Source of the DNA: Bernardetiaceae bacterium
GTDB taxonomy: Bacteria > Bacteroidota > Bacteroidia > Cytophagales > Thermoflexibacteraceae
DNA length: 35,313 nt
NCBI GenBank assembly: GCA_025454895.1
Contig: JALONO010000004.1
Span: 1 to 35,313, forward strand
Direction: 5' to 3'
Shown here: piece after piece, positions 1 through 35,313 of the stretch
Numbering within the stretch: position 1 is the stretch's first letter
Layout: the number at the start of each line of letters is the position of its first letter
Made by a program: the position numbers and the translations under genes
Notes under the pieces: generated by a model
What the model was told of the DNA's origin: nothing
Database searches by the model: none
Seen by the model: the letters and a program-made list of their open reading frames with translations, nothing else

Positions 1-917
1 TGTTCGAGAACGAGTTTATCTACCTAAACACCAATGAACACCTGCGCAACAGCACCGACGTGCAAAGCCGCGATGCCCGGTTTGTGGCCTGGTGCCGCAA
101 CCAGTACCCGTTACACAAATACGAACGGTTGCAGCCCATTATGCACCGCCTGCGGGCGGTCAAGTCGGCGGCGGAGGTGGCCCTCATCCGGCAGGCCATT
201 GCTATTACGGAAAAAGGTTTCCGCCGGCTACTGCCGTTTGTGAAACCGGGCGTGTGGGAGTATGAGATCGAGGCCGAGCTGATCCACGAGTTTGTGCGCA
301 ACCGCTCGCAGGGTTTTGCTTACACGCCCATTATTGCGGCCGGGGCCAATAGCTGCGTGTTGCACTACATTGCCAACAACCAGCAGTGCCAGGCCGGGCA
401 GGTGATTTTGCTCGATGTGGCGGCCGAGTACGCCAATTACGCCTCGGACCTCACGCGCACGCTGCCCGTGAGCGGCCGGTTCACGCCCCGCCAGCGGGCG
501 GTGTACCAAGCCGTGCTGCGGGTGATGAAGGCCAGCCGGGCCTTGTTGGTAACCGGCAATAATTGGATCGATTACCACAAAGAAGTGGGCAAAATCATGG
601 AAGGGGAACTGGTTGGCCTGGGCCTGCTGGATGCCCAAGCCGTGGCCCAACAAGACCCCGACCGGCCGCTGTACAAAAAGTACTTTATGCACGGCAACTC
701 GCACCACCTGGGGCTGGACGTACACGACTACGGTAGCCGTTACCACGTGTTTGAGCCGGGCATGGTATTTACCTGCGAACCAGGCATTTACATCCCCGAA
801 GAGCAGATTGGCGTGCGGTTGGAAAACAACATCTTGATCACCGAAACGGGGAACGAGGACCTCATGGCCAGCATCCCGCTCGAGGCGGAGGAGATTGAGG
901 CTCTCATGAACGCTTAG
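1..917 (+). CDS. Xaa-Pro aminopeptidase (M24 family), 5' end missing
   Basis: This is the C-terminal part of a metal-dependent aminopeptidase P, which removes the N-terminal residue from peptides with proline in second position. The frame is open from base 3, so the gene begins before the window; the GTG at 60 is internal. The pita-bread fold metal ligands are visible in order: the Asp of LLDVAAEY (near 414), the Asp of YASDLTRTLP (near 447), the His of the SHHLGLDVHD stretch (near 703), the Glu of CEPGIYIP (near 778) and the Glu of RLENN (near 822). All five expected ligands are present, so the enzyme is probably active. The stop is two bases before the next start, so the two genes are very likely co-transcribed. 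A prolidase is the main alternative, but the ligand spacing and motifs fit aminopeptidase P better. Confidence 0.93.
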   Translation, partial: FENEFIYLNTNEHLRNSTDVQSRDARFVAWCRNQYPLHKYERLQPIMHRLRAVKSAAEVALIRQAIAITEKGFRRLLPFVKPGVWEYEIEAELIHEFVRNRSQGFAYTPIIAAGANSCVLHYIANNQQCQAGQVILLDVAAEYANYASDLTRTLPVSGRFTPRQRAVYQAVLRVMKASRALLVTGNNWIDYHKEVGKIMEGELVGLGLLDAQAVAQQDPDRPLYKKYFMHGNSHHLGLDVHDYGSRYHVFEPGMVFTCEPGIYIPEEQIGVRLENNILITETGNEDLMASIPLEAEEIEALMNA

Positions 918-919
918 CC

Positions 920-2059
920 ATGCGCATCGAGTCGAAGCTGCCCCAGGTGGGCACCACCATTTTCACGGTCATGTCTGGTTTGGCGGCCCAGGTGGGGGCC
1001 ATCAACTTGTCGCAAGGTTTCCCCGACTTTGATTGCGCGCCCGAGCTTACCGAACTGGTAGCCAAGTATTTGCGCCAGGGGTTTAACCAGTATGCGCCTA
1101 TGCCCGGCCTGCTGGCCCTGCGCGAGCGCATCGCCGAGAAAACTGAACGGCTCTACGGCCGGGTGTTCAGCCCCGATACTGAGATCACCGTTACCTCCGG
1201 GGCCACCGAGGCCCTGTACGCCGCCGTGGCCGCCCTGGTGCGCCCCGGCGACGAGGTAATTGTGCTCGAGCCTTGCTACGACTGCTACTTGCCCGCCATT
1301 GAGCTGAACGGGGGCGTGCCCGTGTGCGTGCCCCTGCGCCCCGGCACCTACGCCGTGGACTGGCCCGCCGTACGCGCCGCTTGCTCGTTGCGCACCCGGG
1401 CCATTATGATCAATTCGCCGCATAACCCCACGGGCAGCGTGCTCACCTGGGCCGACTTGGCACAACTGGCCGATCTGGTGCGCGGCACCGACATCTGCAT
1501 CATCAGCGACGAGGTGTACGAACATATTTGCCTGGACGGCGAGCACCAGAGCGTGCTGCGCCATCCCGATCTGTGGCAACGCAGCCTGGTTATGTCGTCG
1601 TTTGGCAAAACTTTCCACGTAACGGGCTGGAAGGTAGGCTATTGCGTAGCCAAAGGCGAGTTGGCCCGCGAGTTCCGTAAGGTGCACCAGTTCCTCACTT
1701 TTAGCACGGTAACGCCCATCCAGCACGCCCTGGCCGATTTTTTGGCCGACGAAGCCAACTACCTGGCCGTACCCGACTTTTTCCGCCAAAAGCGCGACAA
1801 ATTCCGCGCCCTGCTGGCCGGAACCAAGTTCGACTTGCTGCCCTGCCACGGCACGTACTTCCAAGTGGCCAGCTACACCCGCCTCAGCTCCGAGGGCGAC
1901 TACGACCTGGCCCTGCGCCTCACCCGCGAGATCGGGGTGGCCACCATCCCGCTCTCGGTGTTTTTTGCCCACCGCCGCGACGACCACGTGCTGCGCTTCT
2001 GCTTCGCCAAAAAGGACGAAACCCTCGAGCGCGCCGCCGAACGGCTGCATCGGTTGTAG
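920..2059 (+). CDS. ybdL: PLP-dependent aminotransferase, YbdL/kynurenine aminotransferase type
   Basis: This 379-residue fold-type I aminotransferase resembles E. coli YbdL (methionine aminotransferase) nearly end to end, as I recall that sequence: SKLPQ-GTTIF near the start, INLSQGFPDFD at 28-38, NQYAPMPG at 56-63, TSGATEALYAA at 92-102, NSPHNPTG at 165-172, SDEVYEH at 196-202 and SSFGKTFHVTGWKVGYC at 226-242. Lys230 in the SFGKT motif should carry PLP, and Asp197 should contact the cofactor's pyridine nitrogen. YbdL relatives transaminate methionine and aromatic amino acids, and the same subgroup includes kynurenine and glutamine transaminase K enzymes. Kynurenine-pathway genes lie 25 kb away, so a kynurenine role is possible but unproven. 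The ATG at 920 follows the aminopeptidase stop directly, which points to one transcript. Confidence 0.92.
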   Translation: MRIESKLPQVGTTIFTVMSGLAAQVGAINLSQGFPDFDCAPELTELVAKYLRQGFNQYAPMPGLLALRERIAEKTERLYGRVFSPDTEITVTSGATEALYAAVAALVRPGDEVIVLEPCYDCYLPAIELNGGVPVCVPLRPGTYAVDWPAVRAACSLRTRAIMINSPHNPTGSVLTWADLAQLADLVRGTDICIISDEVYEHICLDGEHQSVLRHPDLWQRSLVMSSFGKTFHVTGWKVGYCVAKGELAREFRKVHQFLTFSTVTPIQHALADFLADEANYLAVPDFFRQKRDKFRALLAGTKFDLLPCHGTYFQVASYTRLSSEGDYDLALRLTREIGVATIPLSVFFAHRRDDHVLRFCFAKKDETLERAAERLHRL

Positions 2060-2245
2060 TTGTTCAATTACCGCAAAATCAATTGGGTAACTATGTCAAA
2101 ATCAAATAAGAATTGCAGGTTTCTGGTGCTGTAAATGATTGATAAACAAGTAGAACAATCATTTAATCATAAAATCATTTCAGAAAAAAACCCACAAAAA
2201 AAGCCACACTGGCGGCCCGGCGGATCACAACCCTCGGTAATGGCC
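2060..2245. other. Convergent AT-rich spacer with a 9-bp inverted repeat
   Basis: This spacer separates the ends of the aminotransferase (+) and the GH3/beta-lactamase gene (-) and is much richer in A+T than its surroundings. It contains a perfect inverted repeat, AAATGATTG at 2133-2141 and CAATCATTT at 2156-2164, with a 14-base loop. The arms are AT-rich and lack a U-run directly after them, so it is a weak terminator candidate at best. Similar AAATGATT words recur in the spacer after 15295. Confidence 0.35.
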
Positions 2246-5200
2246 TCACTGCATCCGCTTGGCCTTGGTAATGGCCTCGTAGAAAACTTCTTGGATACCC
2301 GTGCGGATGTTTAACTCGCTCAATTTGTTGTTGTTGCGCGTGGGGTACACCCGATTGCTCAAAAACACGTACAACAGCCCGTTTTCCGGGTCGGCCCAGG
2401 TAAAAGTACCCGTGAACCCGCTATGGCCAAAGCTGCGGGCCGAGGCACTCGGGGCCACGTTGGCCCCCCGGGGCCGGTCGAAGCCGAGGGCCCGTTGGTT
2501 GCCCTTGGTGGGGTCGGCGGGGTCGCAGTACTGGCAGCGGGTAAACTCGGCCAGGGTGGCCGGGGCCAGGTACATTTGCCCGCCGTACCAGCCTTGGTTC
2601 AGGTACATTTGGATCAGTTTAGCCAGGTCGTTGGCCGAGCCGAACAAGCCCGCGTGGCCCGATACCCCGCCGAACAGGGCCGCCCCCTCGTCGTGGACGG
2701 TGCCGTGCAGCAACTGCCGCCGGAAGGCCGAATCGTATTCCGTGGGCACAATCTGGGCTAATGGGTACTTTTTCCAGGGGTTAAATCCCAGCGTAGTGGC
2801 CCCCAGTGGTTCGTAAAACTGTTTTTGGAGAAATTCTTCAAACGTATCACCACTTAGTTTTTTTACCAGGCTGGGGTAGAAGTAATAACTCAAGTCGCTG
2901 TACACATATTCTCCCTTATCCGTTAGGGGCGAGGCCAAAATTTCGGGCAACAGGCTGTCGGCGGCAAAATTTTTCTTCACAAATATCCCGCTGGCCACGC
3001 GGGTGGGGTAAGCCTTGGCCGAGTCGGGTTTGAACAAATCGGGCTGGAGGTGGCCAGTGGCATCCAGGCGGGTTTTCCAAAACGGGATCCAGGCTTTGAG
3101 GCCCGCCTGGTGGGTGAGCACCTCACGCACAAGCAGATGGGCCTTGTTGCTGCGGCGCACCCGGCGGTCCACTTGGCCCCAGGTTTTATCGGGGCCAAAT
3201 TTGCCGCGCTCGGTCAGTTTCATAGCCGCCGCCACGGAGGTGGAGATTTTGGTAATGGAGGCCAGGTCGTAAATGTCGTGCAGTTGAGTGGCCGGGCCAT
3301 CAAAAACTTGTTGACCAAACGCTTTAAAATAGAACACTTTACCGTGTTGGGCGGCCAGCACTACGCAGCCGGGGGCGGCCTGCGCGCTCACGCAAAGGCG
3401 GGCCAGCGAGTCGGCCTTGGCTAGCACTTGGCGGTCCAGGCCCAGTTCTTCCGGCACGGTGTACTTGAGCCGGTGGGTGGGGGTTTGCCCGGGCGCGTAG
3501 TTGGGCAAGCGCGCCCCTTTGTCGGTGGCCCGGGGGCCGATGCTGTACGGGGCCTTGGTGCCCAGCGGGTAATGCGGTAGCACGCTCACGGGCAGGCTGC
3601 CCCGGGGCACGGCCCCGCCAAACAGGGCCTGGGCGGCCAGGTCTTGGGTGTAAATATTATCTTCATACGCCATGAGCGCGGCTTTGAGGCTTTTGGCTTC
3701 CTTCATCCGGCTCAGGTTGTACGGGTTAGTGAAGAAAACCGTGGCCACCGCGTGTTTTTTGGCCAATTTCTCCAATAGTTTAATGGCCTGGGCGGGCAAT
3801 CCGTCTTCCGACGGGCGGCGGGCCGGGCCATGGACGCTCACGATCAGGGTTTTGTACTTTTTCAACACTGAGGCCAGCGAGTCGATGGTGCTGTCGGCGG
3901 GTTTGGCCCCCGTGCGGAACGTGGGCAGGCTCGCGTACCGGCCCAACCCCGCGTGGAACTCGGCCGGGTTGCCCCCAATGGCCAGGGCGGCCAGTTCGCC
4001 CTTCCCGATTTTTTGCAACGGCAGCAGGTTGTCCTGGTTTTGCAACAGCGTGAGCGATAGTTCGGTGAGTTTGCGGCGCACCCACCCGGCTTGGGGCGTG
4101 TGCAGGTCGGCGTGGAGGTTGTTCAGGTCCACCGGGGCGGGGTTTTTGGCCCCCCAGCGTTCTTTGAACTGCAAAATTTTGCGGCAACGGCGGTCTACTT
4201 CGGCCTGGCTAATTTCGCCTTTGGCCAGGGCATCTTTAAACCGTTGGAGGGCGGCTGGCACATCGGCGGAGTACAGGATCACGTCGTGGCCCGCCAAGAA
4301 AGCCTGCAAATCGGCCTCGCCGGGCGTTTTAAACTGGTTGGTAACGCCTTTCATGTTCATGGCATCGGTAAATATCAACCCGCTGAAAGCCAGTTCTTTT
4401 TGCAATAAATCAGTCGTGATTTTGGCCGATATGGTGGCCGGGCGGTTCGCGGCCGGATCAATGGCGGGCACTTGCAGGTGGCTCACCATGGCACTGGCCA
4501 CCCCGGCGGCGAACAACTGGCGGAAGGGGTATAACTCCAACGAGTCGAGCTTGGCCCGGCTGCCGCTGATCACGGGCAGGCCGTAGTGCGAGTCCACGTT
4601 GGTATCGCCGTGGCCGGGAAAGTGCTTGGCGCAGCCCATCAGGCCGCCGTCTTGCATCCCGCGCAGGTAAGCCAGGGCTTTGCGGCTCACGTTATCGCGG
4701 TCTTCGCCAAACGAGCGGGCGTTGATGACGGGGTTGGCCGGGTTGTTATTAATGTCCACATCGGGGGCAAAGTTGATGTGGATGCCCAGCCGCCGGAACT
4801 GCCGGGCCACCTCGGTGCCCATTTCGTAAATGGCCTTGTCGTCTTCAATGGCCCCCAGGGTCATTTGCAGCGGGTAGCTGATGGTGCTGTCCAGCCGCAT
4901 GCCCAAGCCCCACTCGCCGTCGATGGAAATGAACAGGGGTACTTTGCTGAGGCGTTGATAATGGTTGGTGAGCCGGGCCTGGCGCACCGGCCCGCCCTGG
5001 AAAAAGCAGAGGCCGCCCAGGTGATTTTCGGTGATGAGGCGGCTGATCTCGTCCACGTGGGCTTGGTCGCGGTTGCTAAAGGCCGCCACCATGAACAACT
5101 GGCCCAACCGTTGCTCGGGCGTGAGGGTGGCCAGCACCGAATCGGCCCAATTAGCGGGCGGGCTGATTACGGGTTCAGGGGCGGTTTCGGCCAGGGGCAC

Positions 5201-5386
5201 ACTGTCGGCGGGTGGGGCCAACGCAGGCCGGGGCTTGGGGCGCGGCCGGGCGGGCTTGGGCGCGGGCGGGACTGGGGCTACCTCGGCGGGCGGGGCGGGC
5301 TGCCCGCCTGGGGCAAACTGCGCCCCCACCCACCAAGTGGTGGAGAAAAGCAGGGCCAGGGCCAAAAACAATACCATACGGTTCAT
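2246..5386 (-). CDS. Fusion: GH3 beta-N-acetylhexosaminidase-like domain plus beta-lactamase-like serine hydrolase
   Basis: This 1046-residue envelope protein has a signal peptide or N-terminal anchor (1-23), a proline-rich linker (about 25-60), a GH3 N-terminal domain (about 75-410), a GH3 C-terminal-like domain (about 440-620) and a class C beta-lactamase/penicillin-binding fold (about 660-1040). GH3 shows KHFPGHGD near 254-261 with the downstream DSH of the NagZ type, and a TDAMNM nucleophile region near 340. The serine hydrolase shows SITK with Ser710, YSDL with Tyr829 and HSG with His988, so all three catalytic motifs are intact. Such proteins probably act on peptidoglycan or muropeptides, but the substrate is inferred. 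The frame stays open to 5548. I chose the ATG at 5386 because it starts a clean signal peptide and lies about 20 bases past a likely promoter; the ATG at 5398 is the alternative. Confidence 0.9.
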   Translation of the reverse strand: MNRMVLFLALALLFSTTWWVGAQFAPGGQPAPPAEVAPVPPAPKPARPRPKPRPALAPPADSVPLAETAPEPVISPPANWADSVLATLTPEQRLGQLFMVAAFSNRDQAHVDEISRLITENHLGGLCFFQGGPVRQARLTNHYQRLSKVPLFISIDGEWGLGMRLDSTISYPLQMTLGAIEDDKAIYEMGTEVARQFRRLGIHINFAPDVDINNNPANPVINARSFGEDRDNVSRKALAYLRGMQDGGLMGCAKHFPGHGDTNVDSHYGLPVISGSRAKLDSLELYPFRQLFAAGVASAMVSHLQVPAIDPAANRPATISAKITTDLLQKELAFSGLIFTDAMNMKGVTNQFKTPGEADLQAFLAGHDVILYSADVPAALQRFKDALAKGEISQAEVDRRCRKILQFKERWGAKNPAPVDLNNLHADLHTPQAGWVRRKLTELSLTLLQNQDNLLPLQKIGKGELAALAIGGNPAEFHAGLGRYASLPTFRTGAKPADSTIDSLASVLKKYKTLIVSVHGPARRPSEDGLPAQAIKLLEKLAKKHAVATVFFTNPYNLSRMKEAKSLKAALMAYEDNIYTQDLAAQALFGGAVPRGSLPVSVLPHYPLGTKAPYSIGPRATDKGARLPNYAPGQTPTHRLKYTVPEELGLDRQVLAKADSLARLCVSAQAAPGCVVLAAQHGKVFYFKAFGQQVFDGPATQLHDIYDLASITKISTSVAAAMKLTERGKFGPDKTWGQVDRRVRRSNKAHLLVREVLTHQAGLKAWIPFWKTRLDATGHLQPDLFKPDSAKAYPTRVASGIFVKKNFAADSLLPEILASPLTDKGEYVYSDLSYYFYPSLVKKLSGDTFEEFLQKQFYEPLGATTLGFNPWKKYPLAQIVPTEYDSAFRRQLLHGTVHDEGAALFGGVSGHAGLFGSANDLAKLIQMYLNQGWYGGQMYLAPATLAEFTRCQYCDPADPTKGNQRALGFDRPRGANVAPSASARSFGHSGFTGTFTWADPENGLLYVFLSNRVYPTRNNNKLSELNIRTGIQEVFYEAITKAKRMQ

Positions 5387-5412
5387 AACAAACAGCATAA
5401 AAAGGCGAAGGC

Positions 5413-5420
5413 CAAAAATA
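5413..5420 (-). promoter_or_regulatory. Possible -7 box for the GH3/beta-lactamase gene
   Basis: Read on the minus strand this is TATTTTTG, a full match to the Bacteroidota TAnnTTTG element. No good TTTG lies 19-21 bases upstream, so only half the promoter is supported. It would put the transcript start near 5406, which favours a translation start at 5386 and argues against one at 5548. Confidence 0.35.
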
Positions 5421-5484
5421 CGCAAAAACGCCAAGCCAGCCATTGCGGCTGACCAAGGCCAATGCAAGTGCCAAAACCCAGGTT

Positions 5485-5516
5485 TTTGGGGTAGAAATCC
5501 CCGGCGCGTAAACTTG
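5485..5516 (+). promoter_or_regulatory. Probable promoter of the alpha/beta hydrolase gene
   Basis: TTTG at 5485-5488, a 20-base spacer and TAAACTTG at 5509-5516 match the Bacteroidota promoter pattern with one mismatch in the second box. The predicted transcript start near 5523 leaves a leader of about 40 bases before the ATG at 5564. Confidence 0.42.
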
Positions 5517-5563
5517 CCAACCGTTGGCCGGGTTGTGGAATAAACCAACGTACAAAACCCAAT

Positions 5564-6217
5564 ATGTCATCCCCCAATCTTCAAGATTTTGCCCCGTTAA
5601 AATATCGTTTTGTGGCCGCCCAAACCCAGCCTGCTACCGCCGTTACCTTGCTGCTACTGCCCGGCACCGGCGGGGACGAGAACGACCTGCTGCCCCTGGG
5701 CCGCCAGTTTGGCCCCCAGGTAAACCTGTTGAGCGTGCGCGGCAACGTGCTAGAAAACGGGATGCCCCGGTTTTTCCGCCGCCTGGGCATGGGCGTGTTC
5801 GACGAAAAAGATGTGGTGTTCCGTACCCACGAACTGGCCGACTTTCTGCAAAAAGTATCTGTAAATGAGGGTTTTGACTTCACCAAACTAGTGGCCGTAG
5901 GTTACTCTAACGGGGCCAACATCGCCGGGGCCGTATTGTTGCTGTACCCTAATTTACTGGCTGGGGCGGTGCTTTGGCGGCCCATGCCCCCGCTGGCCCA
6001 AACGCCGGACCTGCGCCCGGCCCGGCCTGTGCCCGTGCTCATGACCAGCGGGCGGCAAGACCCTACCATCGACCCTGTGGCCACCGAGGCGTATCAAAAA
6101 TTATTGGCCGACAAGAGTTTTTCCGTAACCCACCACTGGCTGCCCACCGGCCACCAACTTGTCAACGATGATCTGCGCCAGGCAAAAGACTGGCTAGCAA
6201 CCTATTTCGCTATTTAA
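5564..6217 (+). CDS. Alpha/beta hydrolase, carboxylesterase/MhqD-like
   Basis: This 217-residue protein is a single alpha/beta-hydrolase domain with no signal peptide, so it is probably cytoplasmic. The catalytic triad can be read directly: Ser115 in GYSNGA, Asp166 in GRQDP and His197 in TGHQL. The oxyanion region is LLPGTGGDEND at 32-42, and the RGNVLENG-PRFFRR stretch (59-73) is typical of the phospholipase/carboxylesterase family that includes MhqD and YpfH. MhqD-type enzymes are linked to quinone or electrophile resistance, but no dioxygenase or glyoxalase partner is present here, so the substrate is unknown. It is transcribed divergently from the GH3/beta-lactamase gene and is monocistronic in this window. 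Confidence 0.88.
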   Translation: MSSPNLQDFAPLKYRFVAAQTQPATAVTLLLLPGTGGDENDLLPLGRQFGPQVNLLSVRGNVLENGMPRFFRRLGMGVFDEKDVVFRTHELADFLQKVSVNEGFDFTKLVAVGYSNGANIAGAVLLLYPNLLAGAVLWRPMPPLAQTPDLRPARPVPVLMTSGRQDPTIDPVATEAYQKLLADKSFSVTHHWLPTGHQLVNDDLRQAKDWLATYFAI

Positions 6218-6304
6218 AGCCATCTTAATCAATAACTTACACCACCACCTGCGGGCGCGGAAGGGTTATTCCGTTAGCGGATAGGTTTTTCCATTGTCAG
6301 GAAT

Positions 6305-6312
6305 TACTTTTG
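6305..6312 (+). promoter_or_regulatory. Possible -7 box for the first PAS kinase
   Basis: TACTTTTG matches TAnnTTTG exactly, but no TTTG is found at the expected distance upstream. If real, transcription starts near 6319. That excludes the TTG at 6310 as a start codon and supports the ATG at 6370 with a leader of about 50 bases. Confidence 0.35.
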
Positions 6313-6369
6313 ACAAGTCAAACGGCATTCGCTAGGTTTATACCCATTTTCTTTACAAAATTACCGTTC

Positions 6370-9300
6370 ATGCAACGCTCGTCCTCGTCGGAGGAGACCC
6401 CGCAAGTTCCAGTTGACACGCAGCAGTTACTGGCTGAACTGGCCCATTTGCGGGCCGAAAACGCTAACCTGATGCGTCAACTTGGCTTGTCAGGTCCAGC
6501 CCCAACCCCTATCACCAACGGCACCAAACCCTTGGCCGGGCGGCGCATTCCCCGAGGCTTGATCGCTTACTCGCTCGACAACACGCAGGAACTCATTTAT
6601 TGGTTCAATGCGCAAGCTGATATTTTGTATGCGAACGAGGCGGTGTCAAGGGTGTTAGGTTATACGCAGGCCGAGTTGAGTAGCCTACCTATCTCGGATT
6701 TTTACATTGACTACCGGCCCGACCGTTGGCGGCGTTTTTGGGAAGAACTGCGCCGCCTTGAGAAATTTACCTACGAATGGTACATCCGGGCCAAGAACGG
6801 GAGTGAACTCCCCGTAGAAATTTCGGCCAATTATATCCACTTTGGCGATTTGGAGTACTGTTGCGCCATTGTGCGGGTGGTTACCGAGCGCCGCAAGGCC
6901 GAAGATAAAATCAGGTTTGAGCAGGAGTACAAAAACGCCATTTGGCAGGCCGTACCGGACCTGATGCTGCTCATGAACAGCCGGGGCGTGTACTTGGATA
7001 TGCGCGGGGGCAGCCGCTACCCTGGCCCGCCGGACCAGAGCCTCATCGGCACTTCGGTGTTCGAGAGTAACCTGCCCGATACGGTGAAAACCCTCCTCCA
7101 CGAAAACAACAAAAAAGCCATTGCTACCGGCGAGGTGCAAACCGCCGAATACTCGATCCCGTTTTACAACAACACCCAGTTGCGCTACTTCGAGTCGCGG
7201 GCGGTCAAATGCGGGCGCAACAAGGTGCTCCTCCTCATCCGCGACATCACCGACCGCAAGGAGAGCGAGGCCCAGGCCCAGATCGAGGCCGAAAAACGCG
7301 CGGCCTTGCTCAAGGCCATCCCCGACATTATCATGGTCATGAGCCGCCGGGGCGACTGTATCGACTTCAAAGGGGGCAACAATTTTAAGTTTGTGCCGCC
7401 CGATGCCTGGGTGGGCACCAACATTACCGATGGGGCCTTGCCGTTTGACCTGGCCCAAAAAATCCTGGATCACGTGGCCCGGGCCATCGACACCAACCAA
7501 GTACACTGCCTCGAGTACGACATGATGCTCTCCGATGGGCAGCTTCACCACTTCGAGTCGCGGGCGGTGCGCTACGGCAAAAACCTAGCCCTGCGCATTG
7601 TGCGCGACATTACCGACCGCCGGTTGATCGAGGAACGGGTACGCCAAAAAGAAGAACAGCAACGGGCCATCCTCAGTGCCATCCCCGACAACATCTTTAT
7701 CATGAACGAGGCGGGCGATTACCTGGAGTTTGTGGAAGGCGATGGGGCAACGTTCATCCCCTCCGCCCAAATTGTGGGCAGCAATATCAAGGATGCCCAA
7801 GTAACCCCCTCGGTAGTAGAATTGATCATGGGGGCCAACCGCCGGGCCATCGAGACCGGGGTGCCCCAAACCATTGAATATAAGCTGTTTGCTGACGGGG
7901 CCGATCGGTACTACGAATCACGCTCGGTGCGCTACACGGCTAACCAAGCCTTGCGGATCGTGCGCGAGATCACCCAAAAGAAACAAAACGAACTGGACCG
8001 CGACCGGCTGGCCAACGAACTACAACGGCTCAACCAAGAACTGAGCACCCGCCAAGAGGAACTTAACCAAAACCTGCAAAGTACCCTGGCCCTTAAGCGC
8101 GAGGTGGAACGCCAAGAAGCCTATTACAAGGCCCTGGTGGAAAGTTCGCCCGACCTGATTATGCGGGTGAGTAACCAATTGGTGATTGAATATATCCACA
8201 CGCTCGAGTATCCCGACCCGGCCAGCCTGGTGGGCAAAACGGTGCAAGACCTCACCACGCCCGAAAACTGGTCCCTGGTAAAGGCCAACTACCAACGGTT
8301 GTTTGAGACCGGGCAGCCCCAACAGTTTGAGTACCAATATGTAAACCAAGAGGGGCAACCCACCTTTCTCCAGATTTACCAGTCGCTCATCAAAGACACG
8401 GACGAAAGCCAACCCGCAGCCTTTGTAGTGGGCCGCAACATTACCGCCAGCCGCCTGGCGGCCCAGCAAATTGAAGACACCCGCCGTAACTTGCGCGCCA
8501 CCATCGACAATAGCTTGCAGAACACCGTTTTGCTCGATGCCGGGGGCCGGGTGATCCTGGCCGACCATAAGTTTATCGCCAAGTTTAAAGAGCACTATAA
8601 CATCGATATGCAGCCCGGGCGGCCATTTGTTGAGTGCCTCACCACCGACGAACTAAAGGCCGATTTCGTCAAGCATTTTGCCGAGATCAAGCGGAAAAAA
8701 AGCATTTTCCGCTACGAGGCTCAGTTTGCCACTGCGCCCAGTGGGCACGCTGTGTGGTACGATGTTACCTATTCGCCGGTGTTGGGGGCCAACCAAGAAC
8801 TGCTGGCCGTGGTAATTGCCCAATTGGACATTACCAAACGCAAGGAAGACGAAGAACGGCTGCTAAAAATGAACGAGGTGCTGGTAACCCAAAACACCCG
8901 CCTTAATCATTACAGCTACGTGGTGTCGCACAACTTGCGCGCCCCCGTGGCCTCGCTGCTGGGCCTGATCAACTTGCTGGAACTACAGGGCTTAGTCAAC
9001 GACCAAAACCGTGAGGTGCTGGGCTTTATCCGCGAGTCGGCCCAGGGGCTGGATACCGTGATCCGCGACCTGAACCGCATCCTGTCCGAAACGCGGGCCA
9101 TGGAAGAGCAGAAGGTGTACGTTGACTTTGCCCATGAAACCGAGATGGTGAAATCGTTGCTGGCCATGGAAATCCAACGCAACAACGTTACCGTTAAAAC
9201 CGATTTTGGCGCGGTGCCGGGCGTGTCGTCCATCAAGAGCTTTTTGAGCAGCATTTTCCTTAATTTGATCAGCAACGCCATCAAATACCACAAACCGGGC

Positions 9301-9573
9301 CGTTCGCCAGTGATCACCCTCACCAGCCGGGCCGTGCCGGAAAGCCCCCAATTGTGCTGCCTCACCTTTGCCGATAACGGCCTGGGTATGGACCTGGCCG
9401 TTCAAGGTGATCACTTGTTCAAGCTCTACCGGCGGTTCCACGACCACGTGGATGGCAAGGGCATGGGCCTGTATTTGGTAAAAACCCAGGTGGAAATGCT
9501 GGGCGGCAAAATTGAGGTTGAGAGCCAGGTGAACAAGGGCACCCAGTTCCACATTTATTTGAAGGAAAAGTAG
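6370..9573 (+). CDS. Soluble histidine kinase with six PAS domains
   Basis: This 1067-residue sensor kinase has no membrane segment or signal peptide, so it senses inside the cell. In order: a short coiled segment (20-45), PAS1 (68-172), three closely similar PAS units (184-300, 304-420, 424-538), a coiled coil (544-582), PAS5 (584-695), PAS6 (700-827), a HisKA dimerisation domain with His854 in VVSHNLRAP, and an HATPase domain (956-1067) with the N box NLISNAIKY and the G boxes DNGLGMD and GKGMGLYLV. PAS2-4 share an AIPD-I-MN opening and an RYFESRAVR..-LRIVRDITDR ending, which shows internal duplication. It lacks a receiver domain. The frame is open from a TTG at 6310, but the ATG at 6370 is preferred. 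The next kinase copies its PAS5-to-HATPase half. The signal and partner are unknown. Confidence 0.93.
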   Translation: MQRSSSSEETPQVPVDTQQLLAELAHLRAENANLMRQLGLSGPAPTPITNGTKPLAGRRIPRGLIAYSLDNTQELIYWFNAQADILYANEAVSRVLGYTQAELSSLPISDFYIDYRPDRWRRFWEELRRLEKFTYEWYIRAKNGSELPVEISANYIHFGDLEYCCAIVRVVTERRKAEDKIRFEQEYKNAIWQAVPDLMLLMNSRGVYLDMRGGSRYPGPPDQSLIGTSVFESNLPDTVKTLLHENNKKAIATGEVQTAEYSIPFYNNTQLRYFESRAVKCGRNKVLLLIRDITDRKESEAQAQIEAEKRAALLKAIPDIIMVMSRRGDCIDFKGGNNFKFVPPDAWVGTNITDGALPFDLAQKILDHVARAIDTNQVHCLEYDMMLSDGQLHHFESRAVRYGKNLALRIVRDITDRRLIEERVRQKEEQQRAILSAIPDNIFIMNEAGDYLEFVEGDGATFIPSAQIVGSNIKDAQVTPSVVELIMGANRRAIETGVPQTIEYKLFADGADRYYESRSVRYTANQALRIVREITQKKQNELDRDRLANELQRLNQELSTRQEELNQNLQSTLALKREVERQEAYYKALVESSPDLIMRVSNQLVIEYIHTLEYPDPASLVGKTVQDLTTPENWSLVKANYQRLFETGQPQQFEYQYVNQEGQPTFLQIYQSLIKDTDESQPAAFVVGRNITASRLAAQQIEDTRRNLRATIDNSLQNTVLLDAGGRVILADHKFIAKFKEHYNIDMQPGRPFVECLTTDELKADFVKHFAEIKRKKSIFRYEAQFATAPSGHAVWYDVTYSPVLGANQELLAVVIAQLDITKRKEDEERLLKMNEVLVTQNTRLNHYSYVVSHNLRAPVASLLGLINLLELQGLVNDQNREVLGFIRESAQGLDTVIRDLNRILSETRAMEEQKVYVDFAHETEMVKSLLAMEIQRNNVTVKTDFGAVPGVSSIKSFLSSIFLNLISNAIKYHKPGRSPVITLTSRAVPESPQLCCLTFADNGLGMDLAVQGDHLFKLYRRFHDHVDGKGMGLYLVKTQVEMLGGKIEVESQVNKGTQFHIYLKEK

Positions 9574-9594
9574 GCAGTAGCCCAAATAGTTTCC

Positions 9595-9629
9595 CGGTTT
9601 TCTTCAACCGTCCAATGGAGGGAAAACCG
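9595..9629 (+). repeat. Inverted repeat after the first kinase
   Basis: CGGTTTTC at 9595-9602 and GAAAACCG at 9622-9629 form an 8-bp stem around a 19-base loop, starting 21 bases after the stop codon. There is no U-run after it, so it may be a weak terminator or a message-stabilising hairpin. Confidence 0.3.
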
Positions 9630-9723
9630 CCACCAATCTACCTAAACAACCGACGAACCACTACTTAATCGAGTTAGCGGATGTTCTCCTTTAAAAAATT
9701 ACTTGTTTAGAGCTTGGTTTTTG

Positions 9724-9754
9724 TTTGTTATTCAAAAAAATAGCCTTATTTTTG
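9724..9754 (+). promoter_or_regulatory. Strong Bacteroidota-type promoter upstream of the second kinase
   Basis: TTTG at 9724-9727, a 19-base spacer and TATTTTTG at 9747-9754 match the TTTG-N19-TAnnTTTG consensus at every defined position. The predicted start is near 9761, so the second kinase would have its own transcript with an unusually long leader of about 220 bases. Confidence 0.65.
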
Positions 9755-9760
9755 TAGGAT

Positions 9761-9980
9761 TTCTAAAAGTCAACCTTTTCTTTTTTGCTTTTTCAGTGCT
9801 GATTTTTTGTTCAGACCTTTTCCTAAGTCGACCATTTTTCATGCTCGTTAGCTGTTAGCCAGGTGATAACGGCCAGCCGTTTAGGTTAGGCTTATAGGCT
9901 TGTTATCAACGAGATAGTTTGTCTCATCCTTACTTTTATGGTTTTAGGGCGTACTTTTTAGCTTGCGCTCACTTTTTGTC
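9761..9980 (+). other. Long, structure-prone leader of the second kinase
   Basis: No gene is seen in this part of the 407-base gap between the kinases. The predicted leader is T-rich and contains an inverted repeat, TGATAAC at 9864-9870 with GTTATCA at 9902-9908. Smaller AGCC/GGCT pairs lie within the 31-base loop, and a GAGA/TCTC stem follows. It could control translation or stability, but it resembles no riboswitch I can name. Confidence 0.35.
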
Positions 9981-11459
9981 ATGCTTCCTTTATCCGCTTC
10001 TGTGCCTACTATTGAGGGTTTGTTAGCTAAGAATGCGCCCAATGCCATTTTGTGCGTTTCGTCCCAAGGTACCATTAATTACTACCACGGCCGCGACCCT
10101 AAGCCCAGCAGTTTGGTAGGCCGCCACGTGCGAGACCTCACCCTGCCCGAGCATTGGCCCATGGTGCAGGCTAGTTATCAACGGTTGTTCGACTCTGGAA
10201 AGCCCGAACAATACGAGTACCGCTACGCCAACCCGGAAGGCCAATTGGTCTATCTCCATATCTATAAATTTTTGGTGCAGGCCCATCAAGACCAGCCCGC
10301 CACGGCCATGGTAGTGAGCACCGACGTTACCGCCCAGCGGCTTAACTACCAGCAAAAAGAGGCGGCTTGGCAAAATTTGCTGGGCATGATTAACCAGGGC
10401 TGGCAAAGCATGCTCATGCTCGATCCCGAAGGGCGGATTGTGTTGGCCAACCAGCGGTTGGTGGAGCGGTTTCGGTACTTGTACCAACTTAACCTGGAAG
10501 TGGGCCGCCATTTCAATGAGTATTTCGAGACCGAGGAGATGAAGGGCCAGTTTGCCCACTATTTTAACGAAGCCATCGAGTTTAAGCAAAACCTGCGGTT
10601 TGAGCACCTGTGGCCTACCGATGCCAAAGGGAGGGTACGGTGGTTCGATGTGTCGTTTACGCCCGTGGTGGACTCGCAGGGCCAGGTATTGGGCGTGGTC
10701 ATTGGCCAGATCGAGATTACCGAACGCAAAGAAGAACACAGCCATTGGCAGCAGATGAACCAGGCCCTCATCGAGAAAAACACCCAATTGAGCCATTACA
10801 GCCACGTGGTATCGCACAACTTGCGCGCGCCCGTGGCCTCGCTACTGGGCCTCATCAACGTGATGGAGCTACAGGGCCTGGTAAACGACGATAACCGCGA
10901 GCTGTTAAACCTAATCCGCAATTCGGCCCAAGGGTTGGACACCGTGGTGCGCGACCTGAACCAGATTTTGGCCGAAACCTGGGCCAAGGATGAGCAGAAA
11001 CTCTGGGTGGATTTTGCCCAAGAGGTGGACTTGGTCAAAGCCCTGCTGGGCCAACCCATTTTAACCCAGCAGGTAACCATCCACACTGATTTTACCGAGG
11101 TGGCGGGCCTGGTTTCCACCCGTAGTTATTTGAGCAGCATCTTCTATAACCTAATCGGCAACGCCATTAAGTACCAGCATCCAGGCCGCCCGCCCGTGAT
11201 CACGGTGAGCAGTAAACGCTTGCCCGAGCGGCCTAACTGCTTGGTAATCACCTTTTCCGACAACTGCCTGGGCATGGACCTGGCCACCCAGGGCGATCAC
11301 TTGTTCAAGCTCTACCAGCGGTTCCATCACCACGTGGACGGTAAAGGCATGGGCCTGTACCTGGTAAAAACCCAGGTGGAGATGCTGGGCGGCAAAATTG
11401 AGGTCGAGAGCCAGGTGAACCAGGGCACCCAGTTCCACGTTTATTTGAAAGAAAAATAA
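9981..11459 (+). CDS. Soluble PAS-PAS histidine kinase, tandem paralogue of the preceding kinase
   Basis: This 492-residue cytoplasmic kinase has PAS1 (about 7-120), PAS2 (125-252), HisKA with His279 in VVSHNLRAP, and HATPase (about 381-492) with NLIGNAIKY, DNCLGMD and GKGMGLYLV. Each part aligns with PAS5, PAS6, HisKA and HATPase of the upstream kinase, so it looks like a copy lacking the first four PAS domains. Over the last 150 coding bases I count about 14 differences by eye, mostly at third codon positions, so the copies diverged under selection to keep the protein. One G-box residue differs (DNCLGMD against DNGLGMD). The frame starts at a TTG at 9963, but the ATG at 9981 is the better start. 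It has no receiver domain and no adjacent response regulator. Confidence 0.92.
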   Translation: MLPLSASVPTIEGLLAKNAPNAILCVSSQGTINYYHGRDPKPSSLVGRHVRDLTLPEHWPMVQASYQRLFDSGKPEQYEYRYANPEGQLVYLHIYKFLVQAHQDQPATAMVVSTDVTAQRLNYQQKEAAWQNLLGMINQGWQSMLMLDPEGRIVLANQRLVERFRYLYQLNLEVGRHFNEYFETEEMKGQFAHYFNEAIEFKQNLRFEHLWPTDAKGRVRWFDVSFTPVVDSQGQVLGVVIGQIEITERKEEHSHWQQMNQALIEKNTQLSHYSHVVSHNLRAPVASLLGLINVMELQGLVNDDNRELLNLIRNSAQGLDTVVRDLNQILAETWAKDEQKLWVDFAQEVDLVKALLGQPILTQQVTIHTDFTEVAGLVSTRSYLSSIFYNLIGNAIKYQHPGRPPVITVSSKRLPERPNCLVITFSDNCLGMDLATQGDHLFKLYQRFHHHVDGKGMGLYLVKTQVEMLGGKIEVESQVNQGTQFHVYLKEK

Positions 11460-11508
11460 CCGTTTGGCCAATTGAAGGGCTATTTGGGCAATCAAACGGC
11501 TGGTTTTT
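11460..11508 (+). terminator. Probable terminator of the second kinase
   Basis: CCGTTTG at 11460-11466 pairs with CAAACGG at 11493-11499. Partial GCCAA/TTGGGC pairing occurs inside the loop, and TTTTT follows five bases after the stem. It begins at the last base of the stop codon. The stem is long but imperfect. Confidence 0.42.
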
Positions 11509-11654
11509 CTGACTAAAATCACTGAAAAACAGCTATTTAGATTAACACTGTGCAATTGGCCGTAAAATTGATTAATGGAATTAGAAACTAGCAAACCTGG
11601 GCCTTAGCGGGCCTGCCTTGCTCGGCTGTTTTGCTTTTTTGCCGCTATCAAATC

Positions 11655-13520
11655 ATGAAAATCCACCCCTGGGCCAGGGTAATGGCCCTGTCCATTTGGC
11701 TGGCTTGGGGGCTGGCCTGGCCCGTGCGGGGCCAACGCCCGGTCGATAGCCTTGCCACCGCCCAGCAAAACGCCTGGCGCACCGAACTGCAACTGGCCGA
11801 GCACAGCCTTGCGCGCGCCCAAGCCGCCAACGACCATTATACCGCCTACAAAACTTTGCGGCACCTGCTGGATGTGTGCCTCGCCCTGGACGATCTGGAA
11901 CAGCACCAACACTTTGCCCAGCAAGCCCATCAAGTACGGTCCCAACTCACCTCGGCCCAGTGGGAGCGTTTCCAAAGGGAAAGCCGCCAACTGGACCGCC
12001 GGGCTAAGGCCGATTTACTCGACTGCCAAACCCAGCCCTTGCAGGCCCTGCAAGCCGCTCTACAAGCCCAAAAACCCCAGCAAATCGCCTTGGCCCAGGT
12101 GGCCTTGGCGCGCTGCCACCAAGCCGTGGGCGACTGGGCCGAGGCCGAGGCCCATTTGGCCCAAGGCCAGCAAGCCCTAGCCGCCCTCCCGCGCGACACG
12201 GTGGCCCGGATAGCCCTGCTGGTGGGGCAAGCCCAGGTAAAATTAGGGCAAAAGCAGCGTTATCAGGCCCTCAAACTGGCCGAACAGGCCGCTCCCTACT
12301 TACTGGGCGAATTGGCCCCCGGCCCCGGGCTTACCCAGGCCAAGTTGGACCTGGGCCGGTTATACCACCAGTTGGGCCACTCGCCTAAGGCCCTCAACTT
12401 GCTGCGGGGCGGGCTGGCCGGTGCTCCCACCGCCGAGCTACCCCAGTGGAGCCAACTGCTTACCGAGTTGTGCCAGACCGACCGCCGCTACTGCGCCTTG
12501 TTGGGCACAGTGAACCAGCGGCTGCTGCCCCAGCAAGCCCAAACCATTGAGAGTTTGGAAGAAAAAATAGCCCACCAGGCCGCCGAGGACAAGCGGGCTT
12601 TTGCCCAACTGCGCGAAAGCTACGCTCGCGTGCGCAACGAGCAGGCCTTCTACCTCACCCTTGTGGTGGCCATATTGGCTTCGGTTTTTGGGTATTTGAT
12701 GTGGAAGTCGCGCCGACGCAACAAAAATCTCAACCGCCAACTGAACCTCCAGCAAGGGGAGATTTTAGCCAAAAATCATACCCTGAGTGAGCAAAACCAA
12801 CAACTTCAGTTGCTCAATAACGATAAAAACGACCTCATGAGCATGCTCGCCCACGACATGCGCTCGCCCCTGAACGCCGTGGCAGGGCTTTCGAAACTGG
12901 TGGCGATGGAGGGCAACCTCAACCCAGATCAGCATACTTATTTGCAAAAAATTGGGGAGACGGTGCAACACGCCAACCAGATGATCCGGGAACTGCTGGA
13001 CGTAAACGCCTTGGAGCAGCAAACGGGCTGGCAACTGGTGCCCACCCACCTACCCGACCTGGTAAACGACGTGCTGCTGGCCCAAAGGCAGGCCGCCCAG
13101 GCCAAAAATATCCGCCTGTTTGTGAGCAACGATCTGGCCAGCCCCATTGTGCACACCGCGCCCGATGCCGTGCAGCGCGTGGTGGACAACTTAGTGTCAA
13201 ACGCGATCAAATTTTCGCCGCTGGGCAGCGCGGTGTACCTCTCGCTGGGCCAAACCACTGGCCAGGTGAGCATCGCCGTGCGCGACGAAGGCCCCGGCCT
13301 CAGCGACGACGACCGCGCCAAACTGTTCCGCAAGTTCCAGAAACTCTCCGCCCGGCCCACGGCCAACGAGCAGTCCACCGGCCTGGGCCTGGCCATCGTG
13401 AAAACCATTGTGGACAAACTGGGCGGCCACCTCACCGTGGAAAGCCAACTGGGCAAAGGGGCAACTTTTATCCTCAGCTTGCCCCGGCAGCCCGCCGACT
13501 CCGCCCCCCACGACCGGTAG
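11655..13520 (+). CDS. Membrane histidine kinase with periplasmic TPR-like sensor
   Basis: This 621-residue protein begins with a signal peptide (about 1-24, ending near PVRGQ). An Ala/Gln/Leu-rich helical periplasmic region (25-300) reads like degenerate TPR repeats. A coiled segment (300-330), one transmembrane helix (about 332-350), a cytoplasmic coiled coil, HisKA with His400 in MLAHDMRSPLNAV and HATPase (about 501-615) with NLVSNAIKFSPLG, DEGPGLS and STGLGLAIV follow. This TPR-TM-kinase layout is common in Bacteroidota, where the TPR part is thought to bind a partner protein. It belongs to a different kinase subgroup from its two upstream neighbours (HDMRSP rather than HNLRAP). The ATG at 11655 begins the signal peptide; the TTG at 11631 is less likely. 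There is no response regulator beside it. Confidence 0.9.
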   Translation: MKIHPWARVMALSIWLAWGLAWPVRGQRPVDSLATAQQNAWRTELQLAEHSLARAQAANDHYTAYKTLRHLLDVCLALDDLEQHQHFAQQAHQVRSQLTSAQWERFQRESRQLDRRAKADLLDCQTQPLQALQAALQAQKPQQIALAQVALARCHQAVGDWAEAEAHLAQGQQALAALPRDTVARIALLVGQAQVKLGQKQRYQALKLAEQAAPYLLGELAPGPGLTQAKLDLGRLYHQLGHSPKALNLLRGGLAGAPTAELPQWSQLLTELCQTDRRYCALLGTVNQRLLPQQAQTIESLEEKIAHQAAEDKRAFAQLRESYARVRNEQAFYLTLVVAILASVFGYLMWKSRRRNKNLNRQLNLQQGEILAKNHTLSEQNQQLQLLNNDKNDLMSMLAHDMRSPLNAVAGLSKLVAMEGNLNPDQHTYLQKIGETVQHANQMIRELLDVNALEQQTGWQLVPTHLPDLVNDVLLAQRQAAQAKNIRLFVSNDLASPIVHTAPDAVQRVVDNLVSNAIKFSPLGSAVYLSLGQTTGQVSIAVRDEGPGLSDDDRAKLFRKFQKLSARPTANEQSTGLGLAIVKTIVDKLGGHLTVESQLGKGATFILSLPRQPADSAPHDR

Positions 13521-13608
13521 GGTGCTCACCTGATTTGCAAAACTGCCCGCCCATCAATTACTTAGCTGGACCAATGCGGGTTTCCGCTTGGGTTAACCAC
13601 CGTTTGTT

Positions 13609-15294
13609 ATGGCGTACCAAACTTCGGCTGAGGGCCGGGCCTTCGGCAAAAAAATCACCCAAAAGGGTAAAGATGGGGCCTTGGTGCCGCCCAGCTACGA
13701 GCCGCCCTTGCAAAAACCAGTCAAATACGCCTCCATTGGCTTGCTGCTGGCCGGGCTGCCCCTGTTGTTTTTTTACCCGTGGGCGGCGGCGGCTTGCCTC
13801 GCGGTGGGAATTGGGCTGTTGTTTGTGCACGACCACTTTGTGCAGGACGACCACGCCTTGGTGCGCATTTACGGACCGGTGGGCCGGGGCCGGTACTTGG
13901 TGGAAGACCTTTTTCGGGACAAAGTGCTGCAATATTTCAACGAGACCAACATCAACGGGCGGCCCATCCCCAAAATCGTGCGCGATTACATCTACCAAAA
14001 AGCCCACGGTGTTAAAGCGCTTAGCAGTTTTGGTACCGAGTTGGATATGAACAGCGGCGACAACACGGCCCAGGTACGGGTGCTACACCGCAATTTCCCG
14101 GCTTACCAGGCCAGCCCGGCCAGCTACGAGTGCGTAATTGGCCAGCACCGGCCCGGCGTGCAACCGTTTGTGGTCAAAAATTGCGTCAACGTGTCGGCCA
14201 TGAGCTACGGCTCGCTCAACTGGAAGGCCGCCGAGTGCATCAGCTACGGGGCCAAGGGCATTTGTTACGTGAATACGGGCGAGGGCGGCTACGGCCCCCA
14301 CGGCGCGGCCGGTAACGACGTGGTGTTCCAGATCGGTACGGGCAAATTCGGGGTGGGCGACCACGCCACCTTGCCCAACGGCCAGCCCACCCGTGCCCTT
14401 AACGAGCAACTGCTGGTGGACCTGGTGCGGGCCAACCCCCACATCCGCATGGTGCAGCTCAAGATTTCGCAAGGGGCCAAGCCGGGCATCGGGGGCCACC
14501 TGCCCGCCGAGAAGGTAACTCCCGAAATTGCCGCCGTGCGCAAGGTGGAGCCTTACAAATCGGTGATTAGCCCGCCCCAGCACGCCGAGTTGCTGGGCAG
14601 TTCCCCGCAAGACACGCTGGCCAAGCTCATGGCCTTTATCGAGCGGATCAGACAACTGACCCAACTACCGGTGGGCATCAAGTTTGCCGTGGGCCAGCCC
14701 GCCGAAATCGACCTGCTGGTGGCGGCCATGCAGGCCACCGGCCACGGCCCGGATGCCATCCAAATCGATGGGGCCGACGGCGGCACCGGGGCGGGGCCTA
14801 ACCTGTTTGTCAACTACGTGGGCTACGGCGGGGCAGTGGAGAGCGTGGCCTACCTGGACCGCAAGCTCAAGGAGGCCAAAATCCGCGACCAGGTAACCAT
14901 TAGTGCTTCGGGGCGGCTGTTCACGCCCGTGCACGCGGCCCTGGCCTTTGCCCACGGGGCCGATGTGGTCGACTCCGCCCGGGCGGCCATGTTGTCGCTG
15001 GGGTGCATCCAGGCCCTCAAGTGCCACACCGGGCACTGCCCCACGGGCATCACTACCAACAACGCCTGGCGCATCCACGGCCTGGTGCTGCCCGAGAAAG
15101 CCACCCGGGTGCACAAGTTTTACAAGGGCTTTCACGATGACATGCTGGAACTCACCCACGTGATGGGGCACGCGGACCCGCGCGACATCCGGCCCGCCGA
15201 TTTGCGCCTGCTCCACGGAAACTACGCCCAGCATTTTGAGGAAAACGGCCAAGCCGTGCCCATGCCTCACCCCAGGCAGTTGTGGAGTGAGTAG
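13609..15294 (+). CDS. FMN-binding glutamate synthase-like oxidoreductase, membrane-tethered
   Basis: This 561-residue protein has two N-terminal hydrophobic segments (about 41-57 and 58-75), followed by the FMN/Fe-S alpha-beta barrel of glutamate synthase large subunits. Visible elements are NVSAMSYGSLN near 197, the GEGGYGPHG region, QLKISQGAKPGIGGHLP near 284-300, DGADGGTGAGP, and a C-x5-C-x4-C [3Fe-4S] cluster at Cys466, Cys472 and Cys477. The class II glutaminase domain and the structural GltB C-terminus are absent, as in the stand-alone or archaeal-type family. It therefore cannot make glutamate from glutamine alone, and its true substrate is unknown. It starts 88 bases after the third kinase and could share its transcript. 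The ATG at 13609 gives a full-length domain. Confidence 0.88.
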   Translation: MAYQTSAEGRAFGKKITQKGKDGALVPPSYEPPLQKPVKYASIGLLLAGLPLLFFYPWAAAACLAVGIGLLFVHDHFVQDDHALVRIYGPVGRGRYLVEDLFRDKVLQYFNETNINGRPIPKIVRDYIYQKAHGVKALSSFGTELDMNSGDNTAQVRVLHRNFPAYQASPASYECVIGQHRPGVQPFVVKNCVNVSAMSYGSLNWKAAECISYGAKGICYVNTGEGGYGPHGAAGNDVVFQIGTGKFGVGDHATLPNGQPTRALNEQLLVDLVRANPHIRMVQLKISQGAKPGIGGHLPAEKVTPEIAAVRKVEPYKSVISPPQHAELLGSSPQDTLAKLMAFIERIRQLTQLPVGIKFAVGQPAEIDLLVAAMQATGHGPDAIQIDGADGGTGAGPNLFVNYVGYGGAVESVAYLDRKLKEAKIRDQVTISASGRLFTPVHAALAFAHGADVVDSARAAMLSLGCIQALKCHTGHCPTGITTNNAWRIHGLVLPEKATRVHKFYKGFHDDMLELTHVMGHADPRDIRPADLRLLHGNYAQHFEENGQAVPMPHPRQLWSE

Positions 15295-15470
15295 TAATCA
15301 AATGAATAAATGATTACAGGATTAAATGATTTATCTCTTTGATTATCAATTATTTAAAAAATAGAAAACACACAATCTCAATTTGGTTTTGGTAGCAGTT
15401 GGGCCGTAGATCGCTTTTTTCTGATAGAATTCTCACCGATCGGCCCAAAAAACCTGCGATCCGTTTTGGC
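15295..15470. other. Convergent AT-rich spacer with a 12-bp bulged stem-loop
   Basis: This spacer lies between two converging genes. TTGGGCC (15399-15405) and GATCG (15409-15413) pair with CGATC (15437-15441) and GGCCCAA (15442-15448), leaving a GTA bulge and a 23-base loop. On neither strand does a U-run follow directly, so it is not a standard intrinsic terminator, although it sits where one is expected. The first 70 bases are very AT-rich with repeated AAATGATT words. Confidence 0.4.
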
Positions 15471-15995
15471 TTATGATCCTTCCGGGTTAGTAAACCAGCC
15501 CGCGTACTTCACGTAATTGCCCGCAATGCGGGTGAGCATTTCGCGCAGTTTATCGTCCACGGGCTTGATTTTTTTGGCCGGTACGCCCGCGTACAGGTAG
15601 CCCGCCTCCACCACGGTGCGCTCGAGCACCACGGCCCCGGCCGCGATCACGGCCCCGGTTTGCACCACGGCGTGGTCCAGCACCATGGCCCCCATGCCAA
15701 TGAGCACCTCGTCTTCCACGGTGCAGCCGTGTACAATGGCCCCGTGCCCCACCGATACCCGGCTGCCAATGGTAGTGGGGGCGGTTTGGTAGGTGCAGTG
15801 GATCACCGCCCCGTCTTGGATGTTGGTATAATCCCCGATTTTGATGTAGTGTACGTCGCCGCGCACCACGGCATTGAACCACACGCTGCAATAGTCGCCC
15901 ATGGTTACTTCGCCTACCACGGTGGCGTTTTCGGCTAAAAAGCACTCGCGGCCAAACACCGGATGGATGCCGCGCACAGGTTTAATGAGGGCCAT
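15471..15995 (-). CDS. Gamma-class carbonic anhydrase family protein
   Basis: This 174-residue left-handed beta-helix protein of the PaaY/YrdA/gamma-carbonic anhydrase family is built from hexapeptide repeats from about residue 20 to 150. The zinc-binding histidines of the family are present: His66 (AVIH), His84 (VGHG) and His89 (IVHG). The NAVVRGD motif (41-47) and NIQDGAVIH (58-66) are also present. It should form a trimer with metal sites between subunits and may hydrate CO2, although many members have weak or unknown activity. No signal peptide is seen. The start is the ATG ending at 15995. It is divergent from trpS across a 317-base gap. Confidence 0.9.
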   Translation of the reverse strand: MALIKPVRGIHPVFGRECFLAENATVVGEVTMGDYCSVWFNAVVRGDVHYIKIGDYTNIQDGAVIHCTYQTAPTTIGSRVSVGHGAIVHGCTVEDEVLIGMGAMVLDHAVVQTGAVIAAGAVVLERTVVEAGYLYAGVPAKKIKPVDDKLREMLTRIAGNYVKYAGWFTNPEGS

Positions 15996-16312
15996 AATTG
16001 ATTGAATGTCTTGTTTGTCAACAGGTTAAATGAGGAAACGGGCAATGGCAAAGAGGTCAGTCAATTGGAGAAAGCGAGGTGGGAGGTGGCAGGTACGCCC
16101 CCGCCGCCCGGGCCTGGCAAGGTTAGGCAAGGGTTTTGGCTTAACTTCGCAGTCTGGTTTTTGACCTTGGGCCTCCCCGCTCGGTCGTTTCACCTTTTCA
16201 ACTTAATCCACACGAAAATGGGGCGAATGTTATTGAAAAAAAATGGTTTCCTGATGAATTAACTGGCCAGGTCATCATTTGCTCACTCATTCGCCCCGGT
16301 ATTTCTCAATAA
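15996..16312. other. Intergenic region between the carbonic anhydrase gene and trpS, no gene supported
   Basis: This 317-base stretch must hold the divergent promoters of its two neighbours, but I find no full TTTG/TAnnTTTG pair on either strand. A plus-strand frame from a TTG at 16002 to 16262 exists, but it has a non-ATG start and no recognisable domain or signal, so I do not call it a gene. No strong hairpin or repeat stands out. Confidence 0.4.
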
Positions 16313-17287
16313 ATGGCACGCATCCTCACCGGCATCCAAAGTTCAGGCCGCCCCCACTTGGGCAACTTGCTGGGGGCCATCCAGCCCGCTATTGCGCTGG
16401 CCCAAGCCCCGCAAAACGAGGCTTTTTTCTTTATCGCGGACTTGCACTCGCTCACCACCATCAAAGACGCCACCACCCGGCAGGCTTACACTAACGCGGT
16501 GGCCGCCGCTTGGCTGGCCTGCGGCTTCGATACGGAGAAAAACGTGTTCTACCGCCAGTCGCGGGTGGCAGAAGTGTGCGAACTGGCCTGGTACCTCAAT
16601 TGCTTTGCGCCCTACCCCATGCTGGCCAACGCCCACTCGTTCAAAGACAAAGCCGACCGCCTGGCCGATGTAAACGCGGGCCTGTTTACTTACCCCGTGC
16701 TACAAACGGCCGACATTATTTTGTACGACGCTCACTTTGTGCCCGTGGGCAAAGACCAGGAGCAGCACCTGGAAATGGCCCGCGACATTGCCAGCAGCAT
16801 CAACCATTACTACGATGCCGAGGTGTTTGTGGTGCCCCAAGCCAAGATTACCGAAGACGTGAAAACCATCCCCGGCACTGACGGGCAGAAAATGAGCAAA
16901 AGCTATGGTAATATCATCGATGTGTTTTTACCGGAAAATGAGTTGAAAAAGCAGGTAATGAGCATCGTTACCGACAGCACCCCGCTGGAGCAGCCCAAAA
17001 ATCCCGATACCTGCAACGTGTTTAAGCTCTATGCCCTGGTGGCCAGCCCCGAGCAAACCGCCCAAATGCGGCAAAACTACCTAGCTGGAGGCTATGGCTA
17101 CGGCCACGCCAAAAAGGCCCTACTCGAAGCCTTGCTGGTAGGTTTTGCCAAAGAGCGGGAAATTTTCACCTTTTACATGACCCACCTGCCCGAATTGGAC
17201 AAAAAATTGCAAGAAGGCGAAGCAAAAGCCCGTGCCGTGGCCCGGCAAACCTTGGCTAGGGTACGGGGCAAACTTGGATATATTTAG
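16313..17287 (+). CDS. trpS: Tryptophan--tRNA ligase
   Basis: This 324-residue class I aminoacyl-tRNA synthetase charges tRNA-Trp. The HIGH-type motif is PHLGN at 14-18, and the KMSKS loop at 193-197 lies in GTDGQKMSKSYGN. Family signatures TGIQSSG (6-12), FIADLHSL near 42-49 and the VPVGKDQEQHLEMARDIA region near 143-160 are also clear. The length is typical for bacterial TrpRS, with no extra domain. It starts at the ATG at 16313. No tryptophan leader or T-box-like element was recognised upstream. It appears to be monocistronic, with 102 bases before the next kinase. Confidence 0.97.
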   Translation: MARILTGIQSSGRPHLGNLLGAIQPAIALAQAPQNEAFFFIADLHSLTTIKDATTRQAYTNAVAAAWLACGFDTEKNVFYRQSRVAEVCELAWYLNCFAPYPMLANAHSFKDKADRLADVNAGLFTYPVLQTADIILYDAHFVPVGKDQEQHLEMARDIASSINHYYDAEVFVVPQAKITEDVKTIPGTDGQKMSKSYGNIIDVFLPENELKKQVMSIVTDSTPLEQPKNPDTCNVFKLYALVASPEQTAQMRQNYLAGGYGYGHAKKALLEALLVGFAKEREIFTFYMTHLPELDKKLQEGEAKARAVARQTLARVRGKLGYI

Positions 17288-17389
17288 TAATATTGCCTTA
17301 TAATTGATCATTGGCTTGGATGGATAGGCCCAAACCAGTTAGTGCGTTTTTCGCCCTCTGGCACGGCTCCTTGACCCGGCCTTTCCCTC

Positions 17390-19081
17390 ATGGTAGCAAG
17401 TACAGCCATCTTATCGCCTAATGCCCTTAGCCCAGTGAACACGAGCCTGGCCACCGCCATGTTGGAAAATACCCCGTTGGTGGCCGTACAAGGATTTGGG
17501 CTTGACGGGGTGATCCGTTATTGGAACCCTACCAGCACGGCTCAGTACGGCATCAGTGCCGAGCAAGCCCTTGGCAAGCAAATGGACGATGTGTTCGTGT
17601 CGCTGGGGGGCAGCCTTGGCTCGATCCGGGCGGCTATTGACGCGGTGGTGCAAACCAAGCAACCCACCCCGCCGGCCGAAGTAGAAGTGGTAACCAGTAG
17701 CAACCGCCGGTTGTGGATTTTTACCACCATCGTCCCGCTCCTGCGCGAAGGCGAGGTGGTGGAGCTGTATTGCATGGATGTGGATATTACTGAGCGCAAG
17801 CAAGCCGAACGGGAGCTGAAGTCTAAAGAGGCGTTCTTGCAATCGGTGTTTAGCACCTTGCCCAATTTTATGTACGTGTACGACCTGGACCAACAGGTTT
17901 ACATCTTCACCAATAGCACCGTGAGCGAGGTGCTAGGCTACACCAATCTGGACGTGCTCTCGGGCCGGGTGCAGCTTAACCAACTAGTGCACCCCTCCGA
18001 AAAAACTAAGTACGATGCCGCCGTGCGCCAACTGGCCACGAGCGACCACGAAGACACCCTGGTGGCTGCCGAGTACCGGATCAAACACGCCAACCGCCAA
18101 TGGCTGTGGGTGCTCGACCGCATGAAGGTGCTCGAGCACCACGCCGATGGTTCGCCCCGGTCCATCATCGGGTCCATGCAAAACATTGACCAGTGGAAAA
18201 ACGCCGAGCGCGATATTGAAAAGCTGCTGGTAAACACCCGCAATAAAAACCGCGACATTCAAGAACGGAACGAAGCCCTGGCCGCTAAAAACCAAGAACT
18301 GGCCCAAAACCAAGAGCGCCTGAAGCTGATCAACGCCGAGTTGGAAGAAAAAAGTGAGCTACTGCTGCAACAGCGCGCCCAGTTGGAGCAAACCCTGGAA
18401 GAGATGGAGGAGCGTAATTTTGAACTAGACCAACTGGTTTACAAAGTCTCGCACGACATCCGCTCGCCGCTCACCTCCATGCTGGGGTTGATCAACGTGA
18501 TCAAGCTGGATCCGTCGTTAGCCCAGGAGAGCTTAGACCACATGGAGCAAAGCGTGCGCCGCCTCGATGAGTTTGTGAAGTCGATGCTGAACTACGCCAA
18601 GGCTAACCGGGTGGAAAGCCAGCAGCAATCCATTGATTTTGGCCAACTGATCCGCCAATGCCTCTCCGATTTTACGTATATGGATGGTTTCGAGACCATC
18701 GAGAAGAAAGTGGATATCCGGGGCGAAGTGGACAGCTTCCGGGGCGACAAACTGCGGATCGACATCATCCTACGCAACCTCGTCGCGAACGCCATCAAAT
18801 ATTACAATCCCCGCAACGCCCCTTCCTATATCCTTATTGAGATTGAGGTCAAAGATAAAGTTTGCGAAATCACCGTGGCCGACAACGGTATCGGCATCCG
18901 GCCGGAGTTTTTGACCAAGGTATTCGACATGTTTTTCCGGGCTACCGAAAGTTCCAACGGCTCGGGCCTGGGCCTTTACATCGTGAAACAAACGGTGGAC
19001 CGCCTCAAGGGCAGCATTGATATCCGCAGCGAGTTTGGGGTGGGCACCACGGTAAAACTCCGGTTGCCGTCCACCGTTTAA
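17390..19081 (+). CDS. Soluble PAS-PAS histidine kinase
   Basis: This 563-residue cytoplasmic sensor kinase has PAS1 (about 25-140, ending at MDVDITERKQAE), PAS2 (about 150-270, a PAS_3-like fold with a PAC ending at IIGSMQNID), a long coiled coil (about 275-345), HisKA with His355 in YKVSHDIRSPLTSMLGL, and HATPase (about 460-563) with NLVANAIKY, DNGIGIR and GSGLGLYIV. It has no membrane segment and no receiver domain. Its H box (HDIRSP) differs from the two tandem kinases (HNLRAP), so it is not a recent copy of them. Its stop lies 23 bases from the end of the convergent peptidase gene. The sensed signal is unknown. Confidence 0.92.
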   Translation: MVASTAILSPNALSPVNTSLATAMLENTPLVAVQGFGLDGVIRYWNPTSTAQYGISAEQALGKQMDDVFVSLGGSLGSIRAAIDAVVQTKQPTPPAEVEVVTSSNRRLWIFTTIVPLLREGEVVELYCMDVDITERKQAERELKSKEAFLQSVFSTLPNFMYVYDLDQQVYIFTNSTVSEVLGYTNLDVLSGRVQLNQLVHPSEKTKYDAAVRQLATSDHEDTLVAAEYRIKHANRQWLWVLDRMKVLEHHADGSPRSIIGSMQNIDQWKNAERDIEKLLVNTRNKNRDIQERNEALAAKNQELAQNQERLKLINAELEEKSELLLQQRAQLEQTLEEMEERNFELDQLVYKVSHDIRSPLTSMLGLINVIKLDPSLAQESLDHMEQSVRRLDEFVKSMLNYAKANRVESQQQSIDFGQLIRQCLSDFTYMDGFETIEKKVDIRGEVDSFRGDKLRIDIILRNLVANAIKYYNPRNAPSYILIEIEVKDKVCEITVADNGIGIRPEFLTKVFDMFFRATESSNGSGLGLYIVKQTVDRLKGSIDIRSEFGVGTTVKLRLPSTV

Positions 19082-19104
19082 CTGCACCACCACTGGGCGG
19101 CTTT

Positions 19105-20541
19105 CTACTTCCGCAACTCGATGATCACCGGGACCACGCTGCCCGGGCCGCCCGCATCGCGTAAGCTAAAGCTTGGGGAATTGTTTGCGTATTGGATGCT
19201 GGCCGGGGCAATTAGGTCGCGGCCCAAGGCTTGGCTGAGCCGGTCGGTTACGGAACCGCTGGTGGCGTTCAGTTTAGCGATCAATTGCTTAGTATCCAAG
19301 GCTTTGCGCGAGTAGAGCATGACCAAATGGTCGCTATTGCGGGCCGCATCCAGTTGTAGGTAATCGTCTTCGCTGGGGAAGGGCAGCACCCCCCGCCGGT
19401 AGCTGAGCAACGGGCTGTAACCTGGCCGGGGGAGCAACAGTTTGCCCCGCTGGGCCTCGTCCACGTTGAGCACGTAGAGGTACACTGGCTCTTGATGGCT
19501 CAGCATCAACTGAAACGACGTGCCAGCGGCCAAGGCGGCCCGAGTGCGGTAAATGCCCCGGTCCAGTACTACCTCAATGGGCTTGTAGTCTTGCTTGCGC
19601 AACGCCACCTCGCCCCTAAACTTGTTGGTGTTCGCTACTGGGGTGTACCCTTCCGTTTTGCCATTGTCCTTTTTGACCTGGCCGCTCAAGCCGCCGGGAG
19701 CTGCCGCCGCAAAATCCGCCATTTCGAACGCCTCCACGCAGTGGGTCTCAAAATCTTTGTAGCGCATCCAAAAAAAGCCGTTGTTGGCCCATTTGGGACC
19801 CCAACTGTTCATGATTTCCACCGCCCCGCCATATTTCTGGTCGTCGTAGCCCACTACCGTTACGGCGTGGTAGCCCTTGCTGGCATCGTTGTAACCAGCG
19901 GGCGGGTTCCACACGTCGCGCACGTTGTCCCACGACTTAAAGCATTGGATCGAGATAATCACGGGTTTACCCTCGGCCAGGCTTTTTTTCACTCCGGGCA
20001 ACACCGCCGATTTGGCCCCGCCTTGGTACAAAAACAGCCGCTTGTAGTCCATAATCAGGTGGTCGCGGGCTTTCAGGCGGTCGGCCGGGTTCACGCTGCG
20101 CTCGCACTGGAAGCCAAAATCGTTGAACAGCGGCGTGCCCTGGGTTTTCAGCACGTGCATGGCATCCACAATGTAGGTTCCGTAGCGGCAGTCGGGCGTT
20201 TGGCGGATCTGGTTGTAAACAAACGAAGGCGAGAAACGGCCCAGGTCCACTACGGCTTGGCCACTAACCCCCCGCCGCTGGGCCATTAAAATAGTACGGC
20301 CCGCGTACGCCGCCGCCCAGGCCGTGCAAGTGCCGGTGGCCCCTTGGTCCTGCGGGGTGGGGCAATACTTGCGCAACGAAACCTGGGAGGGCACCCGGTA
20401 ATCGCCCCGGCTTAGCGGCACGGTAAGCGGCACGCTTTCATATTTGGCCGAGTCGAACAAGCAGCCAGTGCTGTAGTTTTGGCCAAGGGCGGGATGGGCC
20501 AGCAGATAACCGGCCACCAAAGGCAACCATGCAGATTTCAT
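19105..20541 (-). CDS. Secreted papain-like (C1) cysteine peptidase with C-terminal DUF4384-like domain
   Basis: This 478-residue exported protein begins with a signal peptide (1 to about 20, cut after HPALG). The C1 peptidase domain spans about 45-275, with Gln66 of the oxyanion hole and catalytic Cys72 in DQGATGTCTAW, His225 in GYHAVTVVGYDD and Asn245 in NSWG, so the active site is complete. The C-terminal part (about 300-478) reads like a DUF4384-type beta domain, which is often attached to bacterial peptidases. No propeptide is obvious and no type IX sorting tail was recognised, so its final location (periplasm, outer membrane or outside) is uncertain. The frame begins at a TTG at 20547; the ATG at 20541 is preferred. 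A role in degrading protein or processing partners is inferred only. Confidence 0.88.
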   Translation of the reverse strand: MKSAWLPLVAGYLLAHPALGQNYSTGCLFDSAKYESVPLTVPLSRGDYRVPSQVSLRKYCPTPQDQGATGTCTAWAAAYAGRTILMAQRRGVSGQAVVDLGRFSPSFVYNQIRQTPDCRYGTYIVDAMHVLKTQGTPLFNDFGFQCERSVNPADRLKARDHLIMDYKRLFLYQGGAKSAVLPGVKKSLAEGKPVIISIQCFKSWDNVRDVWNPPAGYNDASKGYHAVTVVGYDDQKYGGAVEIMNSWGPKWANNGFFWMRYKDFETHCVEAFEMADFAAAAPGGLSGQVKKDNGKTEGYTPVANTNKFRGEVALRKQDYKPIEVVLDRGIYRTRAALAAGTSFQLMLSHQEPVYLYVLNVDEAQRGKLLLPRPGYSPLLSYRRGVLPFPSEDDYLQLDAARNSDHLVMLYSRKALDTKQLIAKLNATSGSVTDRLSQALGRDLIAPASIQYANNSPSFSLRDAGGPGSVVPVIIELRK

Positions 20542-20901
20542 AAGCAAGGGGTTTCAAAAAGTCTAGCAACAATTATGTTTCCAAAAATTGATCGTGCCGT
20601 AATGCCACTGGGGATTCTCGGCCAAAAGCCCCCAATTGGCGGTGAAAGGCGGGAATAAAGTAGGATTTTAACCAATACAACCTGTAAATTTTTTAAGATG
20701 ATGTAAATGCGCCCGCCCGGCATCAAGCCAGACGGCTGGTTGTGAAGATTGACCGCCAAATCTCCGGCGTTTTCACAGTCGACGGGCCGGGGGCATCACC
20801 GCACTGATCTCCAACCTTCGCGGGGTAAGCTCGTGCGCCCCAATACGCCGTAATCTTTTGAAAATCAGCAGAAAATAAAAAAATGGCAATCATCCAGCCC
20901 A
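20542..20901. other. Intergenic region between peptidase and porQ, no gene supported
   Basis: This 360-base region lies between two minus-strand genes and should contain the peptidase promoter. I found no exact TAnnTTTG on the minus strand. A minus-strand frame to 20759 overlaps the peptidase start and has no recognisable features. The part after 20700 is less AT-rich than the part nearest the peptidase. No convincing terminator follows porQ. Confidence 0.35.
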
Positions 20902-21981
20902 CTATTTAACCGTTTTGCGGCGTTTGGCCAGCGTGCGCGGGTCAAAGCTGAGGCCCAGCCAACTTAGCCCGCCCGCTACGTGCCGCACGTTGTACGAGTA
21001 GGAGATCTCGAACGTTCTGATTTTGAGCATGAAACCCAAGGCAAACCCGCTGAGGGCGCGCCGTTGGGGCAAACTCAGCTCGCGTCGCTGCAAAAAGTTG
21101 TAGCCCAAGCGCAGGTTAAAATTCGGGTGTACCAGAAACTCGCCGCCCAGCACCAAGTGGCGGCTTAGGCGGTCGGTCCAGCTAATTTGGCGGCTCACCA
21201 GGTTACCATTATTGTCCAACTGGCGGTCCAGCGCGGGGTCGTTGTACGCGATGTTACCGGGCGGGGCCAGTTGGTGGGCCGTGAACGAGAACCGCAACGG
21301 CATCCGCTCCGGCTTGAACGAAACGCCCAGTTGCACATCAAAGGGCAGGGCCAGGTCGGTGCTGGGCAGGTAGTTGCTCAGGGCCGCGCCGAGGTTTTTG
21401 ATGGCCAGGCCCACCCGCAGGTCGCGGCGCGGGTGAACAAAGGTGCCGCCCAGGTCCAGCAAAAGGGCGGTGGCCGTAAACCCGCCTAAGTTGGAACCGG
21501 CCAACTTGAGGTTGGCCCCCAGGGTAAACGGGGCCAGGGTGTGGCTGTAATGGAAGGTGAGGGCGTAGTCGTGGGCATTGAAACTGCCCGTGGGCGCGCC
21601 GGTGGCATCGTAGCCAGCAAACTGGCCGTAGCTAAGGTATTGTAGCCCTAGGCCCAGCCGGGCTTGTGGCCCCCGTCGCAGCAGCCCGGTAAGGGTGCTA
21701 TAAGTAGCCCCTACGTTCAGCCCGGCCAGGCCCAGGCTCACGTGCGCATGGGCGGTGTCGGCGCTAAGGCCGGGGTTGGCCAAAAAACCGCTGGGGTCGC
21801 GGTGGTCGGCGGTGAGGTTCACGCCGCCCAGCGCGGTGGTGCGCGCATTGGCGGGCAGCAGCAAAAACGCGAACGATTGCCGCCCGCCGATCTGGGCCAG
21901 GGCCGCCCCGGGCAACAGCAGCCAGGTCAGCAGTAGCCAAGCGGGCCGGACGAAGGGAAATGGCTGGGCAAATAGCGGCAT
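20902..21981 (-). CDS. porQ: Type IX secretion system protein PorQ-like
   Basis: This 359-residue protein has a signal peptide (1 to about 30, ending GAALAQ) and a body rich in alternating beta strands with aromatic ends, as in PorV/PorQ-type outer-membrane barrels of the FadL-like fold. Recognisable family stretches are IGGRQSFAFLLLPANARTTALGG (31-53), the NPGLS and VGATYSTL regions, and the C-terminal SYSYNVRHVAGGLSWLGLSFD-like ending. PorQ, with PorU, PorV and PorZ, belongs to the surface attachment complex of the type IX system in Porphyromonas. No other por gene is in the window, which is usual because por genes are scattered. The frame is open to 22059, but the ATG at 21981 starts the signal peptide directly. 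Confidence 0.82.
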   Translation of the reverse strand: MPLFAQPFPFVRPAWLLLTWLLLPGAALAQIGGRQSFAFLLLPANARTTALGGVNLTADHRDPSGFLANPGLSADTAHAHVSLGLAGLNVGATYSTLTGLLRRGPQARLGLGLQYLSYGQFAGYDATGAPTGSFNAHDYALTFHYSHTLAPFTLGANLKLAGSNLGGFTATALLLDLGGTFVHPRRDLRVGLAIKNLGAALSNYLPSTDLALPFDVQLGVSFKPERMPLRFSFTAHQLAPPGNIAYNDPALDRQLDNNGNLVSRQISWTDRLSRHLVLGGEFLVHPNFNLRLGYNFLQRRELSLPQRRALSGFALGFMLKIRTFEISYSYNVRHVAGGLSWLGLSFDPRTLAKRRKTVK

Positions 21982-22166
21982 CCTGAGCTGATTTGGCCCC
22001 CAAGTTCGGGCAAGTGGGGGTAAAAACGATGGGCCGGGCCAAAAACGTAAGGTGGCCAACCCCGCCCGGGCGCGGGGACGGATGCGTACCGCCGCGCCCC
22101 ACTGGCCAGCTGATGCCGTAGCGAGATAGCCGATGCAAAACCCGCCGCCTCGATTTCCTAAAAGAA

Positions 22167-22191
22167 AAAAAGCGGCGTTAGGCCGCTTTTT
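22167..22191 (-). terminator. Strong intrinsic terminator after the 710-residue gene
   Basis: A perfect 10-bp stem (AAAAAGCGGC with GCCGCTTTTT) surrounds a 5-base loop. Read on the minus strand it lies 19 bases after the stop codon at 22210 and is followed by more T. Because both arms end in A/T runs it could work in both directions. It isolates the 710-residue gene from porQ. Confidence 0.8.
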
Positions 22192-22209
22192 CCTCTGAAA
22201 ATCAATAAT

Positions 22210-24342
22210 TTAGATAGTGCGCAGGGCGCGGTTGTACTCTAAAATAAAGCATTGCACCGCCGAGCGGATGGCGGCCTGCTCGGTAAATTCGTCCGGGTTG
22301 ATTTTTTTACTGGCAAAATCGGGAGCGTAACCGTGGTTGCGGTCCACGCATTGGGCCACGTTGCCCACGGGCAGGTGGTCGATCCGGTCGCCGTCGGCGC
22401 GGTAGGTTACTTTGAGGTAGTCGCGCTCGCTGGGCACCCAGGTGTACACCTTGTGCCGGGCGTTATACACATGCACCTCAAATTGTCGGTCTTTTTCGTT
22501 GCCGAAGGCTTTTACCTGGGCGTTGAACACCAGGTTCGACTCGTCGTTGGCCACTTGGTAAATCTCGAGTTGGAATTTGTCGTTAGGGTTGCGGCGGATG
22601 AGCCGGTAGTAATATAAGATGTTGCCCCGCTGGATTTGCCCGCTGAACCAGTTGGTGCTGGTGGCCGTGTACTCAAAGTATTTTTCGGAGCCTTCGGGTT
22701 GCATCCAGGGGTCGTTTTGTACCATTTTGTTGAGCCGCTCAATTTCGCTCACCGAGGGGTCGGGGCCTATCACATCGCCGATAACTTTTTTCTTGGCAAA
22801 GTTGACCAGTTTACCTTGTTCTAATTTGGTGCGTTCGTTCTGGGCCAAAATCAGTTTTCGCTCCTCGATGGGAGTCTTTTTCGGAGGGGCGGGCGCGGGC
22901 AGGGGCAGGCGGGTAAGCATATCGGCCACGTAGCGCTTGCCATGGTCCAAACTCTTGAAATTGAGTTCGTCCACGTTGGCCATTTCGTGGTAATACACCA
23001 GGTTGGTGCTGTCGATGCCAAATTCCAGAAAACGCTGGGCCAGGCGGCCTTGGTATTGGGCGGCCAGCGGTTGCAGCCAAGGGTCGGCCTTCAAGGCCCG
23101 CTCCCAGCTTACCAAGCGCACCGGCTGCTTCACTTGGCTAACAATCCGATCCACCAAGTCGCGCAACTGCTTTTGGTAGGCATCGTACTTGGCTGGCCCG
23201 GCCAGTTCTTTCACCACGGGTTGGCTGAGCTGCCGTTGCAAGGCCAAAAAAGGTTTTACCTGTCCGCCAAAACCTTGGCGCAGCCCGGCCTGATCAATTT
23301 GGATTTGGCCTTGGGTGTCCGGGTGGGCGTCCAGGGTTTTGCCCAGGCCCTCGATACTGCCGGTTTTGCCGTCGAACTGGGCAAACTCCTTCAACAGGCC
23401 GGCGGCAGGGGCCAACCCAGTTTCGTCCAGACCGTGGTTGGTTACGGCGGCTAGTTGGCGCAAAGTAATGAGCCGGGGGATGCCCTTTTGGTAACGCTCC
23501 AAAATCACTAGCGATTTGAACTTCATTTCCGGGTTTACGGCCGGGAACTTGGCCAGCAGTTGGTACGCTTTTTCGTTATCCAGGCGGAGCGAGGCTACTT
23601 CTACTTGCCGGGCCAGCCAAGGCCATTCTAGCCAGGCGATTTGGCTACCGCGCTGCTGGTATTGTTGCATCATCTCAAAATGGCGGGCCTTGTCCAAATT
23701 GCTGTGCCCGTAAGCCCGATAGTGCTCAAACATGGCCTGCCATTTGGCTTGCAGGTAAGCGGCATCGGGGTCCACGGCGGCTTTGGCCAGCGCATTGATA
23801 GCCTCGTGGTGGTTGATCATGTCAAACTCGTGCAGCAACCGGGCATAGTGCAGGTTGGCGGCCGGGTCGCCGGTTTGGGCTTGTTGGTAAACGGCGTAAA
23901 AATCTTTGAGGAACAAATTAGGTTGGTAATCGAAATACTTGGCCGGTTGGCGCAGGGCCAGGGCCTCGTTAAAATACTGCTGGGCCAGCACCGGGTTGGG
24001 CTTGAGGCCGTAACCGCCGAAAAAGTATAATTGGAACAACTGAAACTTGGCCTCGAACAGTTGGGCCGGTTGGGCCAGGTATTTAGGGTTGAGGGCCCGC
24101 AAATACCATTTGGCGGCTCCTTTGTAGTCTTTGATCTCGTCCACGTCCATCGGGGCGGCTTGGTGCAAGGCACCTACCGCCAAAATGGCCGCCACGTCGC
24201 CCTGGCGGGCTTTTTTGATCTCGGCTTTGTAAGGTTCTAAGTTGGGTTCACCGCGCTTGGTTTGCGCCAGAGCGGGGCCTTGCCAAACGACAATGAGCAG
24301 GCCCACTAGCCAGGTAAAACGGAAAAGTGATAAGGGGGTCAT
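22210..24342 (-). CDS. Secreted Sel1/TPR-like protein of unknown function
   Basis: I do not recognise this 710-residue protein by name. It has a clear signal peptide (1-26, cut before Gln27). A helical region (about 30-250) contains Sel1-like units, for example AAKWYLRALN near 80 and AQQYFNEALALRQPAKY near 120, with alanine and tyrosine at repeat-like positions. The middle (about 250-480) is helical with no motif I can name. The C-terminal part (about 545-690) looks like a beta-rich domain of alternating strands. Its eventual location is the periplasm or cell surface. It is bounded by its own terminator, so it is probably monocistronic. Sel1 repeats usually bind proteins, so scaffold or adaptor roles are plausible, but this is inference. 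Confidence 0.75.
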   Translation of the reverse strand: MTPLSLFRFTWLVGLLIVVWQGPALAQTKRGEPNLEPYKAEIKKARQGDVAAILAVGALHQAAPMDVDEIKDYKGAAKWYLRALNPKYLAQPAQLFEAKFQLFQLYFFGGYGLKPNPVLAQQYFNEALALRQPAKYFDYQPNLFLKDFYAVYQQAQTGDPAANLHYARLLHEFDMINHHEAINALAKAAVDPDAAYLQAKWQAMFEHYRAYGHSNLDKARHFEMMQQYQQRGSQIAWLEWPWLARQVEVASLRLDNEKAYQLLAKFPAVNPEMKFKSLVILERYQKGIPRLITLRQLAAVTNHGLDETGLAPAAGLLKEFAQFDGKTGSIEGLGKTLDAHPDTQGQIQIDQAGLRQGFGGQVKPFLALQRQLSQPVVKELAGPAKYDAYQKQLRDLVDRIVSQVKQPVRLVSWERALKADPWLQPLAAQYQGRLAQRFLEFGIDSTNLVYYHEMANVDELNFKSLDHGKRYVADMLTRLPLPAPAPPKKTPIEERKLILAQNERTKLEQGKLVNFAKKKVIGDVIGPDPSVSEIERLNKMVQNDPWMQPEGSEKYFEYTATSTNWFSGQIQRGNILYYYRLIRRNPNDKFQLEIYQVANDESNLVFNAQVKAFGNEKDRQFEVHVYNARHKVYTWVPSERDYLKVTYRADGDRIDHLPVGNVAQCVDRNHGYAPDFASKKINPDEFTEQAAIRSAVQCFILEYNRALRTI

Positions 24343-24698
24343 GGAGAAGAGGATGTTTGATAACTAAATACGGGCAATTGGCCCGTTGGTTTTTTAAGCG
24401 TAAAAGCCATGCCAATTTATGGTTATGACGGCCAGGCCAACGGCTTTTTAACAATCTGGACGCAACTTTTTTTATTCCTAATAAATATTTAAATAATTCA
24501 AAAATAATTTAGCCATAATTGCGTTTCTGGTCTCGCTATCATTCAAAGGTAGCAGCCTGGCCAGGCGGGGAGATGGCCAGTTTTGATCAAAATGCAAGAT
24601 GAACCGGTGGGCTAGTTAGCCACAAAATAAGCCTCGCCGTCCGCGAGGGATCAGCGAGGGATCAGACAAGTTGCCCAGGTGAGGGCGAGGGAAATCGG
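24343..24698. other. Intergenic region with hairpins, a -7 box and an 11-bp tandem repeat
   Basis: No gene is seen. ACGGGC/GCCCGT (24370-24375 and 24381-24386) form a hairpin followed on the plus strand by TGGTTTTTT, which is terminator-like although no plus-strand gene precedes it. AAAAGCC/GGCTTTT (24402-24408 and 24442-24448) form a second inverted repeat. A minus-strand TATTTTTG lies at 24499-24506 without a matching TTTG. If it drives the 710-residue gene, both hairpins lie in its leader. GCGAGGGATCA is repeated head to tail at 24643-24664. Confidence 0.4.
24499..24506 (-). promoter_or_regulatory. Possible -7 box for the 710-residue gene
   Basis: TATTTTTG on the minus strand fits TAnnTTTG, but the upstream TTTG is at the wrong distance (37 bases). 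The transcript would have a leader of about 150 bases containing both hairpins of this spacer. Confidence 0.28.
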
Positions 24699-24956
24699 CT
24701 AACTTTTTACCGGCTGGCCGCGTTTGGACGGATCGGGTGCGCCCGGAGGCAGCACGTACACGCCCGGTGGCAGGTCCAACGTGGGGATGTCATCGATGCG
24801 GGCATCGCCGCCGTCCCCATCCGAACTGTCGTTGTCCCGTCCAGGCCGGGGCCGCAAGGCATTAGCCCACGACTTGGCCCGCCGCCGGAACAAAATGAAC
24901 AAAATAACGGTGTAGGCGAGAAGGGCGAGGCCGATTTGGACTAGGAGGAGAAACAT
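24699..24956 (-). CDS. Small single-pass membrane protein, unknown function
   Basis: This 85-residue protein has one strong transmembrane helix at about 2-23, followed by a basic patch (FRRRAKSWANALRPRPGR) that should keep the rest in the cytoplasm. An Asp/Ser/Gly-rich acidic stretch comes next, then a proline-rich tail (PTLDLPPGVYVLPPGAPD). I do not recognise a family. The frame is open to a TTG at 25022, but a near-perfect promoter covers that region, so the ATG at 24956 is the start, leaving a 30-base leader. Just upstream of the ATG the minus strand reads TTTCTCCTCCTAG, which offers no Shine-Dalgarno. It is probably monocistronic. Confidence 0.72.
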   Translation of the reverse strand: MFLLLVQIGLALLAYTVILFILFRRRAKSWANALRPRPGRDNDSSDGDGGDARIDDIPTLDLPPGVYVLPPGAPDPSKRGQPVKS

Positions 24957-24992
24957 GACAAAAGGGAGATAGGGTTTGACAGAAGCGGGATT

Positions 24993-25023
24993 CAAATATA
25001 GAGACTTCTTCTTAACAACCAAA
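24993..25023 (-). promoter_or_regulatory. Near-perfect promoter of the small membrane protein
   Basis: On the minus strand: TTTG (25020-25023), a 19-base spacer and TATATTTG (24993-25000). All defined positions of the Bacteroidota consensus match. Transcription should start near 24986, 30 bases before the ATG at 24956, which settles the start of that gene. Confidence 0.7.
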
Positions 25024-25239
25024 AACTAAACGATGAATTCTCGCCATTAATTGTCCAAATAACCCCATTGACCGATGAATTGTTATGGCAAGCGGAACAA
25101 ATCGCCCATTTTATCGCCGGCTTTTGCCGAACTGCCGGCAAACCCACCAATAAATAACTTGGCGGGGCCAACCAGGTGAGGCGAGTTGTACATTGCTGGG
25201 ACGATTAAATTGTAAATTGCCTGCTTCAGTTGTACCCGC

Positions 25240-26679
25240 ATGTTCACTTCTATTTATCATTATATCGGCGGCCATTTTGAAGGGAGCGAGGCTTGGCTGC
25301 CCAGCGTAGCCCCTGCCACTGGCCAGGTAATGGCCCAAGTGGCCCGGGGCGGGGCGGCCCAGGTGCAGGCGGCCGTGGCGGCGGCCCAGGCGGCCTTTCC
25401 GGCCTGGGCGGCCCGGCCGGAGAGCGAGCGGGCGGGTTACCTGCTCAAAATTGCCCAGGCCATTGAGCAGCAAGCTGAGGCCCTGGCCCTGGCCGAAAGC
25501 CTGGATACTGGCAAGCCCCTGGCCCTGGCCCGGCGGATGGACATCCCGCGGGCGGTGGAGAACTTCCGGTTTTTTGCCACGGCCATTTTGCACCAGTTTT
25601 CCGAGAGTCACGCCACCGCCCCTAGCCAGCTTAACTACACACTACGCCAGCCGCTGGGTGTAGTGGGGTGCATTTCGCCCTGGAACCTGCCTTTGTACTT
25701 GTTTACTTGGAAAATTGCCCCAGCCTTGGCGGCGGGCAACTGCGTGGTGGCCAAACCGTCGGAACTGGCCCCGCTCACGGCCTTTAAACTGGCCCAAATT
25801 TGCGTGGAAGTGGGCCTGCCGCCGGGCGTGCTCAACTTGGTGCAAGGCCTAGGCCCCGAGGCGGGCCAAGCTTTGGTGGAGCATCCGCAGGTGAAGGCCA
25901 TTTCGTTTACGGGCGGCACCGCCACCGGGCGGCAGATTGCCCTGGCGGCCGCCCCGCAGTTTAAAAAACTCTCGTTGGAAATGGGCGGGAAGAACCCCTT
26001 TGTGGTGTTTGCTAACTGCGATTGGGAGGCTACTCTGGCCACCGCGCTGCGGGCGGGTTTTACCAACCAAGGGCAAATTTGCCTGTGTGGGCCGCGGATG
26101 TTGGTGGAGCGGAGCGTGTACCCGCGTTTCCGCGACGAGCTGGTGGCCCGCGTGCGCGCCCTGCGGGTGGGCGACCCCTTGGACCCGGCCACTGACCAGG
26201 GCGCGCTCATTTCGGCGGCCCACCGGCAAAAGGTGCTGGGCTACGTGCAACTGGCCCAGGCCGAAGGGGGCACCGTGCTCACCGGCGGCGAGCCGGTAAC
26301 CGTGCCCGGCCGCTGCGCTGAAGGGTATTTTATGGCCCCCACCGTAATAGAAGGGCTAGGCCCGGCCTGCCGCACCAACCAGGAGGAAATTTTTGGCCCG
26401 GTGGTTACCCTGCAACCATTTGACAACGAGGCGGAAGCGATTGCTTTGGCCAACGCCACCAGCTATGGTTTGGCGGCCAGTGTACACACCAACCACTTGG
26501 CCCAAGCCCACCGGGTGGCGGCCCAGCTCGAGAGCGGCATCGTGTGGCTCAACGGCTGGCTGGTGCGCGACCTGCGCACGCCCTTTGGCGGGGTCAAAAA
26601 CTCGGGCCTGGGCCGCGAGGGCGGCTTTGCGGCCCTCCGTTTCTTCACCGAGGAAAAGAACGTCTGGCATAGTTGGTAG
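25240..26679 (+). CDS. Aldehyde dehydrogenase, ALDH8/2-aminomuconate-semialdehyde type
   Basis: This 479-residue NAD(P)-dependent aldehyde dehydrogenase has general base Glu247 in LSLEMGGKNP and catalytic Cys281 in NQGQICLCG. They are 34 residues apart, as in classical ALDHs. The NAD-binding FTGGTATG stretch near 226-233, the SPWNLPLY motif near 147-154, the EEIFGPV motif near 385-391 and the PFGGVKNSGLGREGG ending are all present. Overall it resembles human ALDH8A1 and bacterial 2-aminomuconate or 2-hydroxymuconate semialdehyde dehydrogenases most closely, including the CLC and NGWLVRDL-type segments. With kynurenine 3-monooxygenase nearby on the opposite strand, oxidation of 2-aminomuconate semialdehyde in tryptophan breakdown is a good but unproven guess. 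The ATG at 25240 gives a standard N-terminus. Confidence 0.92.
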   Translation: MFTSIYHYIGGHFEGSEAWLPSVAPATGQVMAQVARGGAAQVQAAVAAAQAAFPAWAARPESERAGYLLKIAQAIEQQAEALALAESLDTGKPLALARRMDIPRAVENFRFFATAILHQFSESHATAPSQLNYTLRQPLGVVGCISPWNLPLYLFTWKIAPALAAGNCVVAKPSELAPLTAFKLAQICVEVGLPPGVLNLVQGLGPEAGQALVEHPQVKAISFTGGTATGRQIALAAAPQFKKLSLEMGGKNPFVVFANCDWEATLATALRAGFTNQGQICLCGPRMLVERSVYPRFRDELVARVRALRVGDPLDPATDQGALISAAHRQKVLGYVQLAQAEGGTVLTGGEPVTVPGRCAEGYFMAPTVIEGLGPACRTNQEEIFGPVVTLQPFDNEAEAIALANATSYGLAASVHTNHLAQAHRVAAQLESGIVWLNGWLVRDLRTPFGGVKNSGLGREGGFAALRFFTEEKNVWHSW

Positions 26680-26762
26680 CGTGGCCGCCCTGACCGCCCG
26701 GCAGGGAAAATCCTCCGCCTTTACCCAATGGTTACCAAGGCCAGCAACTTCTAGGCACCAAT

Positions 26763-26789
26763 AAAAAACCACCGCCGGTGGGCAGTGGT
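26763..26789 (-). terminator. Intrinsic terminator of the YtxH-like gene
   Basis: On the minus strand, ACCACTGCC and GGCGGTGGT form a 9-bp stem with one G-U pair and a 4-base loop (CACC), followed directly by TTTTTTAT. It lies about 28 bases after the stop at 26817 and faces the end of the convergent dehydrogenase gene. Confidence 0.8.
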
Positions 26790-26816
26790 GGGTCAGTTAC
26801 CTGGTTTGGCGAGGGC

Positions 26817-27119
26817 CTACTTTTTTTTGATCTGCCCCTCCAGGTCGTTGATGGCACTGTGGATCTTCTCGGCTTCCTTCACGATTTCACCCACTACTTT
26901 TTGGCCGTCGGCTTTGGCACTGTTCACGGGCGGGGCCTCTTCCTTGCGGTCAGCCAGGGCCTCGGTCAGTTTTTTGAGGGCATCTATGTATTTGTCCAAG
27001 CGGTAGCTCACCCGGTCGCGCAGGTTGTTGCCCTTATCGGGGGCGTATAGCATACCCACCACGGCACCTACGGCAATACCGGAGAAAAACCCGATGAGGG
27101 TGTTGGTTGCTTTTCCCAT
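26817..27119 (-). CDS. YtxH domain-containing membrane protein
   Basis: This 100-residue protein starts with a glycine-rich hydrophobic helix (about 7-27) holding the family motif G-x3-GAVVGMLYAPDKG. This leads into a charged, coiled-coil-prone tail (about 35-98) ending in KKK. The family is anchored in the membrane with the tail in the cytoplasm. Members are often stress-induced, but no biochemical role is established. A -7 box 24 bases upstream and a strong terminator downstream suggest a short single-gene transcript. Confidence 0.88.
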   Translation of the reverse strand: MGKATNTLIGFFSGIAVGAVVGMLYAPDKGNNLRDRVSYRLDKYIDALKKLTEALADRKEEAPPVNSAKADGQKVVGEIVKEAEKIHSAINDLEGQIKKK

Positions 27120-27142
27120 TCGTTTAAGAAAAATGTTATAAG

Positions 27143-27150
27143 CAAAGTTA
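27143..27150 (-). promoter_or_regulatory. Possible -7 box for the YtxH-like gene
   Basis: TAACTTTG on the minus strand matches TAnnTTTG. The expected transcript start near 27136 gives a 17-base leader. The nearest TTTG upstream is at a 12-base spacing, so the -33 element is weak, and any such element would overlap the 3' end of kmo. Confidence 0.38.
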
Positions 27151-27166
27151 GGGATTCTATGTCAAA

Positions 27167-28534
27167 TTAGCCAGCGGTTGCCATTTGTTGGGCCAGGGCG
27201 GCCAAGTCCAGCCGCTGTTCCCAGTTGTCGGCGGTGAGGGTGGGGTCCTGCATCACGGCCCGCATAATGGCCTCCTGCCGCTGGCCCAGCCGCAGGGCCT
27301 CGGCGTAGGGCAAGTGGCTGAACGTTACCATCGTGTACAGCGGCACCCAGTGCTGCGGGAAACGGGCGTGCAGTTGGGCCTCGATTTTTTTGCGCAGTAG
27401 AAACCGGGGGTCGGCCACCAGGTCGCGCATTTCCAGGAAGTTGGCTAGGGCCAGTTCGCCAATGGCATCGGCATGGGGCGGGCGTTGCTGCTGGTAGGCG
27501 GCCAGCACGGCGGGCCAGTCGCTGGGCTGCTGGTCCAGCAGCTCGGTGAGGATGCGGCAGTCCTCGAAGCCGCAGTTCATCCCTTGGCCAAAAAACGGCA
27601 CAATGGCGTGGGCCGCGTCGCCGATGAGGGCGGCCTGGCCGCGCACCCAGGGGCCGCACCGCACCGTGTGCAACGAGCCGGTGGGGTTGGCAAAAAACTC
27701 TTCCACCAGGTCGGGCATCAGGGCTTGGGCATCGGCAAACTGGGCGGCAAAGAACGCCTGCACCTGCGCGGGCGTGGTCAGGCTGGCAAACGAGGTCTCG
27801 CCCTCGAACGGGAAAAACAGCGTACAGGTGAAACTGCCATCCGGGTTGGGCAGGGCAATGAGCATATAATTATGCCGGGGCCAAATGTGCAAGGCGTGTT
27901 TTTCCAATTGGTGCTGGCCGTTGGCCCCCGGCGGGATGGTGAGTTCCTTATACCCGTAGTCGATGTACTGCTGGGAGTAATTGAAGCGGTCGGTGCGCTG
28001 GAGGGCCTGCCGCAGGGCCGAGAACGCCCCGTCGGCCCCGAAGAGCGGACCGAGGTAGGCCAGTTCTTTGGTTTGATGGTTAGTAGTTTGCAGGCTGATG
28101 GTGTGCGCCTCCAGGTCCACCCGGCGGCAACGGTGGCCAAAGTAAAAACTGGCCCCGGCCTGCTCGGCGGCGTGGGTGAGGGCTTGGTTGAGCAGCCCCC
28201 GCGACACCGAATAAATGGCTTGGCCCGCCTGGCCGTAGGGCTGGAAGGTGAGCGTGCCGTCGGGCGCGTGCATCATGCGCCCGTGCATGGCAATGGCCAA
28301 CTCGCGCACGGGGGCGGCCATGCCCGCCCGCTCGAGGGCCAGCCAGCCGCGCTCGCTCAAGGCCAGGTTGATAGAGCGGCCGCCCGTGTAGCCAGCGCGG
28401 CGGGGGTCGGGCCGGCCTTCGTACACTTGCACGGAGTGGCCCCGCTGGGCCAGCATCAGGGCCAGCAGGGAGCCTACTAGGCCCGCGCCTAAAACGGTAA
28501 CCGGGGGCCCCGGGTGGGATGGCAACGAGTTCAT
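27167..28534 (-). CDS. kmo: Kynurenine 3-monooxygenase
   Basis: This 455-residue class A flavoprotein hydroxylase converts L-kynurenine to 3-hydroxykynurenine using NADPH and O2. The FAD Rossmann motif GAGLVG is at 16-21 with Glu39 at the end of the second strand (VYEGRPDPR). The family-specific GGRSINLALSERG segment (51-63) and the flavin-binding GDAAHAIVPFFGQGMNCGFEDC block (about 304-325) are both intact. It lacks the long C-terminal membrane anchor of mammalian enzymes, as usual in bacteria. The start is the ATG ending at 28534. With the ALDH8-like gene nearby it supports tryptophan catabolism via kynurenine, although kynureninase, 3-hydroxyanthranilate dioxygenase and tryptophan dioxygenase are not in the window. 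Confidence 0.95.
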   Translation of the reverse strand: MNSLPSHPGPPVTVLGAGLVGSLLALMLAQRGHSVQVYEGRPDPRRAGYTGGRSINLALSERGWLALERAGMAAPVRELAIAMHGRMMHAPDGTLTFQPYGQAGQAIYSVSRGLLNQALTHAAEQAGASFYFGHRCRRVDLEAHTISLQTTNHQTKELAYLGPLFGADGAFSALRQALQRTDRFNYSQQYIDYGYKELTIPPGANGQHQLEKHALHIWPRHNYMLIALPNPDGSFTCTLFFPFEGETSFASLTTPAQVQAFFAAQFADAQALMPDLVEEFFANPTGSLHTVRCGPWVRGQAALIGDAAHAIVPFFGQGMNCGFEDCRILTELLDQQPSDWPAVLAAYQQQRPPHADAIGELALANFLEMRDLVADPRFLLRKKIEAQLHARFPQHWVPLYTMVTFSHLPYAEALRLGQRQEAIMRAVMQDPTLTADNWEQRLDLAALAQQMATAG

Positions 28535-28606
28535 GACCGTAAATTAACAGGGAAACATTTTTTAGGCGAAGCCGTGGCCTCGAAACCCAGTGCGCAGCCC
28601 TAAAGT

Positions 28607-28768
28607 TTAGGCTGCTGGGGCCGGGCCCTCAGGCGGCTCATACGTGAGGATGATGGCGGGCTGGGCCACATCGGCCTTGGGCGTAGGCTTTCCCATAACA
28701 AAAAGCACCAATAGGGCCAACACCAAAACGAACGTAAAGGCAAGCCCAGCGACGCTAAAAAGGGACAT
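28607..28768 (-). CDS. 53-residue membrane microprotein
   Basis: This is a short open frame from an ATG (28766-28768) to a TAA (28607-28609). It starts MSLFSVAGLAFTFVLVLALL, giving one strong transmembrane helix (about 4-25) closed by MGKP, then a soluble tail of about 28 residues with many prolines and a YEPPEGP motif. The codon usage looks like that of the neighbours. The layout (short helix, then Pro/Ala-rich tail) recalls the 85-residue protein at 24699-24956, but the sequences are not clearly related. It is not TatA: there is no amphipathic helix after the membrane segment. It lies 72 bases upstream of the kmo start on the same strand and is divergent from tatC. The function is unknown. 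Confidence 0.6.
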   Translation of the reverse strand: MSLFSVAGLAFTFVLVLALLVLFVMGKPTPKADVAQPAIILTYEPPEGPAPAA

Positions 28769-28862
28769 GATCAAAGACGGTTAAGCGGCCAAATGGAACG
28801 ATCAATCATCACAAAGCCAAAAATTGACCTAAATTTACGGGTAAAAATAGCTTGGCCCGGCC

Positions 28863-29708
28863 ATGAGTGAAGAAAAAGAAATGTCGTTTATCGACCACCT
28901 GGAAGAACTCCGCTGGCACCTGATCCGGGCCTTGGCCGGGATCGTGGTGTTTACCTTGGTGGCGTTTTTCAATAAAGCGATCGTTTATAACCTGATCATT
29001 CTTGGCCCATCGCGGGTGGAATTTTGGACTTACCGTATGTTTTGTAAACTCTCGGAGGTTACCTGTGTGGACAAAATGCCCTTTATCATCATGAACCGGG
29101 ACCCGGCGGGGCAGTTTACCATGCACTTGTTTTCGTCCATCGTGATCGGCATTATCATTTCGTTTCCCTATATTTTTTGGGAGATTTGGCGGTTTGTGAG
29201 GCCCGGCCTTTACGAGAACGAGCGCAGCGTAACCCGGGGGGCCACTTTTTTTGTGGGCCTGTTGTTTTTTACGGGCGTGCTGTTTGGGTATTACGTGGTT
29301 ACCCCGCTGTCAATCAACTTTTTGGCCAATTACCAACTGGACCCCAGTATCCAAAACCAGTACGATTTGTCGTCGTACATCTCCACCATCGCCACCCTTA
29401 CGCTGGGGGCGGGCTTGTTGTTCCAGTTGCCGATGGTGGCGTTTTTCTTGGCCAAGGTGGGCATCCTTACCCCAGCCTTCATGCGGCAGTACCGCCGGCA
29501 CGCCACGGTGATCATCCTCATCGCGGCGGCCATCCTCACCCCCTCGCCCGATGTGATTAGCCAGATTTTGGTGGCCGCGCCGCTGAGCCTGCTCTACGAG
29601 CTGAGCATTTACATTGCCGCCTACGTGGAAAAGAAGAACAATGCCCGCGAAGCCCTGGAAGCGGCCAACAGCAGCCCGGAAGGCCCGCTGCCCCAGTTGG
29701 CGGAGTAA
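28863..29708 (+). CDS. tatC: Sec-independent protein translocase subunit TatC
   Basis: This 281-residue inner-membrane protein with about six transmembrane helices is the receptor core of the twin-arginine system, which exports folded proteins. The conserved FIDHLEELRWHLIRAL at about 9-24 includes the Glu-rich cytoplasmic N-terminus that contacts signal peptides. Other TatC hallmarks are the FPYIFWEIWRFVRPGLYENE region near 100-120 and the ILTPSPDVISQ motif near 222-232. A hydrophilic tail of about 30 residues follows the last helix. tatA/tatB are not adjacent, which is common in Bacteroidota. The ATG at 28863 is the start. The promoter is not clear in the 94 bases before it. Confidence 0.96.
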   Translation: MSEEKEMSFIDHLEELRWHLIRALAGIVVFTLVAFFNKAIVYNLIILGPSRVEFWTYRMFCKLSEVTCVDKMPFIIMNRDPAGQFTMHLFSSIVIGIIISFPYIFWEIWRFVRPGLYENERSVTRGATFFVGLLFFTGVLFGYYVVTPLSINFLANYQLDPSIQNQYDLSSYISTIATLTLGAGLLFQLPMVAFFLAKVGILTPAFMRQYRRHATVIILIAAAILTPSPDVISQILVAAPLSLLYELSIYIAAYVEKKNNAREALEAANSSPEGPLPQLAE

Positions 29709-29771
29709 TCCTCAATCAAATTTGCGGAGGTTATAGTAGCATCGCAGGGCTTTGGCCAGTTTGGCCAGGCC

Positions 29772-29990
29772 CTATCTACCACCCAGGGCACTTTTTTGCA
29801 AACGCCAATACTTTTTGAAGTTGAGCCAAAAAGCCATCACCAAGTAAAAAATAATGGGCGACCCAAACGTGAGGAACGATATGTAGATAAAATAAAGGCG
29901 GATGTTGCCGATGGCGATCCCCATCCGCTCGCCCAGGAAGGTGCAAACCCCAAAAAGGTTTTGTTCTAAATAAAATTTAAAATTTTTCAT
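29772..29990 (-). CDS. PspC domain-containing small membrane protein
   Basis: This 72-residue protein carries a PspC-type core: NLFGVCTFLGERMGI (11-25), then IRLYFIYISFLTFGSPIIFYLVM (30-52) as hydrophobic segments, then an aromatic/basic end. PspC proteins sit in the inner membrane and, where studied, help sense envelope stress, but no other psp gene is here. The frame is open to a GTG at 30005, but the ATG at 29990 is the better start because the preceding sequence is AT-rich upstream DNA. It lies convergent to tatC with a 63-base gap. Confidence 0.82.
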   Translation of the reverse strand: MKNFKFYLEQNLFGVCTFLGERMGIAIGNIRLYFIYISFLTFGSPIIFYLVMAFWLNFKKYWRLQKSALGGR

Positions 29991-30238
29991 TTTGGTTGCA
30001 AGCACAAATAAGCAACTACGAAAATAGGTAAAAAAGCGGACTGATAGTTGGTCTGATCGGCCGATGTAAGAAAAATTCCGATCAAAAAAGGCTGAAACCG
30101 CTTGCTTAACCCATTGTTCGGCAGTTTGTTTAAGCTAAAGCGAAAAACTCCTAATGTAAATTGGGCGAAACCTCAACAATATCGGATAATGCGCAATTCT
30201 TGCCAATGCAATAGCCAAACAATGGCCTAGTGGTTTAA

Positions 30239-30271
30239 GTTAAATTTAACGAGCGCGTAACGGTTACGTGC
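30239..30271. promoter_or_regulatory. Two adjacent palindromes, candidate operators for pdhB
   Basis: GTTAAATTTAAC at 30239-30250 is a perfect 12-bp palindrome. Two bases later, GCGCGTAAC-G-GTTACGTGC (30253-30271) has 9-bp arms with one mismatch; its inner CGTAAC-G-GTTACG core is exact. They end 28 bases before the TTTG box of the promoter, an activator-like position. The binding protein is unknown. Confidence 0.45.
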
Positions 30272-30299
30272 CAGCCTCGTTTGGCCACCCAGGTTCGGG

Positions 30300-30329
30300 T
30301 TTGCAAAACAACCGCTTTTATTACTTTTG
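30300..30329 (+). promoter_or_regulatory. Promoter of pdhB
   Basis: TTTG at 30300-30303, an 18-base spacer and TACTTTTG at 30322-30329 match both boxes of the Bacteroidota consensus, with a spacer one base shorter than usual. Transcription should begin near 30336, about 58 bases before the ATG at 30394. Confidence 0.65.
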
Positions 30330-30393
30330 TGCCGCCTAAACCGCCGGTGCCTGGCCCGGCAAGTTGAACCCAAGCCAAATTTGACCAATTGTT

Positions 30394-31374
30394 ATGAGAC
30401 AAATCCAGTTCCGTGAGGCCCTACGCGAAGCCATGACCGAGGAGATGCGCCGCGACGCCAGTGTGTTTTTAATGGGCGAAGAAGTGGCCGAGTACAACGG
30501 GGCCTACAAAGTGAGCCAAGGGATGCTGGACGAATTTGGCCCCGACCGGGTGATTGATACCCCCATTGCCGAACTAGGTTTTGCGGGCATTGGGGTGGGG
30601 GCGGCCATGAACGGCCTGCGGCCTATCATCGAGTTTATGACTTTCAACTTTTCGCTGGTGGCCATCGACCAGGTGATCAACTCGGCCGCCAAAACCCTGT
30701 CCATGTCGGGCGGGCAATACGGCTGCCCCATCGTGTTCCGGGGGCCTACGGGCAACGCGGGCCAACTGGGCGCCCAGCACTCGCAAAACTTCGAGAACTG
30801 GTTTGCCAATACGCCCGGCCTCAAGGTGGTGGTGCCCGCCGACCCCTACGATGCCAAGGGGCTGCTCAAATCCTCGATCCGCGACTCGGACCCGGTGATT
30901 TTTATGGAAAGCGAAGTGATGTACGGCGATAAGGGCGAAGTGCCGGAAAGCGAGTATTTGTTGCCCTTGGGCCAGGCCCACGTGGCCCGCGAGGGCAAAG
31001 ACGTAACCCTGGTGTCGTTTGGCAAGATGATGAAGGTAGCCCACAGCGCGGCCGATGAACTCCAGAAAGAGGGCATCGCGGCCGAGGTGATCAACCTGCG
31101 CTCCGTGCGCCCGGTCGACTACGCCACCATCATCAACTCGGTGAAAAAGACCAACCGCCTGGTGGTGGTAGAGGAAGCCTGGCCGCTCTCCTCGATTGCT
31201 ACGGACATCGCCTTTAACGTGCAGCGCCACGCCTTCGATTACCTGGATGCGCCCGTGCTGCGCGTGAACTCGATGGACGTGCCCCTGGCCTACGCGCCCA
31301 CGCTCATTGAGGCCACCCTGCCCAATGTGAAGCGCACGCTGGAGGCCGTAAAATCGGTGATTTACCGCAAGTAG
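30394..31374 (+). CDS. pdhB: Pyruvate dehydrogenase E1 component, beta subunit
   Basis: This 326-residue thiamine-diphosphate-dependent subunit of the pyruvate dehydrogenase complex works with the alpha subunit and lipoyl E2 to make acetyl-CoA. Clear family blocks are [17 protein letters not shown] (27-43), [20 protein letters not shown] (55-74), the [15 protein letters not shown] segment (about 117-131) and the C-terminal half with VNLRSVRP-like and [11 protein letters not shown] motifs. The length matches stand-alone E1-beta proteins. The alpha subunit and E2 are not adjacent, so the complex must be completed from other loci. A branched-chain 2-oxoacid E1-beta is the alternative, but the sequence reads closer to PdhB. 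It has its own promoter. Confidence 0.93.
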
Positions 31375-31385
31375 CCAAGCCGGTT

Positions 31386-31417
31386 AAAGCGAGGTGTTTC
31401 TTGCCCCGCCGCTTTTT
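31386..31417 (+). terminator. Probable terminator of pdhB
   Basis: AAAGCG (31386-31391) pairs with CGCTTT (31410-31415), followed by two more T, 11 bases after the stop codon. The stem is short and the 18-base loop is large, so it is a modest candidate. Confidence 0.42.
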
Positions 31418-31433
31418 ACCCAACCTAATGACG

Positions 31434-31578
31434 AAAAAAACCTCGGCAGCTCTATGCTCCGAGGTAAGGAATAAGCCAAGTGGAGAGGGGCCGACCCGTC
31501 TCCACTTTTTATTTGATTGGTTTTGTGCCCGGCTTTTGGTAGTTTGCCCCCCGGTGCGGCCCCAGTTGGGGCACTTTT
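31434..31578 (+). ncRNA. Multi-hairpin leader before the sugar transporter
   Basis: Three hairpins lie between pdhB and the transporter. The first (31440-31465) has ACCTCGG/CCGAGGT and AGC/GCT stems around a TCTAT loop. The second (31478-31507) has AAGTGGAGA/TCTCCACTT, one G-G mismatch, then GGG/CCC around CCGA, followed by TTTATTTG. The third (31554-31574) has CCCCA/TGGGG inside a GTG/CAC outer stem with a CGG bulge, followed by TTTT just before the coding start. On the minus strand the first is followed by seven T. It could be tandem or bidirectional terminators, an attenuator, or a small RNA. I can match it to no known RNA family. Confidence 0.4.
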
Positions 31579-31603
31579 ATGAAAATCAAAACCACTGCTG
31601 CTC

Positions 31604-33076
31604 ATGGCCCAAATTTCCTCCTCGGCTGGCACGGCTAGCCAAACTACCTATGTGAATAACCAATCGGCATTGTACACGCTCATGTCGGTATGGTTTTTCT
31701 GGGGCTTTGTGGCGGCTTCCAACGGCATCCTCATCCCCCTTTGTAAAGAGAAATTCGACCTCACCCAAACCCAGTCGCAGTTCATCGACTCGGCGTTCTA
31801 TGCGGCCTACTTCGTGGGTTCCATTATCTACTTTGGCGTTTCTAGCATCATCCGCACCGATTTACTCAACCGCATCGGGTACAAAAACGGCATCGTTTAC
31901 GGCTTAATCTTGTCGGCTGTGGGGTCGTTGCTGTTTTACCCGGCCGCCCAAACCGCCTCGTTCGCGCTGTTGTTATCGGCCCTGTTCATTGTGGGCCTGG
32001 GCTTTTCGTTGCAGCAAATTGCCACCAACCCCTACATGATCATCCTGGGCGACCCGGCCACCGGGGCCCAGCGGATCAACCTGGGCGGGGCCGTGAACAA
32101 CCTGGGCACCACCCTAGGCCCGGTGTTGGTGAGTTTCGCCATTTTTGGGGTGATCAACGAAGAAACCGCCAAAACCGCCGCCGAAACCGCCACTATCGCT
32201 TCCGTTAAAACCCCGTACCTGATTTTAGGGGCCTTGTTTTTGGCCGTGGCGGGCTTTTTCTGGATTTCCAAATTGCCCCCCGTTACTAACGACGAGGCCG
32301 TCGAGATCGGCACCGGCGTGCTCAAATACCCGCAACTCCTTTTAGGGATGACCGCCATTTTTGTGTACGTGGGCGTGGAGGTAACCATTGGCAGCAACCT
32401 AGGCGAGTACCTCAAAATCACCCGCCAGCTCGACTCCTCGGCCATTTCGCCCTACGTGTCGCTGTTTTGGGGCAGCATGATGATGGGCCGCTGGACGGCG
32501 TCTATCTCCAACTTTAATCTATCCAAAACCACCAAAATGGTGCTCACGGTGGTCATGCCTTTTTTGGCCTTTGGCGTGGTGCTGCTGGCCAACTACCTGC
32601 GCGGCAGCCAAATCGACGAGCTTTACCCTTACGGTATTTGCGTGGTGGTGCTCATCGCGGCCTTTTGGGCCAGCCAAGACCGGCCGGTGCGTACTTTGTT
32701 CATTTTTACCGCGCTGGGGGTTGTTTCCTCCTTGTTGGGCACGGTGTTTACTGGTGATTTTGCCTTGTTTGCCCTCATCAGCGGCGGGCTTTTCTGCTCG
32801 GTGTTGTGGCCCAGCATTTTTGCTTTGGCCCTGGCCGGCCTGGGCAAATACACCAGCCAAGGCTCGGCCTACCTGATCATGATGATTTTGGGCGGGGGCA
32901 TTATCCCGGTGTTGCAAGGCATCCTGGCCGACAAAATCGGCATCCAGGCCTCCTATTGGTTGGCCGTGGCCTGTTTTGCCTACCTGTTTTTCTTTGGCGT
33001 GCGGGTGCAGCAAGTGCTGCGCCGCCAAGGCATTGATTTCGACCAAGAAGTGGCCCGCAAAGCCGCCGCACACTAA
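31604..33076 (+). CDS. Sugar:proton symporter of the FucP/GlcP major facilitator family
   Basis: This 490-residue inner-membrane transporter has about 12 hydrophobic helices. The N-terminal half shows the FucP-type signatures SVWFFWGFVAASNGILIP (28-45), LTQTQSQFIDSAFYAAYFVGS (53-73) and QQIATNPYMIILGD (near 137-150), and the GGAVNNLGTTLGPVL segment (near 160-174). These place it with L-fucose, glucose/galactose and N-acetylglucosamine permeases of Bacteroidota. The substrate cannot be read from sequence. The ATG at 31604 lies behind the hairpin-rich leader. The DinB-like gene follows 24 bases later, so they probably share a transcript. Confidence 0.92.
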   Translation: MAQISSSAGTASQTTYVNNQSALYTLMSVWFFWGFVAASNGILIPLCKEKFDLTQTQSQFIDSAFYAAYFVGSIIYFGVSSIIRTDLLNRIGYKNGIVYGLILSAVGSLLFYPAAQTASFALLLSALFIVGLGFSLQQIATNPYMIILGDPATGAQRINLGGAVNNLGTTLGPVLVSFAIFGVINEETAKTAAETATIASVKTPYLILGALFLAVAGFFWISKLPPVTNDEAVEIGTGVLKYPQLLLGMTAIFVYVGVEVTIGSNLGEYLKITRQLDSSAISPYVSLFWGSMMMGRWTASISNFNLSKTTKMVLTVVMPFLAFGVVLLANYLRGSQIDELYPYGICVVVLIAAFWASQDRPVRTLFIFTALGVVSSLLGTVFTGDFALFALISGGLFCSVLWPSIFALALAGLGKYTSQGSAYLIMMILGGGIIPVLQGILADKIGIQASYWLAVACFAYLFFFGVRVQQVLRRQGIDFDQEVARKAAAH

Positions 33077-33100
33077 CCGACCCTTCCTTCTTAATCTCTC

Positions 33101-33619
33101 ATGCAAAAAGCCGAGCTTTCGGAAATCGCCTCGTTTTTCCACGGTTACCTCAGCCAAATCCCGGCCGGGGCCGATGTGCTGGCCCTCATGGCCGAGCGAC
33201 TGACCGCCTTCCAAACCGTTTGGGGCCAAGTGCCGCCCGCCAAGCAGCCGTTTGCCTATGCCCCCGGTAAATGGACCGCCCAGCAAATGCTCCAGCATAT
33301 GATTGACACCGAGCGGATTATGGCCTACCGCGCCCTGTGCCTGGCCCGGGGCGAGCAGGGGGGCCTGCCCGGCTTCGATGAAAACACCTACGCCGAGCAG
33401 TCGCTGGCCGACCTGCGCCCCTGGCCGGACCTGTTGCAGGAGTTTGGCCTGGTGCGGCAGAGCAGCCTGGCCCTGTTCAAGGGGTTTAGCCCGGCTACCC
33501 TTTTGCGCCAAGGCCCGGTGAGCGGCCGGCTGGCTTCGGTACGGGCGCTCGCCTGCGTGGTGGTGGGCCACGAAATGCACCACAGCCACATTTTGCAAAG
33601 CCGCTATCTTCCGGTTTAG
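33101..33619 (+). CDS. DinB-family four-helix-bundle protein
   Basis: This 172-residue protein belongs to the DinB/YfiT-like superfamily. The typical metal-binding histidines are visible: His66 (MLQHMIDTE) and the pair His157 and His161 in VGHEMHHSHIL. The N-terminal half carries APGKWTAQQMLQHM (54-67), the usual second-helix signature. Members often act as thiol-dependent transferases (for example on bacillithiol or mycothiol), but many have unknown roles. It has no signal peptide. Closely downstream of the sugar transporter, it may ride on that transcript without functional linkage. Confidence 0.87.
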   Translation: MQKAELSEIASFFHGYLSQIPAGADVLALMAERLTAFQTVWGQVPPAKQPFAYAPGKWTAQQMLQHMIDTERIMAYRALCLARGEQGGLPGFDENTYAEQSLADLRPWPDLLQEFGLVRQSSLALFKGFSPATLLRQGPVSGRLASVRALACVVVGHEMHHSHILQSRYLPV

Positions 33620-33727
33620 TTTTTTTGCGCTAAATTAGCCGGGTTGGCAGCTGGTTTCCCCGCCATCGTTTTCCATTTAACGACCGGGCAAGGAAACAAA
33701 CGGGGCCGCCCACCAATTGAAACACAC

Positions 33728-34786
33728 ATGGCCATTTACCTAGGTCGCTGGGACTGCCCCGCCTGTGGGTTGCAAGGCAACGCCGGGCCTGACACCCACT
33801 GTGCGGGCTGTGGTAGCCCGCGCGGGAAAAACGTGCGGTTTTACTTGCCCGCCAACGCCGAAGAAGTTACCGATGCCGACCGGGTGAAAAAGGCTAAGGC
33901 CGGGGCTGATTGGCATTGCAATTATTGCGGGGCTGATAATACCGCCGAGGCCACTCACTGCCGTAGCTGCGGCAACGAGCGCGACCAGCAAGACGTTACC
34001 CGCCAGCAAACCGTGCAGTACGAGGGTCAAACCACGCTGGATACCAATCAGTTGAAGCCCGTGCCACCCCCCACCCGGCGCAAGCCCAACCCCGTTCCCA
34101 AAATCGCGGCCTGGTTGTTCTTTTTGGGGGCTTTGGCCGGGGTGTGGTACCTGTTGCGGCCCGTCGACTTTGAGCTTACCGTAACCGGGCACGAGTGGCT
34201 GCGCACGGTGGAGGTTCAGCAAAACCGGCCTTTTATCGAGGAAGGCTGGGAATTGCCCACGGGCGGGCGGCTGCTGAGCCAAAAGCGGGCCGTACACCAC
34301 TACGACCAAGTACTGGACGGCTACGTGACCAAAACCCGCAACGTGCGCGTGCAAACCGGCACGCGCAGGCGCAAGTGCGGCAAGCGCGACCTGGGCAATG
34401 GTTACTTCGAGGATGTGTATTGCGACGAGCCGGTTTATAAAAACAAGCGCGAAACCTACCAAGAACCCGTGTACCGACCCGTGCCGGTGTACGCCACCAA
34501 ATACCGGTTCGAGGTTTACCGGTGGGTAACCGACCGCACGCTGAAGGCCCAAGGCACCGACCAGAACCCGCAGTTCCCGAGCGAGGCCCTGGCTGGCCCC
34601 AATTGGCGCGAAGGCCCCCGTACCGAAACTTATACCCTCAAGCTTACCGACAAAAAGGGCAAGCTCTATCCGCAAAAAGTAAACCTGACCTTTTGGCAAC
34701 GCGCCGCGCCCGGGGCCAAGCTCAAAGGCCTCCGCAACCAAGCCGGAAGTTTCTACGGCTTGGAAGAGGCGGGTTGGAAACCCTAA
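33728..34786 (+). CDS. Membrane protein with two N-terminal RanBP2-type zinc fingers
   Basis: I do not recognise a named family for this 352-residue protein. Two zinc fingers are seen: residues 8-28 (Trp8, Cys10, Cys13, Cys25, Cys28) and 62-81 (Trp62, Cys64, Cys67, Asn71, Cys78, Cys81). The second fits the RanBP2 pattern W-x-C-x2-C-x3-N-x6-C-x2-C exactly; the first has one extra residue. A basic/proline-rich linker leads to one transmembrane helix (about 126-143), then a domain of about 200 residues with many Tyr/Pro/Val (a VYRPVPVY-type stretch near 255), two Cys (near 219 and 236), and no motif I can name. The zinc fingers should be cytoplasmic with the C-terminal domain outside. The frame is open from 33644, but the ATG at 33728 starts immediately before the first finger. 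Confidence 0.8.
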   Translation: MAIYLGRWDCPACGLQGNAGPDTHCAGCGSPRGKNVRFYLPANAEEVTDADRVKKAKAGADWHCNYCGADNTAEATHCRSCGNERDQQDVTRQQTVQYEGQTTLDTNQLKPVPPPTRRKPNPVPKIAAWLFFLGALAGVWYLLRPVDFELTVTGHEWLRTVEVQQNRPFIEEGWELPTGGRLLSQKRAVHHYDQVLDGYVTKTRNVRVQTGTRRRKCGKRDLGNGYFEDVYCDEPVYKNKRETYQEPVYRPVPVYATKYRFEVYRWVTDRTLKAQGTDQNPQFPSEALAGPNWREGPRTETYTLKLTDKKGKLYPQKVNLTFWQRAAPGAKLKGLRNQAGSFYGLEEAGWKP

Positions 34787-34974
34787 TTTTTGTCCTAAAT
34801 TGTAATTTATCTTAATCCTGACAGTATTGGTTGGGATTTTAAGATTTGTTACGCAATTTGCTAACGAAGCACTTCGTAGATAATTTCGCTGCACTTAACA
34901 ACTCACCAGGCTCAAAACTCGTTAGCCTAAGTTATTTCGTTATCCGTTTTTCCTTCAAAATCCTGACAACCAAA
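34787..34974. other. Spacer before the last gene, with inverted repeat
   Basis: ACGAAG/CTTCGT form a tight 6-bp hairpin near 34864-34877, and GCTAACGA recurs inverted as TCGTTAGC near 34919. No exact TAnnTTTG is seen; TAAGATTTG near 34841 is close but has one extra base. No gene is supported here. Confidence 0.3.
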
Positions 34975-35313
34975 ATGAAAGTGAACCGCTTAGTAGTCAA
35001 TTTATTGGCTTGGGGATGCCTAGCTGGCCCCGCCCTGGCCCAAAACAACGTAACCATCCGGGGCAAAATCCTGAACCCGGTGGAGCCCAAAGTAACCATC
35101 CGCTTCGAACGTGGTAATTTGAGCGAGCCGGAAAGTTTCACCCTCGACCTGGACAAGGCCAACGGGTTTGTGTTCAGCACCAAGGTGGATACCCTGGCCC
35201 GGTTTAACCTGTCGCACGGGCCTGACAACCACATGAGCACCTGGATACTCGAGCCAGGCGACGACGTGGCCTTCACCACCGATGCCAAGAATTTTTATCC
35301 TACCCTTAAATTT
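34975..35313 (+). CDS. Exported protein, N-terminal fragment, possibly TlpA/DUF4369-type
   Basis: The frame opens at an ATG at 34975 and runs to the end of the window without a stop (113 residues seen). A signal peptide (1-23, cut after ALA before QNN) is followed by VTIRGKILNP and regularly spaced beta strands (FSTKVDT, FNLSHG, STWILEPGDDV). This resembles the N-terminal DUF4369/carboxypeptidase-like region that precedes a thioredoxin domain in TlpA-like proteins of Bacteroidota. The catalytic part, if any, is beyond the window, so the call is tentative. Confidence 0.6.
   Translation, partial: MKVNRLVVNLLAWGCLAGPALAQNNVTIRGKILNPVEPKVTIRFERGNLSEPESFTLDLDKANGFVFSTKVDTLARFNLSHGPDNHMSTWILEPGDDVAFTTDAKNFYPTLKF

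Follow-up and report, generated by a model that had tools for sequence, protein, structure and literature searches.

A gene close to the end of the window (the whole stretch of 35,313 nucleotides analysed here, positions 1 to 35,313 of the forward strand of contig JALONO010000004.1, Bernardetiaceae bacterium assembly GCA_025454895.1) raises the question of whether a bacterial membrane protein carries RanBP2-type zinc fingers and, if so, which partner they serve. An earlier note on this DNA had read two such fingers, joined to one membrane helix and to an unrecognised Tyr/Pro-rich outer domain, as a possible link between a cytoplasmic ligand, such as RNA or ubiquitin, and the envelope. Here we confirm that a bacterial membrane protein with one helix carries fingers of the RanBP2 type, describe the family to which this protein belongs and weigh the candidates for its cytoplasmic partner.

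Results

The gene and its zinc fingers

The protein of 352 amino acids is encoded at 33728-34786 on the forward strand, from an ATG at 33728 to a stop codon at 34784-34786 (Table 1). A longer ORF opening with TTG at 33644 also exists; the start at 33728 is favoured because in most loci the relatives' tblastn alignments start at residue 1, and the start methionine shared throughout the 23-row alignment described below is partly a product of the starts that we chose. The Pfam model zf-RanBP (PF00641) matches the protein with 47.6 bits (cut-off 27, E 9.3e-13), with finger 2 by itself above the cut-off and finger 1 by itself just below it. These two fingers are the sole PF00641 matches at E ≤ 0.001 in the source assembly (95.6% complete), and among 14 control genomes one showed a match, which lay under the cut-off. 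The assignment to RanBP2 rather than to a zinc-ribbon or rubredoxin-like fold is borne out by the competing models: Zn_ribbon_3 (17.0), DUF7577 (15.7) and DZR (15.2) all score below their own cut-offs on this protein, and no match to the rubredoxin model is listed for it by Pfam. Of the 23 aligned members, 22 are matched by PF00641 at E ≤ 0.01, 12 by DZR (best 4.9e-5) and one by a rubredoxin-like model. Pfam and NCBIfam, both searched at E ≤ 1, contain no family for the rest of the protein beyond the fingers and none that spans it as a whole.

In case of finger 2, the earlier note had claimed a fit to the RanBP2 pattern at every defined position: the core W-x-C-x2-C-x3-N-x6-C-x2-C is indeed exact, but the stretch K-A-G-A-D-W is one residue longer than the R/K-X-G-D-W described in the available part of PMC7154859. 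The near-copy said to precede it exists as finger 1, albeit with 11 residues instead of 10 between the cysteine pairs and with Asn18 one place late. The best solved-structure matches by sequence are RanBP2 and Nup153 chains (E 2.8e-11 and 3.5e-4), and the model of finger 2 superimposes on the TAB2 finger 2wx0 with an rmsd of 0.8 Å over 31 residues, at a Z-score of only 2.5. The complete set of eight cysteines is present in 23/23 aligned members, and one zinc ion per finger is predicted. Also matched by sequence was Sulfolobus ArnA (5a8i, 8s05), a prokaryotic protein with a similar finger; we take it to be an archaeal, soluble FHA-domain protein, and 8s05 to be ArnA as well.

ZRANB2-type fingers contact RNA through a stacking aromatic residue, two arginines and two asparagines (PMC6384913, available in part). 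In our own mapping of these positions onto the family, the aromatic residue that should follow the conserved Asn (position 72) is absent from 23/23 members, being replaced by K, P, T, A or R; positions 74 and 75 are never Arg in any of the 23, and the place of Asn14 is taken by A, G, S or T. Ubiquitin-binding NZF fingers have Thr-Phe after the second cysteine; here position 69 is A, G, S or T in 23/23 and the Phe needed for ubiquitin binding is missing. The fingers thus share sequence and fold with the zf-RanBP fingers of Nup153, RanBP2, RBM10 and TAB2 but lack the residues for RNA and ubiquitin, which speaks against the two ligands suggested earlier. As the contact residues for both are missing, protein docking becomes the default function to be considered for these fingers.

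Table 1. Features of the gene at the end of the window, with positions counted from the first letter of the window.
Feature	Positions	Strand	Basis
Whole-protein gene, 352 aa	33728..34786	+	ORF reading; tblastn of relatives
RanBP2-type zinc finger 1, W8 to C28 (C10, C13, C25, C28)	33749..33811	+	PF00641 25.9 bits at 33743-33826; Cys and Trp kept in 23/23
Conserved inter-finger joint, residues 29-56 (R32, V36, F38, Y39, L40)	33812..33895	+	Alignment; block mean pLDDT 91-94
RanBP2-type zinc finger 2, residues 57-85 (W62, N71, C64, C67, C78, C81)	33896..33982	+	PF00641 34.7 bits; TAB2 finger match
Disordered Pro/charge-rich linker, residues 86-124	33983..34099	+	pLDDT <50 at 102-122; highest dN/dS
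Transmembrane helix, residues 125-143, N-terminus predicted cytoplasmic	34100..34156	+	Hydrophobicity; model; preceding charge
Predicted OB-fold domain, first half, residues 146-189	34163..34294	+	Structure prediction
Predicted long two-stranded beta arm, residues ~190-258, tip N224-G225	34295..34501	+	Model strands 181-221 and 226-276; paired lengths
Cys217, predicted cross-strand disulfide partner	34376..34378	+	All-or-none Cys pair
Cys232, predicted cross-strand disulfide partner	34421..34423	+	All-or-none Cys pair
Predicted OB-fold domain, second half, residues 259-348	34502..34771	+	Structure prediction

Family, conservation and topology

The protein belongs to a conserved family of single-pass membrane proteins that combine two N-terminal RanBP2-type fingers, a flexible linker, a helix and a C-terminal domain; its occurrence across phyla rules out that the protein is a single oddity. 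This unnamed family is a new one and a new combination of known modules, with no such architecture found in the titles or abstract openings of the literature on RanBP2 fingers in bacteria. Full-length relatives are found in at least four phyla, the labelled taxa being Bacteroidota lineages, Acidobacteriota, Myxococcota, UBP9 and one Burkholderiales MAG; in the latter, both the protein and its neighbours resemble UBP9, and the MAG may be mislabelled. Within a draw of 296 genomes from the source's own phylum, four carry a full-length relative (source genome counted; a fifth match, G013, comprises the zinc ribbon only and was left out), as do 6/39 close relatives of the source genome, again with the source counted. 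From the genome collection, 22 family loci were obtained out of 78 candidate stretches. In a draw of 297 genomes from the phylum to which the Acidobacteria MAG L022 belongs, five contain the gene (two overlap collection loci; 14 of the 19 matches were partial and not counted as family), as do 3/98 genomes from the order of G079, all three of them already present in the own-phylum draw. Plasmid and phage collections yielded no family match.

In order to analyse conservation, we aligned 23 of 27 sequences, omitting two near-copies (L023, L033) and two with a cut 5' end (L027, L034); L031 (two broken frames), L007 (zinc ribbon only) and duplicate loci had been dropped beforehand, and L024 was kept as is, though shortened by an apparent frameshift. 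Invariant in these 23 members are both finger tryptophans, the eight finger cysteines, W157, P177, G211, G218, G223-N224-G225, F227, D229, Y231 and W266, and the motif GNGYFEDVY is conserved among full-length relatives. Values of dN/dS in four pairs were 0.08, 0.11, 0.25 and 0.20, with the linker showing the highest of the three segments in all four. The single hydrophobic helix agrees with the one membrane helix of the earlier note, and the 12 residues before it bear a net charge of +2 to +5 in 22/23 members: the fingers are predicted to be cytoplasmic and the C-terminal domain to lie outside the cytoplasm.

Structure of the outer domain

The outer domain had been described as unrecognised; structure prediction of the C-terminal part now makes it recognisable, modelling it as an OB-fold that bears a very long beta-hairpin. 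AlphaFold2 (21 sequences) gave a whole-protein model with a mean pLDDT of 89.6 and a pTM of 0.48, a low value that renders the relative placement of the parts unreliable. In the outer domain itself (pLDDT 90-95), residues 146-345 are modelled mostly as strand, with 181-221 and 226-276 forming one single very long hairpin. The C-terminal domain of a short-armed member (L026), modelled alone, reached a pLDDT of 94.8 and a pTM of 0.71, and the core of this model aligned with EF-P 1ueb (Z 8.7, rmsd 1.6 over 62 residues). Further core matches were 3rd4 and 2l0c (both Z 7.9), DUF2500 3q6c (Z 7.6, 66/67 residues), IF1, PAN and Rpt, while the best Z-score from the model of the 352-aa protein itself was 6.6; the OB Z-scores are modest, and values under about 8 can reflect a common arrangement. 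We take 1ueb, 3q6c and the similar matches to be OB-fold domains. Foldseek returned no match at E ≤ 0.001 for either the whole-protein model or the L026 C-terminal domain. On these models the outer domain is predicted to be an OB-fold broken by a beta arm of two strands and roughly 11 nm, a length calculated from about 34 residues per strand and the usual rise per residue, and the architecture is well supported by prediction.

The alignment lends support to both the beta arm and its oxidising surroundings through two features, paired lengths and an all-or-none cysteine pair. Counted between P177 and the tip on one side and between the tip and W266 on the other, the lengths are 48/42 for 15 members, 50/44 for five, 35/30 for two and 65/58 for one: insertions and deletions on the two sides of the tip are nearly equal, as expected of a hairpin. 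Cys217 and Cys232 are equidistant from the N224-G225 turn, and in the 23 rows both are present in nine (five of these from the source's own family), neither in 14 and a single one in none. The disulfide predicted between them would imply an oxidising compartment, in agreement with the positive charge preceding the helix. Less favourable to the arm, cross-strand covariation was raised around register sums 443-450, with no peak at the expected 449. A pore-forming beta-barrel was considered and rejected, as the lysenin and haemolysins ranked highest by Foldseek share only long hairpins at rmsd values near 20 Å or more and the arm is polar on both faces (mean hydropathy -1.4 and -1.0, charged residues 28% and 38%).

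Finger-less and arm-less relatives occur in three genomes of the L022-phylum draw. Two of the three sequences were inspected (L091:1207-1767, +, 186 aa; L088:1447-2031, -, 194 aa); they consist of the helix and part of the core, and neither has a Pfam match, DUF2500 included, at E ≤ 0.01. Given that arm-less versions exist, the arm may have been inserted into a membrane-anchored domain of simpler build, and these relatives are candidates for the ancestral core.

Genomic neighbourhood and the Band_7_1 protein

Within the window, a DinB_2-superfamily gene (33101-33619, +) lies 108 bp upstream of the zinc-finger gene and is itself preceded by a glucose/galactose-type MFS transporter (31604-33076); neither shows any sign of a link to the zinc-finger gene. 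Downstream, an ORF cut by the contig end (34846-35313, +) may start at 34975, where its N-terminus would resemble a signal peptide, and has no Pfam match at E ≤ 1e-4. A small terminator-like hairpin (34771-34783, +) sits at the gene's end, just before the stop codon; such hairpins number 6 in the window versus 4.8 expected, which is not clearly above chance. Four histidine-kinase ORFs are clustered at 6310-9573, 9963-11459, 11631-13520 and 17390-19081 (all +); PAS domains are present in three, and one has a TPR match short of its cut-off.

Neighbourhoods were surveyed across loci by ORF only, with some contigs being short. A conserved operon was rejected, since the shared neighbour groups (ABC, SulP, kinase) are large superfamilies: one ORF group recurs in six loci, the five members checked being ABC-transporter ATPases; a SulP transporter is found near the gene in L032, L033 and L113; and the source locus, L016 and L109 share grouped ORFs that are histidine kinases in the source locus. 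IF-2 and DHH-family genes (Pfam names) lie no more than about 10 kb from the family gene at L025, L035 and L109, from two lineages, with the DHH gene at least 1.8 kb away.

A gene for Band_7_1, a YdjI-type SPFH protein, lies directly upstream on the same strand, 10-96 bases off, at G079/L015, G288/L114 and L029, which represent two unrelated lineages. This amounts to 3/28 loci with at least 1 kb of upstream DNA, out of 31 examined (L020, L027 and L034 have too little upstream DNA to judge); at the other 25, the source locus included, Band_7_1 was not found in the DNA available. The source genome has its Band_7_1 gene on another contig (L057:7145-8218), where the gene after it (L057:8467-9924, +) codes for a protein of 485 aa that contains hydrophobic stretches. 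The C-terminal module of Band_7_1 varies by lineage, being GYF_2, SHOCT, PEGA or zinc ribbons (L036-L077).

Taking at least 100 bits as a strong match, Band_7_1 is present in 29/31 family genomes; G339 lacks it and G346 reaches 27 bits, while close sisters of both possess it. In the own-phylum draw, strong Band_7_1 matches occur in 4/4 family genomes versus 38/292 others (Fisher 3.6e-4, an optimistic value as genomes are non-independent) and in the L022-phylum draw in 5/5 versus 127/292 (Fisher 0.017, likewise optimistic given some sister MAGs). Band_7_1 is commoner than the zinc-finger membrane family, and in the source's own GTDB family it is near-universal (12/13 genomes, against 6/13 for the gene), so that the association is uninformative there. 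In family f29, labelled Thermochlorobacteriaceae, strong Band_7_1 accompanies the gene in 2/2 genomes and is found in 0/5 drawn without it, a co-occurrence that may stem from one transfer event. The three finger-less relatives come without strong Band_7_1. As raw counts, PspA is found in 25/31 family genomes and 3/3 armless ones, and TPM in 9/31 and 0/3, respectively.

Discussion

We tentatively favour the reading that the protein is a YdjG/NfeD-like membrane adaptor for the presumably soluble SPFH protein Band_7_1, although we infer both partner and function and hold this with somewhat less than even confidence. The RanBP2 fingers would act as protein docking modules on the inner membrane face, with the cell's own YdjI-type SPFH scaffold, which belongs to a type regarded as soluble, as their most likely client. 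The arm or the OB-fold would meet an envelope component (peptidoglycan, an outer-membrane protein or a partner protein), and the helix, linker and fingers would relay or anchor this contact to the SPFH assembly, in a mode of work resembling that of Bacillus YdjG or of the NfeD partner of other SPFH groups. The earlier idea of linking a cytoplasmic ligand to the envelope thereby lives on in our leading reading and fits the N-in topology, with RNA and ubiquitin having become unlikely as that ligand. In B. subtilis, YdjI is likely soluble and its placement at the membrane needs YdjG and YdjH, while in two-hybrid experiments YdjI and PspA made contact with YdjH and not with YdjG, the zinc-ribbon protein (PMC8581546, available in part). 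The accessible portions of the literature searched offered no explanation for the attachment of YdjI-type SPFH proteins outside Bacillus, and a search combining SPFH with zinc finger, membrane anchor and the host phyla found nothing.

Comparison with YdjG from the pspA-ydjGHI operon reveals shared zinc modules, a membrane segment, a further uncharacterised domain and a tie to a Band_7 SPFH protein (PMC11237479, PMC9239133 and PMC8581546, each available in part); two zinc modules and a membrane segment are present in the 352-aa protein. YdjG, as described in the accessible part of PMC11237479, combines a pair of zinc ribbons with an NTF2-like domain and a membrane segment. These are ordinary zinc ribbons and a YpeB-related NTF2-like domain, whereas the present protein has fingers of the RanBP2 type and, by prediction, a long-armed OB-fold, its outer-domain models matching OB-type domains in a comparison that took YdjG by description only; NTF2-like domains do not appear among those matches, which by itself says nothing against such a fold. 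An operon joining pspA, TPM-type ydjH and ydjI is absent here, with Band_7_1 adjoining the gene at the three loci named above; PspA and TPM are not on the gene's contig in 14/14 genomes for which the contig is known, being elsewhere or absent, and the source genome has no TPM match. NfeD, YuaF and YqiJ possess a membrane segment with an OB-fold and are paired with an SPFH protein. The OB-fold on a membrane helix is a predicted feature here, drawn from the matches to the OB-type domains listed above (best Z 8.7); the cytoplasmic zinc fingers and the beta arm set the protein apart from NfeD, as does the lack of an NfeD Pfam match at E ≤ 1. According to the available part of PMC2636767, NfeD was not found for SPFH3, 4 and 6-12, with SPFH8 and 9 called soluble. 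In our reading, Band_7_1 would correspond to SPFH8/9. DUF2500 (PF10694, Klebsiella 3q6c) is a small bacterial domain resembling the core, but has no fingers, no arm and no sequence match with the 352-aa protein at Pfam E ≤ 1. The protein would thus function in the manner of YdjG or NfeD, but on the features tested it belongs to neither, with YdjG being judged from descriptions.

The same architecture may instead serve another cytoplasmic client, for example a kinase or a cell-wall synthesis or division factor, with the Band_7_1 link being a by-product of shared lineages and genome content, and we give this the same probability as the adaptor reading, somewhat below even. Strong Band_7_1 matches occur in 132/297 genomes of the L022-phylum draw anyway, the association is uninformative within the source's own family and the majority of loci (25/28) have no Band_7_1 beside the gene. 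Against such a by-product stand the adjacency in the same strand and order in two unrelated lineages, the 29/31 family genomes with strong Band_7_1 and the pattern in f29, where the two genes occur together in 2/2 genomes and Band_7_1 is absent from 5/5 without the gene, subject to the possible single transfer.

An oligomeric trans-envelope assembly, in which the arms of many copies form a fence or tube and the OB-folds a ring, appears improbable when set against a single sensing arm. The FliF collar, lysenin and haemolysins all have long hairpins aligned in rings and are among the weak best Foldseek matches, and the OB domains of PAN and Rpt proteins, which match the core, sit in rings too, and SPFH proteins are oligomeric; however, the hairpin matches have rmsd values near 20 Å or more and no significance, and neither face of the arm is hydrophobic, so that no membrane-inserted barrel would result. 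A bolder, distinctly unlikely extension would see in the family the missing membrane half of a machine for envelope stress that is widespread: inner SPFH rings would be held by the RanBP2 fingers, an outer OB-fold ring would carry a fence or tube of beta arms, and arm length would be tuned to the envelope depth of each lineage via paired strand units. That the fingers bind single-stranded RNA (GGU-type), or some other nucleic acid, close to the membrane is very hard to credit: the solved-structure matches do include the RNA-binding proteins RBM10, RBM5 and ZRANB2, 20/23 members retain Asp61, which lies at a position that contacts RNA, and Trp occurs at position 74 in 2/23, fingers with Trp replacing the first Arg still binding RNA (PMC6384913, available in part), but the stacking aromatic, the contact arginines and Asn14 are replaced throughout the family.

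Thus, RanBP2 fingers, best known from eukaryotes, are built into a conserved bacterial membrane family. With the Band_7_1 adaptor as our tentative reading, this family supplies YdjI-type SPFH proteins with a candidate partner in the membrane, and its length-adjustable beta arm is an unusual predicted structural element that is directly testable.
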